From: Clostridia bacterium
GTDB lineage: Bacteria; Bacillota; Clostridia; Monoglobales; Monoglobaceae
Assembly: GCA_017456605.1 (NCBI GenBank)
Contig: JAFTJA010000007.1
Location: forward strand, 1 to 64,000
DNA length: 64,000 nucleotides
Direction of reading: 5' to 3'
Numbering within the stretch: the first letter of the stretch is position 1; the number at the start of each line of letters is the position of its first letter. The translations under genes were made by a program, and so were the position numbers. This document shows, piece by piece, positions 1 through 64,000 of the stretch. The notes below the pieces were generated by a model. That model saw only the letters and a program-made list of their open reading frames with translations. It searched no databases and was not told the DNA's origin.

Positions 1-18
1 TGCAAGCCCTTGATATAA

Positions 19-765
19 CTACTCTTCCTCATCCCCATCAGGCATATCCCAAGTGTGGTAAACGTTCTGGACGTCGTCATTATCCTCTAAGATGTCAATG
101 AGCTTTTCAAGGTTCTTAACAGCTTCCGCATCCTCCACCTGAGTGAGAGTCTGTGGGATGTAGCTGATTTCTGCTTGTTCGAACTCATAGCCCTTTGCTT
201 CAAGCGTTTCACGGACACGGCTGAATTCTTCCGGAGCACAAGTAACCTCGAAGCATTCTTCTTCTGCGCTGAAATCCTCTGCACCTGCATCAAGAGCATC
301 CATCATAAGGGTATCTTCATCGATGCTGTCAACCTTGGCAATTACAAGCTGTCCCTTGCGGTCAAACATAAAGCCCACGCTTCCGGTCTGGCCAAGATTT
401 CCGCCGTATTTGTCAAAATAATGTCTCATATCTCCTGCAGTACGGTTTTTGTTGTCGCTCAAGGTTTCTACCATGAAAGCAACACCGCTTGGCCCATAAC
501 CTTCATATACAAGCTCAAAATATTCTTTCGAGCTGTCCTCTCCTGCTGCTTTTTTGATGCTTCTTTGAATTGTATCATTTGGCATATTGTTTGCCTTCGC
601 CTTTGCAATAGCATCGCGAAGCTTTGAATTGCTGTCCGGGTCTGGTCCGCCCTCTTTCACCGCAACAACCAATTCACGGCCGATTTTTGTGAACAGCTTT
701 CCTCTTTTTGCATCAAGGGCGCCTTTCTTTCTCTTGATTGTCGCCCATTTGGAATGTCCTGACAT
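19..765 (-). CDS. yebC: YebC/PmpR family regulator
   Basis: YebC/PmpR/TACO1-family protein, 248 aa, the normal full length. The N-terminus [16 protein letters not shown] is the family hallmark, followed by the [12 protein letters not shown] and [13 protein letters not shown] stretches. Members are described as DNA-binding regulators or as helpers that relieve ribosome stalling; which applies here cannot be told from sequence. The ATG at 765 has a good ribosome binding site (GGAGG, 7-nt spacing). It is the last visible gene of the minus-strand run that follows divIC, 36 nt after the SPFH gene. Confidence 0.95.
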
Positions 766-801
766 TTTCTTTCCTCCTATGTCCTCTTTTGAATAACTTT
801 T

Positions 802-1719
802 CTATTTTTCCTCATCAATTACAGCTTTAAGACCTGCAGCAAGCCCCGCAAGACCCTGTATTTCTGACGGAATAATAATCTTTGTTGCTTTGCCATCTGC
901 CGCTTTCTGAAACGCTTCAAGGCTCTTGATTTTGAGAACAGCATCCTTTGGTGACGCCTCATTCAACATACGAAGACCCGCTGCCGTAGCTTCCTGAACC
1001 GAAAGAATTGCCTGCGCTTCACCTTCAGCTATGCGGATTGCAGACTCTTTTTCAGCCTCAGCTTTAAGAATCTGAGATTCTTTCTCCGCTTCTGCTCTGA
1101 GGATTGCAGCCGCCTTTTCGCCTTCTGCAACCAAAATAGCAGACTTCTTTTCGCCCTCTGCTTTGAGAATAGCCTCACGTCTTTCGCGCTCTGCTTTCAT
1201 CTGTTTCTCCATTGCCTCACGAATTCCCGCAGGCGGAATGATGTTTTTGAGCTCAACGCGGTTAACCTTTATTCCCCAGGGGTCGGTTGCTTCATCAAGA
1301 ATGGAACGCATCTTTGTGTTGATAACATCGCGGCTGGTCAAGCTTTCGTCAAGCTCCATATCGCCGATGATATTTCGGAGAGTGGTCGCCGTAAGGTTTT
1401 CGATAGCAGACATAGGAAGCTCAACGCCGTAAGCATAAAGCTTGGGGTCTGTTATCTGGAAATAAACCACCGTGTCAATCTGCATAGTAACGTTATCTTT
1501 GGTAATAACCGGCTGTGGTGCGAAGTCAACAACCTGCTCTTTAAGTGTAACACGCTTTGCCACTCTGTCAATAAACGGAATTTTTATGTGAAGGCCAACG
1601 CCCCATGTCCCGCTGTATGCACCAAGGCGCTCGATTACATACGCATGAGCCTGAGGAACGACCTTGATATTTGAAACAATCACCGCAATCAAAATTACAA
1701 GTATAATCAAAACAATCAT
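802..1719 (-). CDS. SPFH/band 7 (paraslipin-like) membrane protein
   Basis: 305-aa stomatin/prohibitin-like protein. One N-terminal membrane segment (about residues 2-16) leads into an SPFH domain (about 20-180, with VIERLGAYSGTW near the start). Then comes a long Ala/Glu/Lys coiled coil with repeating AEGEKKSAILVAEGEK units (about 175-235). Such proteins oligomerise into membrane microdomain scaffolds. It lies directly downstream of an NfeD gene, the classic partner pair. ATG at 1719 with a GAGG site. The substrate or client is unknown. Confidence 0.92.
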   Translation of the reverse strand: MIVLIILVILIAVIVSNIKVVPQAHAYVIERLGAYSGTWGVGLHIKIPFIDRVAKRVTLKEQVVDFAPQPVITKDNVTMQIDTVVYFQITDPKLYAYGVELPMSAIENLTATTLRNIIGDMELDESLTSRDVINTKMRSILDEATDPWGIKVNRVELKNIIPPAGIREAMEKQMKAERERREAILKAEGEKKSAILVAEGEKAAAILRAEAEKESQILKAEAEKESAIRIAEGEAQAILSVQEATAAGLRMLNEASPKDAVLKIKSLEAFQKAADGKATKIIIPSEIQGLAGLAAGLKAVIDEEK

Positions 1720-1749
1720 TAAAACATCCTCACTTTCTTAAATATATTT

Positions 1750-2184
1750 TTATTTTTTTGCTGAAACAACAACACGAACACCCTCAAGTGCCTCAACCAC
1801 AACCGGAGTTTCCTCTTCAAGGGTTTCGCCGTTTCTGGTTTTTGCGGACCATACCTGACCCATCACCTTGACCTGTCCGCTATTTTCTATTGTGTCTATC
1901 TTTTGAGTGACAATACCCTCTTTCAAAATTACCCGGTCGGCATTGGTTGCAACAGTCTTTTTTGATACAAACTTTTTAGCCAATGGCCGTGTCAAAAGAA
2001 CGAGCACAGCAGAAAGCACAACAAAGATTGTTATCTGTGCTCCAACCCCGGCTCCCAACGCTGCAAAAACCGCAGTGACAAGAGCCGATACTGCAAACCA
2101 CAGAGTAATCAGATTTACGGTTGATGCCTCAATTATTCCCAAAACCACCGCTGCCAGTATCCAAAAAATTGTTAACTGCGTCAT
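1750..2184 (-). CDS. NfeD family membrane protein
   Basis: NfeD-like protein of 144 aa. Several hydrophobic segments fill about residues 1-75 and are followed by a C-terminal OB-fold-like beta domain (about 85-144, with GQVKVMGQVWSAK). NfeD proteins act with SPFH proteins, and the SPFH gene follows 30 nt downstream. I chose the ATG at 2184 over a TTG six codons upstream because the AGGAG site is spaced 8 nt from this ATG and overlaps the TTG reading. Length fits the short, protease-free NfeD class. Confidence 0.9.
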   Translation of the reverse strand: MTQLTIFWILAAVVLGIIEASTVNLITLWFAVSALVTAVFAALGAGVGAQITIFVVLSAVLVLLTRPLAKKFVSKKTVATNADRVILKEGIVTQKIDTIENSGQVKVMGQVWSAKTRNGETLEEETPVVVEALEGVRVVVSAKK

Positions 2185-2262
2185 AAGTATCACTCCTCTC
2201 AAAAATTCCCATATTTTATTTAAAAACAGAGCAACGGAACTTAAAAAGTTCCGTCACGCAGA

Positions 2263-2715
2263 CTAATACGCTCTTTTATAACCACCGTTGCGCTTACCCT
2301 CTGTGTTCCTTTTGAGGTCCTGGATTTTTTCGTCGCTGTCCTGCTTGAATTTCAGGAGCTTGTCTTCAAAAGACATTCCTTCCATTTCGCGTCTCTTGTG
2401 AGAAAATTCAAAAACCTCGGGAGCACCTTGGAGCGCACCGCTTTTCTTTGGACGGTCTTCTCTTTTCTTTCTGGCTTTTTCTTCGGTGGCTTTTTTTATT
2501 GACAGACTTATTTTACCCTTTTCGTCAACGGAAATAACCTTGACCTTGATGCTTTGTCCCATTGTAAGGTGCTTTGAAATGTCATCAACATACTCGCTCG
2601 AAACCTCCGAAATATGTACAAGCCCGGTCTTTCCGTCTTCAAGCTCAACAAAAGCCCCAAACGCCGCAAGCCCCGAAACCTTTCCACGAAGTATTGCTCC
2701 TTCTTCAATCTGCAT
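2263..2715 (-). CDS. yabR: S1 RNA-binding domain protein (YabR/GSP13-like)
   Basis: 150 aa. An N-terminal S1 OB-fold (about residues 1-72) contains GAILRGKVSGLAAFGAFVEL and GKISLSIKK, followed by a basic, low-complexity tail. It resembles B. subtilis YabR/general stress protein 13, which is thought to associate with ribosomes or RNA. The position after divIC and near yabP/yabQ matches the conserved yabP-yabQ-divIC-yabR order. ATG at 2715 with an AGGAGG-like site further upstream than usual. Confidence 0.88.
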   Translation of the reverse strand: MQIEEGAILRGKVSGLAAFGAFVELEDGKTGLVHISEVSSEYVDDISKHLTMGQSIKVKVISVDEKGKISLSIKKATEEKARKKREDRPKKSGALQGAPEVFEFSHKRREMEGMSFEDKLLKFKQDSDEKIQDLKRNTEGKRNGGYKRAY

Positions 2716-2795
2716 AACCTAAAAAATCCTCCTCAAAATGTCAAACCTTGACATTCTCTGTATAAATCGGATGCTTTATCCGCACTTTTTCATCA

Positions 2796-3110
2796 TTACT
2801 TTTGGTTTATGTCAATAAAAACCCGTTCATTTGCTTTGACAAGCCCCAGTTTCTCTCTGGCGGTACGCTCGACGTATTCGTCTGTCCCCGCTTTTTCAAG
2901 CTCGTCTTTCAGCATCTGCTGTTCAATCTGTGCCGCAGCAATTTTGTCCTGATATTCCTGAGCCAAATCATCACACTGTGAAAGGCTTATTTGTTGTTTC
3001 ACCAAGGTAACCACAACATAAACGCACACAAAACAAACCACCAGAAGTTTTATCAGGTTTTTTGCCGATATTTTTTTATTGTTCTTTTTGTTGAAATCTC
3101 TTTTTCCCAT
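2796..3110 (-). CDS. divIC: Septum formation initiator DivIC/FtsB-like
   Basis: 104-aa bitopic membrane protein. A basic N-terminal tail (KRDFNKKNNKK) precedes one membrane helix (about residues 21-41), a coiled coil (about 42-80, LAQEYQDKIAAAQIEQQML), and the typical ending with YVERTAREKLGLVK. The family joins FtsL in the divisome. It sits between the sporulation gene yabQ and yabR, but a consensus sigma-A promoter directly upstream should allow vegetative expression independent of yabPQ. Confidence 0.9.
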   Translation of the reverse strand: MGKRDFNKKNNKKISAKNLIKLLVVCFVCVYVVVTLVKQQISLSQCDDLAQEYQDKIAAAQIEQQMLKDELEKAGTDEYVERTAREKLGLVKANERVFIDINQK

Positions 3111-3164
3111 AAGACCCTATACCCCGTAAAAGCAAGGCGAACACACCTATCCTATTGTAATGTA

Positions 3165-3193
3165 ATTATATATCAAGCCTTGTCCTTTGTCAA
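3165..3193 (-). promoter_or_regulatory. Sigma-A promoter for divIC
   Basis: Read on the minus strand: TTGACA (3188-3193), a 17-nt spacer, then TATAAT (3165-3170), a perfect consensus match. It lies 55 nt upstream of divIC. It separates the sporulation genes yabP-yabQ from the housekeeping genes downstream. Confidence 0.85.
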
Positions 3194-3203
3194 TACTTAA
3201 GCC

Positions 3204-3713
3204 TCACTTTTTTCTCAGCATAATCCGTGCTTTTTTTATCCTCAACCGGGCTTTGTCGCTGCTCCGCCTTGCGGCACTCTTTGCCCGTCTTATTTTTTCT
3301 CCTGTATACCACATAACAACATGCACCGGCTTTTTGAGCGCTTTCATAATAAGCATAACGGGGAAAAGCACCACTTTCAGAATTCTCCGCACGATTTCAA
3401 CCGTCCACCTTATAACAAAGGTGCTGGCGTTTAAAATGCGATTTTTCACAATCACAGCATAAAGCACAGCACCAAGTCCTCCGCCTATGAACCCTTGCCA
3501 ACGGATTTCCCCGCTGTTTTTGAGGTATGCAGCGCAAAACAATATAACCGCCGCCAGCGTCATAAACAGTATATCTTCAACATTCACCACCGCATCGGAC
3601 GGTCTGTGGACTCTGCGGCTTATCCTCAAGATATCATAAAGAAACGCCGCACATACTCCTGCCACAAAGCTGGCAAGAAAAAAAACCGTTTCTGTCCAAA
3701 CCGTCGAATACAT
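3204..3713 (-). CDS. yabQ: Spore cortex biosynthesis protein YabQ
   Basis: 169-aa integral membrane protein with an N-terminal FLASFVAGVCAAFLYDILRISRR segment region, further helices to about residue 80, and a strongly basic C-terminal tail. This is the YabQ layout; in B. subtilis YabQ is needed for cortex formation and locates to the outer forespore membrane. It follows yabP by 11 nt, and the ATG at 3713 has a good AAGGAG site. Its presence indicates a spore-former. Confidence 0.9.
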   Translation of the reverse strand: MYSTVWTETVFFLASFVAGVCAAFLYDILRISRRVHRPSDAVVNVEDILFMTLAAVILFCAAYLKNSGEIRWQGFIGGGLGAVLYAVIVKNRILNASTFVIRWTVEIVRRILKVVLFPVMLIMKALKKPVHVVMWYTGEKIRRAKSAARRSSDKARLRIKKARIMLRKK

Positions 3714-3724
3714 TTTTTATCTCC

Positions 3725-4024
3725 TTATCTGAAAATTTTTCCAAAAAAACTGCCCTTGTCACTTTTATGGCCTTCGGCATATTCTATGCTGTCTATTTCT
3801 CCCTCAAGCTCCATCTCACCTTTTTCCACATTGAGCCGATTTATCCTCAGCTGCGCACCTGAAACGGTCATAACCCCCTCGGTGGTGTACGCAACAATCT
3901 TGTCGTCGTCAAAGCTGTCCACATCCTCCACACCCGAAACCGTCATTTTTCGTCTTTCTTCCATCACAACGTTGTGAAAAAAATCCTCTCTTCGCCTTTC
4001 TTCCACCTTCGCACAACCTTTCAT
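3725..4024 (-). CDS. yabP: Sporulation protein YabP
   Basis: 99-aa YabP/YqfC-family protein. The conserved core HNVVMEERRKMTVSGVEDV, DSFDDDKIVAYTTEGVMTV and the RINRLNVEKGEMELEGEID region fill most of the protein. YabP is required for cortex assembly during sporulation. It heads the yabP-yabQ pair. The start could be ATG 4024 (used here) or the internal ATG of VMEERRK; the longer form matches family length better. Confidence 0.9.
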   Translation of the reverse strand: MKGCAKVEERRREDFFHNVVMEERRKMTVSGVEDVDSFDDDKIVAYTTEGVMTVSGAQLRINRLNVEKGEMELEGEIDSIEYAEGHKSDKGSFFGKIFR

Positions 4025-4061
4025 TTAAACATTTTCTTTCATCATAAATATATTTGCCTAC

Positions 4062-4099
4062 AAAAAAAATATGCAGAAACCATATGATTTCTGCATATT
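4062..4099 (-). terminator. Terminator after mecA
   Basis: Perfect stem (AATATGCAGAAA / TTTCTGCATATT, 4068-4099) with an 8-nt loop. It is followed on the minus strand by a run of T. It lies 12 nt past the mecA stop and would insulate yabP from mecA. Confidence 0.8.
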
Positions 4100-4110
4100 A
4101 GGTTTTATTT

Positions 4111-4728
4111 TTACCTGAAATATCTCGCAATACATTCCACCGCATTCTTCTCTATCATCAACAGCCCGTGCTCACCCAAAACGCCCTTAAAAATGACCGG
4201 GTCCTTTACTTTCTCAGCAAATTCCGAGAGGGTGTTTTCCATCTTGAAAAGTCCAAATGTGTCCGCAGGACTCAGCTCCAGAAAGAATTCTCCCTGATAT
4301 TTCATAAGTCGGCTTTCGCCAATATATTCCTGGAAAATTTCCCTGACGCCGCTACACAGGGCTTCAAAATCGCCAAACCGAAAAATCCTCAGCATCTGCC
4401 GTCCGGGCCTGCGCCTGATTTTGAATTCCACCTGCTTTATGCGCTTTCCCGCACTGACTAAAGCTTCTGCAAATTCCTTTTCGTTTTCAAGCTTGCTAAC
4501 CACAAGTACAAAGCCATTGTTGTCAGCCGTCGCCGTTTCAACCATAAGCTGGGCTTTTTCCACACGGAAATCCAAATCCCGTTCCGCCAGCCTCAACACG
4601 TGGTGAAACATATTCTGAGCTTCGGGGGTATGGTCGGTAAAATTTTTCAAATCCACATTCCACGCCCTTACATCCTCTGCCTCAACAACAATCTTTATTT
4701 TATTTTCGCTGAGCCTTTCAATCCGCAT
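4111..4728 (-). CDS. mecA: Adaptor protein MecA
   Basis: 205 aa, MecA family. The N-terminal target-binding domain MRIERLSENKIKIVVEAEDV is diagnostic, and an acidic/aromatic C-terminal domain (about 110-205) would contact ClpC. MecA delivers substrates to ClpCP for degradation; in B. subtilis targets include ComK, but no competence gene is visible here. It is monocistronic, with its own promoter-like sequence and a terminator. The ATG at 4728 follows GGAGGTGAATGTGA. Confidence 0.92.
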   Translation of the reverse strand: MRIERLSENKIKIVVEAEDVRAWNVDLKNFTDHTPEAQNMFHHVLRLAERDLDFRVEKAQLMVETATADNNGFVLVVSKLENEKEFAEALVSAGKRIKQVEFKIRRRPGRQMLRIFRFGDFEALCSGVREIFQEYIGESRLMKYQGEFFLELSPADTFGLFKMENTLSEFAEKVKDPVIFKGVLGEHGLLMIEKNAVECIARYFR

Positions 4729-4799
4729 TCACATTCACCTCCGAAAAAAATATATGTCAAAGCTACGGAAAAATTACATAACAACTAATTCTTTGTCTA

Positions 4800-4828
4800 A
4801 TTATACAACATTTTGTCGCATTTGAAAA
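4800..4828 (-). promoter_or_regulatory. Likely sigma-A promoter for mecA
   Basis: Minus strand: TTTTCA (4823-4828), a 17-nt spacer, TATAAT (4800-4805). The -10 is perfect and the -35 matches 4 of 6 positions. It would give a leader of about 65 nt. Confidence 0.55.
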
Positions 4829-4878
4829 GACTAAATTTTTTCCATATCGACTTTTTTGAAAAAACAATATTTTCCCTA

Positions 4879-4907
4879 TTGAATTTTATCAAAAAATATG
4901 CTAAGAT
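4879..4907 (+). promoter_or_regulatory. Sigma-A promoter of the 6S-like RNA
   Basis: TTGAAT (4879-4884), a 17-nt spacer, TAAGAT (4902-4907). Expected start near 4914, just before the 6S-like sequence and with no coding sequence downstream until 5229. Confidence 0.7.
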
Positions 4908-4913
4908 ACCATT

Positions 4914-5085
4914 ACAAAAACAAATGCTACCCTGCGATGTACGTAATTTGGGCACAATGTAAAACCAACACTTTTTCAAAGGGATTTTCTCTCCGGATGC
5001 GGCGCACATGCCTCCCCAGATTTTTCTGCGGCCAGTGGACTTGTAATGTATTCGGGATTTAGCCCACCTGCCATGCAGGTTTTTA
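4914..5085 (+). ncRNA. ssrS: Candidate 6S RNA
   Basis: About 170 nt between a sigma-A promoter and a T-run, with no gene inside. The 5' part (CCCTGCGATGTACG at about 4930, then TTTGGGC) resembles the conserved 5' arm of 6S RNA. It can pair with the 3' part: GGGC with GCCC at 5062-5065, and CCTGC..ATG with the CATGCAGG ending at 5079. This leaves the long, mostly unpaired middle expected of 6S, the promoter mimic that binds sigma-70-type RNA polymerase holoenzyme. Called from primary-sequence resemblance and hand folding only. Confidence 0.65.
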
Positions 5086-5090
5086 CTTTG

Positions 5091-5126
5091 ACCCACCTAC
5101 GGCATAGGCGGGGCTTTGTTTTTTTT
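5091..5126 (+). terminator. Rho-independent terminator downstream of 6S-like RNA
   Basis: Stem CCCACCTA / TAGGCGGG (one mismatch) with a 5-nt loop, then GCTTTG and a run of eight T. It provides a second stop just after the 6S 3' hairpin and protects rsmD from read-through. Confidence 0.6.
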
Positions 5127-5167
5127 GCGATTTTTTTATTGTACTTTCAAAAATTTTCTCAAAAACC

Positions 5168-5195
5168 TTGACAAAATCTCTAATTTATATAAAAT
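5168..5195 (+). promoter_or_regulatory. Sigma-A promoter for rsmD-coaD
   Basis: TTGACA (5168-5173), a 16-nt spacer, TAAAAT (5190-5195). It sits 34 nt upstream of the rsmD start. Confidence 0.65.
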
Positions 5196-5228
5196 ATAAG
5201 TATACTTATTTGATAATGGGGTGATTGT

Positions 5229-5783
5229 GTGCGGGTTATTTCAGGCTCGGCAAGAGGTCGGAAGCTCATTGCGCCAAACGGTCTTGATACCCGTCCCACC
5301 ACAGACAGAGTTAAAGAGTCTATTTTCAATATAATTATGCCATATCTTCCGGCGAACTGTGTTTTAGACCTTTTTTCCGGTAGCGGTGCCATGGGGATTG
5401 AGTCCCTAAGTCGTGGTTCAAATCACTGCACTTTTGTGGAAAACAACAAAGATGCACAAAAGGTTACCGTTCAGAACATTGAACTTTCAAAAGTTGGCGA
5501 CCGTGCCGATGTGGTTTTTGGCGACGCTATGGAATATCTGGACAAGTCAAATCGCCAATTCGACGTGATTTTTCTTGACCCACCTTATAACACCGGCCTT
5601 TTGACCAAGGCAATAACCAAAATTTTTGAAAACAATCTTCTGTCCGGCAATGGCATCATTGTTGCCGAAAGTGAGTATATGGGCGAAGAACCCACTTCTG
5701 ATTTTTTTAGCATCAAAAAAACTGCAAAATATGGAAAGACCACGGTTTTCATTTTGCAGAAAAAGACTTTTCAGGGAGAATGA
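5229..5783 (+). CDS. rsmD: 16S rRNA (guanine(966)-N2)-methyltransferase RsmD
   Basis: 184 aa, class I SAM-dependent methyltransferase. [13 protein letters not shown] and [15 protein letters not shown] are typical N-terminal RsmD motifs. The SAM-binding [14 protein letters not shown] is near residue 47 and the catalytic DPPY near residue 118. It methylates G966 of 16S rRNA in the assembled 30S subunit. GTG start at 5229 with an upstream GGGGTG. It is followed immediately by coaD, a very common pairing. Confidence 0.93.
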
Positions 5784-5787
5784 ACAT

Positions 5788-6267
5788 ATGAAAGTAGCTG
5801 TCTATCCGGGAAGCTTTGACCCTTGCACAAACGGACATCTTGATATTATCACACGTGCATCCGGTCTTTTTGAGAAAGTGGTCGTAGCAGTCTTAATCAA
5901 CGAAAAAAAACACCCTCTTTTCACTTTGGAAGAAAGGGTTTCCATGCTCAAAGAGGTGACACACCATCTGCCGAATGTCGAGGTGGTTGCTTTTTCAGGA
6001 CTGTTGGCTGACTTTATGCGACAGAACAATTATTCAATCATCATAAAAGGTCTCCGTGCGGTTTCCGACTTCGAATATGAATTCCAGATGGCTCTTACCA
6101 ACCGCACTCTGTTTGACAAGATTGAAACTGTTTTCATCCCTTCGAGCTCTGAGTTTATGTTTCTCAGTTCAAGTATAGTAAAGGAAGTTGCAAAATACAA
6201 CGGCGATCTCTCTCCTTTGGTTCCGCAAAGGCTGATACCAAGGATTATGAGCCGTTTTGGATATTAA
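5788..6267 (+). CDS. coaD: Phosphopantetheine adenylyltransferase CoaD
   Basis: 159 aa, full length for CoaD (penultimate step of coenzyme A synthesis, phosphopantetheine plus ATP to dephospho-CoA). The nucleotidyltransferase signature [10 protein letters not shown] is at about residues 8-17, [18 protein letters not shown] lies mid-protein, and SSSIVKEVA gives the C-terminal ATP-binding motif. I chose ATG 5788, 4 nt after the rsmD stop, because GGGAG lies just upstream; the longer reading runs back through rsmD. Confidence 0.95.
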
Positions 6268-6297
6268 ATTCCGTATAATTTTAAGGAGGTAACAAAT

Positions 6298-6762
6298 ATG
6301 GACGTAGGTGCTTTGGATTTAATAAGCGAATTGGAGGATATTATCGACAAGGGCGTGGCAGTTCCTTTCACAGGTCGTTGTATGCTTGACAAAGAGGAGC
6401 TTCTTGAAATCATTCAAGAAATCCGCCTCAAGCTCCCCACAGACCTTGAACAGGCAAAGTGGATAAAGGCAGAACGCCAGAACATTATCAACGACGCAAA
6501 CAAAGAAGCAGAAGAAATCATCAAGATAGCAAACGACAAGCTTATTGCTATGATTGACGAAAACGAAATTACAAAGAAAGCTATGGCTGCCGCTGCTGAA
6601 ATCACAACAACTGCCAACGCAGAAGCTCAGGCTGCCAAGAATTCTTCATATCAGTATGCTGATTATCTTCTGGAGAACGTTGAAACCGTTGTTCAGAAAA
6701 CCATCCGCGACCTTGAACAGTGCATCACCATCGTCAAAGAAAACAGAAATCAGCTGAAATAA
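6298..6762 (+). CDS. Coiled-coil protein of unknown function
   Basis: 154 aa, mostly helical. The start MDVGALDLISELEDIID with GRCMLDKEELLEIIQEIR is often seen in Clostridia in the gene following coaD. A long heptad-rich region follows (about 50-150), reminiscent of V-ATPase subunit E or DivIVA-type coiled coils, but I see no catalytic motif. Strong AAGGAGG site 7 nt before the ATG. It is the last gene before the folate riboswitch. A cell-shape or membrane scaffold role is only a guess. Confidence 0.8.
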   Translation: MDVGALDLISELEDIIDKGVAVPFTGRCMLDKEELLEIIQEIRLKLPTDLEQAKWIKAERQNIINDANKEAEEIIKIANDKLIAMIDENEITKKAMAAAAEITTTANAEAQAAKNSSYQYADYLLENVETVVQKTIRDLEQCITIVKENRNQLK

Positions 6763-6780
6763 CTTTTAGAAAATATTTTT

Positions 6781-6893
6781 AGCAAAGTAGGATATGGCGC
6801 GTCAAGTGAGAGGCAGACGGGAAGTTGCTGTCGCTACGAAAAGTCCAAGGGATTTTGGGCTTGCGGTGCCTTGTCCGCATTCCGTTGCTGCAC
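6781..6893 (+). promoter_or_regulatory. Tetrahydrofolate (THF) riboswitch
   Basis: The sequence carries the ordered conserved blocks of the THF riboswitch: AGTAGG, GCGCGTCAAGTG, CGGGAAGTTG, CGAA, GCGGTG and CCGCATTCC. The ends pair (AGCA with TGCT) to form P1. It lies directly upstream of a folate transporter gene and folC, the expected targets. A terminator hairpin follows at 6927-6960, so ligand-dependent transcription attenuation is likely: folate bound gives termination. Confidence 0.88.
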
Positions 6894-6926
6894 AGAATTT
6901 GATTGCATTGAAACAAACAAATGAAC

Positions 6927-6960
6927 AAAGCCTTTTGCAGTGATGTAAAAGGCTTTTTGT
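6927..6960 (+). terminator. Attenuator terminator of the THF riboswitch
   Basis: Stem AAAGCCTTTT / AAAAGGCTTT with a 10-nt loop, then TTTG. It lies between the riboswitch aptamer and the folate transporter start. Confidence 0.75.
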
Positions 6961-6993
6961 GTGCAAAAATAACTTTGAAAGGTTTTGATTTTT

Positions 6994-7530
6994 ATGAAAG
7001 CTACACCGTCAGGTATCAAAAAATTGGTTTTTATGTCTCTTTTTGTTGCTCTTACCATAGTGTGCGTGCGTTTTCTCTCCATAGAAAATACAATAATCCG
7101 CATTTCCTTGGGCTTTATACCTTTGTCGGTTTCCGGCATGACCCTGGGGGCATTGCCTGCGGGGGCTATCGCCCTGGCAGCTGATGTTCTGGGAATGATT
7201 ATAAACAGTCGCGGGGGAGTTTACTTTTTCCCCTTTGGTATAAGCGAATTTCTTTACGGTTTCAGTTTCGGTTTTATCCTTTACAAGAAAAATCCGTCGT
7301 TTATTAAACTGAGTCTTTTCCTTGTTCTGCAGTTTATAATAATAAATCTTGCCTTGGGTTCTTTGTGGATTTATCTTTACAATATGTTTATAATCGGCAC
7401 GCCAAAAACTTTTTGTCTTGTTTTTTCAACCCGAACAATTTCCGCAGCAGCGCAGCTGCCTGTGCAGATTGTTGTTATAAACCTCCTTCAAAAATACCTT
7501 GCACCACAAATTAAAAGATTTAATATTTAG
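6994..7530 (+). CDS. folT: ECF transporter S component, folate-type
   Basis: 178-aa integral membrane protein with about five or six helices. The N-terminus KKLVFMSLFVALTIVCVRFL and GALPAGAIALAADVLGMII match folate-specific S components of energy-coupling-factor transporters, which capture folate and use shared EcfAT ATPases encoded elsewhere. The call rests on topology, the THF riboswitch upstream and folC 18 nt downstream. ATG 6994 is preferred to the TTG three codons upstream because of spacing to AAAGG. Confidence 0.82.
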   Translation: MKATPSGIKKLVFMSLFVALTIVCVRFLSIENTIIRISLGFIPLSVSGMTLGALPAGAIALAADVLGMIINSRGGVYFFPFGISEFLYGFSFGFILYKKNPSFIKLSLFLVLQFIIINLALGSLWIYLYNMFIIGTPKTFCLVFSTRTISAAAQLPVQIVVINLLQKYLAPQIKRFNI

Positions 7531-7548
7531 TCAAAGGATGACCTTTTT

Positions 7549-8838
7549 ATGCCTAACAGTTTCAACAAATTTGCAAACAGTTTTCAAGCCACAGCCCGCC
7601 TCCGGCTCGCGGGGATACGCTGCCTGATGAAGCATCTGGGAAACCCCCAGGATAGCCTTCGGTTTGTCCACGTAGCAGGCACCAACGGCAAAGGCTCGGT
7701 CTGCAGCTTTCTTCAAAGTATATTCACCGATGCCGGATATCATACAGGAAAGTATACCTCGCCAAATTTGATAACGGTATGTGAGCGCATTTCAGTGGAC
7801 GGAGAGCTGATTTCCGAAAGCGAAATAAACAACATCTTGAAAACCGTGGAGATCGCCGCAGGAAAGGTCAAAGAAGAAACCGGTGACTTTCCCACTCAAT
7901 TTGAAATCTGGACGGCCGCAGCCTTTTGTTACTTTGAAGCAAAAAAATGTGACCTTGTAATTCTTGAAACCGGGCTTGGCGGAACTCACGATGCAACCAA
8001 CATCATCAAATCACCTCTTGCCTCTGTCATCGCCACAATAGACATTGACCACACCGAATACTTAGGTGACACCATAGAAAAAATTGCCCATGAAAAAGCA
8101 GGCATAATCAAAAATCCGCAAACTGGCAGCGGACTTACCATATCTTCCATTCAGCATCCCGATGCGGAAAAAGTCCTCCAAAAGGTATGTAGCGACAGAA
8201 AAAACCGCCTTGTTTTTGCAGGCAACCCAAAAATAAAAGATTTTGAAAATTTCCACGAAATTTTTGATTATACATCAACCGGTGGAAAGGTTTTTGATGA
8301 TGTGCTTTGTGGAATAACAGGTTCTTATCAGCCCAAAAACGCTGTCATTGCTATTGAAACCGCTCTTGCACTGGGAATTGACGAAAAATACATAAAGAGC
8401 GGCATATCAAGAACCAAAAACCCCGGTCGGTTTGAAATAATCCACCAAAACCCCACCGTTATATATGACGGCGCCCACAACAAAAATGGGATGACGGCCC
8501 TTGCCGAAAGCTTGTGCCATTACTTCCCCAAATGGCATGGTGCGACCTTTATTATGGCATTTATGGGGGACAAGGACATCTGCGGCGAGCTTGAAATTCT
8601 AAGAGAAGCAGGGCTTCTTTTGGGTTCAAAAATCTTTGCCGTAAAGGTAAAAGACAACCCCCGTGCAGCGGAAACAGCTTTTGTGGTTGAAGCTGCCAAA
8701 AAAACAGGAGTTGATGCCACTCCATATTCTGATTTAAAAAATGCATACACCGACGCCATAGACGCGGGCAAGCCCGTCATTCTTTGCGGTTCTCTTTATC
8801 TTTACAAAGACCTTGATGAAGTGTTAAAGGAAATTTAA
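7549..8838 (+). CDS. folC: Folylpolyglutamate synthase/dihydrofolate synthase FolC
   Basis: 429 aa, Mur-ligase superfamily. The ATP-binding loop VAGTNGKGSVCSFL is at about residue 44, ILETGLGGTHDATNII near 140, HTEYLGDTIEKIAHEKAGI near 168, and YDGAHNKNGM near 305. It adds glutamate to folates and so traps them in the cell. With the upstream transporter it forms a folate uptake-and-retention unit under the THF riboswitch. ATG 7549 with AAAGGATG upstream. Confidence 0.95.
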   Translation: MPNSFNKFANSFQATARLRLAGIRCLMKHLGNPQDSLRFVHVAGTNGKGSVCSFLQSIFTDAGYHTGKYTSPNLITVCERISVDGELISESEINNILKTVEIAAGKVKEETGDFPTQFEIWTAAAFCYFEAKKCDLVILETGLGGTHDATNIIKSPLASVIATIDIDHTEYLGDTIEKIAHEKAGIIKNPQTGSGLTISSIQHPDAEKVLQKVCSDRKNRLVFAGNPKIKDFENFHEIFDYTSTGGKVFDDVLCGITGSYQPKNAVIAIETALALGIDEKYIKSGISRTKNPGRFEIIHQNPTVIYDGAHNKNGMTALAESLCHYFPKWHGATFIMAFMGDKDICGELEILREAGLLLGSKIFAVKVKDNPRAAETAFVVEAAKKTGVDATPYSDLKNAYTDAIDAGKPVILCGSLYLYKDLDEVLKEI

Positions 8839-8856
8839 AAATTTTTACAACAGCTA

Positions 8857-8885
8857 TTGACAAATCAAATTTGATATGCTAAAAT
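8857..8885 (+). promoter_or_regulatory. Sigma-A promoter for tRNA-Gly
   Basis: TTGACA (8857-8862), a 17-nt spacer, TAAAAT (8880-8885). It is 35 nt before the mature tRNA 5' end. Confidence 0.8.
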
Positions 8886-8919
8886 ATCATTCGTGGTCAG
8901 GATGTACCACGAAATATTT

Positions 8920-8994
8920 GCGGGAGTGGCTCAGTGGTAGAGCGTCACCTTGCCAAGGTGAACGTCGCGAGTTCGAATCTCGTCTTCCGCTCCA
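8920..8994 (+). tRNA. tRNA-Gly (anticodon GCC)
   Basis: Cloverleaf folded by eye: acceptor GCGGGAG / CTTCCGC (one G-U), D arm with AGTGGTAGA, anticodon stem CACCT / AGGTG around loop TTGCCAA (anticodon GCC), T arm GCGAG-TTCGAAT-CTCGT. The 3' CCA is encoded (8992-8994). It has its own promoter and terminator. Confidence 0.97.
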
Positions 8995-8996
8995 AA

Positions 8997-9024
8997 AGAA
9001 GGCTTTTGAAGGCCTTCTTTTTTT
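8997..9024 (+). terminator. Terminator of tRNA-Gly
   Basis: Stem AGAAGGC / GCCTTCT followed by TTTTTT, 3 nt after the encoded CCA. Confidence 0.85.
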
Positions 9025-9030
9025 ATGTAC

Positions 9031-9065
9031 ACAAGAACCCAAAAACTTTGGGTTCTTGTTTTTTT
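9031..9065 (+). terminator. Second hairpin terminator, tRNA-Gly/SLH gene boundary
   Basis: Ten-bp stem ACAAGAACCC / GGGTTCTTGT followed on the plus strand by seven T. It abuts the end of the convergent SLH gene and may act in both directions, though the minus-strand T-run is poor. Confidence 0.65.
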
Positions 9066-9066
9066 G

Positions 9067-12000
9067 TTATCTTACGATAACCATTTCAGTGGGCTGGTCT
9101 TCATAAATCTTGATGAACAGCCTTACCTCATTACCTTCTTCAAATACTTCAATATCTCCTGATGTCACAACAGAAACGTTTCCTGTCTTGCGCTGTGAGT
9201 TGTATTCATAGACCAAAGCGCCATTAGTTGAATAGTTTCTTACTGTTCCGTTTACGCTGACATTTACTGAATCAGTAAATTTCTTTGTTACCCTTCCGTA
9301 AACAGTAACAAGGTCTGTTGCGACATTATTGGTAAATTCTGTTGTCATAGCATCCGTATCAAAGAGGAGTGTAATCTTGTCAACCTCGCCCTTTGCGTTT
9401 GTGCTGTACTGGAATATATCACCCTGTTCAAGCTGTTTTCCGTCGCCCTTGACAAAGATATTTTTGTCACTTGACATAAGCTCTACTCGTCTTCCGCTTT
9501 CGATACCGTAAACCACGTCTACCGCATCATAATCTTCGTTCTGTGCCGATGCAATTTCATCAACCAGAACAATGGGGTTCTTAGCTTCTGTTACGCCTGT
9601 TGTGCTTGTTACCACAATGGCTCTTGCCGAGAAGTCTTCCTGAAGATCATAAACTATGATATCATAAGGTGTGTTGTTCGAGAACATATTGATGTTTCTT
9701 ACTGCGTATCTTGTTGTGTCAGTACCTGCATCCTGTGGAATGTCAAATACGATTGTGCTTTCTGTTACTTTTACATTTCCGAGCATATTTGATGCGCTCT
9801 TATAAACTTGGTCTGCTGCTGCAATATTCTTTGTAAATACACCCTTGTTGACTGCGCCTGTTCCTGTTTTGTCAACCGCAAGGTCAATTCCCGTGAGGAG
9901 TCCCTGAGAGTTTGTTTCATAAGTCACAAGCTGAGGTGATACTACGCCGTCTTTTCCAAGAGCAGAAAGCGCTTCTTCAGCGGTAAGGCCATAAGTGTCA
10001 TTTACACGCACCTTGCTTGCTGCATCAAATACTGTTGTATCACCTGATGATGTGAATATCTTGAACTGAAGTGTCTTGTCGATTGTGCCGGTGATTGCAG
10101 CGCCAGTCATATATCCATAAGTTCCGCGGATAGCTGTTCCGGCGGTTGATGCTGTGGTGTCTACTGCTGCCACGTTGCCTTCAACATCAAGATAGAAGCG
10201 GCCTTCGTCACGAAGGTTTATTTCATTCGGATAGTTTGCAGCCTTTTTATAAACTGTTTCAGAGTCATTTATCCTGAAGCCCTGAGAAGTTGTCTGTGTT
10301 ACACGTCCAAGGACGCTTTCTGTTGAAACATAGCCCTTGATAAGCTGTTTATCCTGGCTGACTGTATACGAAATTACGTTCCATTCTTCTAAATCTTCCG
10401 GCTGAATCTGTGCGCCGTCTTTCCAGAGAACGAAATCTACCTCTGTGCTTTCAGGGTCAAGAAGAAGCGAACCGTTGTTGTATTTGTCGGTAACTCTTCC
10501 TGTTGCCGATGAAACAGTTTCTACTACAAGGTTAGTAAAGTGATTTACAAACACAATGTCATATACATTGTTTACGTCGGTATCAAGAAGAACAAGATTT
10601 CCTGTTGCAGGAATAAGCTGTTCGTTGGTAAGTGTGCTGATAAACTTTCCGTTATAAATATAAACAGGACTTGCCACTATGCTTGCAGTTCTGGTTGTGG
10701 TGTCATTTGTGCCTGCTCTCCAGTAAGTTACTGTTTTGTTTGTATCACTTTCGCCGGTAACAGATTCAATATCTGTTGCGTTGATGGTGAGCACGTTGTT
10801 TTTGCTTTCCTGGGGTTTAACCAGAATAAGTGTCTTGCGGTCGCGGGTTGTGTCTATTCTTGCATAATAAACCACGTTATATCCAAGATATTCGCGCGCC
10901 ATTGTGGTGCCTTCTTCAAAAACGCTTTCGTTTATCATAATTTGGTTCTCAGCTGTTGTGCTGCCGCCTGTGAGAGTTGTCTCGCTTGTTCCGGTAATCT
11001 GTCCGTACGCTTTCTCAACATTGAGTCTGTCATAAAGAAGTGTTTTGTCCACAACTTCATATATAATGTTTGAGCCAAATCCGGTCTGTTCCATAAGGTT
11101 TACTGTCAGGCCGTTAAATACCAATTGCGCAATATCACCTCTTTTTGCAGGATTTCCGCCTGCTGCAGAGATGCCCTTGAGAAGCTGATTTTCCGATGCA
11201 ACAGCCATATAACCTGCGGGATATCCGCCTCTTTGCATTGCCACAGGCTCATAACCAAGAGCTCTTACTAAAATGGTAACAGCTTCCTGAAGAAGTACGG
11301 GGTCATCGGGACGGAATGCCCCTGTGTCATCTCCTATTACAAGTCCCTGCTGTTCTGCTACGTTGATTGCACCTGTTGCCCAGTGACCCGAAGGAACGTC
11401 AGGGAAACGTGTAGCATACCCTGAGCCTGTTGCCACGTCTTCAAGGCCTACTGAATAAACTGCAACCTTTGCCATTTCAGAACGGAGAATGGAGTCATCA
11501 GGACGAAAAGCTCCGTCTTCTGCATCACCTACCATTATGCCCAGTGCTCCCAGAACCTCTGCTGCTTCTTCATACTTTGTACCTGCAATGTCAGGAGAAA
11601 GAGCAACACGGCGGCTGCTGTATCTTGAAGGCGCTACAGACTCTGAAAGTCCGTCGTTCATCATAGCATTGTTCTTTGTTCTGTTCTGTTCAACAACTGC
11701 TTCACTGTTGTCGGTTGTTTTTGTTGCGCGGGGCATTGCTGCCGGTGCCTTTGAATTTTCACCTGCATTTTCTGCTCCGTTTTCAGTTTCGGTTGATTGG
11801 TTGGTTTGTCCGTTGTTTGTGTCGTTTGGTGCCGCACTGTTTCCGGCACTGTCTTCTGAGTTTTCAGAAGCTGCGCCGTTTAACATCTCGGGGGTTTCAC
11901 CCGAAGCGAGAATCAATTCCGCATCTGCGGCAAAAACATTTATGCCTAACGTGAAAAGCAAAACTACGGCTAAGCACAAGGCAATAAATTTTTTTGACAT
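9067..12000 (-). CDS. S-layer homology (SLH) domain surface protein
   Basis: 977 aa. Signal peptide about 1-25 (FIALCLAVVLLFTLGINVFAAD). A low-complexity Asn/Thr/Glu-rich linker follows (about 45-135), then three SLH repeats: about 137-193 (ending RSEMAKVAVYS), 199-252 (FPDVPSGHWATGAINVAEQQ), 258-308 (GGYPAGYMAVASENQLL). About 660 residues of predicted beta-rich, uncharacterised sequence complete it. SLH domains anchor proteins to pyruvylated secondary cell-wall polymers. The arrangement resembles the 1007-aa protein at 49003-52026, so the two are probable paralogues. GAGGAGG site 7 nt from the ATG. Divergent from the SLH gene at 12270. Confidence 0.9.
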   Translation of the reverse strand: MSKKFIALCLAVVLLFTLGINVFAADAELILASGETPEMLNGAASENSEDSAGNSAAPNDTNNGQTNQSTETENGAENAGENSKAPAAMPRATKTTDNSEAVVEQNRTKNNAMMNDGLSESVAPSRYSSRRVALSPDIAGTKYEEAAEVLGALGIMVGDAEDGAFRPDDSILRSEMAKVAVYSVGLEDVATGSGYATRFPDVPSGHWATGAINVAEQQGLVIGDDTGAFRPDDPVLLQEAVTILVRALGYEPVAMQRGGYPAGYMAVASENQLLKGISAAGGNPAKRGDIAQLVFNGLTVNLMEQTGFGSNIIYEVVDKTLLYDRLNVEKAYGQITGTSETTLTGGSTTAENQIMINESVFEEGTTMAREYLGYNVVYYARIDTTRDRKTLILVKPQESKNNVLTINATDIESVTGESDTNKTVTYWRAGTNDTTTRTASIVASPVYIYNGKFISTLTNEQLIPATGNLVLLDTDVNNVYDIVFVNHFTNLVVETVSSATGRVTDKYNNGSLLLDPESTEVDFVLWKDGAQIQPEDLEEWNVISYTVSQDKQLIKGYVSTESVLGRVTQTTSQGFRINDSETVYKKAANYPNEINLRDEGRFYLDVEGNVAAVDTTASTAGTAIRGTYGYMTGAAITGTIDKTLQFKIFTSSGDTTVFDAASKVRVNDTYGLTAEEALSALGKDGVVSPQLVTYETNSQGLLTGIDLAVDKTGTGAVNKGVFTKNIAAADQVYKSASNMLGNVKVTESTIVFDIPQDAGTDTTRYAVRNINMFSNNTPYDIIVYDLQEDFSARAIVVTSTTGVTEAKNPIVLVDEIASAQNEDYDAVDVVYGIESGRRVELMSSDKNIFVKGDGKQLEQGDIFQYSTNAKGEVDKITLLFDTDAMTTEFTNNVATDLVTVYGRVTKKFTDSVNVSVNGTVRNYSTNGALVYEYNSQRKTGNVSVVTSGDIEVFEEGNEVRLFIKIYEDQPTEMVIVR

Positions 12001-12166
12001 TTTTATTCCTCCTCTTTTAAAATTGAAAATGTTTCGCTTTTATTGTGTGTCGGCAAAAAAAATTTACAACACAAATTTTTTGGCTTATTGACAAAAATAT
12101 TCCTTTGCTGTTTGTTTTTTTAATCACTTTGTAATAAATATGTAAAAAATTTTTAGGGAAATATAG

Positions 12167-12195
12167 TTGAAATATATAAAATTTTATGATAGAAT
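12167..12195 (+). promoter_or_regulatory. Sigma-A promoter for the 606-aa SLH gene
   Basis: TTGAAA (12167-12172), a 17-nt spacer, TAGAAT (12190-12195), in an AT-rich divergent intergenic region (12001-12269). I found no comparably good promoter for the minus-strand SLH gene here. Confidence 0.65.
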
Positions 12196-12269
12196 AAAAT
12201 TGTTAAAAAATAACTTTATATTATTTTGATAATTATTAACAACCTAAACTATACCAAGGGGGAATTTAA

Positions 12270-14090
12270 ATGATTAACAAAAAACTTTTGAGCGGTATTA
12301 TCTGCGTGGTATTTCTGCTCTCAACGCTGTCTGTTGCGGCACTTCCTTTTTCCGACGTGGAAAATGACCCGACCGTAGAGTGGGCAAAGCCATACATAAA
12401 CGAAATGGCAGAGCTCGGCTATATCAAGGGCTATGAAGACGGCACATTCAAGCCCAACAATACCATTTCAAAAACCGAAGTTCTTATTCTTCTTTCAAGA
12501 ATGATAGGTGTTAACGACGAAAGTTTTGCAGATTCCCTTGAATATGCAGTGTCCGAAAACAAGGATGTTCTCAGCAAGTATTCAACAAATTATCAAAAAG
12601 AGGTTTCTTTCCTCCTTTATGCGGGAATTCTTGATTCAAGCGACCTTGATTCATATATTTCAAACGCAAACAAAAATACAGCCCTCAAAAGATACGAGGC
12701 AGCAGTGCTTTTGACAAAGCTTCTGGGTGCTGAAGAAGAAGTTCAGGGCAACGCATTTGTTTCATCTTCATATGCTGACACTGTTGAAATTCCTGATTCC
12801 GCAAGAGCATATGTTGAATACGTTAAAGAAAAAGGCATTATGCAGGGTATGGGAAACAACGAACAGGGTCAGCCTATGTTTTCCCCCAACACATCTGTTA
12901 CACGTTCACAGATGGCAAAGATGCTTTACAGCCTCATAGATGTTATTGACCTTTCAACACAAACAGGTACAATTGTTTCAGTTGACACCTTCAACGAAAC
13001 CATCACTGTTACAATCGGCGGAAACGACATTGTTTATGACATCAAAGCCAACACAAAATTCAAAGTTAACGGTGAAGATGTTAAAGCGACAGACCTCAAA
13101 AAAGGTATGGCTGTGAAGATTACACACATAGCAGGAAACGTTGCGCTCATCGAAAACAACGTTGTTATAGAGGACTCCGTTATCTATGGTTTGGTTTCTA
13201 CAACAAAAGACTCCACCACAAGATCTGTTACCATCGCTGATGCAAACAACAAGAAAGACGTTTCCACCTACGTTCTCGCTGACAATGCGAAAATAAGGGT
13301 AAACGGCGCTATCGACCTCTTCAGCAAAGTTAAAGCCAACAACTATGTGGCGCTCACATTGGTTGACGGCCTTGTTGAAACCCTTGAGGTTATTGACAAA
13401 ACAACAAGTGCAAGCGGCACACTTGAATCAATCGACGCGTCAGGAGAATTCACAGTTCTTAACGTAAAAGATTCATCAGGCGAAGTTGCGGCTTACGAAA
13501 TTTCAGCTGATGGTGTTGACGTTTCAAGAAACAGTCTTGATGCAAACCTCAACCAGCTTATGAATGGAGATACTGTTGTTCTCAAGATGACTTACGGCAA
13601 GGTTACAAAAGTTTCAGCGAGCAGCAAGAACCAGAACCTTTCAGGTTCAATTTCATACATCACTCATTCAAAAGATGGCTCAGTAATCGGCTTTGAAACT
13701 TCAAATTCCCTCAACGAATACAAGGTTAACAAGAGCGTTTCAGTTCTTATTGACTCGACCGAAGAAGGAACTGTTTATGACCTCCGTCCCGGAACAGATA
13801 TTGACATCACACTCCAGAGCAGCGAAATCATAACCATCAAGGCTGCAAGTGTTGTTGCAAAATCTTCTCTCAACGGAACAGTAAAGAGCATAAACGCAAC
13901 ATACGGACTTATGGTTGTTGAAGAAAGCGGAATTGACTATAATGTATTTGTCAACTCAAACACAAAAATCATTGACAGCACAACCGGAAGGTCTGTTCTT
14001 CTCAAGAATGTTGAAAAAGGCAAGTTCGTTACTGTTACCGGTTCTACCGCATCAGGTGTTTTGGAAGCATCTGTTATAGTTGTTCAGTAA
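12270..14090 (+). CDS. SLH domain protein with tandem beta repeats
   Basis: 606 aa. Signal peptide about 1-24. SLH repeats at about 26-80 (FSDVENDPTVEWAKPYINEM), a degenerate one at about 85-152, and about 167-223 (VTRSQMAKMLYSLID). After that, residues about 230-606 are built of five similar units of roughly 70-80 aa, each beginning G-(T/L/S)-(I/V/L)-x-S/Y (GTIVSVDTF, GLVSTTKDS, GTLESIDAS, GSISYITHS, GTVKSINAT) and ending with a K-G/G-D-x-V hydrophobic strand. These are likely small beta-barrel domains. Strong AAGGGGG site. Terminator at 14106. Confidence 0.88.
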   Translation: MINKKLLSGIICVVFLLSTLSVAALPFSDVENDPTVEWAKPYINEMAELGYIKGYEDGTFKPNNTISKTEVLILLSRMIGVNDESFADSLEYAVSENKDVLSKYSTNYQKEVSFLLYAGILDSSDLDSYISNANKNTALKRYEAAVLLTKLLGAEEEVQGNAFVSSSYADTVEIPDSARAYVEYVKEKGIMQGMGNNEQGQPMFSPNTSVTRSQMAKMLYSLIDVIDLSTQTGTIVSVDTFNETITVTIGGNDIVYDIKANTKFKVNGEDVKATDLKKGMAVKITHIAGNVALIENNVVIEDSVIYGLVSTTKDSTTRSVTIADANNKKDVSTYVLADNAKIRVNGAIDLFSKVKANNYVALTLVDGLVETLEVIDKTTSASGTLESIDASGEFTVLNVKDSSGEVAAYEISADGVDVSRNSLDANLNQLMNGDTVVLKMTYGKVTKVSASSKNQNLSGSISYITHSKDGSVIGFETSNSLNEYKVNKSVSVLIDSTEEGTVYDLRPGTDIDITLQSSEIITIKAASVVAKSSLNGTVKSINATYGLMVVEESGIDYNVFVNSNTKIIDSTTGRSVLLKNVEKGKFVTVTGSTASGVLEASVIVVQ

Positions 14091-14105
14091 TTTGATCCAA
14101 ACGAA

Positions 14106-14138
14106 AAATACCGCATCATCTGATGCGGTATTTTTTTG
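14106..14138 (+). terminator. Terminator of the 606-aa SLH gene
   Basis: Perfect stem AAATACCGCATCA / TGATGCGGTATTT with a 2-nt loop and a T-run of seven. 16 nt past the stop. Confidence 0.88.
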
Positions 14139-14191
14139 TATAAAAAATCTTTTTGCTGTAAATACTTTCCACATATAAGGTGGTGTTTTTA

Positions 14192-14509
14192 TTGATAGAC
14201 AAAAAATCAAGACGTGTCGTAATAATAAACAACATACAGTCCGACACAATCGACCAGGCAATTTTTATATTGAAATCCGACAAGGCGACTGAGCCTTCCA
14301 AAAGCCTTGACAGAGATATTTCTCTTGAGGCACAAAAAATCATAGATAATTATATAAATCAGGTAGAACGCCTCAAAAAGGTTCAGGAGCCGTTTTCAAC
14401 AAGAGAAAGAAACAGGCACAAGCCAAAAAGGCCGTCATTTTTCTTGCCGGTGACTCTTACCGCAGGATTTATGCTTGCAGTATTTTTTCTTATGATATAC
14501 TTCGGCTGA
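14192..14509 (+). CDS. Small tail-anchored membrane protein, unknown
   Basis: 105 aa, not recognised. The soluble N-terminal part (DKKSRRVVIINNIQSDTIDQ) is followed by a charged helix and a C-terminal membrane segment (about 83-103, FFLPVTLTAGFMLAVFFLM). TTG at 14192 is chosen because AAGGTGG lies 7-8 nt upstream; two GTG codons at 14180 and 14183 overlap that site. Its stop is directly next to the stop of the convergent gene at 14510. Confidence 0.7.
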   Translation: MIDKKSRRVVIINNIQSDTIDQAIFILKSDKATEPSKSLDRDISLEAQKIIDNYINQVERLKKVQEPFSTRERNRHKPKRPSFFLPVTLTAGFMLAVFFLMIYFG

Positions 14510-15001
14510 TTACTCCAAAACTTCACTTATATTGATTATGCCAAGACCTTTTTCCTTGGCATAATCCACCGTATGCGATGTCCCGCCATTTCTTCGGGTT
14601 TTATATGCTATACACATGCTGCTGTTTTCCACCATGAACTTGTTCCGAAGATGCATGCAACCGGTACAATATTTTTCTGTAACATAAATAATTTCATCCG
14701 CACAGCTTAAAACTTTCTCATAGCGTCTTTTGTCTGCCTCCGACCATTTCATATTCTGGTCCCGACATGGGAGCGCCATAATAAGTTTAAGTTGTGGGAT
14801 GCTTTTCTTTTTTTCAATTATGACCTCTGCCGCAAGCAAATCAAAGCCCAAAGCTCCGCCTGAAATAAATTCTGTATATCCAATGCCCGCAATGTGGCAA
14901 ACAACCTTTTCTAAAGTGCAGCGTATCTTATTTTCATATTCCGCCGGCAAGCTTCTGTGCCCGCTGAAGCAACAACGCTGTGCCTTTTTTGACTGTTCCA
15001 T
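14510..15001 (-). CDS. SLOG/DUF1273-like protein
   Basis: 163 aa. CCFSGHRSLPAEYE at the N-terminus, EFISGGALGFDLLAAEVI (about 46-63) and the C-terminal GGTSHTVDYAKEKG resemble the SLOG (YspA/YpsA-like, Rossmann) family, proposed to bind nucleotides or nucleotide-derived ligands. The reading frame stays open far upstream to 15499, but that part runs antisense to the lrgA-like gene; the ATG at 15001 gives the family's usual start. Function unknown. Confidence 0.8.
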   Translation of the reverse strand: MEQSKKAQRCCFSGHRSLPAEYENKIRCTLEKVVCHIAGIGYTEFISGGALGFDLLAAEVIIEKKKSIPQLKLIMALPCRDQNMKWSEADKRRYEKVLSCADEIIYVTEKYCTGCMHLRNKFMVENSSMCIAYKTRRNGGTSHTVDYAKEKGLGIINISEVLE

Positions 15002-15076
15002 ATAGATTCTCCACCCTTTAGCTATTTTTGTTAAACAGTTTATCATATTCAAAAAACATTTGTCAAATTGTCCATA

Positions 15077-15105
15077 TTTACTTTTTGAAAACTTTGTGGT
15101 AATAT
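15077..15105 (+). promoter_or_regulatory. Likely sigma-A promoter for lrgAB-like genes
   Basis: TTTACT (15077-15082), a 17-nt spacer, TAATAT (15100-15105). A separate TATAAT occurs at 15113 but lacks a good -35. Confidence 0.45.
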
Positions 15106-15137
15106 ATGGTTGTATAATTTTTAGGGAGGGTATATAC

Positions 15138-15509
15138 TTGAATTTTTTCAAACAGGTATTTTGGGTTTTTGTGCTTTGCTGCGTTGGTGAGGTTGTTTCT
15201 ATTTTTCTTCCTTTTCCTATGCCGGGAAGTGTCCTTGCCCTCATTCTTTTATTCCTTTGTCTGCTATCAAAGAAAATACGCCCGGCACAGATTGATACCG
15301 TTTGCGACTTTCTTCTTGGGAATATGGCATTTATTTTTATTCCGTCAACCGTTTCAATAATTGCATATATTGACGTTTTCAAAAACATATTGTGGCAATT
15401 TATTTTTATCTGTATCGCCACAACTGTTATTACATTTTTTGCTACGGCATATGCCGTGAAACTTACCATGCATATTCTGTCAAAAAAAGGGGGCAACAAA
15501 AATGCTTGA
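15138..15509 (+). CDS. lrgA: CidA/LrgA family holin-like protein
   Basis: 123 aa, four predicted helices. FLPFPMPGSVLALILLFLCL and the middle FLLGNMAFIFIPSTVSI are typical of CidA/LrgA. These act with LrgB in murein hydrolase control or, in some bacteria, pyruvate/glycolate transport. TTG start at 15138 preceded by GGGAGGG with 7-nt spacing. The end overlaps the lrgB-like start by 8 nt, so translation is coupled. Confidence 0.88.
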   Translation: MNFFKQVFWVFVLCCVGEVVSIFLPFPMPGSVLALILLFLCLLSKKIRPAQIDTVCDFLLGNMAFIFIPSTVSIIAYIDVFKNILWQFIFICIATTVITFFATAYAVKLTMHILSKKGGNKNA

Positions 15510-16182
15510 CCAATTCACATCCGCTCCCATTTTTGGCTTTACTCTTTGTGTAGTGTCTTATATCATAGGGCTCAAAGTAAAACAAAAATTTAATTATCCA
15601 ATAGCAAACCCTATGATTATTGCAGCAATTCTCATCATTGGAATTTTGCTGATTTTCAAGATACCCCTTGAAAACTTTATGCGTGGCGGCGCCTTCGTTT
15701 CAATGCTTCTCGCCCCCGCAACTGCAGCGCTGGCACTTTCTATGTACCGCCAAATTGAAATCATCAAAAAAAATCTCATCCCGATTTTGGTAGGGTGCGT
15801 GGTCGGTGTCGTCTCAGCCCTTGTCAGCATAATCGTCCTTTGCAAGCTTTTCGGCATTTCTGACGAAATAACAGCAAGCCTCATCCCAAAATCCATCACC
15901 ACCGCAATCGCAACCCAGCTCTCAATTAAGCTTGGCGGGATGGCTCCCGTAACTGTGGCTGCCGTTGCTGTTACCGGGATTTTCGGTGCTGTTGCTTCAC
16001 CATATCTCATCCGGTGGTCGCGTATCAATAATTCTGTGGCTGCAGGGCTTGCCATAGGGGCATCAAGCCACGCCCTCGGCACGTCAAAAGCCATTGAAAT
16101 CGGCGAGGTGGAAGGCTCTGTCAGTGGCATCGCCGTGGGCCTTTGCGGAATCATCACTGTGATTTTAGCAATCTTTCTTTAA
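15502..16182 (+). CDS. lrgB: LrgB family protein
   Basis: 226 aa, multi-pass membrane protein of the LrgB/PlsH class. Conserved IPKSITTAIATQLS (about 130-143), GVFG-like VTGIFGAVASPYLI, and ASSHALGTSKAIEIGE (about 188-203) are all present. It partners the upstream LrgA-like protein. No LytSR-type regulator gene is nearby. ATG start within the lrgA-like 3' end. Confidence 0.92.
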   Translation: MLDQFTSAPIFGFTLCVVSYIIGLKVKQKFNYPIANPMIIAAILIIGILLIFKIPLENFMRGGAFVSMLLAPATAALALSMYRQIEIIKKNLIPILVGCVVGVVSALVSIIVLCKLFGISDEITASLIPKSITTAIATQLSIKLGGMAPVTVAAVAVTGIFGAVASPYLIRWSRINNSVAAGLAIGASSHALGTSKAIEIGEVEGSVSGIAVGLCGIITVILAIFL

Positions 16183-16187
16183 TCCAA

Positions 16188-16222
16188 CAAAAAAATGCTT
16201 TGAAAATTCAAAGCATTTTTAT
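16188..16222. terminator. Bidirectional terminator between lrgB and PAP2 genes
   Basis: Stem AATGCTTTGAA / TTCAAAGCATT with a 2-nt loop, A-run on the left and T-run on the right. It can serve both convergent genes; the right edge overlaps the PAP2 stop codon. Confidence 0.85.
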
Positions 16223-16740
16223 TTTTTCAAAATTTTTCTTACGAGCAAAAATATCACCGCTGCCAAAAGCACTCCGCCCAAAATATCCGTTGGAAAATGC
16301 ACAAAAAGATAAAGCCTGGTGAAAGCCATAATAGCGGCAACAAAAAGTGCGACAAATCCCCACTTTTTGTTATATTCCAAAAGCACAAACGCCGACAAAA
16401 ACGACGAATAGGTGTGCCCCGACGGAAAAGAAAAATCCGTCGGAATCGGAATCAGCATATCAGGAACGTCAAATATCCAGCAGGGCCTTGGCCTTGCAAT
16501 AAGATTTTTGAGAATAATGTTCCCAAATATCAAGCACAAAACAAGCCCCAAAGACAAAGCAATTCCGCAGCGTCTGTGTTTTTTTGTTATGAGAAGCACC
16601 ACACAAAGAACAATCCAAATAAACCCGCCGTTTCCAAGCCACGAAACTTTAGGGACAAGAAAATCCAAAACAGCAGACTTTGAAAAGCTGTGTATAGCCT
16701 GAAGTATTTCAAATTCAACATTTTCGGTCCCAAACAGCAA
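16219..16740 (-). CDS. PAP2 family phosphatase
   Basis: 173-aa membrane protein with the three PAP2 active-site blocks: KNLIARPRPC (about 79-88), FSFPSGHTYS (about 103-112) and RLYLFVHFPTDILGG (about 142-156). It probably dephosphorylates undecaprenyl pyrophosphate or another lipid phosphate at the membrane. TTG start at 16740 after GAGGTGA. It lies just downstream of the COG2426 gene, so the two are likely co-transcribed. Confidence 0.9.
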   Translation of the reverse strand: MLFGTENVEFEILQAIHSFSKSAVLDFLVPKVSWLGNGGFIWIVLCVVLLITKKHRRCGIALSLGLVLCLIFGNIILKNLIARPRPCWIFDVPDMLIPIPTDFSFPSGHTYSSFLSAFVLLEYNKKWGFVALFVAAIMAFTRLYLFVHFPTDILGGVLLAAVIFLLVRKILKK

Positions 16741-16754
16741 AAAATCACCTCAAA

Positions 16755-17234
16755 TCAAATTCCAAACGCTGCCAGAACTCCACCGGTAACCAAGGCAACA
16801 ATCACGCCGGCGCCAACTACCCCAAGAAAAATCGCGGGCACAGCATCTTTGAGCCGCATTTCAAGCATTGCCGCAACCAATGCTCCGGTCCACGCACCCG
16901 TTCCGGGTAGGGGAATTGCAACCAATAGGAAAAGCCCCAAAAACTTGTATCTGTCAACCACCTTGCGTTTTTTTTCGGCCTTTCGCTCCATAGCCAAAAC
17001 AATTTTATCAAGCTTTTCGCTTTTTCCCCTCATCCACTCAAAAATCTTTCGTATAAATAAGATTATGAACGGCACCGGTATCATATTCCCCACAATTGAA
17101 ACTAAAATAGCAAGCCACAAATCAAGTCCGCTTGCAGTGGCAATGGGAATCGCTCCCCGAAGCTCAACCACGGGCACCATTGAAATGAAAAAAGTTGTAA
17201 AAATTTTACCTAAAAATGTATCAAAAAAAGTCAT
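16755..17234 (-). CDS. COG2426 (small multidrug export-like) membrane protein
   Basis: 159 aa. VPVVELRGAIPIATASGL (about 20-37), VGNMIPVPFIILF and LLVAIPLPGTGAWTGA (about 104-119) are the hallmark of this DedA-distant membrane family, named for small multidrug export but not functionally proven. ATG at 17234 with GGAG upstream; PAP2 follows 14 nt after the stop. Confidence 0.85.
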   Translation of the reverse strand: MTFFDTFLGKIFTTFFISMVPVVELRGAIPIATASGLDLWLAILVSIVGNMIPVPFIILFIRKIFEWMRGKSEKLDKIVLAMERKAEKKRKVVDRYKFLGLFLLVAIPLPGTGAWTGALVAAMLEMRLKDAVPAIFLGVVGAGVIVALVTGGVLAAFGI

Positions 17235-17319
17235 TCAAAAATTCTCCGTTTATTTTCTTTATAACATAAGTATACCTTTGTTCAAACGACTTGTCAACAA
17301 AACAAATTTAAACTTTTTG

Positions 17320-18273
17320 TTATTTGAAATAAATTTCTGCGCCAAAACTCCGGGCAAGCTCTTTTGCCTCATCGCCTCCCAGCACAAAGCATGCGGTGGC
17401 AAGACAATCTCCGTAAAGGCTGCTCTTTCCCACAATGGTCACACTGCTGTAATCAGCATCTTTGGGAAATCCGGTTTCGGGGTCGATTATGTGATGATAA
17501 TTCTTTCCTTCGTGCTCAAAAAACCTTTGATATGTTCCGCTGGTAACCACGCTTCCCTCGTCCAATTCCACAACGCTGTCATATTCCCCTGAAGGTGCAA
17601 AGGGTTTTTGAAAACCAATCCGCCATTTTCCGTCCTTTATTTTTTGATTTTTCCCCACGCAACAGATATTTCCGCCCAAGTCAACTATTGCTCCTCCGAC
17701 GCCATAACTTCTGAGAATTTCCACTGCCACATCTCCGGCATAGCCTTTTGCCGCACCGCCCAGGTCGATTTTTGCATCATCATTGTTTTTCACAACAGTC
17801 TTTACCTGCGGGTCAAAAGCAATCGCATCGCTTCCCACAAGTTCAAGTGCTTTTTTTATTTCGCTTTTTTCGGGCACTCGTCCGCCTTTGTCAAACTCCC
17901 ACAGCGAAACAACGGGGGCAAGGCTTATATCAAAGGCTCCACCAGACGCCTCCTCAATTTTCTTTGCCACAGTCAAAATTTTGCACATATCCTCGCTTAG
18001 CTGTATTACCTCTCCTGCCTTGGCAGAATTTATCTTGCCAACCTCAGACTCGCTTGAATAAAAATTTGTGGCCTTGTGAATTTCATCAAGCCGCCGAAAT
18101 ACCTCATCAGTGGCCTCTTTTGCATTATGTCCATAGACACTTACACTGCAATAAGTGTCAAATAAAAATTCTGTTTTTTCTACGCCCGGGTTCTGTAATT
18201 TATCCCTAAAATAAAGCCCCGCAAAAACCGTCAACAGCAGAACCACAGCAAAACCCCAGACAAATTTCTTCAT
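17320..18273 (-). CDS. apbE: FAD:protein FMN transferase ApbE
   Basis: 317 aa. An N-terminal hydrophobic anchor (about 4-21; no lipobox cysteine) precedes the ApbE fold: FLFDTYCSVSVYG (about 36-48), GAFDISLAPVVSLWEF, KIDLGGAAKGYAGD (about 169-182) and the C-terminal HHIIDPETGFPKD. ApbE attaches FMN covalently to threonines of extracytoplasmic flavoproteins such as RnfG/NqrC subunits. No such target lies in the window. Single gene, AAGGAG site. Confidence 0.95.
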   Translation of the reverse strand: MKKFVWGFAVVLLLTVFAGLYFRDKLQNPGVEKTEFLFDTYCSVSVYGHNAKEATDEVFRRLDEIHKATNFYSSESEVGKINSAKAGEVIQLSEDMCKILTVAKKIEEASGGAFDISLAPVVSLWEFDKGGRVPEKSEIKKALELVGSDAIAFDPQVKTVVKNNDDAKIDLGGAAKGYAGDVAVEILRSYGVGGAIVDLGGNICCVGKNQKIKDGKWRIGFQKPFAPSGEYDSVVELDEGSVVTSGTYQRFFEHEGKNYHHIIDPETGFPKDADYSSVTIVGKSSLYGDCLATACFVLGGDEAKELARSFGAEIYFK

Positions 18274-18340
18274 TGGTTTTCTCCTTTTTGAATTTATTAT
18301 ATATTTATATTAACACAAATATAATTTGACGTCAATCCGC

Positions 18341-18369
18341 TTTACTTTTAAAGAAATTTATGGTATACT
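18341..18369 (+). promoter_or_regulatory. Sigma-A promoter for the murJ operon
   Basis: TTTACT (18341-18346), a 17-nt spacer, TATACT (18364-18369), 40 nt upstream of the murJ start. Confidence 0.6.
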
Positions 18370-18408
18370 GTCTGTATCTGAAATCGTTTGAGAAAGGAGG
18401 AGTCTTGT

Positions 18409-19962
18409 TTGAAAAACCGTTCTTCATCAAAAGCTGTGCGCACGATAAGCTTTATGGCCATTATCATCTTTTGTGCAAAGCTTATGGGGCTCCTGCGCGA
18501 AACACTTATTGCAAGTGTTTACGGTCAGGGTTTTGCATCGGATATTTTGAATACTGCGACACAGATTCCTCTGCTTTTTTTTGATATGACGTTGGGGGTT
18601 GCTATCCTTTCCACTTTTGTTCCGGTGTTCAACACCTTTTTGGAACGGGACGGAAAAGCACGTGCAATGAAATTTGCCAACAACTTCCTGGGAACGGTGG
18701 TCCTCATTTCATCACTTGCCGCACTCCTTGGCATAATTTTTGCAAACCCCATTGTCCGCCTTATGGTGCCGGGATATTCTGCCGAGAAGGTCGCCGCAAC
18801 CGCAATATTGCTCCGTATTTTGTTTCCTTCAATAATTTTCACAGCAGCAGCATACACTGCCGTTGGTATTCTTCAATCCTTTGGTGAATTCAATATCCCG
18901 TCAATAATCAGTGTTGTTTCAAACCTGATAATGATTTTATACCTGATTTTTGTGGGCAACCGATTTGGGCTTGTGGGCGTGGTCCTTTCAATGGTTATCG
19001 CATGGGGTTCTCAGCTGATTATCCAGATTCCCCACCTTCTAAAGTCCGGCTGGCGTTTCAGCCTTAGATTCAGCCTGCGTGACGAGGGAATTCGCGATGC
19101 CGCAAAGCTAGCTCTCCCCGTTCTTATCAGTTCGTGGATTCAACCCCTTTGTGTGGTTATCAATATGGCGTTTTCATCGTCTATGGGTGACGGCGCGGTG
19201 TCCGGGCTAAACTGGGCAAACAAGATTTATATAATAATGGTGGGCGTTTTTGCCTATGCGGTTACAAATTTCATTTTCCCGCAGCTTTCAAGGCTCAGCA
19301 GCGGCTCAAAAAACAACGAATTTGCCGAGACAACCCGGCTTTCATTGAGCTGGATTATCTTTATTATCGCATATGTTTCAGCGATGTTTGTGGCTCTTTC
19401 CGAGCCAATAATCAAAATTATTTTTGAATATGGTGCATTTTCTGCGGAGAACACAAAAACCACCGCAACGGCTCTGTTTTTCTACTCCTTTGGCATGGTG
19501 GGTTATGCAATCTGTGAGATTTTGAACAAGAGCTTTTATGCCCTCCGTGACGGAAAAACACCTATGTTCACCGCAGCTTTTGGGATTTTTATAAACCTTG
19601 TATCAGCTCTTGTGTTTGTTAAACTTCTTGATATGGGCATCGGCGGTCTTGCTTTGGCAAGCGCCACAAGTTCTGTTGTTATGGCACTTTCTCTTCTTTA
19701 TATGATAAACAAAAAAGAACCGGGGACAATAACCCCCTCATTCATAAAAAACACAGCGAAAACCGTAATTTGTGCCGTTCTTGGTGGCATTGTAGCATCC
19801 CTTTGCTATACATTCCTCGCACCGATGGGCACAGGTCGCATTGCAACTTTTGTTTTCTGCGCCATGTCCGCAGCCTTTGCATTTGTTCTTTACCTTGCAT
19901 CGGGGTTTGTTTTAAAGCTTGACGAATTCAACCAAATCAGGAGGTTTTTCCATGGAAAATAA
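18409..19962 (+). CDS. murJ: Lipid II flippase MurJ
   Basis: 517 aa, MOP-superfamily membrane protein with about 14 helices. The N-terminal KLMGLLRETLIASVYGQG and ATQIPLLFFD are characteristic of MurJ/MviN. It moves lipid-linked peptidoglycan precursor across the membrane. TTG start at 18409 with GGAGG 8 nt upstream; a further upstream TTG would swallow this site. Because the next genes are a ligase/polymerase-like protein and a glycosyltransferase, it may instead serve another polyprenyl-linked polymer. Confidence 0.9.
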   Translation: MKNRSSSKAVRTISFMAIIIFCAKLMGLLRETLIASVYGQGFASDILNTATQIPLLFFDMTLGVAILSTFVPVFNTFLERDGKARAMKFANNFLGTVVLISSLAALLGIIFANPIVRLMVPGYSAEKVAATAILLRILFPSIIFTAAAYTAVGILQSFGEFNIPSIISVVSNLIMILYLIFVGNRFGLVGVVLSMVIAWGSQLIIQIPHLLKSGWRFSLRFSLRDEGIRDAAKLALPVLISSWIQPLCVVINMAFSSSMGDGAVSGLNWANKIYIIMVGVFAYAVTNFIFPQLSRLSSGSKNNEFAETTRLSLSWIIFIIAYVSAMFVALSEPIIKIIFEYGAFSAENTKTTATALFFYSFGMVGYAICEILNKSFYALRDGKTPMFTAAFGIFINLVSALVFVKLLDMGIGGLALASATSSVVMALSLLYMINKKEPGTITPSFIKNTAKTVICAVLGGIVASLCYTFLAPMGTGRIATFVFCAMSAAFAFVLYLASGFVLKLDEFNQIRRFFHGK

Positions 19963-21850
19963 AGGCTTTTTTATCACTGCTTGGCTTTGTTTTTATAATC
20001 TGGTAATCAAAAACAGCGTGACATACCGCTGTCTTTTGGGACTCTATAATGGTATATCAAGAAGTTGGCAAAATTCGTGTATTACCAATCTCTTTCGCAA
20101 ACAATTTTTGACCGAAGAAACAGCCGCAGACAGTCTATGGGGAAAAATCTGCTTTTCTCCCTTTCTGCTCCTAGAAAAAATCGGCACAGCCTTTGGCGAA
20201 AAACTAATTTCACAAAAAGAAAAAAGTCTCGTTGTCAGGTTTTTCAAATTCTTTTTGCACAATTCTCTTGCGCTTAATTTGCGTTTTCTGGGAGTTTTCA
20301 TTTTTTGCGGTGCTTTGTCGGATTTGATAGTTTCGCTAGTTTTGGGGCAAGGTCTTCTTCTTTCAGTTTTGGCAATAATCTTGGGCTTGTTTCTTTACCT
20401 TTTTGATTTCAACCTTACCACAGCTTTCAAAGGCTCAAGAGTTGTCAAACTTTTAGAAAACTGCCTTGATGCCAAATTCAATTTTGATTTCTTCTATATA
20501 ACAAAATGCGAAGGAAAATCCCGCCTCACTTCTGCCGTAGTTCTCGGCGTTATAACAGGTCTCATCTGTGGCGCGGTTTCCCCAGTTCTTGCGCTGTTGT
20601 TTGTTTTGGGCCTGCTTTTCTTCTGCCTTGTTCTTTACAAGGTAGAATTTGGTGTGTTTGTAACGGTTTTTCTGGCACCGCTGGTGCCCACTATGGTTTT
20701 GGTAGGGCTTTCACTTTTTTGTCTTTTCTCTTTGATTGTGAAATATCTCACCACCAAAAAGTTTGCATGGCGTCTTGAAGGCTGCGGTCTTATGATAATC
20801 ACCATGCTTCTTATCTACCTTGTGGCAGCGCTCACCTCATTTGCGCCTTTCAAAAGCGTTCAAATCTGGCTTGTATATTTTGCTTTTATGATATTCTATT
20901 TTGTGCTTATAAATACCATAAAAACAAAAAATCAGCTTTTCAATATACTGAAGGTGTTTGTCCTTTCGGGCGGGATTGTTTGTCTTTATGGACTTTTGCA
21001 ATATATATTCGGTTGGAATGTAAATCAGGCTTGGATGGACGAGGAGATGTTTGAAGACATCAAAATGCGCATCTATTCGACCCTCGAAAACCCCAATGTT
21101 TTGGGCGAATATATTCTTTTGGTTCTTCCCGTTTGCATTTCACTTATGTGGACATCAAAGAAGGTTTTGTCAAAAATCGTTTATGCCGGTCTTTCGGGGC
21201 TTTTGGGAATAGCCCTCATCCTCACCTTTTCCCGCGGCTGTTGGCTTGGAATTATGGCATCGGCATCGGTTTTTGTCACCTTCGTTTGCGGAAAGCTTTG
21301 GGGACTGGCACTTATCGCAATACCCATTCTGCCTATGGTTCTTCCCCAAAGCATTATCAACCGGTTTTCAAGTATCGGTGATATGAAAGACTCTTCCACA
21401 TCTTATCGTGTTTATATATGGATGGGCACGCTTCTTATGCTCAAGGACTTCTGGCTGTCAGGCATCGGTCCGGGAACAGAGGCCTTCACCCAGGTTTATC
21501 CTTTTTATTCATACAGCGCCATTGTTGCACCCCATTCACACAATCTTTTCCTCCAGGTTTTGGTGGAATCCGGTATCCTTGGAATTTTCGCTTTTGTTCT
21601 TCTTATAATACTTTTTATGAAAAACTCCATTTCAGGATACCTTGCCTTTGGCAAAGGTAACCCCTTATCAGTTGTGATTGTGGGAATCGCCTCAGGTATA
21701 ATAGGCTTTTTGGTGCAGGGACTTTTCGACAACTGTTTTTATAACTACCGCGTATTTATGATTTTTTTCTCGGTGATTGCTCTTGGCATCGCCGCATCAA
21801 AAATAGCAAAAACCGAATCTCAGAAAACGGAGGTATCTCAAAATGCTTAA
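19952..21850 (+). CDS. O-antigen ligase/polymerase-like (Wzy_C) membrane protein
   Basis: 632 aa. An N-terminal region of about 110 residues of mixed character precedes about 12 helices. The O-antigen ligase signature sits in the second half: LILTFSRGCWLGIMAS, a large extracytoplasmic loop with SSTSYRVYIWMGTLLMLKD, then GIGPGTEAF and HSHNLFLQVLVESGI. It would join or polymerise lipid-linked glycans outside the membrane. ATG 19952 follows AGGAGG and overlaps the murJ end by 11 nt. Ligase versus polymerase cannot be decided. Confidence 0.85.
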   Translation: MENKGFFITAWLCFYNLVIKNSVTYRCLLGLYNGISRSWQNSCITNLFRKQFLTEETAADSLWGKICFSPFLLLEKIGTAFGEKLISQKEKSLVVRFFKFFLHNSLALNLRFLGVFIFCGALSDLIVSLVLGQGLLLSVLAIILGLFLYLFDFNLTTAFKGSRVVKLLENCLDAKFNFDFFYITKCEGKSRLTSAVVLGVITGLICGAVSPVLALLFVLGLLFFCLVLYKVEFGVFVTVFLAPLVPTMVLVGLSLFCLFSLIVKYLTTKKFAWRLEGCGLMIITMLLIYLVAALTSFAPFKSVQIWLVYFAFMIFYFVLINTIKTKNQLFNILKVFVLSGGIVCLYGLLQYIFGWNVNQAWMDEEMFEDIKMRIYSTLENPNVLGEYILLVLPVCISLMWTSKKVLSKIVYAGLSGLLGIALILTFSRGCWLGIMASASVFVTFVCGKLWGLALIAIPILPMVLPQSIINRFSSIGDMKDSSTSYRVYIWMGTLLMLKDFWLSGIGPGTEAFTQVYPFYSYSAIVAPHSHNLFLQVLVESGILGIFAFVLLIILFMKNSISGYLAFGKGNPLSVVIVGIASGIIGFLVQGLFDNCFYNYRVFMIFFSVIALGIAASKIAKTESQKTEVSQNA

Positions 21851-22964
21851 AGTTTTGCAAGTTTGTTCCGACACAAACATCGGGGGCGCAGGAAAATGTA
21901 TTCTAACCTACCTCAAACACTGCAATTGTGAAAAGCTCAACGTTGCCGTTGTTCTTCCCTCAAACAGTCTTTTAAAGCCAAAGGTTGAGGGTTTGGGCTT
22001 CAAGGTTTTTGAAATAGACGCAATGGCAGATAAGTCGCTGGACGGCCGGGCAATCAAAAAGCTCCTCAAGGTTTTCCGCGAGTTTAAGCCCGACATTGTG
22101 CACACTCACGCAAGCATGTCGGCACGTATCGCCGCCAGACTTTACGGCGCAAAAATTGTGTATACAAGGCACAGTGTGTTCCCACCAAATCCACATCTTA
22201 CCCATGGGATTGGAAAAACCCTTTGCGGGCTTGCCAACAACTCTACCGCAGACAAAATAATTGCTGTGGCAGAGGCGGCAAAACAAAACATCTGCGACAT
22301 TGGGGTAAAAGATGATAAAATTGAGGTTATTCTCAATGGTGTAGAGCCTCTCCGCAAATATTCTGCTGACGAAACAAGCAAGATAAAAGCAGAATTTAAT
22401 ATCCCTGAGGACTGCAAATGCACTGCCATTGTGGCACGGCTCAATGAAGTAAAGGGTCACAAATATTTTGTCGAAGCCGCAAAAATTCTGAAAGACCGCG
22501 GCATAAAGGCTCGATTCCTTATTGCAGGAACAGGGGATATGGCTGATACCATCCGCAAACAGATTTTAGAGGCTGGGCTTGATGATTATGTAATTATGCT
22601 GGGCTTTCTTGACAATGTGGAGCCACTTATGAACATAATAGATGTTCAGGCAAACTGTTCTTTCGGTACCGAGGCCACCAGTCTTTCACTTCTTGAAGGT
22701 ATGAGCCTTGGAAAGCCCGCTGTTGTTTCGGACTTTGGCGGCAATCCCGGAGTAATCAAGGACGGAAAAAACGGTTTTATTGTTCCCACCCATGATTCTC
22801 TGGCTCTCGCCGAAAAGCTGGCCATGCTCTTTGAAGACAATGACCTTTATTCAAAGCTGTCAGCAGGCAGTACCGAAATTTTCAATTCCACATTCACCGC
22901 AACAAAGTATGCTGAAAATATTGATAACATTTATCTGAGTCTTGGAGGTAAAAACAATGACTAA
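21843..22964 (+). CDS. Glycosyltransferase family 4 (GT-B)
   Basis: 373 aa. The GT-B acceptor half begins VLQVCSDTNIGGAGKCILTY. KPDIVHTHASMSARIAARL (about 79-97) and the donor-binding C-terminal half with EVILNGVEP, AIVARLNEVKGHKYFVEAA and EATSLSLLEGMSLGKPAVVSDFGG (the EX7E motif, about 280-303) mark a GT4-type retaining transferase. It starts inside the preceding gene's 3' end. The acceptor is probably a lipid-linked glycan, by context only. Confidence 0.9.
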   Translation: MLKVLQVCSDTNIGGAGKCILTYLKHCNCEKLNVAVVLPSNSLLKPKVEGLGFKVFEIDAMADKSLDGRAIKKLLKVFREFKPDIVHTHASMSARIAARLYGAKIVYTRHSVFPPNPHLTHGIGKTLCGLANNSTADKIIAVAEAAKQNICDIGVKDDKIEVILNGVEPLRKYSADETSKIKAEFNIPEDCKCTAIVARLNEVKGHKYFVEAAKILKDRGIKARFLIAGTGDMADTIRKQILEAGLDDYVIMLGFLDNVEPLMNIIDVQANCSFGTEATSLSLLEGMSLGKPAVVSDFGGNPGVIKDGKNGFIVPTHDSLALAEKLAMLFEDNDLYSKLSAGSTEIFNSTFTATKYAENIDNIYLSLGGKNND

Positions 22965-23454
22965 ACCAAAATTTAACTTTATGGATGCTTTGATTATTCT
23001 GGCAATAGTTTGTGTCGCACTGGTTGCCGTTTGGTTTTTGGGCGGCGGCGACAACTCTGCATCTGTGGCAGAAACCCAGAACACCACTGCAACCTTCAAA
23101 ATCCAACTGGCAAAAGCCGAAAAAAGTCTTTATGAAAAATTCCTTTCTGCCATGGAGAACGAGGAAAGCGTATGGATAGGCATCAAAGAACGTTTTGATG
23201 CCAAAATCGAGGGAATCGAGCTTTCGCCGGCAACCACAGTTTCAACAGATTTGCAATCGGGCAAGGCTGTCCTTTCGGAAGACCCGCTTTTGTATGATAT
23301 AACCATTTGGTTAAATGCAGATGTGCTTGAAACACCCACCCAGATTTTGGCGGCAAACACCCCCATCCGCGTGGGCGAAGAAACTGCCATCCGGGGCAAG
23401 GGCTTTGCGGGTTATGGTTTCGTCATTGACCTGACCACAGCTGCTCAACAGTGA
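22957..23454 (+). CDS. DUF4330-like single-pass membrane protein
   Basis: 165 aa. One N-terminal helix (about 8-29, FMDALIILAIVCVALVAVWFL) with a NFMDALIILA start resembling the next gene's KISIIDIVVILA, then an extracytoplasmic beta-rich domain. I take it as a diverged paralogue of the DUF4330 protein immediately downstream. ATG 22957 with GGAGG 8 nt upstream; overlaps the glycosyltransferase end by 8 nt. Function unknown. Confidence 0.7.
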   Translation: MTKPKFNFMDALIILAIVCVALVAVWFLGGGDNSASVAETQNTTATFKIQLAKAEKSLYEKFLSAMENEESVWIGIKERFDAKIEGIELSPATTVSTDLQSGKAVLSEDPLLYDITIWLNADVLETPTQILAANTPIRVGEETAIRGKGFAGYGFVIDLTTAAQQ

Positions 23455-23473
23455 ATGAATGGAGGGAAAAATT

Positions 23474-23971
23474 ATGTTTATCAACAAAGAAGGAAAGCTG
23501 TTTGGAAAAATCAGCATCATTGATATAGTTGTTATTCTTGCAATCATTGTGGGGGCTTTTGGCTTTTATACACGATTCTTTGTCAGTGAAAAGAAAGTTG
23601 AAACAGCCGCAAGCCATATCGAATATACTATGAAAGTCAAAGAGGTCCGCATGGGAACGGTCAATGCTCTCAAAAACTACCGTGGACCTGTTACCGATAC
23701 CTCTACCAAAGAATATCTGGGAGATATTGTTGATGTAAGCTTTTCAGATGCCACAAAAGCTGTGGAAACGGCAAACGGCAAAAGAAAAGTATCACCTGTC
23801 CCCGAAAGATATGATGTCATCGTCACAGTAAGGGTGGACGGAAAGATAAATAATTCCGGGTTTTACACCGCAAACAATCTGGCTCTTTCTGCTGGTTCAT
23901 CTTATGTTTTTACGTCAAAGGCGGCAAAAACCACCGGAACAATTATGGACGTATACGAAATAAAAGAATAA
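23474..23971 (+). CDS. DUF4330 domain protein
   Basis: 165 aa. MFINKEGKLFGKISIIDIVVIL is the typical DUF4330 N-terminus with one membrane helix (about 14-36), followed by an extracytoplasmic domain (about 50-165, VKEVRMGTVNALKNY, GDIVDVSFSDA). Function unknown. Position within an envelope-glycan operon in tandem with a related protein suggests a pair of membrane-anchored assembly factors. ATG 23474 with GGAGGG. Confidence 0.82.
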   Translation: MFINKEGKLFGKISIIDIVVILAIIVGAFGFYTRFFVSEKKVETAASHIEYTMKVKEVRMGTVNALKNYRGPVTDTSTKEYLGDIVDVSFSDATKAVETANGKRKVSPVPERYDVIVTVRVDGKINNSGFYTANNLALSAGSSYVFTSKAAKTTGTIMDVYEIKE

Positions 23972-23976
23972 CCAAA

Positions 23977-24004
23977 AGCGGTGGCAAAAATTTTGTCACC
24001 GCTT
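23977..24004 (+). terminator. Weak hairpin between DUF4330 gene and ABC exporter
   Basis: Long stem AGCGGTGGCAAAA / TTTTGTCACCGCT with one mismatch but only a short, mixed tail (TAATAT). It may attenuate or stabilise the mRNA rather than fully terminate. Confidence 0.4.
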
Positions 24005-24031
24005 AATATACATTTTCAGGAGTGATACGCT

Positions 24032-25759
24032 ATGTTCAAACGTTTTTCAGGCTATTACAAACCATACATAGGTATTATAATTATTGACCTTTTGTGTGCT
24101 GCTCTTTCAACAGTTTGCGAGCTGGTCTTTCCTATGATTGTCCGCACCATTACAAGCACTGCACAGATGGGGCCCGGCGCTCTTTTGCTTTCAACCGTTT
24201 TGAAGCTTGGTGCGCTCTACCTCTTTTTGCGGCTTGTTGACACCGTTGCAAACTATTTCATGGCAAATGTAGGTCACGTTATGGGGGCAAAACTCGAAAC
24301 AGATATGCGCCGTGACCTTTTCAACCATCTTGAAAAGCTGCCTTTCAAATTTTTTGACAATACAAAAATAGGTCAGCTTATGTCAAGAGTGACAACCGAC
24401 CTCTTTGACATAACCGAGTTTTCGCATCATTGCCCCGAAGAATTTTTCATCGCATCAATAAAAATCGTAGGTGCTTTCATAATTTTGGGCAGAATAAATC
24501 TTTTATTCACGGCTATTATATTCTTGCTTCTTCCACTTATGCTTATTTCTGTGTTTGTTTTCCGCAAAAATATGAAAACCGCATTCAAGGAACAGCGCAA
24601 GCAAATAGGTGAGCTCAACGCCGACCTTGAAGACAGTCTCCTTGGTACCCGTGTAGTAAAAAGCTTTGCCAACGAAGGTTTGGAACGAGAAAAATTTGCC
24701 GAGGGCAACAAAAAGTTTTTTATTACCAAGAAAAATGCGTACAAATATATGGCACTTTTTCAAGCAGGCACAAGATTTTTTGACGGCGTTATGTATATCG
24801 CCGTAATTGTAGTAGGCTCGATTTTTATGATAAACGGTCGCCTTACACCGGCTGACCTTATTGCATATCTCCTTTACATTCAAACACTGATAACGTCAAT
24901 ACGCCGCATCGTAGAATTCACCGAACAGTTCCAGAAAGGCATCACCGGTATTGAACGCTTTTTTGAAATAATGGATGAGCCGGTGGAAGATTATAACCCC
25001 AAAGATTGCATTGAGCTTTCAGAGGCTCAGGGAAACATCGATTTCAACGATGTTTCATTCAAATATTCCGACGGTTCAAGAGAGGTCCTCAGTCATATGG
25101 ACCTTCACATAAAGAAAGGCGAAAACATCGCCTTTGTAGGGCCCTCCGGTGGCGGGAAAACCACTCTTTGCAACCTGATTCCAAAATTCTATGACCTAAA
25201 TGCCGGAAGCATTACAATCGACGGAATTGACATAAACAACATTTCTCTTTCATCACTTCGAAACAACATCGGTATGGTTCAGCAGGATGTTTATCTCTTC
25301 AGCGGTTCGGTATATGAAAATATCCTTTACGGAAAGCCCGATGCCACCCGCGAGGAGGTCATGGAAGCCGCGAAGCTTGCCGGCGCTCACGAGTTCATTA
25401 TGGAACTGAAGGACGGCTATGACACCTATGTGGGGGAGCGCGGTCTGAAGCTTTCAGGCGGACAAAAGCAAAGGGTTTCAATCGCAAGGCTTTTCCTGAA
25501 AAACCCGCCCATACTGATTCTTGACGAGGCAACCTCAGCCCTTGACAACGAAAGCGAGCTGCTTGTTCAAAAATCACTGAAACGGCTTTCCGAGGGCAGA
25601 ACAACCCTGACAATAGCCCACCGTCTCACCACTATCAAAAATGCCACAAGGATTTTTGTTCTCACCCAGGATGGAATTTCAGAAAGCGGCACCCATCATG
25701 AGCTGATGGAAAAAGGCGGCGAATACGCGAAGCTTTATTCCCTTTACAGTACGCTTTAA
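24032..25759 (+). CDS. ABC exporter, fused permease-ATPase (MsbA/LmrA type)
   Basis: 575 aa half-transporter. Six helices lie in about residues 1-310. The ATPase domain carries Walker A GPSGGGKTT (about 370), the signature LSGGQKQR (about 475), Walker B ILILDEATSALD (about 493) and the switch IAHRLTT (about 528). It should act as a homodimer exporting a lipid or glycolipid or drug. ATG 24032 with CAGGAG. Whether it belongs to the murJ operon depends on the weak hairpin before it. Confidence 0.93.
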   Translation: MFKRFSGYYKPYIGIIIIDLLCAALSTVCELVFPMIVRTITSTAQMGPGALLLSTVLKLGALYLFLRLVDTVANYFMANVGHVMGAKLETDMRRDLFNHLEKLPFKFFDNTKIGQLMSRVTTDLFDITEFSHHCPEEFFIASIKIVGAFIILGRINLLFTAIIFLLLPLMLISVFVFRKNMKTAFKEQRKQIGELNADLEDSLLGTRVVKSFANEGLEREKFAEGNKKFFITKKNAYKYMALFQAGTRFFDGVMYIAVIVVGSIFMINGRLTPADLIAYLLYIQTLITSIRRIVEFTEQFQKGITGIERFFEIMDEPVEDYNPKDCIELSEAQGNIDFNDVSFKYSDGSREVLSHMDLHIKKGENIAFVGPSGGGKTTLCNLIPKFYDLNAGSITIDGIDINNISLSSLRNNIGMVQQDVYLFSGSVYENILYGKPDATREEVMEAAKLAGAHEFIMELKDGYDTYVGERGLKLSGGQKQRVSIARLFLKNPPILILDEATSALDNESELLVQKSLKRLSEGRTTLTIAHRLTTIKNATRIFVLTQDGISESGTHHELMEKGGEYAKLYSLYSTL

Positions 25760-25766
25760 AAAATGC

Positions 25767-25798
25767 AATAGGACAGCCTTTTGGCTGTCCTATTATTT
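25767..25798. terminator. Terminator after the ABC exporter gene
   Basis: Stem AATAGGACAGCC / GGCTGTCCTATT with a 4-nt loop. Tail ATTTG on the plus strand; on the minus strand TGCATTTTTT, so it may also serve uvrA. Confidence 0.75.
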
Positions 25799-25811
25799 GC
25801 CCAAAATCCGG

Positions 25812-25840
25812 GGCACCGAGCTTTCGGCGCCTTTTTTATT
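25812..25840 (+). terminator. Second terminator hairpin between ABC and uvrA genes
   Basis: Stem GGCACCGA / TCGGCGCC (one mismatch) followed by TTTTTTATTT on the plus strand. Its tail overlaps the uvrA stop codon region. Confidence 0.65.
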
Positions 25841-28670
25841 TCCCTTTAAGTGCTTCCTTCAAATACTGTCCGGTATATGATTTTTTGTTTTTTGCTACCT
25901 CTTCCGGCGTGCCGCATGCAACAACCTCGCCGCCTCGATTTCCTCCCTCAGGGCCAAGGTCAATGATATAATCCGAAGTCTTTATCATATCAAGGTTATG
26001 TTCAATGAGCACAACGGTATTTCCCGCATCCACCAACTTTTGCAAAACCTCAATAAGCTTGTGAACATCCGCTGTATGCAGACCTGTGGTGGGTTCATCC
26101 AGTATATAAATGGTCCTTCCTGTACTGCGTTTGCTGAGCTCTGTTGCAAGCTTCACACGCTGTGCTTCACCCCCCGAAAGTGTTGTAGAGGACTGCCCAA
26201 TTTTTATATAGCCAAGTCCCACATCAAAAAGAGTTTTCAGGCGATTTGCGATTTTGGGGATGTTCTCAAAAAATTCAACGCCCTCTTCAACCGTCATTTC
26301 CAAAACGTCGTGAATACTCTTGCCCTTGTATTTCACTTCCAGAGTTTCGCGATTATAACGTTTTCCGCCGCAAACCTCACAGGGCATATAAATATCAGGT
26401 AAAAAGTGCATCTCAATCTTTACTATTCCGTCGCCCTGACAGGATTCGCATCTTCCACCCTTCACATTGAAGCTAAATCTTCCGGCACTATAACCCCTTG
26501 ACTTTGCCTCGGGCGTCATAGCAAAAAGGTTTCTGATATCCCCGAAAAGCCCCGTGTATGTGGCGGGATTGGAGCGCGGAGTTCTTCCAATGGGCGACTG
26601 GTCAATGTTTATCACCTTGTCAAGATGCTCAAGACCTGAAATCTTCTTATACTTTCCCGGCTTTTGTTTTGCCCGATTTAACTCGTTGGCAAGCACCTTA
26701 TAAAGCACCTCGTTTATAAGCGAGCTTTTTCCGCTGCCCGAAACACCTGTGACGCAGGTGGCCGTCCCAAGAGGAATTTTTATATTCACATTCTTGAGGT
26801 TGTTTTGTGATGCGCCACAAAGCTCCAGATAATTTCCGTTCCCCTTTCGTCTTTCAGTGGGCACGGGAATTTTTTTCTTGCCGCTCAGGTATTGACCGGT
26901 TTCAGATTCCCGGCATGCCATGATATCCTGAGCCGTGCCGCAGGCAACAACGTGTCCGCCGTGAATACCCGCGCCGGGACCGATATCTATTATATAGTCG
27001 GCTGCAAGCATAGTGTCCTCGTCATGCTCCACCACAATCAAGGTGTTTCCAAGGTCACGAAGCTTTTTCAGCATATCAATGAGCTTGTGATTGTCCCTTT
27101 GGTGAAGACCGATGCTTGGCTCGTCCAAAATATAAAGGACACCCATAAGCCCCGACCCAATCTGGCTGGCAAGGCGTATTCGCTGTGCTTCGCCGCCCGA
27201 GAGCGTTCCACTGGAACGTGAAAGGGTAAGGTATTCAAGCCCCACGCTTATCAGGAATTTCATTCTGGCTTTGATTTCCTTCAAAATCTGCTTGCCAATC
27301 TGCTCCTCTCTATCGCTCAGCTCCATATTCTCAAAAAATTTCAAGCCTTCACTGACCGAAAGTCGACTCACCTCATCAATATTTTTGTCTTTCACAGTAA
27401 CAGCAAGGCTTTCTTTTCTAAGCCTAGTACCCCCACATTCGGGGCAGGGCATTGTGTACATAAGCTCCTGAATTTCTTTTTTTGCCCATTCAGAATTCGT
27501 TTCCTTGTATCGGCGCTCGATATTGTTCATAACGCCCTCAAATCTGGCATATTGTTCACCTTTGGCAAACTTCCGCTCATAAGAAAGACGCACCTTTTCG
27601 CCCCTTGTGCCATAAAGAATAATGTCCACAATATCCTCAGGGAGCTTTTCAAAAGGAGTGTCAAGGCTGAAGCCATAATGCTCCGAAAGTCCGCGATAAT
27701 ACATAGCAGAAACAGATGTTTCATCCGTTCCGCTCCAGCCATAGCAATTTATCGCCCCCTGATTTATACTCTTTGTTTTGTCGGGAATAAGACGGTCGGG
27801 GTCGATTATTTCAATCTGACCAAGCCCCATACAATGAGGACACGCACCATAGGGAGTGTTGAACGAAAACATTCTTGGCGTAAGCTCCTCAATATTTATC
27901 CCGCAGTCATCGCAGGCATAATTCTGGCTGAAAAGCAGTTCCTTGTCTTCATCAATAAGCTGAACCACCACAAGTCCCCTTGCCATTTTGAGTGCCGTTT
28001 CAAGGGAATCAGTCAGTCGTTTTTCTATACCTTCCCTCGCAATAAGCCTGTCCACAACAATTTCTATATTATGCTTTTTCTGCTTATCAAGAACAATCTC
28101 GTCTGCCGCCGGGTCAAAAATCTCGCCGTCAACCCTTATGCGCACAAAACCGTCCTTTGCCGCCTTTTCAAATACCTTTGTATATTCACCTTTCCTGCCC
28201 CGGATTACCGGCGCCAGAATTTGGAATCTGGTTTTTTCAGGAAGCTCAAGAACAGCATCAACAATTTGGTCAATGGACTGAGATTTGATTTCTTTTCCGC
28301 ATTTGGGACAATGAGGGACACCAATCCGCGCATAAAGAAGTCTTATATAGTCATAAATCTCCGTAACAGTTCCAACCGTAGACCGTGGGTTTTTGCTGGT
28401 GGTCTTCTGGTCAATGGATATGGCTGGAGAGAGCCCGTCTATTGATTCAACATTGGGTTTTTCCATCTGCCCCAAGAACTGTCTTGCATATGCAGAAAGG
28501 GACTCCACATATCGCCTTTGCCCCTCAGCATAAATGGTTTCAAAGGCGAGAGAAGACTTCCCGGAGCCACTGAGACCGGTAAGCACCACCATCTTGTCGC
28601 GGGGTATCTTCACATCAATGTTTTTTAAATTATTCTCTTTTGCACCTTTTATATAAATTTCCTTGTGCAT
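25836..28670 (-). CDS. uvrA: Excinuclease ABC subunit UvrA
   Basis: 944 aa, full length. Two ABC ATPase modules: Walker [12 protein letters not shown] near residue 31 and [10 protein letters not shown] near 637, two LSGGEAQR signatures, and zinc-finger cysteine pairs (CPKCGKE, CDDCG with [14 protein letters not shown] with CEVCGG). It scans DNA for lesions in nucleotide excision repair with UvrB. Its start overlaps the uvrB stop (TAATG). It ends the long minus-strand operon. Confidence 0.98.
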
Positions 28671-30631
28671 TATTCTTCTCCCCTGAGTCTGTTTATTTCA
28701 TCACGAAGCTTTGCCGCAAGCTCAAACTGCAAAAGCTCTGCCGCCTTTTTCATTTCAACGGTAAGCTCAGCAATGGTTTTTTCTCTTATCTCTTCTTCCT
28801 TCAAAGCGGTCTTTTTGCCATCCGGCTTTCCGCCATCCACTGTTGCTTCAATAATCTCATAGACATTCTTTTGTATTGTTTTTGGAACAATTCCATTCTT
28901 TTCGTTGTATTCAGCCTGAATTTTGCGTCTGCGCTCGGTCTCTGAAATTGCCCGCTGCATAGACCCGGTGATGGTATCCGCATACATAATAACCGTTCCG
29001 TTTGCGTTTCGTGCCGCACGGCCAATGGTTTGGATAAGGGATGTGTCCGACCGCAAAAAACCTTCCTTGTCCGCATCTAAAATAGCAACCAATGACACTT
29101 CAGGAATGTCAAGCCCCTCACGAAGAAGGTTTATTCCTACCAAAACATCAAACTCACCAAGACGCAGGTCGCGGATTATTTCCATTCGCTCAATGGTTTC
29201 AACTTCCGAGTGAAGATATCTCACCCTTACTCCCATCTCTTCAAAATACTCCGTAAGCCGCTCCGCCATTTTCTTTGTAAGGGTTGTGACAAGCACTCTC
29301 TCGCCATCCTTCACCCTCGCCTTGATTTCACCGTATAAGTCATCAATCTGGCCGTCTACCGGTCTGACAGAAATCTTGGGGTCCAAAAGCCCGGTTGGCC
29401 TTATTACCTGTTCAACCACATGCGTTGACCGCTCTTTTTCAAACTCTGCCGGAGTTGCACTGACAAATATTGCCTGATTTATATGGTCATAAAATTCATC
29501 GAAGTTCAGCGGTCTGTTGTCATAAGCCGACGGAAGCCTGAACCCATATTCCACCAGATTGTTTTTTCTCGCACGGTCACCTGCATACATGGCACGCACC
29601 TGAGGAATTGTCACGTGGGACTCATCAACAATCAGCAAAAAATCGTCAGGCAAATAATCAAGAAGTGTAAAGGGCGGGCTTCCCGGAACTCTTCCACTTA
29701 TGTGCCGGGAATAATTTTCAATCCCCTGACAAAATCCCGTTTCACGCATCATTTCAATATCATACTTTGTGCGTTCCTTTATCCGTTGTGCCTCAATGAA
29801 ACAATCTTTCGCCTTGAACTCCTCTACTCTCTCTTCCATTTCTTCATCAATGTTCAAGATTGCCTTTTCAAGCTTCTCCCGACCAACAACATAATGCGAC
29901 GCCGGATAGATAGCGCAATGCTTGAGGTTTGCAATGACCTCACCGGTTACCGAGCTTATTTCAGCAATCCGTTCAACCTCGTCGCCAAAGAATTCAATTC
30001 TTATGGCATTTCCTGAAGAATACGACGGAAAAACGTCAATCACATCGCCTCTTACCCTGAACTTGTTTCGGGCAAAGGCTATATCGTTTCTTTCATACTG
30101 AATTTCAATGAGCTTTTGTATGACCGCATCTCTGTCAGCATGGCTCCCTATGCGAAGCGACACCACCATGCTGTTGTAATCAATAGGGTCGCCAAGCCCG
30201 TATATGCAAGAAACACTGGCAACAATGATTACATCACGGCGTTCAAAAAGTGCCGCCGTTGCCGAGTGTCTGAGTTTGTCTATATCTTCATTGGTCTGTG
30301 CATCCTTCTCGATATATGTATCGGAACTGGGGATGTATGCCTCGGGCTGATAATAGTCATAATATGAAACAAAATATTCTACTGCGTTATCAGGAAAAAG
30401 CTCTTTAAACTCACTGCAAAGCTGTGCCGCCAGAGTTTTATTGTGGGCAAGCACCAGCGTAGGCCTATTCACTTTTTCAATAACGTTTGCCATGGTAAAG
30501 GTTTTGCCCGAACCGGTAACGCCCATAAGCGTCTGAAATTTATCGCCGCGAAGAACTCCATTTGAAAGCGCCTCTATTGCCTGTGGCTGGTCGCCTGAAG
30601 GTTTGTATTTTGAGACAATTTTAAAGTTCAT
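28670..30631 (-). CDS. uvrB: Excinuclease ABC subunit UvrB
   Basis: 653 aa. Helicase-like protein with Walker [15 protein letters not shown] (about 38-51), the beta-hairpin [20 protein letters not shown] (about 91-110), DESH box, and a C-terminal UVR domain ending in [12 protein letters not shown] that contacts UvrA/UvrC. ATG 30631 is chosen (GAGAGGATGGA site) over an upstream in-frame start. It overlaps the radC end by 11 nt and the uvrA start by 1 nt. No uvrC in the window. Confidence 0.98.
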
Positions 30632-31343
30632 TCCATCCTCTCCTCTTTGGCACCATTTTCCGTTTCCCGTCAATAATGCAGTCACAAGCTATGCTGAAAA
30701 CATCATTGCCTGAGACAATCAGGCTGTCCAAAAGTTCAATATCTATCAGCTTGAAGCACTCCCTCAATTTTTCCGAAAGAGTAATGTCCGCAACCGACGG
30801 ATTAACCAGCCCACACGGATGATTATGCACAATCACCACAACGCTTGCTTTGTCATTAAGCACCTGTCTCACCACTTTTGGAACATAAACAGCAGTTTCG
30901 CCCTGAACGCCCTCGGATATTCTGCTTACCGACAGCAGCCGGAACGATGAATTCATACTGAGAACATAAGCTGACTCAATAAGCTTTCCATAAAAATACG
31001 TCTTCACAAATTTTGCTATTTTATCCAATCCATCCAGTTTCAGCGGCTTGTCAATCAATATGCTGCGTTCAACAATCCCCAAAAGAGGTGGCAGTGATGT
31101 AAGAAATCTCGCCGTACTTCTTCCCACACCCTCAATGGTCATAAGCTCTTCCATGCTTGCGTTTATGGCACCACTGATGGTCTTAAACCTGTCTAAGATA
31201 TTGTGCGCCATCTCATTTGTATTCCCCCTGGGAATTACTGCATACAAGATATATTCCAGCTGTTCATGAGGGTTGAGGGATTCGAGTCCATATTCACTTA
31301 CTTTTTCGTCAAGTCTTTTCCTATGTTCATCGTGCAAACTCAA
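30621..31343 (-). CDS. radC: RadC family JAB/MPN domain protein
   Basis: 240 aa. A helix-hairpin-helix-like N-terminal part ([14 protein letters not shown], about 67-80) precedes the metalloprotease-like JAB domain with [14 protein letters not shown] (about 174-187), which keeps the HxHP-x7-SxxD zinc-binding pattern. Despite its name RadC has no proven repair role. Translationally coupled to rluD upstream (4-nt overlap) and uvrB downstream. Confidence 0.92.
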
Positions 31344-32257
31344 AGCATTCTCCCCCTCAGTTTCACCAAAACATCTTCAAAATATTCCGGAATTTCTTTT
31401 GAAAACTCCATATATTCCTTGGTTTCAGGATGCAAAAATCCAATCAAATGCGCATGAAGCAACTGACCGTTTAGCTTGAACTCTTCTTTTTTCCTGCCAT
31501 AAACAACATCCCCCACAATGGGATTTCCGCGTTTTGACATATGAACCCTTATCTGATGAGTTCTTCCTGTTTCAAGTCTGCATCTCACAAAAGTATATTT
31601 TTCAAATCTTTCCAACACAAAAAAATGCGTAACCGCATTTTTGGAATTTTTCTGTGTAATAGTCATTTTTTTTCGGTCTTTTTCATCACGGCCTATGGGC
31701 GCATCAATGGTTCCATGTTCTTCCTTTATCACGCCATGCACCAAAGCCAGATATTCCCGTGTCAAGCTGTGTTCCTTTATCTGCGCAGAAAGGCCAAGGT
31801 GTGCAGTATCGTTTTTTGCCACCATCAAAAGCCCGCTGGTGTCCTTGTCTATCCTGTGAAGTATCCCCGGACGGATTTCGCCATTTATCCCCGAAAGCTT
31901 GTCACCGCAGTGCGCCATAAGTGCATTCACAAGAGTTCCGCTGTAATTCCCTGCAGCAGGATGCACCACCATCCCCTGAGGCTTGTTTACCACTAGCATA
32001 CAGTCATCCTCATATACCACATCAAGAGGGATTTCCTCTGCCTCTATCTGGGTTTCTTTTGGCTGTGGTACCTCGAGCTCAATCACATCGTTTTCTTTCA
32101 GCTTGTAATTTGCACGTACCGTTCTCTCGCCAACTGTGACAAATCCGTCAGCAATCAGTTTTTGTATTCGTGACCGGGTAAGACCCAGGGAGCTGTCTGC
32201 CAAAAAAGAATCCAGCCGTTTGCCAAAGTCACTGGCATCAATCACTATCTTTTTCAC
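31340..32257 (-). CDS. rluD: RluD-family 23S rRNA pseudouridine synthase
   Basis: 305 aa. An N-terminal S4 RNA-binding domain (about 15-65, TRSRIQKLIADGFVTV) is followed by the synthase domain with catalytic-loop motif GILHRIDKDTSGLLMVAK (Asp in HRIDKD, about residue 140). Homologous to B. subtilis YlyB, which also follows lspA. GTG at 32257 with AAAGGAG 6 nt upstream; it lies 20 nt inside the lspA 3' end. The open frame runs further upstream but only through lspA. Confidence 0.92.
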   Translation of the reverse strand: MKKIVIDASDFGKRLDSFLADSSLGLTRSRIQKLIADGFVTVGERTVRANYKLKENDVIELEVPQPKETQIEAEEIPLDVVYEDDCMLVVNKPQGMVVHPAAGNYSGTLVNALMAHCGDKLSGINGEIRPGILHRIDKDTSGLLMVAKNDTAHLGLSAQIKEHSLTREYLALVHGVIKEEHGTIDAPIGRDEKDRKKMTITQKNSKNAVTHFFVLERFEKYTFVRCRLETGRTHQIRVHMSKRGNPIVGDVVYGRKKEEFKLNGQLLHAHLIGFLHPETKEYMEFSKEIPEYFEDVLVKLRGRML

Positions 32258-32717
32258 CTTTTTGCTCCTTTCGCCACTTTTCTTCAAAAAAAACAAAAAA
32301 CACCGCCAAAGCTCCTGCGCCAAGGCATACAAAAATATCAGCCACATTGAATACCGGGAAATTTATAAGAGCAAAGTCAAAAAAATCCACCACATATCCG
32401 CTCAAAATCCGGTCAACCATATTCCCAAGCGCTCCGGCTGTCATAAAGGAAATGCCAAGATTGAGAAGGGGCGGCTTATTCTTGATTTTAACCGAAACCC
32501 AAATCGCAACAGCCACAAACAACAATGCAACCACAACAAAAAACAGCCCTCTTCCCTGCATCATTCCGAAGGCTGCTCCTCTGTTTTCAACATAAGTGAG
32601 ATGGAACACGCCTTCAAGCAAAGGAACCGAACCCAATTCTGAAAGATGCGTTTTTGCCAATATCTTTGTCAGGAGGTCTGCAACAAATATCGCAAACCCT
32701 ATCGCAAAATAAACCAT
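32238..32717 (-). CDS. lspA: Lipoprotein signal peptidase LspA
   Basis: 159 aa, four membrane helices. The catalytic aspartates lie in GNMVDRI (about 112-118) and FNVADIFVCLG (about 134-144), with the conserved NRGAAFGM near residue 46. It cleaves prolipoprotein signal peptides. ATG 32717 is preferred to the GTG three codons upstream because AGGTGA is spaced properly from it. ileS, which sits between divIVA and lspA in Bacillus, is absent. Confidence 0.95.
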   Translation of the reverse strand: MVYFAIGFAIFVADLLTKILAKTHLSELGSVPLLEGVFHLTYVENRGAAFGMMQGRGLFFVVVALLFVAVAIWVSVKIKNKPPLLNLGISFMTAGALGNMVDRILSGYVVDFFDFALINFPVFNVADIFVCLGAGALAVFFVFFEEKWRKEQKGEKDSD

Positions 32718-32765
32718 ACCTCTCACCTTTAAAGCTTATGTAAATCAGATTTCAAACTGAAATTT

Positions 32766-33419
32766 TTATTGCTGTTCATCCTGCTGGGCAGTCTCTGCTG
32801 CTTCCGCCGCTGTCACATACTCACCCTTTTCGTTCACAACAATTTTAGGAAGTTCCATAGTCACCTGCTCAAGCTTTTGCATCGCAGACAAAACACCATC
32901 TGTTTTTGTCTCCACATCCATATCGAGCTCGATATGCGGAATTTCTTTTGTTTCCACCTTATTGTTTGTTTTTTCAGGCATACTGAACTCTTTCACAATG
33001 TCAAGCTGAGAGGTGAGAAGAGAAATAACTCTGGTCCTAAAAACCTCCACATTGCGGCGCATCTCTTCATATTCATAGCTTATACGAGTAACCTCACGGC
33101 TTGCATCAGACAAAAGCTGTGATGCTTTGTTTTCTGCATCCTTGATGATGTTCTCAGCACTTTTTCTTGCATTCTGAACAACCTCATCACCGGCACTCTG
33201 AGCAACCAGAATAGCACTTTGAAGAGTCTCCTCCATTGACTTATACTGAGAAATTGCATTTGACAGCATATTGATTTTGTCCTTGTTTGCAAGGTTCTCC
33301 CTGTAAATAAGCTCATAGTTTTCAGAAATTACGTTCATAAATTCTTCAACTTCAGTTATGCTGTAGCCTCTGAACTCTCTTTTAAATTTTCTGTTTTCAA
33401 TTTCCAATGGTGTCAACAT
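32766..33419 (-). CDS. divIVA: Cell division protein DivIVA
   Basis: 217 aa. The lipid-binding N-terminus MLTPLEIENRKFKREFRGY is classic DivIVA, followed by coiled coils (about 25-130) and an extended C-terminus with a Glu/Gln tail. DivIVA marks curved membrane at septum and poles. ATG 33419 is chosen for its GGAGG site; upstream in-frame codons are not family-like. In the conserved sepF-ylmH-divIVA-lspA block. Confidence 0.93.
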   Translation of the reverse strand: MLTPLEIENRKFKREFRGYSITEVEEFMNVISENYELIYRENLANKDKINMLSNAISQYKSMEETLQSAILVAQSAGDEVVQNARKSAENIIKDAENKASQLLSDASREVTRISYEYEEMRRNVEVFRTRVISLLTSQLDIVKEFSMPEKTNNKVETKEIPHIELDMDVETKTDGVLSAMQKLEQVTMELPKIVVNEKGEYVTAAEAAETAQQDEQQ

Positions 33420-33493
33420 AAAATTTTCCTCCATTCTGCCACAAAGTTCGTGGCACTCTTTAAAAACACAGGGGACATCCCCTAACATTTTCT

Positions 33494-34249
33494 TTATAAC
33501 AGCTTTTCTATCTGTATGCCAAGTCTGCCTTTTTTTGTTTCTCTTACTTCTTCCAAAAGCCGGAACCTGCCATATCCCCGCACTGAAAAAACGTCACCCA
33601 ACTTCATTTTCAACGAGACATTTTGGATCTCGGTCCAATTCACAAACACGCGTCCTGCAGAAATATACTCTGCAGCAACCGACCGCGATGTTTTTGTTGC
33701 CGCCGCAACTATGCTGTCAAGGCGCAACGCCGAAACTGTGTGGCCACTTACCTCCACCCGTCTTGGCGGAATTTCAGCCTGACTTGCCGGCACAATGCGG
33801 ACATTTGCACCACACCTGCCTATCTTGGTAAGATTTTCTGTAATATATCCGCCAATATTTTCAGCAACAAAAACCAGACATTTGTCATCAAGAACAACTA
33901 TATCCCCGATTTTTTCACGTTTGATGCCAAGCCCCAAAAGACTTCCCAAGAAATCGGGGTGGCGAAGACTGCCTATATCCCTGCCCGAAATTTCCACAAC
34001 AGAAAGAAGGTCACCGAGATCCTCTTCCTCAAGGTAGTCCGGAAGTGCCGCAAAAATTGTCCGCTCTGCATCCGGATATCCGCCAAAAAATGCCGTTTTC
34101 ACTAAAGCACGGGGGATATTTTTCCTGACAATCTCCCGCTCTGCAGGAGTAAGAAACCCCACCGCCTTAATGCAGTTTTGTTTTTCACACAAAGCAACCG
34201 CATCAACCACTCGGGCAATAAGAAGCTTTTCTTCAAGCTTACCATCCAT
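33494..34249 (-). CDS. ylmH: S4-domain RNA-binding protein YlmH
   Basis: 251 aa. N-terminal YlmH-specific domain (FLTPAEREIVRK, FFGGYPDAERTIFAALPDY), middle RNA-binding-like region, and a C-terminal S4 domain (about 175-235, LRLDSIVAAATKTSRSVA, GRVFVNW). YlmH homologues assist rescue of stalled ribosomal complexes. Overlaps the sepF stop by 1 nt. YlmG/YggT, usually between sepF and ylmH, is missing. Confidence 0.92.
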   Translation of the reverse strand: MDGKLEEKLLIARVVDAVALCEKQNCIKAVGFLTPAEREIVRKNIPRALVKTAFFGGYPDAERTIFAALPDYLEEEDLGDLLSVVEISGRDIGSLRHPDFLGSLLGLGIKREKIGDIVVLDDKCLVFVAENIGGYITENLTKIGRCGANVRIVPASQAEIPPRRVEVSGHTVSALRLDSIVAAATKTSRSVAAEYISAGRVFVNWTEIQNVSLKMKLGDVFSVRGYGRFRLLEEVRETKKGRLGIQIEKLL

Positions 34250-34707
34250 TAGTTATTGTTCCAGGGGAAGATACCTTTGTTTTTGAGTTCATCCTTAAAA
34301 TCACCCATAATGCCCACATTATAAGGAGCAATCAAAAATATCCCGTTTGAAACCTTCTGGATGTTGCCGTCAAGAGCATAAACCGCGCCGCTCAGAAAAT
34401 CCACAATTTTTTGTGAAATGTTGCGGTCAACAGATTCAAGATTGATAACAACCGGTTTTTTATTTTTGAGATGGTTCGCAATATCCCTTGCGTCTTCAAA
34501 GCTTTCAGGGCTCATAACCACAAGCTTGAGCTGAGCAGTTGTATGTATTTTCACAACCTTGTTGCGCTTTCCGCCCTCAAAAGTTTCGGTTTCTTCCTCC
34601 TCAAGAAGCTGACTGTTTGAAAATTCGCTGTTGCCGATAAGCTCCTCTTCATAGTCATCAGGTGTCTCAAACCCAATAAGATTCAGCATTTTGTTTACAA
34701 TACTCAT
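34249..34707 (-). CDS. sepF: Cell division protein SepF
   Basis: 152 aa. An N-terminal amphipathic helix (MSIVNKMLNLIGF), an acidic linker, and the SepF domain (about 60-145, VVMSPESFEDARDIANHLKN, VVINLESVDRNISQKIVDFLSGAVYAL). SepF tethers FtsZ to the membrane and bundles filaments. ATG 34707 with GGGAGG. The gap 34708-34806 upstream is AT-rich and may hold a promoter, but I cannot assign one firmly. Confidence 0.95.
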   Translation of the reverse strand: MSIVNKMLNLIGFETPDDYEEELIGNSEFSNSQLLEEEETETFEGGKRNKVVKIHTTAQLKLVVMSPESFEDARDIANHLKNKKPVVINLESVDRNISQKIVDFLSGAVYALDGNIQKVSNGIFLIAPYNVGIMGDFKDELKNKGIFPWNNN

Positions 34708-34806
34708 AATTTTTCCTCCCGGATATTTATTAAGTGTTTTTATAATATCGCAGCCCAACTTGTCCGTCATTATTTTTTTTCACCAATATATTATATCACA
34801 CTTTTT

Positions 34807-35502
34807 TTATTTTGTATAGTCTCTTTTTCCGAAAATTCCTGTGCCCACTCTGACCATTGTCGCTCCCTTTTCAATCGCCAACGGAAAATCATTGGTCATA
34901 CCCATAGAAAGCTCGTCCATAGATACGTTTTCAATGTTTTCATTCTCGATTTCTGCGGCAAGCTTTTTAAGCCCTGAAAACACATTCCCAAGAAGCGTCT
35001 CATCATCTGTGAACGGAGCCACCGTCATAAGCCCCAAAATTTTTACGTTTTCAAGCCTGCTTATCTCGCGGCAAATATCCAGACATCTTTCAGGCTCTAT
35101 TCCAAACTTTGATTCTTCCCCCGAGACATTGACCTCCAGAAGAATTTTTTGAATCTTGTCAATTTTTTTCGCCTTTTTGTCAATTTCAAGGGCAAGCTCG
35201 ACACTATCAACAGAGTGGATAAGTTCCACCTTGTCTATTATATACTTGACTTTGTTCTTTTGCAAATGCCCAATGAGATGCCATCTGACCTGCTTTACGC
35301 TTTCATATTTTTCCATTATTTCCTGAACGCGATTTTCGCCTATGTCAGTAACGCCAAAGTCAATTGCCTCGTTTATAAGGTCGGCACCATAGGTTTTTGT
35401 CACGGCAATAAGCTTTATTTCATCAGCCTTTCGCCCCGCAGACAGTGCCGCCTCCCCAATTTTTTTGTTTACTTCCAAAAGATTTTTTTCAATATATGAC
35501 AT
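34807..35502 (-). CDS. yggS: YggS family PLP homeostasis protein
   Basis: 231 aa, alanine-racemase-like TIM barrel without the C-terminal domain. The PLP lysine lies in IKLIAVTKTY (about 29-38); later motifs are GENRVQEIMEKYE, WHLIGHLQKNK, and SMGMTNDFPLAIEKGATMVRVGTGIFG. It maintains pyridoxal phosphate levels. The equivalent in B. subtilis (YlmE) also precedes sepF. Overlaps the HlyD-like gene by 1 nt. Confidence 0.95.
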   Translation of the reverse strand: MSYIEKNLLEVNKKIGEAALSAGRKADEIKLIAVTKTYGADLINEAIDFGVTDIGENRVQEIMEKYESVKQVRWHLIGHLQKNKVKYIIDKVELIHSVDSVELALEIDKKAKKIDKIQKILLEVNVSGEESKFGIEPERCLDICREISRLENVKILGLMTVAPFTDDETLLGNVFSGLKKLAAEIENENIENVSMDELSMGMTNDFPLAIEKGATMVRVGTGIFGKRDYTK

Positions 35503-36776
35503 TATCTCACAACCTTGTTATCATAAAGTTCTTTTCCGCTTACAATCAGCTCATCATAAAGTTTCAGCGTGGTATCACCTGTACTCAGAGTTTCTGCCAC
35601 AACTACCCATTTTTTGCTGTTGTATAAAATATCCACCGGAACGAATTTTGCTTTGTCGCTTTTTATAATATAAACGCCTGTTTTTCCATCGATTATCCTT
35701 ATACTTTCCGAGGGAATTTTAAAGCCCTCATAATGATGCTTTACAAACTCCACATTCGCCCTTGAGATGGAATAAATGTTGTTTATATACCGGTTTGATT
35801 TTACAACCAACACCGCTTTCCCTTTTTCATCAGGCTGTATCTTTGAAACAGTTCCCATGACAGTTTCTGTCCCAATATCCGAAAGCCTTATTTCAATATT
35901 ATCGCCCACGTCCACATCTTCAATCCGCTCAATCGGAACAACCGCCGCCACACTCCAGTTGAAGTTGTTCACAATTTTGCCTACTGCATCATTTTCCTTC
36001 GCCTTGGTAAGCACCGAGGGCTTTTCAAATTTTTTATCCAGCTCTTTTATATAATCAACCGAAACCTCACCAAGTTTTTTTGTGCTTAAAAGCTCTTCCA
36101 TCCCGTCTACTCTGGACGTGAAAGCCCCTGCTGTTGGAGCATAAACCGCGGTACGCTCAATATTATACTGTTTTTCAAGCTCCGCCTTTTTTGCCATCAG
36201 TTCTTCCAGTTCTTTTGAACTGTCTTTGGGCTGGGCCTCACCTTTTATGATTCTTCTGTCCTCAATCAGCGAATTTACGTTATCCTTTATCTCGGAGACC
36301 GCCTTGATGTTGTTCTTGTAGCCAAGATAAGGAACATCCTTCAGTGACAAAAGAATTTCCTGCTCGATTTTTGCAGAATCATTGCTAAAAACATCACCTT
36401 TGATTTTGCCGGCTGACAGTTCATTTATCTTTTCCTCAACCATTTTGAGTTCACTGCTGGCTGACGCATCAACCTGGTTTTTGTGTATGTGAATAACCGT
36501 TTCGCCGATTTTCACACGTTGTTCTTCCTCCGCCTCGCAATAAACATATCCGGACGTTGGCGCTGTTATCACCGTCTGGTCTTTGAAGATATATCCTTCC
36601 GCAGCTATAACCTCTTCTTCCGTTCCCGTCCTGACCAGCATGGTTTCAATCCTTCCGCCATAGCTCAAAGCGACATTTATTGCCACATACAAAGCAAAGG
36701 CAAATATCAAAAAGGCAACAAAGCTCCTTTTTCCCTTTTTCTTTTTTCTTTTTTCTTCTCTGTTACTTGTTTTCAT
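35502..36776 (-). CDS. HlyD-like membrane-anchored protein
   Basis: 424 aa. A very basic N-terminus (NREEKRKKKKGKR), one membrane helix (about 20-40), a biotinyl-lipoyl-like half with APTSGYVYCEAEEEQRVKIGE, a coiled coil, the second half-motif YAPTAGAFTSRVDG, then beta-barrel domains. This is HlyD/membrane-fusion architecture, yet no transporter partner is nearby. Its place between miaA and yggS in a division-related block hints at an envelope function; that is inference. ATG 36776 overlaps the miaA stop. Confidence 0.82.
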   Translation of the reverse strand: MKTSNREEKRKKKKGKRSFVAFLIFAFALYVAINVALSYGGRIETMLVRTGTEEEVIAAEGYIFKDQTVITAPTSGYVYCEAEEEQRVKIGETVIHIHKNQVDASASSELKMVEEKINELSAGKIKGDVFSNDSAKIEQEILLSLKDVPYLGYKNNIKAVSEIKDNVNSLIEDRRIIKGEAQPKDSSKELEELMAKKAELEKQYNIERTAVYAPTAGAFTSRVDGMEELLSTKKLGEVSVDYIKELDKKFEKPSVLTKAKENDAVGKIVNNFNWSVAAVVPIERIEDVDVGDNIEIRLSDIGTETVMGTVSKIQPDEKGKAVLVVKSNRYINNIYSISRANVEFVKHHYEGFKIPSESIRIIDGKTGVYIIKSDKAKFVPVDILYNSKKWVVVAETLSTGDTTLKLYDELIVSGKELYDNKVVR

Positions 36777-37723
36777 TTCAAAAACTCCTGCTTTGAAGTG
36801 TGACCCAGAAACAGACCGCACTTTCCAAAAATGGTTTTCATAGCATCTGTTTCACTAAGATTTATCCAGTTGATTTTCTCATTCCGCCGAAACCAGGTCA
36901 GCTGTCTTTTTGCATAACGCCGGCTTTCCTGCTTTATCTTTTCGACAGTTTCATCGATGTTCAGTTTTCCCTCAAAATATTCAAGGATTTCCTTATAGCC
37001 GATTGCCTGCATAGCAGTGGTGCTGCGGTCAATGCCCATTTTGCAAAGAGCCTCGACTTCCCCCACAAGGCCATTCTCCATCATTTGGTCAACTCGGTTA
37101 TTTATGCGCTCATAAAGCAGCTCACGGTCTGTGTCAATCCCGAAAATCAACGCATCATAAACCGCCTCACGTCTTGATTCCTCATTGACCTGGGTAAAGG
37201 TTTTCCCTGTAAGGTGACACACCTCAAGCGCCCGTATAACCCGTCTTATGTTGTTTGGATGAATTTTTTCAGCCGCCTCACTATCCTTTTCCTCCAGAAG
37301 CTTGTGCACAGCCTCATTCCCCTCATTTTTCGCAAGCTTTTCCATATCCTGCCGAAACTGTGGGTCACTGCCGAAATCATCAAATGCTATATTGTTTAAT
37401 ACGCTATCAAGATACAGCCCCGTCCCTCCTGCCAGAACAGGAATTTTGCCACGGCTTGTTATGTCATCAATGCACAACCTTGCCCTTTCCACAAAATCAG
37501 CTACGCTGTATCTTGCGCTGGGGCACAGAAAATCAATCATATGATGCTTCACTGTTTTTTGTTCGATTTCTGTGGCTTTTGCTGTCCCTATGTCCATATG
37601 CTTATAAATCTGCATAGAATCGCAGGACACAATTTCGCCGCCGAATTCTTTTGCTATTTCAATAGCCAGTGCCGTTTTCCCCGATGCCGTAGGCCCGCAA
37701 ACCGCAATCACTTTTTTCAGCAT
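36773..37723 (-). CDS. miaA: tRNA dimethylallyltransferase MiaA
   Basis: 316 aa. P-loop CGPTASGKTALAIEIA (about 8-23), SCDSMQIYKHMDIGTAK, AGGTGLYLDSVL (about 99-110) and RRYAKRQLTWFRRN (about 266-279). It adds the isopentenyl group to A37 of tRNAs reading UNN codons, the substrate for MiaB encoded upstream in the same operon. ATG with GGAGG; 8 nt after mutL. Confidence 0.97.
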   Translation of the reverse strand: MLKKVIAVCGPTASGKTALAIEIAKEFGGEIVSCDSMQIYKHMDIGTAKATEIEQKTVKHHMIDFLCPSARYSVADFVERARLCIDDITSRGKIPVLAGGTGLYLDSVLNNIAFDDFGSDPQFRQDMEKLAKNEGNEAVHKLLEEKDSEAAEKIHPNNIRRVIRALEVCHLTGKTFTQVNEESRREAVYDALIFGIDTDRELLYERINNRVDQMMENGLVGEVEALCKMGIDRSTTAMQAIGYKEILEYFEGKLNIDETVEKIKQESRRYAKRQLTWFRRNEKINWINLSETDAMKTIFGKCGLFLGHTSKQEFLK

Positions 37724-37731
37724 AGGTCCTC

Positions 37732-39636
37732 CTAAACAATTCTTTTGAACATTTTTTCTATCTCGCGCTTGGTAAATTCAATCTTCATCGGTCTGCCGTG
37801 GGGACAGGTTGTGATGCCCTCTCTTTCAAGCTCTTCGACGTCTTTCACAAGAGCCTCCATTTCAAGCATGCTCAGCTTTTTGTTTGCTTTTATTGCATAC
37901 TTACATGAAATGGTATCCAAAATTCTCTCCTCAAAGCTGAGAAGGCCCAAAGGTCTTGCTTCCGCCAGAATTTCTATGACTTCAAGAGCCAGCGCCTTTA
38001 TGTCCTCATCATCAGCAACAAAGGGAGTCTGACGTATAATAAGGGAATTCTTGCCGAATTCCTCTATTCCAAAGCCCATATTTTCAAGGATTTCGCCTTT
38101 TTCTCTCACAATTTGCATTTCAAGGCCGTCTGCATCCATAACAATGGGCACAAGCAACATTTGCCCCGAGACGCCCCGCATTTCATAGTCCCGCCTCAGT
38201 ATCTCAAACCGCTTGCGTTCATGTGCCGCATGCTGGTCTATCAAAAACATACTGTCGCCTTTTTGAACTATCACATATGTGTCAAAAACCTGACCAGAAA
38301 CAACCGCTTTGTCAAGAGCCTGAATGTCGGTTTCAAAAAGCTCCCCTTCGCTCTTTGTCTGTGGTATGGCTTTTTCATTTGTCTCTTCAACACTCTCGCT
38401 CTTTGGCAAAGTATCTCTTATTTCATCAAGCTTGTTTGTGGCAAAGTCTTCAAAAATTTCACTTCGGCTTGGCTCACGTAACGCATATGTGCTTGTTTCT
38501 TTTAGAACAGTGTTCTTCAAAAATCCCATAACGGTATTTTTATCCAAAGCCTCTTTTTGTTCATACGTATATCCGCCGTTTTTCCCAGGGGCAAAGCCCG
38601 TACTTTTTTTCTTTTCAATGGTACTTGTCTGCTGAAAGTTTTCTGCCGTCTTATTATAAAGAGCATTTTTCACCGCATGATAAACAATATCATATACTTC
38701 TTTTTCGTTGGCAAACTTAATCTCGGTTTTTGCAGGATGAACATTCACATCAACCAGTTCCGGTGAGAGCACCACATCCAGCACAAAAAACGGAAATCTG
38801 CCGGTCATAAGCTCGTTTCGGTAAGCCTCTTCAACAATTTTTGAAACCACATGGTTCTTTATATAACGGCCGTTTACAAAAAGTGTCTGCCGTGTTCTGT
38901 TTCCTCTTGAAAGCTCCGATTTTCCAACTACACCGACAACTTTCACGCCATGCTCCATATGGTCAACCTCAATAACCCCTTTTGCGTGGTCAATGCCATA
39001 AATATTGAGTATTGCATTTTTAAGGTTTCCGTCACCCGCAGTGGAAAAAACCTCTTTCCCGTCGCAAATATACTTGAATGCAATATGCGGCTTTGACAGT
39101 GCAATACGGCTCAAAACATCGGTCACATATCCCGCCTCGGTTGCATCTTTTTTGAGGAACTTCATTCTCGCGGGAACTGATGCAAAAAGATTTTCCACCA
39201 ACATAACAGTTCCGCTGTTGCAGGCAATTTCCTCTTTTTTTACAACCTCGCCGTGCTTCAAAACAAGTCGCGCGCCTATATCCGCACCTTGTTCTTTTGT
39301 AATAACCTCCACGTCAGACACCGCGCAAATGCTTGCCAAGGCTTCACCTCGAAAGCCCATGGTCTTGATGCGAAACAAGTCATCAATCTCCAAAAGCTTG
39401 CTTGTTGCATGACGAATAAAAGCAAACTCTGCTTCATCAAAAGGAATTCCGCAGCCGTTATCTTCCACCGAAATATACGAAATCCCGCCACGCTTTATTT
39501 CAACGGTAATCTGTGTTGCTCCCGCGTCTATTGAGTTTTCAACAAGCTCTTTCACAACCGCAGATGGACGCTCTGCCACCTCACCGGCAGCGATTTTGTC
39601 GGCTATATCCTGGGGCAAAATCTTTATCCGGGCCAC
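37732..39636 (-). CDS. mutL: DNA mismatch repair protein MutL (endonuclease type)
   Basis: 634 aa. N-terminal GHKL ATPase (IAAGEVAERPSAVVKELVEN, NSIDAGA, GFRGEAL). The C-terminal domain has DQHAAHERKRFE (about 471-482), the metal-binding DQHAX2EX4E motif of nicking MutL proteins, and CPHGRPM near the end. This fits methyl-independent mismatch repair without MutH. GTG start at 39636 with GAGGAGG upstream. Follows mutS by 17 nt. Confidence 0.97.
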   Translation of the reverse strand: MARIKILPQDIADKIAAGEVAERPSAVVKELVENSIDAGATQITVEIKRGGISYISVEDNGCGIPFDEAEFAFIRHATSKLLEIDDLFRIKTMGFRGEALASICAVSDVEVITKEQGADIGARLVLKHGEVVKKEEIACNSGTVMLVENLFASVPARMKFLKKDATEAGYVTDVLSRIALSKPHIAFKYICDGKEVFSTAGDGNLKNAILNIYGIDHAKGVIEVDHMEHGVKVVGVVGKSELSRGNRTRQTLFVNGRYIKNHVVSKIVEEAYRNELMTGRFPFFVLDVVLSPELVDVNVHPAKTEIKFANEKEVYDIVYHAVKNALYNKTAENFQQTSTIEKKKSTGFAPGKNGGYTYEQKEALDKNTVMGFLKNTVLKETSTYALREPSRSEIFEDFATNKLDEIRDTLPKSESVEETNEKAIPQTKSEGELFETDIQALDKAVVSGQVFDTYVIVQKGDSMFLIDQHAAHERKRFEILRRDYEMRGVSGQMLLVPIVMDADGLEMQIVREKGEILENMGFGIEEFGKNSLIIRQTPFVADDEDIKALALEVIEILAEARPLGLLSFEERILDTISCKYAIKANKKLSMLEMEALVKDVEELEREGITTCPHGRPMKIEFTKREIEKMFKRIV

Positions 39637-39653
39637 GTTTCATCCTCCTCGCT

Positions 39654-42272
39654 TTATATATTATCAGCTTTTGCCTTGAGGGCATAAAGCTTTGTAAGCG
39701 CCTCCATGGGCGACATAGTATCAAGGCTCAGCGCCTTTATTTCAGCCACAATCTCGTTTTCTTCAAATCCGGCAAAGCTCAGCTGGTCAAAATCTTCATC
39801 GTGCTTCACTTTCTTCGACGCTTTCGGAACAGAAATACCATTCCTTTCGTTTCCGTCACGAATTTCAAGGGCTTTCAGAATTTCTTTGGCACGCTTTGTG
39901 ACGTCCTTTTTAACTCCCGCCAGAGCCGCAACCTCAATTCCATAGCTTCCGTCTGCGCCGCCGCGAATGATTTTTCTTAAGAAAGTTATGTCATCGCCGT
40001 GCTTTTTAACAGCAATACAATAATTCTTCACTCCGTCAATTTGACTTTCAAGCTCGGTCAGTTCGTGGTAATGCGTTGCAAACAGCGTTTTTGCACCGCA
40101 CTTATTTTTGTTTGCCATATATTCAACAACTGCCCAGGCAATACTGAGTCCGTCATATGTGCTCGTGCCTCTGCCTATTTCATCAAGAATAACCAAGCTG
40201 CCTTTCGTGGCATTGTCAAGGATATACGCGACCTCATTCATCTCTACCATAAAGGTACTTTGTCCGGCTGACAAATCATCCGATGCGCCAACACGGGTAA
40301 ATATCTTGTCCACAACCCCGATTTTCGCAGATGACGCCGGTACAAAAGAACCCATTTGCGCCATAAGCACGATTAAAGCCGTTTGTCTCATATATGTCGA
40401 TTTCCCCGCCATATTCGGTCCCGTGATAATCGCAAGCTGTCTTGCCTTTCCGTCAAGCTCGGTATCGTTGGGGATGAACATGCTTGTTATATTTTCAATA
40501 ACGGGATGTCTTCCGTCCTTGATGGTTATTTCATCTTCCATATTCATATCAGGCATAACATATCTGTTTTTTTCTGCTACATATGCTAACGAACACAAGA
40601 CATCAAGATTTGCTATTGCATGAGCCGTAAGCTGAATTCTTGCTATCTGGTCACCCACAAGGTCACGGACCTTGCAGAAAATGTCATATTCCAGTGCTAC
40701 AATCTCGCTTTCTGCCTCCACAATTTTTTCTTCAATTTCCTTTATCTGTGGTGTTATATAGCGTTCGCCGTTTGAGAGCGTCTGTTTTCTCACAAAATAA
40801 TCAGGCACATCTTTTGCATTTTGCTTGCTTATTTCAAGATAATATCCAAAAACCCGGTTATATCCCACTTTGATATTTTTTATTCCGGTTTTTTCTTTTT
40901 CTTCCTCAGCAAAATCATTTATCCATTTTACGCCGTTTTTGATAACCTCACGTCTTGCATCAACCTCACGGCTGAAGCCATCACGAATGAGATTTCCCTC
41001 TCTCAAAGTTATGGGAGGGTCGGGATTTATTGAATCTTCAATGATTTTTTTCACATCCGAAAGCTCGTCAAGCTGACTTTCAAGCCTCTGTAAAACCCCG
41101 GCTTTGCAGTTCTTCAAAAGCTCCTTTATTCGTGGGAGCGAAGAAAACGACTGGGCAAGTGCCAACAAATCACGACACTTTGCCGTTTTATATGTAATCC
41201 TCGACACAAGCCTTTCAATATCCTGAATTTCCTTAAGCCCATCCACCATTTCCTGTCTTGCGATGGGGTTTTTAAGCAATTCGTCAACCGCTTTGTGACG
41301 GTTTTGAATTTTGGCACAATTTGCCAACGGCATGGTTATCCATTTTCGCATAAGTCGGCTGCCCATAGACGTTTTTGTCTTATTCAGCACCGCAAAAAGA
41401 CTGCCCTTGGTCTTTTTGTCGCGCATGGTCTCAAGCAGTTCAAGATTTCTTATGCTGTAAAGGTCAATGGCCATATATTCCTGACTTTCAACAACGGTCA
41501 CCTGGCGAAGATTTGAAAGCTCGGTCTTTTGGGTGTCAGCCAAAAATTCAATCAAAGCACCAAGGCTCCGCACAGCATAGCCTTTTTCAAAAAGCCCGCT
41601 ACTTGCTTCTCCGAACTTTTCTCTGACGGTTTTTTCGGCGCTTTCTCTTTCAAAACACTGATCAAAATAACTCCTTGTCACACACTCGAACCGGTCTGCC
41701 ACCATGTCCACCAAAGCCCGGTTTTCAAAAGCCTTTTGGCTAAAAACCACCTCGGACGGATTGAATCTGCTTATTTCATTGAGCAGCTGAATTTCAAGGC
41801 CTTCTCCCTCAAACTCATTTACTGAAATTTCACCCGTTGAAATATCAACAAAAGCAATTCCCGCACCACTGTCCTCAACAAAAACAGAAGCAAGATAATT
41901 GTTTTTTGTGTCGTCAAGTGCCTCTGCATCCATAATCGTTCCGGCGCTGACCACTCTCACAACCTCACGCCTCACTATTCCCTTGGTCTGGGATGGGTCC
42001 TCGGTCTGCTCACAAATGGCGACGGTATATCCGTTCTCCACCAATTTTGCTATATAGCTATCCACCGCATGAAACGGCACGCCGCACATGGGCGCCCGTT
42101 CCTCCTGACCGCAATCTCTGCCCGTCAAAGTAATTTCCAAAACCCTTGACGCAATCTTGGCATCCTCAAAAAACATCTCATAAAAATCTCCAAGACGGTA
42201 CATCAGTATGGCGTCTTTATATTGGTTCTTGATTTCAAAATACTGACGCATCATAGGCGTAAATTCAGCCAT
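39654..42272 (-). CDS. mutS: DNA mismatch repair protein MutS
   Basis: 872 aa. Mismatch-recognition domain at the N-terminus (TPMMRQYFEIKNQYKDAILM, RLGDFYEMF with the intercalating Phe-x-Glu), core and lever domains, ATPase with GPNMAGKSTYMRQ (about 613-625), DEIGRGTSTYDG and ATHYHEL. ATG 42272 is chosen for the GGGGGA site; the frame is open a little further upstream but non-conserved. Between ylbF and mutL. Confidence 0.97.
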   Translation of the reverse strand: MAEFTPMMRQYFEIKNQYKDAILMYRLGDFYEMFFEDAKIASRVLEITLTGRDCGQEERAPMCGVPFHAVDSYIAKLVENGYTVAICEQTEDPSQTKGIVRREVVRVVSAGTIMDAEALDDTKNNYLASVFVEDSGAGIAFVDISTGEISVNEFEGEGLEIQLLNEISRFNPSEVVFSQKAFENRALVDMVADRFECVTRSYFDQCFERESAEKTVREKFGEASSGLFEKGYAVRSLGALIEFLADTQKTELSNLRQVTVVESQEYMAIDLYSIRNLELLETMRDKKTKGSLFAVLNKTKTSMGSRLMRKWITMPLANCAKIQNRHKAVDELLKNPIARQEMVDGLKEIQDIERLVSRITYKTAKCRDLLALAQSFSSLPRIKELLKNCKAGVLQRLESQLDELSDVKKIIEDSINPDPPITLREGNLIRDGFSREVDARREVIKNGVKWINDFAEEEKEKTGIKNIKVGYNRVFGYYLEISKQNAKDVPDYFVRKQTLSNGERYITPQIKEIEEKIVEAESEIVALEYDIFCKVRDLVGDQIARIQLTAHAIANLDVLCSLAYVAEKNRYVMPDMNMEDEITIKDGRHPVIENITSMFIPNDTELDGKARQLAIITGPNMAGKSTYMRQTALIVLMAQMGSFVPASSAKIGVVDKIFTRVGASDDLSAGQSTFMVEMNEVAYILDNATKGSLVILDEIGRGTSTYDGLSIAWAVVEYMANKNKCGAKTLFATHYHELTELESQIDGVKNYCIAVKKHGDDITFLRKIIRGGADGSYGIEVAALAGVKKDVTKRAKEILKALEIRDGNERNGISVPKASKKVKHDEDFDQLSFAGFEENEIVAEIKALSLDTMSPMEALTKLYALKAKADNI

Positions 42273-42316
42273 TTTAAAGTCCCCCTTCTTTGCCTTTGGC
42301 AAAGCCTTATCCGTAT

Positions 42317-42721
42317 TTAATGACAGCTTGAGCAGCCTGAACAGTTTCCGCTGCAGCCACCCTCGCCGCTTGCGGTTTCCTGTCCGGTAATAAAATACGT
42401 AAGCACTGCATTTACCTGATTTACCATCATTTCAAACTCCCTGTCTGCATCAAGATATTCTGCAATAAGCTTATTTTCTACAATCTTCTCAAACTCTGCC
42501 TGAACATAATTCTTATATTCTTCAAGCTCTTCCTTTGTGGGGTCAGTGCCGCGGAGCTTTTCGGTTGCTGCCTTTCTGTTGTCGTTGTAGGTCTTAAGAA
42601 TTGCCACCGCCTCGCTGTCTGCATTCATAGCGTCTGCTGCCTTTGTGACTCTTTGGCTTTCTTCACTTTCTGCAATCATAGTGCCCAGCTCCTGAGCCTT
42701 TTCAATAATCAAGTTTCGCAT
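42317..42721 (-). CDS. ylbF: YlbF/YmcA family protein with Cys-rich tail
   Basis: 134 aa, helical YlbF/YmcA (RicF/RicA-like) protein. Residues about 1-115 match the family (KAQELGTMIAESEESQRV). The last 20 residues hold four cysteines in GGCSGNCSGCSSCH. In B. subtilis the RicA-RicF-RicT complex binds [4Fe-4S] clusters and directs RNase Y mRNA processing; the cysteines here suit cluster binding. It lies just downstream of miaB, as ymcA does in Bacillus. ATG with GGAGG. Confidence 0.88.
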   Translation of the reverse strand: MRNLIIEKAQELGTMIAESEESQRVTKAADAMNADSEAVAILKTYNDNRKAATEKLRGTDPTKEELEEYKNYVQAEFEKIVENKLIAEYLDADREFEMMVNQVNAVLTYFITGQETASGEGGCSGNCSGCSSCH

Positions 42722-42737
42722 TTATTTCTCCTCCATT

Positions 42738-44138
42738 TTAATCAATAATTTCGCCAATCAGCGACCAGGTTTTAATTTCTGTAATCCTCACATTCACTAT
42801 TTCGCCCGTCATACCCTCTTCGCCGCGGAAATTCACAATCTTCCCGCCGTCGGTTCTTCCGCTCAAAAATTTGGGATTGGTTTTGCTCAGCCCCTCAACA
42901 AGCACCTTTTCACATCGTCCAAGGTAGGCATCATTTTTCCTTTTTGAAATTTCATTTTGGAACGCCACCATCCTTTCAAAGTTTTGGTGTTTTTCCTCTG
43001 CCGAAAGACAGTCTTCCATTTCTGCAGCAGGAGTGCCCTTGCGCTTTGAATAAATGAATGAAAAAATCATATCATATTCCACTTCCCGAAGGATTGACAT
43101 TGTTTCTTCAAAATCTTCATTGGTTTCCCCCGGAAAGCCCACAATAATATCTGTGGTGAGAACAATATCCGGCATAGCCTGTCGCACTTTTCGCACAATA
43201 TCCAGATATTTGTCTCTGGTATAGCTGCGGTTCATTTTTTTAAGTATTCTGTCCGAGCCACACTGCACCGGAAGATGCAGCTGTTTGCAGATTTTATCGT
43301 TTCGCGCCATAACACAGATAAGCTCGTCCGATATGTCTTTAGGATGCGATGTCATAAACCGTATTCGCTCAATGCCGTCAACGGTGCACACCTCTTCAAG
43401 AAGCTTTGCAAAGGAAATCCCGTCACTCAAATCATTCCCATAGGAATTCACATTCTGACCAAGAAGCATAACCTCTTTATACCCAAGGGCTGCTACCTCC
43501 CGCACTTCTTTCAGCACACTATCCACTGTTCTGCTGCGTTCTCTGCCTCTGACATAAGGAACGATGCAATATGTGCAAAAATTGTTGCAACCATACATAA
43601 TAGGGATCTTCGCAAGCGGCGATTTTTCACGCTTTGTGGTTATTCCCTCAAAAATTTCGCCGTCACTTGTGTGAACATCAAAAGCCCTGCCGTTTTCCAT
43701 TGCCTCTGCCAAAAGCTCAGGAAGTCTCCAAAGCGCATGAGTGCCAAAAACCATGTCAACATGCTTATATTTCTTTTTTATCTGCTCTGCGATATGTTCT
43801 TGTTGAACCATACACCCGCAAACGCCAATAATCAGTTCCGGCTTTTTTGCCTTAAGATGTTTGAGCGCGCCCAAATTTCCAAAAACACGAAGCTCCGCAT
43901 TTTCACGGACAGCACAAGTATTATAAATTATCAAATCGGCATCCTTTGCATCCTCACAAAAGCCATAACCCATATCAAAGAGCATCCCTGAGATTCGCTC
44001 TGAATCATTCTCATTCTGCGCACAACCATAGGTCTCAACAAACGCCTTTGGCGAAGACGTTGCCCTTTCATTGACAAGTCGCATTTTTTGTATATATCCG
44101 CGCTGTTTTTCAATTTCAATATTGGTCAGTTTTTCCAA
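42738..44138 (-). CDS. miaB: tRNA methylthiotransferase MiaB
   Basis: 466 aa. N-terminal MTTase domain with cluster cysteines in YGCAQNENDSE, NTCAVRENAE and GVCGCMVQQE, radical-SAM CNNFCTYC (about 187-194), and a C-terminal TRAM domain. It thiomethylates i6A37 made by MiaA. TTG start at 44138 with GAGGGGAG upstream. It heads the long minus-strand operon and has a near-consensus promoter. Confidence 0.97.
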   Translation of the reverse strand: MEKLTNIEIEKQRGYIQKMRLVNERATSSPKAFVETYGCAQNENDSERISGMLFDMGYGFCEDAKDADLIIYNTCAVRENAELRVFGNLGALKHLKAKKPELIIGVCGCMVQQEHIAEQIKKKYKHVDMVFGTHALWRLPELLAEAMENGRAFDVHTSDGEIFEGITTKREKSPLAKIPIMYGCNNFCTYCIVPYVRGRERSRTVDSVLKEVREVAALGYKEVMLLGQNVNSYGNDLSDGISFAKLLEEVCTVDGIERIRFMTSHPKDISDELICVMARNDKICKQLHLPVQCGSDRILKKMNRSYTRDKYLDIVRKVRQAMPDIVLTTDIIVGFPGETNEDFEETMSILREVEYDMIFSFIYSKRKGTPAAEMEDCLSAEEKHQNFERMVAFQNEISKRKNDAYLGRCEKVLVEGLSKTNPKFLSGRTDGGKIVNFRGEEGMTGEIVNVRITEIKTWSLIGEIID

Positions 44139-44177
44139 ACAAAAAACACTCCCCTCAATTTTAGCATATATATTTTT

Positions 44178-44206
44178 ATTATACTATTTCCGGAGTGTTT
44201 TTGCAA
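44178..44206 (-). promoter_or_regulatory. Sigma-A promoter for miaB operon
   Basis: Minus strand: TTGCAA (44201-44206), a 17-nt spacer, TATAAT (44178-44183), 40 nt upstream of miaB. Confidence 0.8.
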
Positions 44207-44241
44207 TAGGTTTTTTGCGATAAATGGTCAAAATCAGTGCT

Positions 44242-44607
44242 TTATTTTTGCTTGGGATTAAATATAAGCGCCGCCAGAAATCCAAAGAAAACCGATGCCG
44301 CAATTCCTCCCGCAGCGCCCGTGACTCCGCCGGTGAATGCACCCAAAAAGCCCCGTTCTTCAATTCCTTTGAAAACCCCCTTTGCCAAGGTGTTCCCAAA
44401 CCCTATGATGGGCACGGTTGCGCCGGCACCGCCCACTTCAATTATCTTGTCATAAAGTCCAAGCCCGCTCAAAACGACTCCCGCCACCACAAAGGCAACC
44501 AAAATTCTCGCCGGCGTCAGTTTTGTCTTGTCAATAAGAATTTGTGCAATGGCACAAAATACACCACCCACCCAGAACGCATTGAAAAATCTCATAAAAA
44601 TTTCCAT
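44242..44607 (-). CDS. spoVAE: Stage V sporulation protein AE (SpoVAE)
   Basis: 121-aa membrane protein. FFNAFWVGGVFCAIAQILID, GGAGATVPIIGFGNTLAKG and GVTGAAGGIAASVFFGFL are typical SpoVAE(b) motifs. Part of the SpoVA channel that imports dipicolinic acid into the forespore and releases it in germination. ATG 44607 with GGGAG at 7 nt. Last gene of the spoVAC-D-E set. Confidence 0.93.
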   Translation of the reverse strand: MEIFMRFFNAFWVGGVFCAIAQILIDKTKLTPARILVAFVVAGVVLSGLGLYDKIIEVGGAGATVPIIGFGNTLAKGVFKGIEERGFLGAFTGGVTGAAGGIAASVFFGFLAALIFNPKQK

Positions 44608-44611
44608 AGCT

Positions 44612-45628
44612 TTACTCCCTTTCCGCCGAAATCGCCACCGCATGTGCAACCGACGGTATCGACTCCCCCTGAAGTGTTGACGTGGGGCTGAGCAGTGCCC
44701 CCGTACCCATAAAAAGTACGTTTTTGAGCTTTCCCGCCCGAATCATATCCATAATATATCCACAAAGCGTCACCGCACCACAGCCACAGCCCGACCCGCC
44801 TGCATGCATATCCTGTTTCCGGATATCAAAAATCATACAACCGCAGTCATCATAATTTTTTGAAACATCAAAACCCTTTTCCCGCATCAAATCCACAAGT
44901 ATCGACTTCCCCACAATTCCAAGATCGCCTGAAAGTATCAGGTCATAAAAATCAGGGCTTCTCCCCATATCCTCAAAATGTGCCGCCAAGGTATCCGCCG
45001 CAGCAGGCGCCATAGCAGCCCCCATATTGTTGGCATCCTTGATTCCCAAATCCACAACCTTCCCTGATGTAAAGTGGGTAATATACGGTCCGTCACCAGT
45101 TTCAGAAAGCAACACCGCCCCCGAACCGGTAACCGTCCACTGAGCCGTAGGCGTTCTCTGTCCCCCGTATTCCAAAGGGTTTCTGTACTGACGCTCAGCC
45201 GTGCAGAAATGGCTGGAAGTCACCGCAACCGAAAGGTCAGCATAGCCCCCGTCAATACTCATAGCCGCAAGTCCCATAGTCTCCGCCATGGTGGAACACG
45301 CCCCGTACACGCCCAAGAAAGGAATATCAAAGCTCATAAGCCCAAAAGTCGAGCCTATGCACTGATTAAGCAGGTCTCCCGCAAAAATATATTTCACATC
45401 CTTGGCATCAATCCCGGCCTTTTCAAGAGCACGACCGACAGCCGACTTTTGCATTTTGCTTTCTGTTTTTTCCCATGTGTCCTCTCCCCACTCGGCGTTT
45501 TCCATAATAATGTCAAAATGCGCCGCAAGCGGCCCCTCTGCCTCTTTTTGTCCCGCCACTGCCGCGGTTTTCAAAATGCTTACGCCCTTTGAAAACACAA
45601 TCGTCTGCTTGCCAAGTCTTTTCTCCAT
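44612..45628 (-). CDS. spoVAD: Stage V sporulation protein AD (SpoVAD)
   Basis: 338 aa, thiolase-like fold. GKQTIVFSKGVSILKTAAVAG starts the family, followed by FLGVYGACSTMAETMGLAA (about 110-128), TSSHFCTAERQYRNPLEYGGQR and the C-terminal GGSGCGCGAV. SpoVAD binds dipicolinic acid. ATG with GGGAGG site. 14 nt after spoVAC and 4 nt before spoVAE. Confidence 0.97.
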   Translation of the reverse strand: MEKRLGKQTIVFSKGVSILKTAAVAGQKEAEGPLAAHFDIIMENAEWGEDTWEKTESKMQKSAVGRALEKAGIDAKDVKYIFAGDLLNQCIGSTFGLMSFDIPFLGVYGACSTMAETMGLAAMSIDGGYADLSVAVTSSHFCTAERQYRNPLEYGGQRTPTAQWTVTGSGAVLLSETGDGPYITHFTSGKVVDLGIKDANNMGAAMAPAAADTLAAHFEDMGRSPDFYDLILSGDLGIVGKSILVDLMREKGFDVSKNYDDCGCMIFDIRKQDMHAGGSGCGCGAVTLCGYIMDMIRAGKLKNVLFMGTGALLSPTSTLQGESIPSVAHAVAISAERE

Positions 45629-45642
45629 AAAGCTCGCCTCCC

Positions 45643-46092
45643 CTACTTTCCAAGTCCAAACAAATAATAAACAAGCCCCAAAACAATGGAGGCATTTATT
45701 CCATAAACCAACACAGGTCCCGCAATAGTAAACATCTTGGCTGCAAGCCCCAGTACATACCCCTCCCGCTTAAACTCTATGGCAGGAGACACCACCGCAT
45801 TGGCAAACCCCGTGATGGGCACCAGCGTTCCGGCACCGGCATACTTTGCAAGCTTGTGATAAAGGTTAAGTCCCGTAAAAAGTGCTCCCAAAAACACCAT
45901 AGTTATTGGAACTGCCGTCTTCACACTTTCTTCATCCAGGTCAAACACCGCTTTATAAATTTCACCAAAGGCCTGTCCCACAACGCAAATAAGTCCTCCC
46001 ACCACAAACGCAATCAAAGTATTCTTCCAAAGCTTGCTGTTGGGCGACTTTTTCTGCACATAACTTAGATATTCCTGCTTTGTATAATCCAT
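45643..46092 (-). CDS. spoVAC: Stage V sporulation protein AC (SpoVAC)
   Basis: 149-aa membrane protein of the SpoVAC family: the start YTKQEYLSYVQKKSPNSKLW, AFVVGGLICVVGQAF, and GTLVPITGFANAVVSPAIEFK (about 94-114). SpoVAC behaves as a mechanosensitive channel component in B. subtilis. ATG 46092 with GAGGGG. First gene of a three-gene spoVACDE set; spoVAA, AB, AEa and AF are not here. Confidence 0.95.
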   Translation of the reverse strand: MDYTKQEYLSYVQKKSPNSKLWKNTLIAFVVGGLICVVGQAFGEIYKAVFDLDEESVKTAVPITMVFLGALFTGLNLYHKLAKYAGAGTLVPITGFANAVVSPAIEFKREGYVLGLAAKMFTIAGPVLVYGINASIVLGLVYYLFGLGK

Positions 46093-46127
46093 ATATGCCC
46101 CTCTTTTCTCAAAATTTCTGTTTTAAC

Positions 46128-46156
46128 TATTATCTGTATTTTTTGTGATTGTATGC
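46128..46156 (-). promoter_or_regulatory. Possible forespore (sigma-G/F) promoter for spoVA
   Basis: Minus strand: GCATA (46152-46156), 17 nt, GATAATA (46128-46134). This is close to sigma-G/F consensus and no sigma-A site is seen, as expected for spoVA. Confidence 0.35.
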
Positions 46157-46177
46157 ATTTTATAGTTAAACAAAAAA

Positions 46178-46225
46178 GGCTTCCCCTTAGAGGGGAAGCT
46201 GTCACCGCAGGTGACTGATGAGGTG
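46178..46225 (+). repeat. Double-hairpin interspersed repeat, CTTCCCC variant (copy A)
   Basis: Hairpin GCTTCCCCT / AGGGGAAGC followed by GTCACC / GGTGAC and TGATGAGGTG. It is a variant of the repeats at 47729, 48124, 63521, 63591 and 63684 and resembles the one at 52329. It lies between spoVAC and malQ. Confidence 0.75.
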
Positions 46226-46262
46226 TAAATAACCTGCTTTCCCCTCCTCAGAGAAAACCCTT

Positions 46263-47693
46263 CTATATTCTGTTATAAATCTCATTAAGTCTTTTAAACC
46301 GCTTTTTATCAATGCCATCAATCTGTTCTTTTGTCACGCGGTAACGCCAGTTATTTTCCGCCCTGCCGGGGGAGTTGAGCCGGGTATCCGAGCCATAACC
46401 CAGAATATCCTGAATGGGGAATATTACAGTCCCTGCCGAGCTTGCCCAGATTGTGCGGAGCATAGCGTCGAGCCCGTTGCCCCAATCGGAGGAAGTATAT
46501 CCGCAATATTCAAGTATCTCGCGGCGGTTTTCCTCATCAAGCTCCCAAAGATAGCCAAGCAGGGTGTTGTTGTCATGAGTTCCGCTGTAAGCGATACAGT
46601 TTTCCTTGTAGTTGTGAGGCTTGTGGGTGGACTCCCCGCCAAAGAAACCAAACTGAAATACCCTCATGCCGGGGAAGCCGCTTTCCTCAACCAAAGCCTC
46701 AACCTCTTTCGTGATATGCCCCAAGTCTTCTGCAATTATCAGCTTTTCTCCGGCAACAGCTCTGATTTTTTTAATCAAATCCATACCTGGCCCCTTTATC
46801 CATTTGCCATTTTTAGCGGTTTTTTCATCAGCGGGAACCGCCCAGAACGACTCAAGTGCACGAAAATGGTCAATCCGAAGACCATCAAAGAGTTCAAGGG
46901 ACGCCGACACACGATCTTCCCACCAGCGATATCCGTCCTCTTTCATCTTTGACCAGTCGTATAATGGATTGCCCCAAAGCTGACCGTCCGCCGTGAAATA
47001 GTCAGGAGGGACACCTGCAACCGAGGTGGGATAGCCTTTTTCATCAAGCAAGAACAAATCAGGATTAAAATACACATCTGCGCTGTCGGGTGATACATAA
47101 ATTGGCATATCTCCAATAATCTCAATGCCTTGCTCATTGGCATATTCTTTTACCTCTTTCCACTGGTTGAAAAATTCATACTGAATAAATTCCCATGCGA
47201 AAAGGATATCCGCGTCAATATTTGATATAGTCCATTCCTGCCACTCCTTTTGGTCGTTGGCAGTTTTAAGTGCCATAAACTTGCAGAAGTTTTCTATGTA
47301 AGGTCTCTCCGAAATAAACTCTTCAATCTCTCGTCTGTCATTTACTCGTTTTGATGCTGTCATAAGCAAAAAGATACGTTCTTCCCGAAGCCTCTCAAAT
47401 TCGCAAAGATAGGGTGTGGTTTGATTTGCACCCTCCAGCTCCTCTTTGGTTATCAAACCCTTGTCAAAAAGTTTTTCAAGGTCAATGAAATAGGGATTTC
47501 CCGCAAAGGTGGAATAGGATTTGTAGGGCGAATTGAAATCATCCACAGGGCAAAAAGGTAGCACCTGCCAATATGAAAATCCGCACTCCGCCAAAAAATC
47601 AATAAATTCCCGTGCCGCCTTGCCAAATCCGCCGCAGGAATAGTCTCCCCAAAGGGATGAAATATGCATAAGTACTCCACTTTTTCGTTTCAA
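46263..47693 (-). CDS. malQ: 4-alpha-glucanotransferase MalQ
   Basis: 476 aa, GH77. LKRKSGVLMHISSLWGDYSCG start, FAGNPYFIDLEKL, nucleophile region GLRIDHFRALESFWAVP, acid/base IAEDLGHIT, and AYSGTHDNNT. It disproportionates maltodextrins in glycogen/starch metabolism; no other glycogen gene is nearby. I prefer TTG 47693, which aligns with family starts and has GGGGG 8 nt upstream; an ATG at 47726 is possible and would take its ribosome binding site from repeat B. Confidence 0.93.
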   Translation of the reverse strand: MKRKSGVLMHISSLWGDYSCGGFGKAAREFIDFLAECGFSYWQVLPFCPVDDFNSPYKSYSTFAGNPYFIDLEKLFDKGLITKEELEGANQTTPYLCEFERLREERIFLLMTASKRVNDRREIEEFISERPYIENFCKFMALKTANDQKEWQEWTISNIDADILFAWEFIQYEFFNQWKEVKEYANEQGIEIIGDMPIYVSPDSADVYFNPDLFLLDEKGYPTSVAGVPPDYFTADGQLWGNPLYDWSKMKEDGYRWWEDRVSASLELFDGLRIDHFRALESFWAVPADEKTAKNGKWIKGPGMDLIKKIRAVAGEKLIIAEDLGHITKEVEALVEESGFPGMRVFQFGFFGGESTHKPHNYKENCIAYSGTHDNNTLLGYLWELDEENRREILEYCGYTSSDWGNGLDAMLRTIWASSAGTVIFPIQDILGYGSDTRLNSPGRAENNWRYRVTKEQIDGIDKKRFKRLNEIYNRI

Positions 47694-47728
47694 AGTTATA
47701 TCCCCCCATTTGTTATTTTTTTGCATTA

Positions 47729-47777
47729 GGCTCCCTTGTGTAAAGGGAGCTGTCAGCTCTGCTGACTGAGGGATTGT
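47729..47777 (+). repeat. Double-hairpin inverted repeat, left end (copy B)
   Basis: GGCTCCCTTGTGTAAAGGGA forms a stem (GCTCCCTT / AAGGGAGC), then GTCAGC / GCTGAC, then TGAGGGATTGT. It is inverted relative to copy C at 48124-48172. The DUF559 gene's last codons and stop are read through it on the minus strand. Confidence 0.85.
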
Positions 47778-48121
47778 TTAACCATATCATCTATGTACAT
47801 ACAAACCCCTTCAAAATTCCTAATAATATCAATATTTGATATCCTAACAACCGTTATGCCGTATCCTTTTAAATATTCTGTTCTTTCTTTATCATATTTT
47901 TTACCATTATTTTCATAATGTTGTGATCCATCAAGTTCAATAACCAAATTAGCTTTTGCACAATAAAAATCCGCTATATATTTGCCTAATATCTTTTGTC
48001 TTATAAAACGGATAGGATAATTTTTCAAAAAGTCATACCAAAGATGTCTTTCTTCTTTTGTCATATTCTTTCTCAAACTTTTTGCAAGCGGTAATAATTT
48101 TTTATTGTGCTTTCTTTCCAT
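47753..48121 (-). CDS. DUF559 (Vsr-like, PD-(D/E)XK) endonuclease-domain protein
   Basis: 122 aa. LRKNMTKEERHLWYDFLKN, FIRQKILGKYIADFYC and LVIELDGSQHY match DUF559, related to very-short-patch repair and restriction-like nucleases (catalytic D..E-x-D pattern about residues 49-65). The gene is enclosed by inverted repeats: the GGAGGG at the inner edge of copy C is its ribosome binding site (7 nt from the ATG), and the C-terminal KQSLSQQS plus stop are encoded inside copy B. Likely a mobile cassette. Its target and activity are unknown. Confidence 0.88.
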   Translation of the reverse strand: MERKHNKKLLPLAKSLRKNMTKEERHLWYDFLKNYPIRFIRQKILGKYIADFYCAKANLVIELDGSQHYENNGKKYDKERTEYLKGYGITVVRISNIDIIRNFEGVCMYIDDMVKQSLSQQS

Positions 48122-48123
48122 CT

Positions 48124-48172
48124 ACAATCCCTCCACCGCAAGCGGTCCCCCTCCCTTTACACAAGGGAGGCT
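48124..48172 (-). repeat. Double-hairpin inverted repeat, right end (copy C)
   Basis: Read on the minus strand: AGCCTCCCTTGTGTAAAGGG, a stem CCTCCCTT / AAAGGGAGG, then ACCGC / GCGGT, then GGAGGGATTGT. It is the inverted partner of copy B. Outer ends are flanked by TTA on the left and TAA on the right. Confidence 0.85.
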
Positions 48173-48255
48173 AAGTATTATTTTACCACAATGCAAAATT
48201 TTTCGCAACAACCAATTATTTCAATTTTATGAAAATAACGCCTCATCCGTTCCAC

Positions 48256-48281
48256 AAAAAAAGAAGCCAAAAGGCTTCTCC
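48256..48281 (-). terminator. Terminator after relBE-like pair
   Basis: Minus strand: stem GAAGCC / GGCTTC with TTTT loop followed by seven T. Confidence 0.8.
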
Positions 48282-48312
48282 TGAACTTTTTTAAAATATC
48301 CGTCAGCGTTTG

Positions 48313-48579
48313 TTAGTTATAGATTTCGCGTCTGTGTCCAACAGCCAAAACCAGAATTTTGATTTTGTCATCCTCAATTTCCGCAAGCAACCTATAATCC
48401 CCCACGCGATATCGCCATTGACCACTTCTGTCGGCCGTCAAAGCCTTGCCATGCCAGCGGGGATTTTCACAATCTTGAAGATTTTTCCGTACCCAACCCA
48501 AAATCAATGCCGCTGTATGTCGGTCTAATTTTTTCAAATCTTTTAAGGCTGCGGCAGTAAACTCTACTTTGTAACTCAT
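48313..48579 (-). CDS. relE: RelE/ParE-type toxin
   Basis: 88 aa. YKVEFTAAALKDLKKLDRHT start, WRYRVGDYRLLAEIEDDKI (about 54-72) and the terminal VGHRREIYN are typical of RelE-fold mRNA interferases, which cleave mRNA at the ribosome. It overlaps the antitoxin gene by 4 nt (ATGA). The key basic residues of the family (R in WRYRVGDYR, H-R at the end) are present, so it looks intact. Confidence 0.92.
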   Translation of the reverse strand: MSYKVEFTAAALKDLKKLDRHTAALILGWVRKNLQDCENPRWHGKALTADRSGQWRYRVGDYRLLAEIEDDKIKILVLAVGHRREIYN

Positions 48580-48797
48580 TGCAATCCCAATTCCCTTTCT
48601 GCATCATCAAGAGAATAAGTGATGGGATTTGCTTTATATTCCTTCATTGCTTTATCAAACATTTCCAAATCATATTCTGTCTCAATACGTTCCATAACTG
48701 TTTGACGAATAAGGTCAGATACTGAAATCCTGTTAAGCTCTGCATATTTCTTTATTAACAAAGTATCTTCATCATTTAATCTTAAAGAGATTGTCAT
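48576..48797 (-). CDS. relB: RelB/DUF6290-type antitoxin
   Basis: 73 aa. Ribbon-helix-helix N-terminus TISLRLNDEDTLLIKKYAEL, SVSDLIRQTVMERIE, followed by a helical toxin-binding C-terminus (ITYSLDDAERELG). ATG 48797 with GGAAG at 8 nt; the frame is open three codons further up. It probably represses its own operon. Lies between a terminator-bounded S-layer gene and the DUF559 cassette. Confidence 0.88.
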   Translation of the reverse strand: MTISLRLNDEDTLLIKKYAELNRISVSDLIRQTVMERIETEYDLEMFDKAMKEYKANPITYSLDDAERELGLQ

Positions 48798-48945
48798 ATA
48801 AAACACTTCCTTTCCGTATTACATTGTATTACATAATTGTAATTTTGTCAATAGTTTTCGCAAAAATAAGAAATTTATTTAATCAAAACTTTTAATTTTA
48901 CCCAAAATCCCCTTATACGTTTCACAAGTGAAAATAAAAAGGCAC

Positions 48946-48975
48946 AAAAAAAGAGACGACCGAAGTCGTCTCTTT
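48946..48975 (-). terminator. Terminator of the 1007-aa S-layer gene
   Basis: Minus strand: perfect 8-bp stem GAGACGAC / GTCGTCTC closed by a TTCG tetraloop and followed by seven T. Very strong intrinsic terminator, as expected for a highly expressed gene. Confidence 0.92.
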
Positions 48976-49002
48976 AATTTAATCTCTAAGAGATGTCAGA
49001 TA

Positions 49003-52000
49003 TTAGCAACCTGTTGCAAGAGCAGGTGTGATATCTTCTGTACCACTCTTGATGATAACTGCTTCAGCTTCTTCGTCATCATACATTCTGATGAGTACTG
49101 TGTCTGTTGCGCCAACAGCCTGAGCATAAGTCTGGTTAGCTGTTCCATCTACAACAAACTTATGATTTGCTGTATCTGTACATTCATAAAGATCCTTGAA
49201 GTAAGTGTAGTCACCGATGCCACCAACTTCGATTGAAGTGTTTCTACCAGTAGCGTCGATTACATAAACCTTTGTAGCACGGCTGAAGTTAAATTCAACG
49301 TCATCTGTGTCTGCAGCAGTAGCGCCTTCAAATGTCATGATCTTCTTTGTCTTGTTGAAAGCTTTAGCTGTGTCAAGAACATATGCTTCCTTAGTTCCAG
49401 CAGCTTCAGCAAGTGTAAGTGTACCACCAGCATAGTAAGCTACGCACTTGATACCTGTAATTACGCCTTCACCGTTCATTTCAACCTGAACAACATCACC
49501 CTTAGCAGGCATTGTAGCTACAGTGTTGTAACGTGTGCTTGAAAGGTCAGCAGCAGCGATTGTCTTAGCTGAAACTTCTTCGCCATCGAGGAGGAAAGTA
49601 AGTTCATAGATTGTGTTGCCATCTTTGTCAACTGCAGTACCAGCTTCTGTGATAACAGCAAGACCAGCAGCAGGACTTACAGCACTTACAGGTCTAGCAA
49701 CGATAATGTTGTTAGAAGCTGCATCGTCATCTGCGAAGTAAGAAACGATTGTGTAAGGAATCTTGTCAACAAGATTTGCATATGTGCCGAATGAGCACTT
49801 AGAAGCTACGTTAGCAGCATCAACAAAGAATACGATTGCATCATCATCAACGTTGATCTTTGCACCACCAACTGCTTCAAATCTGCCAGCTTCAGCATTG
49901 AATTCGTAAGCTGCATTAGGTGTACCCTCAGCTACAGGAAGCTTTGCATCGTGACCAGGTGTCTTGATTGAGTTAATCAAGCCTTCGCTTGTCTTTGTGT
50001 ACTGAACAAGACCAAGGATGCTGTATGTTGAAGCATCAAGCTTGTTTGTTACATCGTCAGAGTCACAACCCCAAACATATTTAGCATCGTTAGGAGCAGC
50101 CTGCTTTTCGCTGGGCTTAATCTTTGTGTCAGACTGGCCAGCAACTTCAAGTGTACAGTTGTCCTTGATTGTAAGAACCTGAACACCGTCAGCTGTGATC
50201 ATCTGAACTTTGATTTCCTTGCCAAATGATGAATCAGAAGCTACATCAAGTACATAACCGTAGTTTGCGCCAACGCCCAAAGCAAGAGCCTTGTCTTCAA
50301 CGAAAGCTGCGATCTTGCCGTACTTGTTAACGTAGAATGTACCGCCAGCACCAACTTTGAAGTCAGCAGCGCCGTAAACGTTTTCTACTACGTCATACTT
50401 GTTTCCGCCGATTACGAAACCATCTTCTTTGCTGTCGCTGTCAACGTCAACAGATGTCTTTGATTCAAACCAACCTGTGATTGTACCAACAACAGGGTTA
50501 GAAATTACTTCTGCAACAATGTAGTTAGCATTTGAACCATCAGCGATGATTGAGAGAACATCCCATTCAGCGAGTTCAGCAGCTTCGATTTCTACGCCGT
50601 CTTTCATGATCTTAACGATCTTTGATGTGTCATCCTCGTCGATTTTGATTCTTGAAACGTTGCCGCTATCCATAGAAGCAACTTCCTTGAATGAAATAAG
50701 CTTGCTTGTAGCATCGTCAACAACTGCAGTACCTGCGAGTTCAACGAAGATTACATCATAACCAGGCTTGCTGTCGTTGTCGATAAGTTTGATCTGACCG
50801 CCAGCTTTGCAAGCAGCAAGATTGTCAACATAACCGCCAAGTACAGTTCCAAGTGTCTGAGCACCTACGCCGTTGTAAACAACGATAGGATCTGCATCCA
50901 AACCGCTTACAGTGTCAGTGTCTCTACCTGCAGCAACTTTTGTTGCATCGTTAGCGCCTTCTTTGTAGTATTCAAGTACATATGAAGAATATCCCTTGAA
51001 CTGATCAGGAGCGATTACGAGTACGTCGTTTCTAACTGTATCAACGTTCATAGAAACGATTTCGTAAGCATCATTTACCTTCTTTGCATAGAATACAACT
51101 GACTGACCAAGGAAGTCTTCAGCGTCTGTTCCAGCCACGAGGAATGAATATTCAGTCTTTCCATCTTCACCGAAGCCACTTGTTGAGTTCTTCTTGAAGT
51201 CTTTGTTGTTTGTGCTGTATGTGTCAACGAGAGCAACTCTAACCTTAGCTTCGTCTTCTGTGTTGATAGTCTTAGCGTTGTTATCAATTGCTGTTACAGT
51301 GTTTTCCATAACAACACCACGAATTTTTACATAACCGAGGTTTTCGCTCATGAGAGTCTTGTAGAGGTAGTTGTTGTCTTTGTCCTGACCATCGCAGATA
51401 ACATAGTCAACTGTACCATCTGTGCTCCATCTAACCTGTTCCATAAGAGGTGTGTCAATTGCCTTAGCAAGAAGCTGAGCAATTGTACCACGGTTAGCAT
51501 CTGTACCTACCTGTGCGTTTGCAACATTGAGTGATACATCGTATCTCATAGCTGCTGCGAGGTAACCTGTGGGGTAACCACCGTTGTGGTCAGCATAAGG
51601 TGTGTAACCGAGTGTAGCCATGATCATCTTAACAGCTTCTTCGTACTTAACCGGGTTCTCAGGACCGAAAGTTCCGTCGCCATAGCCGTTGATGATACCT
51701 TTACCAGCAGCATTTGCAATGTAACCTGATGCCCAGTAATCAGCGGGAACATCTGTGAAAGGTGTAACTGCACTACCTTCAGCTGTTTCGCCATATCCCT
51801 GGATACGAGCGATGAAAGCAGCCATCTGTGCTCTTGTTACGCCAGCTTCAGGTTCGAAAGCAGTTTCGCTTGTACCTTTAGCAATACCTAATTTTGTGAG
51901 TGTTTCAACTGCTTCGTAATATGCGCTGTCTTCAGGAACGTCAGCATATGTTGCACCAAATGCAACTGTTGTGAGTGCGAGAGCAAATACGCAAACCAAA

Positions 52001-52026
52001 GCAATCACTTTTTTGAGATTTAACAT
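49003..52026 (-). CDS. SLH domain S-layer protein
   Basis: 1007 aa. Signal peptide about 1-25 (VIALVCVFALALTTVAFGA). Three SLH repeats at about 26-77 (YADVPEDSAYYEAVETLTKLG), 90-143 (FTDVPADYWASGYIANAAGKG) and 149-197 (GGYPTGYLAAAMRYDVS). The remaining 800 residues are acidic and beta-rich. Consensus promoter, strong AAGGAGG site, strong terminator and uniform codon choice fit a very abundant protein, so it is the best candidate for the main S-layer subunit. It appears to be a paralogue of the 977-aa protein at 9067-12000. Confidence 0.92.
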   Translation of the reverse strand: MLNLKKVIALVCVFALALTTVAFGATYADVPEDSAYYEAVETLTKLGIAKGTSETAFEPEAGVTRAQMAAFIARIQGYGETAEGSAVTPFTDVPADYWASGYIANAAGKGIINGYGDGTFGPENPVKYEEAVKMIMATLGYTPYADHNGGYPTGYLAAAMRYDVSLNVANAQVGTDANRGTIAQLLAKAIDTPLMEQVRWSTDGTVDYVICDGQDKDNNYLYKTLMSENLGYVKIRGVVMENTVTAIDNNAKTINTEDEAKVRVALVDTYSTNNKDFKKNSTSGFGEDGKTEYSFLVAGTDAEDFLGQSVVFYAKKVNDAYEIVSMNVDTVRNDVLVIAPDQFKGYSSYVLEYYKEGANDATKVAAGRDTDTVSGLDADPIVVYNGVGAQTLGTVLGGYVDNLAACKAGGQIKLIDNDSKPGYDVIFVELAGTAVVDDATSKLISFKEVASMDSGNVSRIKIDEDDTSKIVKIMKDGVEIEAAELAEWDVLSIIADGSNANYIVAEVISNPVVGTITGWFESKTSVDVDSDSKEDGFVIGGNKYDVVENVYGAADFKVGAGGTFYVNKYGKIAAFVEDKALALGVGANYGYVLDVASDSSFGKEIKVQMITADGVQVLTIKDNCTLEVAGQSDTKIKPSEKQAAPNDAKYVWGCDSDDVTNKLDASTYSILGLVQYTKTSEGLINSIKTPGHDAKLPVAEGTPNAAYEFNAEAGRFEAVGGAKINVDDDAIVFFVDAANVASKCSFGTYANLVDKIPYTIVSYFADDDAASNNIIVARPVSAVSPAAGLAVITEAGTAVDKDGNTIYELTFLLDGEEVSAKTIAAADLSSTRYNTVATMPAKGDVVQVEMNGEGVITGIKCVAYYAGGTLTLAEAAGTKEAYVLDTAKAFNKTKKIMTFEGATAADTDDVEFNFSRATKVYVIDATGRNTSIEVGGIGDYTYFKDLYECTDTANHKFVVDGTANQTYAQAVGATDTVLIRMYDDEEAEAVIIKSGTEDITPALATGC

Positions 52027-52037
52027 AGTCTCAAATC

Positions 52038-52087
52038 CTCCTTAAAAAATATATATGTTTATTAATTTTTTTGCAATGTAATGAATT
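52038..52087 (-). repeat. 50-bp direct repeat, proximal copy (with S-layer RBS)
   Basis: 50 nt, identical at 49 of 50 positions to 52247-52296 (G/A difference). On the minus strand it ends with the AAGGAG ribosome binding site of the S-layer gene. Confidence 0.9.
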
Positions 52088-52149
52088 TTTATTTTGAAGC
52101 CGTTTCAAGAATTGAGCTATCCGCATTTTTCTCGTCGGATGCTGTTGTA

Positions 52150-52232
52150 AAAATCCTCACGGATTTTCTTTTAACAGTGAAAACATCTCTGTTTTCACAA
52201 TCCTGCGCTAAAAACAATTCACTGGATTGTTT
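52150..52232 (-). other. Three stem-loops in the S-layer leader
   Basis: AAAATCC / GGATTTT (52150-52167), GTGAAAACA / TGTTTTCAC (52177-52198), AAACAAT / ATTGTTT (52212-52232). They lie in the 159 nt between the two 50-bp direct repeats. On the transcript they would form a row of hairpins without T-runs. Confidence 0.7.
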
Positions 52233-52246
52233 TCTTAACGCTACGG

Positions 52247-52296
52247 CTCCTTAAAAAATATATATGTTTATTAATTTTTTTGCAATATAATGAATT
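52247..52296 (-). repeat. 50-bp direct repeat, distal copy
   Basis: Second copy, 209 nt upstream in the leader. It carries a duplicate AAGGAG with no start codon at suitable spacing. Confidence 0.9.
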
Positions 52297-52328
52297 GTGT
52301 TATCAGGATCAGTGAGCAATTAGCGTCC

Positions 52329-52428
52329 ACCTCATCCACCGCAAGCGGTCCCCCTGTCTCGGCTCTCGCCTCGGTCAGCGCAGGACAATTGCCACTGGCA
52401 ATTTGCGCCCTCAAGGGGAAAGCTGAGG
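52329..52428 (-). repeat. Extended double-hairpin repeat in the S-layer leader (copy G)
   Basis: Minus strand: CAGCTTTCCCCTTGAGGG, an inserted stretch with the hairpin AATTGCC / GGCAATT, then ACCGC / GCGGT and TGGATGAGGTG. The outer parts match copy A at 46178. It lies between the S-layer promoter and the coding region. Confidence 0.65.
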
Positions 52429-52467
52429 TAGGATGCAATGACACACCACTCCCATTAACTTAGGTTG

Positions 52468-52497
52468 ATTATATCACCAAAACACCGTCTATGTCAA
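52468..52497 (-). promoter_or_regulatory. Sigma-A promoter of the S-layer gene
   Basis: Minus strand: TTGACA (52492-52497), an 18-nt spacer, TATAAT (52468-52473), perfect hexamers. Start near 52461 predicts a leader of about 435 nt. The rest of the gap up to 52743 is AT-rich with nothing I can name. Confidence 0.8.
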
Positions 52498-52743
52498 CAC
52501 GAATTTGAAAATGTAACATATTTGTAATACATTTTCAACTCTTTTGTCAAACAAAGAACGGTTTAACCTATATATTGATAAAAAATTATCCCTTTATGTC
52601 ATATATTGTACTATCAAGAAAGCAATATGTCAAGGCTTTTTGAAAAATTTGGCATATTTTTATGTTTTTTTCTGCTATTTTATAAAATTTTCGTATTCTT
52701 CCGATTATTTATTGCATATTTATATAGGAAGAAACTCAAAAAA

Positions 52744-54054
52744 TTATATTTTGACAAGAGTTTCTATCTCCAAAAAGCTTCTCTGGGCATAATGTTCCGC
52801 CTTTTCTTTTTTATCCTTTATGCGAATTCCCAAATCTTCAAAAATCCCAAAATTCACATTCATAGGCTGAAAATCATCCACCGCAGGGTTTGATATATAA
52901 TTTGCCAGTGCACCAAGGGCAGTTCTGGATGTGATTTTGGGCGTTTCCTTGCCAAGAACAGCATTCGCCGCGGAAATCCCCGCCCAAAGTCCTGACGCCG
53001 CGGACTCGATATATCCCTCGACGCCCGTTATCTGCCCCGCAAAATAGATTCTTGGGAATTCTTTCATATTGTAATTATCCGTCAAAAGCTTTGGCGAATT
53101 TATATATGTGTTTCGGTGCATAACGCCGCATCTGACAAATTCCGCATTTTCCAGCCCTGGAATCATGCCAAACACTCTTTTCTGCTCGCCGAATTTGAGG
53201 TGGGTTTGAAAGCCTACTATATTGTACATGCTCCCTGCGGCATTATCCTGTCTTAATTGCACCACTGCATATGGGCGGCTTCCGTCGTGGGGGCTTGTCA
53301 GCCCCACCGGCTTGAGTGGACCGAAGCGCATTGTGTCCTCGCCACGTGCCGCCATAACCTCAATGGGCATGCACCCCTCAAACACCTTGGGGTTTTCAAC
53401 TCCTTCGTGAACTGCGGCACATTCAGCGGTCACAAGGGCATTGCGAAAGGCTATATATTCCTCCTTGTTCATAGGGCAATTGATATAGTCGTCGCCGCCC
53501 TTTCCATATCGTGCCGCCTTGAACGCCTTGGTCATATCAATGCTGTCATAAGTCACAATGGGCGCTGCCGCATCAAAAAAGTGCAGTCCCTCGCCGCCTG
53601 TGAGTTTTGCTATACACTTTGAAATCCCGTCAGATGCCAGAGGTCCTGCCGCTATGACAGTATATTCATCAGTGTCAATTTCTGTTACCTCGCCGGGAAT
53701 GATTTCTATATTGTCACAGCTTTTTATTTTTTCGGTGACCATTTTGGAAAAGCCCTCACGGTCCACCGCAAGAGCGCCCCCTGCAGGAACACGAGTGGCA
53801 TCTGCACACTCCATAATCAGCGAGCCCAATTTTCGCATTTCCTCTTTGAGCAGTCCCACTGCATTGTATATCCCGTCGGCACGGAGAGAGTTGCTGCACA
53901 CAAGCTCTGCAAAATCTGCCGATTTGTGGGCAGGCGACATTTTGTGGGGTTTCATTTCAAAAAGCTGAACGTGTGCCCCACGCTTTGCCAGTTGCCACGC
54001 AGCCTCACAGCCAGCCAAGCCCGCACCGATTATTTTCACTGTTCTTTCTTCCAT
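52744..54054 (-). CDS. trmFO: tRNA m5U54 methyltransferase TrmFO
   Basis: 436 aa. FAD-binding [19 protein letters not shown] (about 8-26), [26 protein letters not shown] and the C-terminal [19 protein letters not shown]. It methylates U54 of tRNA using methylene-tetrahydrofolate and FADH2, the Gram-positive alternative to SAM-dependent TrmA. Near-consensus promoter upstream. Confidence 0.97.
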
Positions 54055-54090
54055 GGTTTGTCTTTTCCTTTCGGAGAAATTCTAACATAT

Positions 54091-54119
54091 ATATTATCAC
54101 AAACCACGTCAGGTTGCAA
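54091..54119 (-). promoter_or_regulatory. Sigma-A promoter for trmFO
   Basis: Minus strand: TTGCAA (54114-54119), a 17-nt spacer, TAATAT (54091-54096). Its -35 lies just past the stop of the M14 peptidase gene. Confidence 0.6.
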
Positions 54120-54125
54120 GGCTTT

Positions 54126-55034
54126 TTAAAAGCTCACCGTCATTGCTCCCAAAAGTATGGGCAACGTTTCACGATAAATCTTTGGGAACTGTGACACCGG
54201 AAGCGGGTTTTGTCCCTCTCCCACCTCCACCGTAAAGCCCACGCGGCGGAATTCATCCACAAACCAGTCTTTGTAACCGCCGTATGAGGCAATCCCCTCG
54301 GTGCGGTCAATCCGGTAAGGCGAAATTTTTTCAAAAGCCTGAGCGATTTTGAGTGAAATCGGCGGTTCTTTCCCCTGAAAGCCGTGGTATATCACTTTTC
54401 CCTGACTATGGAACGCTATTGTCATTTTGAAGTTGTGTTCACGGGTAAAGCGCACAAGTGCCCGGCTTTCCGGCTCGGAATATGGCACTTCTCCCGAATA
54501 CCGCGTGGGGCCCGGCCCGAAAATTCCGTATTCCTTTTCCATTTTCTTTGACATTTCCCACATTCCGTCATAGTTGTGGTTGAGGTCAACACCCCGGGCG
54601 TTTGCCTGCCACCTGCCGAAATCCGCCGAGCCGTTGAACTTTATCAACTGATTTTTAAGTTCAGCGCTCAGCTCGTCGGGAAGTCCCTTTGTCGCCAGAT
54701 CCACCCCGTCAGGATTCACCATTGGCACTATATACAATGAAGTTTTTTTGCTCAAAGCAACCGGCAAAAAGCCGCCTAGCCCTGCATTTCTTTGTTCAGC
54801 CGCGAGAAAATCCTTGGCAAACCGCATAAGAATTTGTGCTGTTATCCATTCCATACCATGATGCGCCCCGTTGAACGAAATGTGGTTTTCGCCACGCCCC
54901 AGCCTTATGTAAAAAAGCTCTTTCCCCCATACCGACTTTCCTATGCTGCCCCATTCCAGGTCTGGAAAGTTTTTTGCTAGCCAGTTTATATCCGCCTTTA
55001 GCATTTCGTGAGTATATGCCATATCTTTTTTCAT
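54126..55034 (-). CDS. M14 family zinc carboxypeptidase
   Basis: 302 aa. Zinc ligands in FNGAHHGMEWI (HxxE, about 56-66) and AFHSQG (His, about 206), with RGVDLNHNYDGMW in the substrate pocket and catalytic Glu in FTVEVGEGQNPLP. It resembles gamma-D-glutamyl-meso-diaminopimelate peptidases that trim peptidoglycan stem peptides. No signal peptide or LysM domain is present, so it probably acts in the cytoplasm (murein peptide recycling) or mother cell. ATG 55034 with GGGAG. Confidence 0.88.
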   Translation of the reverse strand: MKKDMAYTHEMLKADINWLAKNFPDLEWGSIGKSVWGKELFYIRLGRGENHISFNGAHHGMEWITAQILMRFAKDFLAAEQRNAGLGGFLPVALSKKTSLYIVPMVNPDGVDLATKGLPDELSAELKNQLIKFNGSADFGRWQANARGVDLNHNYDGMWEMSKKMEKEYGIFGPGPTRYSGEVPYSEPESRALVRFTREHNFKMTIAFHSQGKVIYHGFQGKEPPISLKIAQAFEKISPYRIDRTEGIASYGGYKDWFVDEFRRVGFTVEVGEGQNPLPVSQFPKIYRETLPILLGAMTVSF

Positions 55035-55236
55035 AAAAATCAACTCCCTGACATTCTAAGAAATCATCTCTTAAAATATATGATGAACGGGAAAAAGTAT
55101 TCGCGTCTTGATTTTTGGGACTATCCGAAAAAACACCCTCGTTTGCGCAAAGCAAGCCCAACAATCTTGCAACAGAAAAATGAACAACAGAAAAAAGAGC
55201 CCTCTTGATGTAGAATAACATCAGGAGGGTTTTGTT

Positions 55237-55368
55237 ATGCCAAGAAGCTGCAGACACATAAGTAATTATGAAAACGAAATATTAGAATTAGAAGCAAAAG
55301 GCTATCTGAATACATCAACTTTTACAACTATTATCGCATTTAAACAAAATAATACTGACTCCGCTTGA
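55237..55368 (+). pseudogene. IS3-like transposase orfA remnant
   Basis: 43 codons starting MPRSCRHISNYENEILELEA, which resembles the N-terminus of small helix-turn-helix orfA proteins of IS3-type elements, then lost homology and stop. AGGAGGG precedes the ATG. The rest of the transposase is gone. Judged from memory of the family, so moderate confidence. Confidence 0.5.
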
Positions 55369-55456
55369 AAAACGAAGTCAGTATGTTACTTAAAACCAAA
55401 TTTTCTGCACCAAGCAGGCTTTTTTGTACTGTCAGCACAACTTGGGACAGTTCATT
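55237..55456 (+). mobile_element. Degraded insertion sequence fragment
   Basis: Contains the orfA remnant and, at its right side, TGGGACAGTTCA, whose complement TGAACTGTCCCA resembles an IS3-family terminal repeat. A hairpin CTGACTCCG / CGAAGTCAG lies between. No left end is recognisable. The remaining intergenic sequence (55035-55236 and 55457-55542) shows nothing firm apart from a hairpin with stem TGATGT / ACATCA near 55205-55230. Confidence 0.45.
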
Positions 55457-55542
55457 ATGCTTCAAGGCTTTTAAATTTAAATTTGTATGAAAATTGATTT
55501 TCCCCTATGGGAGGACTCTTTTGGGTAGCCTTTTTTTACATT

Positions 55543-57402
55543 TTAATCCTCAAGATAGATAATGCTGTGAATATCAAGCTTCTTCAGTTTGACCTTTGTA
55601 CAATTCTCGCCGTATTCCACCTCGAATTCTTCTCCCAAAGGCATTGTGACCTTTTTGCATGGTCTTTTTATAAGCACTTCTATATCATAAATAGGTGCAA
55701 CCTCATCATATATCACCACTTCAAGGCGCTGACGGCTTTGATTCATATTCATAAGGTTTACGAATATACCATTCTCGCACTGTTGCATTGAAATATCAAT
55801 CATCTTGCGGTTTATTTCAATAACAGGACTTGCAAGCTTTGTAAGAACTTTCTTGAGAAGATTTGTTATTATATAGCTTCTTCCAAAAGCATACTCTGTC
55901 GCATAATTATAAGGAATAAAGGCGATTTTTCCCTTTTCCAGACTTTCAATGCGGTATGCCGGAACAAGTTCATCACGCAAGTCGCCGTTTGAATAAAGCA
56001 TCTCATCCCCGACCTTAAGGTCAACAATGTCCACAGGATGCGGGTCTACCGCCACAGGATTTACTGACATAAAGCATCCGTCATCATCAAGGACATACGC
56101 ACCATCAACCGATTTCACTTCGCCAAAATCAAACCCACAGAGCTTGCCAAACTGGCTGCAGCACTCGGCACCTGCGATCAACAGATTGCCGCCGTCTTTT
56201 GCATAATCAAGGAGCTTATTTTTGATTTCATCGCTGATATATTCCCACTCGGGGACAATGACGATTTCATAATTTTCGAGTGTATCAATCTGATATTCAG
56301 GAATTATATTTGTTGTATACTGAGCATCCAAAATCGCATGCGGCATCTGCTCCATAGGTTTTCCCATGCCCGCTCTTACGAAAATCTTATTCTTTTTGTA
56401 AAACGTTTCTAAAGATGCAAACACACCCACCTGAGAAATAAGTTTTTTCTCAAAGTTTATTTCTCTTGCACGCACAAACTCAGCGAGCTTGCGAAGCTTG
56501 GGGCTTCTGTTTCGTCTTGCGCTGCCGTCACGGTTTTGAGTAGTATACAACTGAAAACCACCGCCCAGCATCAAAACCGCAGCAGCCTCCTGGCAGAGCT
56601 GTACCAGGGGCTTTTCAGCAAAATGCGTCCACTCAAAGCCCCAAGCCATCAAATCCCAGGGCTTATTCTGCATCGCCATACTGCGGCCCTCAATGCGCGC
56701 GGTGTGCACACTGTCATTGTGGTTATAGTCACCTGAAAGAAAATCTACATCAACCACCGGCTTTTCCAGCATGCCGCTGGTATACATCCAGTTGCTGGCA
56801 ACCTTAAAACCAGGAGCAAACTTGTGAAGTTCCTCCGCATAATGTTGTACATATTTATAAAAAGCCTCACGCATTAACTGCTTGTGCTCTTCCTCAGTGA
56901 TACCCTCCCAAAGATGTGGTTTTGCATTTTCAGAAAAGTCACGGTCAACCGCCCAGCAGTCGCCGTCAACCCAGATGCCGCTGATGCCGTATTCGGTAAT
57001 CATTTCTTTGACTTGCGGAATAAGCAATTCGTCACAATACTTTCCAAAAAGGCTTGCACGTCCCCTTGATTCACCATTTTCGTCGATTGCAGCTTCCTCG
57101 GGATTTGCCTCTACATATCTTCCGTCCCACACCCCTGAGTAATGGACATAAAGGGGCGTATTGGTCTTCTTTGCGACATCACTCCACACCCTCAAGTTGT
57201 CCGATTTGATATTCGGCGCCTGATAGCCAACTTTTGTGGGATAGCTGCTGTTTCCCTCATGTCCTTTTGAGTCGCACTGGATAAAATCCGGTTTGGCCTC
57301 GTTTATGTACCATTCAATGTCCTCAGGAACAGTTCTTGTTCCTACCTCTTCATCCCCTGCATGAAAATCAAAATGTAATCCGAAAAAACGCTTGTGCTCC
57401 AC
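55543..57402 (-). CDS. Putative glycoside hydrolase with GATase-like domain
   Basis: 619 aa, no signal peptide. The N-terminal TIM-barrel-like half (FGLHFDFHAGDEEVG, FIQCDSKGHEG, YVHYSGVWDGRY, ISGIWVDGDCWA, WGFEWTHFAEKP) resembles hypothetical glycosyl-hydrolase families related to alpha-L-fucosidases and GH42. Residues about 340-480 look like a beta-galactosidase trimerisation/GATase-like domain (VIVPEWEYISDEIKNKL, GGNLLIAGAE), then beta domains. Catalytic residues are not certain; the Asp of WVDGD is a candidate. GTG start at 57402 with GGAGG. An orphan gene with no sugar transporter nearby. Confidence 0.7.
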   Translation of the reverse strand: MEHKRFFGLHFDFHAGDEEVGTRTVPEDIEWYINEAKPDFIQCDSKGHEGNSSYPTKVGYQAPNIKSDNLRVWSDVAKKTNTPLYVHYSGVWDGRYVEANPEEAAIDENGESRGRASLFGKYCDELLIPQVKEMITEYGISGIWVDGDCWAVDRDFSENAKPHLWEGITEEEHKQLMREAFYKYVQHYAEELHKFAPGFKVASNWMYTSGMLEKPVVDVDFLSGDYNHNDSVHTARIEGRSMAMQNKPWDLMAWGFEWTHFAEKPLVQLCQEAAAVLMLGGGFQLYTTQNRDGSARRNRSPKLRKLAEFVRAREINFEKKLISQVGVFASLETFYKKNKIFVRAGMGKPMEQMPHAILDAQYTTNIIPEYQIDTLENYEIVIVPEWEYISDEIKNKLLDYAKDGGNLLIAGAECCSQFGKLCGFDFGEVKSVDGAYVLDDDGCFMSVNPVAVDPHPVDIVDLKVGDEMLYSNGDLRDELVPAYRIESLEKGKIAFIPYNYATEYAFGRSYIITNLLKKVLTKLASPVIEINRKMIDISMQQCENGIFVNLMNMNQSRQRLEVVIYDEVAPIYDIEVLIKRPCKKVTMPLGEEFEVEYGENCTKVKLKKLDIHSIIYLED

Positions 57403-57530
57403 AAAAATACCTCCATCTTGTTTGAAATAGAATTCATTGTTTATTCATCCTACTTGAATATAGCAAATTTTGCCTCCAAAGTCAAGGCTTTTCGCCCTGA
57501 ATTGAGGCGGATTTTTTGTCTTTTCGCATG

Positions 57531-57559
57531 TTGACTTTTCATTTTGGCTGTGGTAGACT
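57531..57559 (+). promoter_or_regulatory. Sigma-A promoter for the DMT transporter
   Basis: TTGACT (57531-57536), a 17-nt spacer, TAGACT (57554-57559), 32 nt before the start codon. Confidence 0.6.
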
Positions 57560-57591
57560 TTTCTTGAAATGAAGATAAGGGGTTTTAAAAG

Positions 57592-58470
57592 ATGCTAGTT
57601 GTAGTTTTTATCATTTTTGTCCTATCAGGGATGCTTAATTCTGCTTTGTCAAAAAAATTCCAACAATCCTTTTCCGCTGACTTCACACACTTTATATCAT
57701 ATAACTTTGTCAATGCAGCCTTTGCCTGTGTTTACTTTTTCATTGCGAGCGGGTTTTCCTTCAAAGCAAATTTTACAACATTTCTGTTTGCTGTCTTATT
57801 TGCATTGGTAGTAATTGCATCTGTGGTTCTTGGCATTCTTTCATTGTCCGTAACCTCCATCGCTATGCGTGGTATTGTAACAACTGCTGGCTCCACAGTT
57901 TTGCCGTCGCTTTTCGGAATTCTGGTGCTCAACGAGCCCTCTTCTTTAATTCTTTATCTTTCGCTGATTTTACTCGTTGTCGCAAGCTTAATTCCAAATT
58001 TACCTCTGAAAAAGTCCAATTCCGGTTTTGCACCACTGATTTTTTCTTTGCTTTTTTTAGTTTCGGGACTTGCGGTTATTGTAGAAAAGCTTTATACCCT
58101 AACCCCCGGGGTAGTAAGCTCCGCAACGTTTTTCCTGCTGACAAATGTCGTGACGTTTCTCATTTGTGGCACAGTTCTTTTGATTAAATTCCTCATCCAT
58201 CCTCACTCGAGGAAAGCAATTTTGAAACCTTTTTCAAAAAAACAATATATAAATATCGCCTTGCAAACCGCCACCTCAAACCTCTCGTCACTTATGACTC
58301 TTTTTCTCCTTTCGCGAATTGATGTTTCGGTTTTTGCAATAATCTCATCTTCTTTGGGCATTTTGTCAGGAGCATTCCTTTCAAAATTTGTTTTTAAAGA
58401 ACCTATGCTCGCCAAAAACTGGGTTGCAGTCATCCTGGTTCTTGTTTCTATTTTTTTGAACGTTCAATAA
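57592..58470 (+). CDS. EamA/DMT family transporter
   Basis: 292 aa, about ten helices in two repeats typical of drug/metabolite transporters; LSVTSIAMRGIVTTAGSTVLPSLFGILVLNEP ends the first half in style, and ISSSLGILSGAFLSKFVFKEP closes the second. (The first stretch is quoted in parts: AMRGIVTTAGSTVLPSLFG.) The substrate cannot be inferred. ATG 57592 with AAGGGG. Single gene with its own promoter and terminator. Confidence 0.82.
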   Translation: MLVVVFIIFVLSGMLNSALSKKFQQSFSADFTHFISYNFVNAAFACVYFFIASGFSFKANFTTFLFAVLFALVVIASVVLGILSLSVTSIAMRGIVTTAGSTVLPSLFGILVLNEPSSLILYLSLILLVVASLIPNLPLKKSNSGFAPLIFSLLFLVSGLAVIVEKLYTLTPGVVSSATFFLLTNVVTFLICGTVLLIKFLIHPHSRKAILKPFSKKQYINIALQTATSNLSSLMTLFLLSRIDVSVFAIISSSLGILSGAFLSKFVFKEPMLAKNWVAVILVLVSIFLNVQ

Positions 58471-58473
58471 ATC

Positions 58474-58494
58474 AAAAAACACGATAGTGTTTTT
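58474..58494 (+). terminator. Terminator after the DMT transporter
   Basis: Stem AAAACAC / GTGTTTT with GATA loop; the T-run forms part of the stem. Short but well placed 3 nt past the stop. The stretch 58497-58670 that follows contains no gene I can support. Confidence 0.6.
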
Positions 58495-58670
58495 ACCTAA
58501 GCCGCAGGTCGCAGGAAAAAGCACTCAGCCCAAGCGCCTTTGCCTCCCCTTGTGCCGAAGGCACTCTCGCAAAAGGTTGATAGTGAAACAAAGGCGTTAT
58601 GAGCGCGTTTACAAGTGAATAGCCGACTTGAACGTGACCTTTTGCGAAAAAGGAGCAGCAACGGAGCATA

Positions 58671-58703
58671 TAAAAAATGACCACTTATAAAAGTGGTCAT
58701 TTT
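58671..58703 (-). terminator. Terminator of tRNA-Thr
   Basis: Minus strand: stem AATGACCACTT / AAGTGGTCATT with a 4-nt loop and then TTTTA. 25 nt beyond the tRNA 3' end. Confidence 0.8.
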
Positions 58704-58728
58704 GATTGCAGCGCAGTTTGCTGCGACG

Positions 58729-58804
58729 TGGAGCTTGTGACGGGACTCGAACCTGCGACCTGCGCATTACGAATGCGCTGCACTACCAACTGTGCTACAC
58801 AAGC
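58729..58804 (-). tRNA. tRNA-Thr (anticodon CGT)
   Basis: Minus-strand cloverleaf: acceptor GCTTGTG / CACAAGC, D arm with AGTTGGTAG, anticodon stem GCGCA / TGCGC around TTCGTAA (anticodon CGT, reading ACG), T arm GCAGG-TTCGAGT-CCCGT. CCA is encoded (58729-58731 on the plus strand as TGG). Confidence 0.95.
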
Positions 58805-58823
58805 AAAAATATATAACATCCAA

Positions 58824-58852
58824 AGTATACTACACCAAACGACTTTTGTCAA
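58824..58852 (-). promoter_or_regulatory. Sigma-A promoter for tRNA-Thr
   Basis: Minus strand: TTGACA (58847-58852), a 17-nt spacer, TATACT (58824-58829). Confidence 0.8.
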
Positions 58853-58884
58853 GAATTTATCGCCCCTTTGCAACTTATTTTTTG

Positions 58885-58914
58885 TTGACGCATACTCTCA
58901 TTTTGTGCTAAAAT
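58885..58914 (+). promoter_or_regulatory. Sigma-A promoter for ppx
   Basis: TTGACG (58885-58890), an 18-nt spacer, TAAAAT (58909-58914), 35 nt before the start. It lies back to back with the tRNA-Thr promoter. Confidence 0.65.
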
Positions 58915-58949
58915 ATATAAAAATCCTTTTTAAAGAGAGAGGTTTCAGG

Positions 58950-59873
58950 ATGCAAAAACTTGCAATAATCGACCTTGGCTCAAATTCTGTAAGAATGAGC
59001 CTTTTTGAAATAAATACCGACCTCACATTCCGGCAGACCGCCGCCTATCGGAGTATGATAAAGCTCAGCGAGGGAATGACGGAAGATATGTGTCTTAAAA
59101 GCGAAGCACAACTCCGTGCAATAAAGGCTCTGATTGAATACAAAAACATTCTTGCCCAAAAGGGCATCACTAGTGTTCGTGCTGTTGCCACAGCTGCCGT
59201 ACGAAAAGCAAAAAATGGAAAACAGTTCCTCTCGTCTGTCAAAGAACTCACCGGAATAATCGTAGAAATCATAGACGGCGAAACAGAGGCCCGTCTTGAC
59301 TGCCTGGCAGTCAGCCACACTCTTAGTATAAAAGATGCCGTTATCTGCGACATCGGCGGCGGCAGCACAGAATTTATCGCCTTCAAAAACGGCGAAATGC
59401 TGTCCCCTGCCATAAGCATCCCCATGGGCTCACGTTCTCTGTTTGAAACATTTTTTTGGGAGGGCGAAACCCCCGATGCTATCAGACAGGCAACCACCTT
59501 TGTGAAAGAACAGCTTGAAAGCATACCGTGGCTCCTTAAGATGCAAAACGCACCCATAGCGGGTATTGGCGGAACACTGCGCGCCCTTGCAAAATATCAC
59601 TTGGCTGACGAAAGTTCAAATCCCATCAAAAACCACGAAATTCAAGCCCCCGAAATCGACGCACTTTTCGACACAATAAAAACCACACCAACAGTCCAAC
59701 GCAGCACCTTTGCCGGTATCGGCAAAGAGCGATGCGACATAATCCTCGCCGGACTTCTTCCTCTTATGGAGCTGAAATCTCTCACGAATTCGCCTCGGCT
59801 CATTGTTTCAGACGTGGGCGTAAGAGAAGGTCTTCTTCTTGACTTTCTTGCCTCCCGCCAAACAAGCGAATAA
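58950..59873 (+). CDS. ppx: Ppx/GppA family exopolyphosphatase
   Basis: 307 aa, the short two-domain form of the Ppx/GppA (actin-like ATPase) family. LAIIDLGSNSVRMSLFEI (about 4-21), VRAVATAAVRKAKNG, CDIGGGSTEFIAF (about 133-145), AGIGGTLRALAKY and the C-terminal VREGLLLDFL. It hydrolyses polyphosphate ends or pppGpp; which one is not decidable. ATG 58950 with GAGAGAGG. Its long upstream open frame crosses the tRNA and is not coding. Confidence 0.93.
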   Translation: MQKLAIIDLGSNSVRMSLFEINTDLTFRQTAAYRSMIKLSEGMTEDMCLKSEAQLRAIKALIEYKNILAQKGITSVRAVATAAVRKAKNGKQFLSSVKELTGIIVEIIDGETEARLDCLAVSHTLSIKDAVICDIGGGSTEFIAFKNGEMLSPAISIPMGSRSLFETFFWEGETPDAIRQATTFVKEQLESIPWLLKMQNAPIAGIGGTLRALAKYHLADESSNPIKNHEIQAPEIDALFDTIKTTPTVQRSTFAGIGKERCDIILAGLLPLMELKSLTNSPRLIVSDVGVREGLLLDFLASRQTSE

Positions 59874-59923
59874 AAATTCCCAAACCTTCAAAAACTACCC
59901 AAAAAGTTTTTGGAGGTTTTTGT

Positions 59924-60280
59924 ATGCTGAAAAAATATCTGAAGCCCGTCACCATCGGCTTTACCACGGGAATCTTAAACGGCCTTTTCGGGGCGGGAGG
60001 CGGTTCGGTGCTTGTTCCTCTAATGGAAAAGTTTCTAAAAATTGACGAACACAAATCCCACGCCACAGCAATCCCCGTAATTCTCCTTATGTCAGCAGTG
60101 AGCTCCTTTCTTTATGTCAAACGAGGCTTTTTTGATTTTCGCATCTGGCTTTTTGTATCAATCGGAGGTGTGGTGGGCGGCTTTTGGGGAGCAAAATTTC
60201 TGAAAAAAGTCCCCAAAAAATGGCTCAAAATCGGCTTTGGTGCAATAATCTGCGTCACCGCCGCAAAAATGATTTTCTAA
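59924..60280 (+). CDS. TSUP (TauE/SafE-like) half transporter 1
   Basis: 118 aa, about four helices. GILNGLFGAGGGSVLVPLM (about 16-34) and HATAIPVILLMSAVSSFLY are the signature of TauE/SafE sulfite/sulfonate-type anion exporters, but the protein is half the usual length of about 250 aa. The next gene encodes a matching half. The two probably assemble as a heterodimer. Preceded by GGAGG. Confidence 0.85.
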   Translation: MLKKYLKPVTIGFTTGILNGLFGAGGGSVLVPLMEKFLKIDEHKSHATAIPVILLMSAVSSFLYVKRGFFDFRIWLFVSIGGVVGGFWGAKFLKKVPKKWLKIGFGAIICVTAAKMIF

Positions 60281-60293
60281 GGAGGGAAAGACT

Positions 60294-60656
60294 TTGACAA
60301 ATATTTTAATCGGCTTTGCCAGCGGAATAATCAGCGGCATGGGCATTGGCGGCGGCGCAATTTTAATCCCCCTCATCACTATATTTGAAAACGTCAGCCA
60401 GCAAATGGCCCAGGGCATAAACCTCACCTATTTTATTCCCACAGCAATCATCGCGAGTATAGTCCATATAAAAAACAAAAGCATTGACCTGAGAACCGCC
60501 GCAATCTTAGGCATTTCAGGGCTACCGGGAGCAATCATCGGCTCTTTCTGCGCAACAGCTGTCCACGGCGACACCCTCAGGCGGATGTTTGGATTTTTCC
60601 TGCTTTTGATTGGAATTTATGAAATATATAAAGGTTTTACCCAGAGCCACAAGTAG
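60294..60656 (+). CDS. TSUP (TauE/SafE-like) half transporter 2
   Basis: 120 aa, four helices. GFASGIISGMGIGGGAILIP and GLPGAIIGSFCATAV repeat the TSUP signature. TTG start at 60294, preceded by AAGGAGGG, 13 nt after its partner. Each half has its own start, ribosome binding site and stop, so this is a real two-gene arrangement rather than a frameshift. Confidence 0.85.
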   Translation: MTNILIGFASGIISGMGIGGGAILIPLITIFENVSQQMAQGINLTYFIPTAIIASIVHIKNKSIDLRTAAILGISGLPGAIIGSFCATAVHGDTLRRMFGFFLLLIGIYEIYKGFTQSHK

Positions 60657-60685
60657 AATTTGTTAAAAAATAATCAATTTTCTTA

Positions 60686-60714
60686 TTGACGCGGGAGTGA
60701 AAAAGTTATATACT
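60686..60714 (+). promoter_or_regulatory. Sigma-A promoter for serC-serA
   Basis: TTGACG (60686-60691), a 17-nt spacer, TATACT (60709-60714), 39 nt before serC. Confidence 0.75.
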
Positions 60715-60753
60715 ATTATCAATAACGATTTTTAATAATAAGGAGTGTTTTTT

Positions 60754-61833
60754 ATGAACAGAGTGTACAATTTTTCCGCAGGACCCTCAATGCTTCCCCT
60801 TGAGGTTCTTGAGCAGGCAGCAGCCGAAATGACAAATTATAACGGCTCCGGTATGTCCGTTATGGAAATGAGTCACCGTTCCCCTGTTTATGATGAAATA
60901 ATCAAACAGACCGAGGCAGATTTCAGAACACTTATGAATATCCCTGACAACTACAAGGTGCTCTTTCTCCAGGGCGGTGCATCAACACAGTTTGCTGCAG
61001 TCCCCTTAAACCTTATGAAAACGGGAAAAGCAGACTACGTTGTTTCAGGTCAGTTCTCAGGCAAAGCTTTCAAAGAAGCTAAAAAATACGGCGACGCAAG
61101 GTGCATTGCAACATCCGAAGACAAAACCTTCAGTTACATACCCGAAATTACACCCGATATGGTACGTGCGGACGCTGATTACGTTCACGTTTGCTACAAC
61201 AACACCATCTTCGGCACAAAATATCCCGAAGTTCCAAACGTTGGCGACAAGGTTCTGGTTGCTGATATGTCATCATGCATCACAAGCGAGCCGGTTGACG
61301 TTACAAAATTCGGCGTTATCTATGCAGGTGCACAGAAGAACATGGCTCCCGCAGGTCTCACCGTTGTTATCATCCGTGAGGACCTTATGGGAAATGCCCG
61401 CGAAGATATCCCCACAATGCTTGACTACAAGACAATGGCAGATAATGACTCTATGTACAACACGCCTCCCTGCTATGCGATTTACGTTGCAGGTCTTGTT
61501 TACAAATGGGCACTCAAGAACGGCGGTCTTGACGCAATGAAAGAAAGAAACGAAAAGAAAGCTGCTCTTCTTTATGACTTCCTTGACAATTCAAAACTCT
61601 TCAAAGCGACAGCTGAGAAGAAATACCGTTCAATGATGAACGTATGCTTTGTTACAGGCGATGCTGACCTTGACAAAAAGTTCTGCAAGGAAGCGGCAGA
61701 CGCAGGCTTCGTAAACCTCAAAGGCCACAGGTCAGTTGGCGGTATGCGTGCAAGCATCTACAACGCTATGCCAACAGAAGGCGTCCAGGCTCTTGTTGAG
61801 TTTATGAAGAAATTTGAGGCAGAAAACGCCTAA
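60754..61833 (+). CDS. serC: Phosphoserine aminotransferase SerC
   Basis: 359 aa, class V PLP aminotransferase. RVYNFSAGPSMLPLEVLEQA start, GASTQFAAVPLNLM (about 75-88), and the PLP lysine in YAGAQKNMAPAGL (about residue 195). It makes phosphoserine from phosphohydroxypyruvate made by SerA encoded next. ATG 60754 with AAGGAG. Confidence 0.97.
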   Translation: MNRVYNFSAGPSMLPLEVLEQAAAEMTNYNGSGMSVMEMSHRSPVYDEIIKQTEADFRTLMNIPDNYKVLFLQGGASTQFAAVPLNLMKTGKADYVVSGQFSGKAFKEAKKYGDARCIATSEDKTFSYIPEITPDMVRADADYVHVCYNNTIFGTKYPEVPNVGDKVLVADMSSCITSEPVDVTKFGVIYAGAQKNMAPAGLTVVIIREDLMGNAREDIPTMLDYKTMADNDSMYNTPPCYAIYVAGLVYKWALKNGGLDAMKERNEKKAALLYDFLDNSKLFKATAEKKYRSMMNVCFVTGDADLDKKFCKEAADAGFVNLKGHRSVGGMRASIYNAMPTEGVQALVEFMKKFEAENA

Positions 61834-61847
61834 GGAGGATTTCTAAA

Positions 61848-63014
61848 ATGTATAAGGTTCAAACTTTAAATAAAATTGCAAAAATCGGTCTCAACGTATT
61901 TGACGACAAATATACCTTCGGTGACGAGGTTGAAAATCCTGATGGTATAATCCTCAGAAGCTTCAATATGCACGAAATGGAGCTTCCTGAAAGTCTTTCA
62001 GCCGTTGCCCGTGCAGGTGCCGGCACAAACAATATTCCCATTGAAAAATGCAGCGAACGCGGCATCGTTGTTTTCAACACCCCCGGCGCAAACGCAAACG
62101 CTGTTAAGGAATTGGCTATCGCAGGTCTTCTTCTTGCATCAAGAAAGGTTGTTCAGGGCATAAACTGGGCAAAGACTCTTATCGGCGAGGGCGACCAGGT
62201 AGGGAAATTGGTTGAAAAAGGCAAATCAAACTTCGTAGGTCCTGAAATTATGGGAAAAACCCTTGGCATCATCGGTCTCGGCGCTATCGGTGTAAGGGTT
62301 GCAAACGCCGCTCATGCCCTTGGTATGAACGTTATCGGCTATGACCCCTACCTTTCGGTTGACGCTGCTTGGAGTATGACACGTGCCGCTAAAAAAGCAA
62401 ACGACATTGACACAATCCTCGCTGAAAGCGACTACGTTTCAATCCACGTTCCTGCAACAAAGGATACAAAAGGAATGTTTAATCAAGACCTCTTCAAAAA
62501 GGTTAAAAAAGGCGTAAGACTCCTTAACCTTTCACGTGCAGAATTGGTTGACGACGCTGCTGTGATTGCAGCTCTCGAGGACGGAACAGTTGCAGCATAC
62601 GTTACTGACTTTGCAACAGAAGAGCTCTTAAAATGCGAAAACGTGGTTGTTATGCCCCACCTTGGCGCATCAACCCCTGAAAGCGAAGACAACTGTGCTG
62701 TTATGGCAGCTCAGGAGCTCAAGGACTTTTTGGAAAACGGAAACATCCGCAACTCAGTGAACTTCCCCAACTGTGATATGGGAAAGGTTTGCGGCTCACG
62801 TGTTACCATTGCTCACAAGAATATCCCATCAATGATTACAAAAATCTCCGACATTTTTGCAAAAGACGGAATCAACATTGAAAATATGATGAACAAGAGC
62901 AAAGGGGATTTAGCTTACACAATGATTGACACCCACAGCACGGTTGACGGCACCATCATCGCCGACCTCAAGGCAATCGACGGTGTAATCAAGGTATCCC
63001 TTTACACCGAATAA
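61848..63014 (+). CDS. serA: D-3-phosphoglycerate dehydrogenase SerA
   Basis: 388 aa. D-2-hydroxyacid dehydrogenase fold: substrate region ARAGAGTNNIPIEKCSERG, NAD-binding LGIIGLGAIGVRVANAA (about 141-157), catalytic Arg in LLNLSRAELVDD, Glu and His in VVVMPHLGASTPESE. A C-terminal ACT-like domain (about 318-388) suggests serine feedback. First step of serine synthesis, paired with serC. ATG with AAGGAGG. Confidence 0.97.
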   Translation: MYKVQTLNKIAKIGLNVFDDKYTFGDEVENPDGIILRSFNMHEMELPESLSAVARAGAGTNNIPIEKCSERGIVVFNTPGANANAVKELAIAGLLLASRKVVQGINWAKTLIGEGDQVGKLVEKGKSNFVGPEIMGKTLGIIGLGAIGVRVANAAHALGMNVIGYDPYLSVDAAWSMTRAAKKANDIDTILAESDYVSIHVPATKDTKGMFNQDLFKKVKKGVRLLNLSRAELVDDAAVIAALEDGTVAAYVTDFATEELLKCENVVVMPHLGASTPESEDNCAVMAAQELKDFLENGNIRNSVNFPNCDMGKVCGSRVTIAHKNIPSMITKISDIFAKDGINIENMMNKSKGDLAYTMIDTHSTVDGTIIADLKAIDGVIKVSLYTE

Positions 63015-63028
63015 CAAAACAAATTTTT

Positions 63029-63369
63029 GGCAGATTGGGCGGTCGCGGGCACAAGGAGCAATCCTGTGCGTGAGGAAAGTCCGAGCTCCGCAGGGCAGGG
63101 TGCAAGGTAACCCCTTGTGAAGGCAACTTCAAGGAAAGTGCAACAGAAATATACCGCCAAAACTTTTTGGTAAGGGTGAAATGGTGAGGTAAGAGCTCAC
63201 CCACAGTCTGGCGACTGGCTTGTGATGTAAACCCCACCTGGAGCAACACCTGATTAGGAGGCAAAGCTTGCCCGGCATCTCCGTGGAAGGTGGCTAGAGC
63301 CTTGCAGTGATGCAAGGTTTAGATAGATGACCGTCTTAAATGACAGAACTCGGCTTACAGATCTGCCAC
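63029..63369 (+). ncRNA. rnpB: RNase P RNA
   Basis: Closing stem GGCAGAT / ATCTGCC (63029-63035 with 63361-63367). Universal core motifs are present: GAGGAAAGTCCGAGCTCC near 63073, CAACAGAAATATACCGCC near 63140, GGTAAGGGTGAAATGGTGAGGTAAG region, and the 3' AGATAGATGACCG near 63321 with ACAGAACTCGGCTTACAGA. About 341 nt, matching bacterial type A/B size. It processes tRNA 5' ends. No separate promoter recognised; it may read from serA. Confidence 0.97.
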
Positions 63370-63385
63370 TAACTTTAAAAAAAGC

Positions 63386-63417
63386 AAAACACCGGCAAAT
63401 TTGCCGGTGTTTTTTAT
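63386..63417 (+). terminator. Terminator of rnpB
   Basis: Stem AAAACACCGGCAAA / TTTGCCGGTGTTTT followed by TTATT. Confidence 0.9.
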
Positions 63418-63520
63418 TGCCCTGTAAAAACTGCACTGCTTACTTGCTACCCATAAATGGGTTATCTTTTCGCGGGCTTCCCATTATATAAACTCTGGTT
63501 ATATAAATGTTTTGCAACAA

Positions 63521-63572
63521 CAATCCTCCCGTCAACCTATGGTTGCCACCCTCCTTTACACAAGGAGGGCTT
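63521..63572 (-). repeat. Double-hairpin repeat (copy D)
   Basis: Minus strand: AAGCCCTCCTTGTGTAAAGG, stem CCCTCCTT / AAGGAGGG, then CAACC / GGTTG and GGAGGATTGT. Same family as copies B and C. Confidence 0.8.
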
Positions 63573-63590
63573 AATCATTCAACTTCCAAG

Positions 63591-63636
63591 GCTCCCTTGT
63601 GTAAAGGGAGCTGTCACAAAGTGACTGAGGGGTTGG
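63591..63636 (+). repeat. Double-hairpin inverted repeat, left end (copy E)
   Basis: GGCTCCCTTGTGTAAAGGGA stem GCTCCCTT / AAGGGAGC, then GTCAC / GTGAC and TGAGGGGTTGG. Oriented like copy B and paired with copy F 48 nt away. Confidence 0.85.
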
Positions 63637-63683
63637 CTTTTTCTGCTTTTACTTTTGAGGATATATTTTCACTTTCACAATTA

Positions 63684-63737
63684 CAATCCCTCCGAGTTTG
63701 CTACGCAAACCCACCTCCCTTTACACAAGGGAGGCTT
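63684..63737 (-). repeat. Double-hairpin inverted repeat, right end (copy F)
   Basis: Minus strand: AGCCTCCCTTGTGTAAAGGG, stem CCTCCCTT / AAAGGGAGG, then GTTTGC / GCAAAC and GGAGGGATTGT. Oriented like copy C. Confidence 0.85.
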
Positions 63738-63875
63738 TGCTCATTAAAACTTTCTACTAAATTGCTCATTTGAACTATATAACTATCCTTCTCTGATTTT
63801 ACAGGATTTTATTCCTGTTCATCGTTTAGCCTCTTTTGAACCACGCAAGGCTTAGCGTAGTTTTCATTATACAAC

Positions 63876-63907
63876 AAAAAAAGAGCCCCGCGGGGCTCTT
63901 TTTTTTA
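63876..63907. terminator. Bidirectional terminator at window end
   Basis: Perfect palindromic stem AAAAAGAGCCCCG / CGGGGCTCTTTTT with A-run left and T-run right. It would end the truncated minus-strand gene that begins beyond the window. The stretch 63738-63875 shows no gene. Confidence 0.88.
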
Positions 63908-63928
63908 AGCTTAAGTTTAAGCAAAATC

Positions 63929-64000
63929 TTACTGAAGTGTAATGGGATTTGCCAAGATGGGTTTTCCACCAACCAAAGAATTCCATACATAAAGCTTTGT
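63929..64000 (-). CDS. C-terminus of a truncated minus-strand gene
   Basis: Last 23 codons plus TAA of a gene entering from the right: it ends VWNSLVGGKPILANPITLQ. Such endings (Trp-x-S/D-xx-G-x-KP) are common in large secreted Clostridia proteins of the cell surface, but the visible part is too short to name. Followed by a strong terminator at 63876-63907, which supports a true stop. Confidence 0.6.
   Translation of the reverse strand, partial: TKLYVWNSLVGGKPILANPITLQ

Follow-up and report, generated by a model that had tools for sequence, protein, structure and literature searches.

A short gene of the DUF559 family, embedded in a clostridial genome between two facing copies of a hairpin repeat, raises the question of whether gene and repeats belong to one unit and, if they do, whether this unit is mobile and which enzyme would move it. 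The locus was analysed within a stretch of 64,000 nucleotides (the window, to whose forward strand coordinates refer unless another locus is named), within its source genome (1.41 Mb, 85% complete), among clostridial relatives and in other phyla.

The unit, a candidate autonomous DUF559 element of 443 bp (47729..48171, minus strand), consists of inverted ends and a gene, the start-side end being the right one in forward coordinates. The inverted arms (47726-47749 and 48151-48174; 24 nt, 401 nt apart) are 96% complementary, and each end is composed of an 8-bp outer hairpin with a 5-nt loop, an inner hairpin and then an 8-nt purine-rich strand. At the start side, the outer hairpin (48150..48171, minus) has the order Y-loop-R, CCTCCCTT GTGTA AAGGGAGG, and was delimited by the inverted arms, by folding of single-stranded DNA and by the triplet covariation described below. 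The inner hairpin (48135..48146, minus; ACCGC-TT-GCGGT on the gene strand) was delimited by folding and by pairing that is conserved across loci, and the putative third strand RH (GGAGGGAT; 48127..48134, minus), the mirror of R, by triplet covariation. The GGAGGG within this third strand (48129-48134, minus) is also the Shine-Dalgarno sequence of the YcjD-type DUF559 gene (47753..48121, minus; 122 aa), which starts with the ATG at 48121, ends with a TGA inside the stop-side end and was assigned by Pfam match, conserved residues and a structure model. The stop-side end comprises an outer hairpin (GCTCCCTT GTGTA AAGGGAGC; 47729..47750, plus; inverted arms, pattern scan and folding), an inner hairpin that overlaps the stop codon (GTCAGC-TCT-GCTGAC; 47752..47766, plus; folding) and a putative third strand of its own (TGAGGGAT; 47767..47774, plus; triplet covariation). 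As single-stranded DNA, both ends fold as two hairpins, with z-scores of -4.0 and -5.4 and no shuffle equalling them, and the outer-hairpin pattern occurs four times in the window with at most three mismatches, as compared with zero occurrences in 100 shuffles. The inverted double-hairpin repeats around a single DUF559 gene that an earlier note on this DNA had described were thereby borne out. No open reading frame other than the DUF559 gene was found inside the 443-bp unit. A known RNA family was considered and rejected, there being no Rfam match at the element. Adjoining the start-side end, a ParE-type toxin gene overlaps a DUF6290/ribbon-helix-helix antitoxin-like gene (48313-48806, minus).

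The 122-residue product matches Pfam DUF559 with E = 5e-29, and residues E24, D51, D64, H68, D77, R80 and R93 are invariant in 20 DUF559 sequences across phyla, with E62 nearly so. An AlphaFold model of the protein (pLDDT 86) gave its best Foldseek matches with N. gonorrhoeae NGO0050 (3hrl; E 1e-6), which is also a relative at the sequence level (E 7e-18), and with 3r3p (E 3e-4), the catalytic domain of the homing endonuclease I-Bth0305I. The DUF559 protein is thus predicted to be a Vsr-like nuclease of the PD-(D/E)XK class and would presumably be catalytically active. YcjD had already been assigned to the PD-(D/E)XK superfamily, as a neighbour of Vsr (PMC1189080). Selection on the DUF559 gene is purifying, with a median dN/dS of 0.063 across 459 pairs. 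No match to the RAYT transposase domain Y1_Tnp (PF01797) was found in the source genome; a RAYT was therefore rejected as mobiliser, and the enzyme is unrelated to RAYTs, as the earlier note had stated. Also a defence system was considered and rejected, as PADLOC matches were to much longer models, with at most 30 bits and an E-value of 9e-8 at best. DUF559-like domains occur in addition in open frames of 1000-1800 residues (e.g., L151-L153, L158 and L159), which represent other subfamilies.

Read in mirror order, the strand that follows the inner hairpin (GGAGGGAT) corresponds to the 3' arm of the outer one (AAGGGAGG). Among 39 distinct combinations of Y, R and RH, the three positions of a triplet change together; the second triplet is T-A*A in 21 and C-G*G in 14, the sixth T-A*A in 28 and C-G*G in 6, the last G-C*T in 17 and C-G*G in 16, and the first is T-A*T in 34 of the 39. 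The changes were found on differing backgrounds, i.e., in left and right ends and in the CCCTCCTT variant. According to established triplex pairing, T-A*A, C-G*G, G-C*T and T-A*T are purine-motif triplets. The mirror identity of RH to R is 5.9 of 8 positions, as compared with a direct identity of 3.3 of 8, and none of 2000 RH shuffles, which do not control for phylogeny, reached the observed sum. The inner hairpins retain their pairing through 48 distinct sequences, with a stem of at least 5 bp in 94% of them versus 11% of shuffles. Because such triplet covariation is the signature of purine-motif intrastrand triplexes, the ends are, by sequence pattern, PIT/BoxC-type elements, that is, intrastrand-triplex motifs in which the triplex itself is predicted to form. 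Matches to the end numbered 14 in the source genome, versus 0 in a reversed control, and 23 in G034, a genome from a different genus, indicating a dispersed multicopy repeat. The triplex nature of the ends had been missed by the earlier note, as had the association across phyla described below.

All three DUF559 genes of the source genome lie between such ends. A search of a genome collection returned 179 DUF559 relatives, 80 of which were kept. Most of these have the two ends directly on either side of the gene, and the unit, about 445 bp long, is found at some 50 clostridial loci. The ribosome binding site in one repeat and the stop codon in the other, which had been pointed out for the window, recurred, with a GGAGGG-type Shine-Dalgarno spacing of 5-8 nt in 52 of 55 clostridial elements and a stop codon inside the stop-side end in 53 of 55. 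It had also been proposed to compare the flanks of clostridial homologues, and these do keep them: the best ungapped inverted repeat between the gene flanks scored at least 14 at 55 of 83 DUF559 loci, as compared with 2 of 395 control ORFs from the same loci. The case that would have refuted the reading of the earlier note, a lack of such flanks in the majority of close homologues, therefore did not arise. A fixed scanner, applied within 200 bp of the gene, identified the PIT motif on at least one side of 80 of 87 clostridial DUF559 genes (control ORFs, 11 of 305) and on both sides of 58 of 87 (0 of 305). The presence of the element is patchy within the genus, and its sites and copy numbers vary; G015, G018, G019, G022 and G023 have a DUF559 gene without this exact end pattern, and a close DUF559 was not detected in some genomes carrying the end pattern, e.g., G035-G037.

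Ends were also found paired without a gene. In the window, a gene-less copy of 146 bp (63590..63735) consists of a stop-side end and, facing it across a short AT-rich core, a start-side end. A PIT-type end that stands alone (CCCTCCTT / AAGGAGGG / GGGAGGAT; 63520..63570, minus) belongs to a variant family and carries the same triplet variant as locus L052. Gene-less end pairs occur on contigs C5, C6, C7, C11 and C12 of the source genome, and the 119-bp copy on C11 lies about 1 kb from a full copy, with which it has the stop-side end in common and a start-side end that is letter-identical up to the start codon. In G034, an intact 445-bp copy is accompanied by at least six copies of a single form of 255-261 bp; these have lost neither end and share one 3' remnant of the gene, in most cases containing stops. 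On sequence grounds, the gene-less copies are internal deletions of the DUF559 element, and one deletion form at several sites looks like a non-autonomous mobile derivative. Gene-less copies of 130-160 bp with the same ends were observed on IMG/VR viral contigs (L231-L260), and a search of such contigs for DUF559 relatives found none.

With respect to the insertion sites, an A is found at position -1 in 51 of 54 cases and a T at +1 in 46 of 55, so that the flanks of the 55 elements read AAA-element-TTT. This is not a direct repeat, and the TA-type target duplication that the earlier note had read from the outer edges is therefore unsupported; no target duplication could be defined from the flanks and the filled/empty comparisons made. 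Copies are present at many unrelated loci, with no intron or intein context and no single allelic target, and some lie inside operons (pntAa/pntAb and sufB/sufC). Of three Deinococcus species, no two have the DUF559 gene at the same junction of the hpa cluster: the one between hpaE and the oxidoreductase is filled in Deinococcus NW-56 and is a 4-nt overlap in D. proteolyticus, and the D. proteolyticus insertion is at a junction that is unoccupied in NW-56. The comparison of filled and empty sites that had been suggested for defining the ends yielded one pair for the window site, filled in G008 and empty in G005. The malQ genes of G005 and G008 are 89.8% identical, and either is 83% identical to that of the window genome; since the window genome is more distant from G005 and G008 than these two are from one another, the empty allele is most simply read as loss of the element. 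G005 was the only within-genus empty allele of this site, and no clean pre-insertion allele was found. Likewise, flank-gap-flank pattern scans identified no empty sites of the viral-contig MITEs, no contiguous paralogous empty site was found within the source genome, and the second gene-less copy of the window had no orthologous flank pair within the genus. At the pSymB and Azospirillum plasmid sites, all strains found were filled or carried repeats only. Short flank contexts that are specific to a lineage recur around the elements in three lineages, reflecting either target preference or co-duplication (L018-L022 and L210-L216, TGTCGAA..AAAA / ..GCATCTAAAC; L277-L284, TTATGAAAATA / TCATGTGTGGC; L045-L099, GATCGTTAAAA / TTTTTTGTTCATC).

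Outside the Clostridia, the DUF559 gene ycjD of E. coli has its stop codon inside a BoxC-type arm, and in K-12 (L124 5217-5802, fabI-ycjD-sapF) its start adjoins a perfect 17-bp hairpin. The place between fabI and sapF is taken in many E. coli genomes by the eef efflux operon instead of ycjD, an alternation that has been reported before together with conservation of YcjD in phylogroups A, B1 and C (PMC12817139); no clean E. coli empty site for ycjD was found, as the gene alternates with this operon. Among plasmid and phage records, the DUF559 genes retrieved first were likewise located beside or between PIT-type repeats, and inverted repeats at DUF559 genes extend over 56 bp in Deinococcus, 40 bp in Pseudanabaena and 114 bp in S. 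meliloti. With the same scanner and distance, the PIT motif was found by 10 of 15 DUF559 genes outside Clostridia, as compared with 1 of 43 control ORFs. For a held-out set of 11 further loci from other phyla, fetched after the hypothesis had been formed, an inverted repeat or PIT motif was present at 10 of 11 DUF559 genes versus 2 of 62 control ORFs (p = 1e-9, p-values here overstating independence because homologues and loci are related by descent). In a broader sample, PIT-type flanks were found for the high-scoring YcjD-type genes (3 of 3 outside the source genome) and for none of seven members of lower-scoring DUF559 subfamilies, so that the link is to the YcjD-type subfamily. The DUF559/PIT association was thus seen in Firmicutes, Proteobacteria, Cyanobacteria and Deinococcota, with unlike repeat sequences.

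The reading that we favour, with a probability of about two in three, is that the unit is a minimal autonomous mobile element, a YcjD-type DUF559 nuclease gene between inverted hairpin- and triplex-capable ends, and that PIT/BoxC repeats are its offspring. The third strand would fold back onto the outer stem to form a purine-motif triplex, and the nuclease would recognise the folded ends when the strand is single-stranded or extruded by supercoiling. It may then cut at the ends and/or at A/T-rich targets, and host repair would copy or paste the unit. Internally deleted copies with both ends could be mobilised in trans to become gene-less MITE-like repeats, and the PIT/BoxC repeats of bacteria would be the non-autonomous offspring of such elements. 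We infer recognition, cutting and the transposition chemistry, as well as the role of DUF559 rather than another factor as mobiliser. That DUF559 itself moves the repeat family is the best inference, and the data suggest that its gene is the engine spreading BoxC/PIT repeats. From the interpretation in the earlier note, according to which the DUF559 protein recognises the hairpins and moves or maintains the repeats, the unity of gene and repeats, the retained flanks of homologues and the gene-less derivatives stood, but not the TA duplication.

Alternatively, DUF559 may be a repair or defence nuclease captured as a passenger between two copies of a MITE/PIT repeat that is moved by an unrelated transposase. 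This would account for repeat-bearing genomes without a close DUF559 and for the rumen Oscillospiraceae, where the element travels as part of larger units that have inverted ends of ~30 bp and carry further cargo. However, as the same gene family is accompanied by unlike PIT repeats in four phyla, many captures of the same gene would be needed, and the purifying selection on this gene, the lack of another ORF in the unit and the lack of a Y1 transposase in the source genome also render capture unlikely.

A role as freestanding Vsr-like (EDxHD) homing endonuclease, which would cut element-free alleles so that the gene spreads by allelic recombination, with the hairpins as terminators or protective structures and not as recognition ends, appears quite improbable: homing gives no reason for the mirrored triplets at the ends to be conserved, gene-less copies multiply with both ends retained, and copies are found at many unrelated loci, several operon junctions among them. 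It would nevertheless agree with I-Bth0305I as the closest characterised fold, with the recurrence of copies in short lineage-specific target contexts and with the terminator-like form that A/T-rich flanks lend to the outer hairpins. We give very little credence to a benefit for the host, by which YcjD would be part of a domesticated regulatory or repair module acting on replication-blocking triplexes or hairpins; selection would maintain this module at PIT sites, and ordinary recombination alone would relocate it. The low dN/dS of the gene, the conservation of YcjD in the E. coli phylogroups and the reported link of PIT/BoxC loci to genome rearrangement (PMC4666352) are compatible with such a function, but the patchy presence within the genus, the variable sites and copy numbers and the amplified internal-deletion forms are not what it leads one to expect.

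Several components of the favoured mobile element are already known separately, i.e., the BoxC/PIT repeats, which have been described since the 1990s and occur in hundreds of genomes, the fold, and an enzyme gene between its own hairpins in the case of RAYT. PIT/BoxC elements are highly conserved and widespread, occurring in E. coli, Synechocystis, Haemophilus and others, and in the 2015 survey, no gene for mobility was reported in their vicinity (Holder et al., 2015; PMC4666352). The clostridial ends share with them the Y-loop-R stem, the purine third strand behind it, in which R is mirrored, and the many intergenic copies, but have an inner hairpin between R and the third strand and repeatedly enclose a nuclease gene. 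In REP/RAYT (TnpA-REP) REPtrons, too, inverted hairpin ends flank a single small enzyme gene, and other repeats in the genome lack the gene; RAYT, however, is an HUH Y1 transposase, whereas the DUF559 protein has a Vsr-like PD-(D/E)XK-class fold. The latter is shared with the EDxHD/Vsr-like I-Bth0305I and NGO0050 (3r3p, 3hrl), but in contrast to EDxHD homing endonucleases, DUF559 copies are dispersed and have structured inverted ends and deletion derivatives. As with MITEs and their parent insertion sequences, internal-deletion derivatives carry the ends of the coding element; unlike there, only DUF559 and no DDE or known transposase lies between the ends, and these are hairpin/triplex motifs and not plain terminal inverted repeats. 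A search of open-access full text found no link of DUF559 or YcjD to BoxC/PIT repeats, an absence that is no proof.

To our knowledge, a lone Vsr-like nuclease with triplex ends fits no class of transposable element, and for this reason the element would, given its presumed mobility, be categorically new. At slightly better than even odds, we propose a previously unrecognised class, present in four phyla or more, whose lone Vsr-like DUF559 nuclease would recognise triplex/hairpin ends and mobilise itself as well as PIT/BoxC repeats in trans. If true, this would give transposition a further type of enzyme, namely a Vsr-like nuclease of 120 residues that acts on folded, triplex-capable DNA, and suggest a function for DUF559, a large family of unassigned role. 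Linking BoxC/PIT repeats to a conserved nuclease gene also makes their origin testable in E. coli.

Some further arrangements were noted. On inspection by eye, a double hairpin of clostridial style, its outer loop being long, lies immediately upstream of the DUF559 gene at the sole negative held-out locus (Novosphingobium pTHN, L269 ~1890-2000). At about 20 rumen Oscillospiraceae loci (L045-L099), the DUF559 element is located at one end of larger units of 1-1.6 kb, which have imperfect ~30-bp inverted ends (CTAAAGGACAGTTTT / AAAACTGTCCTTTAG; e.g., L058 2027-3530), a multi-hairpin tail and differing passenger genes (peptidase E-like, Nudix); no transposase and no Rfam match was seen in these units. 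In addition, PIT-type ends occur in tandem arrays with a spacing of ~50-115 bp (L075 1154-2111, L091 2644-4230 and L053 424-925), reminiscent of the BIME clusters of REP elements.
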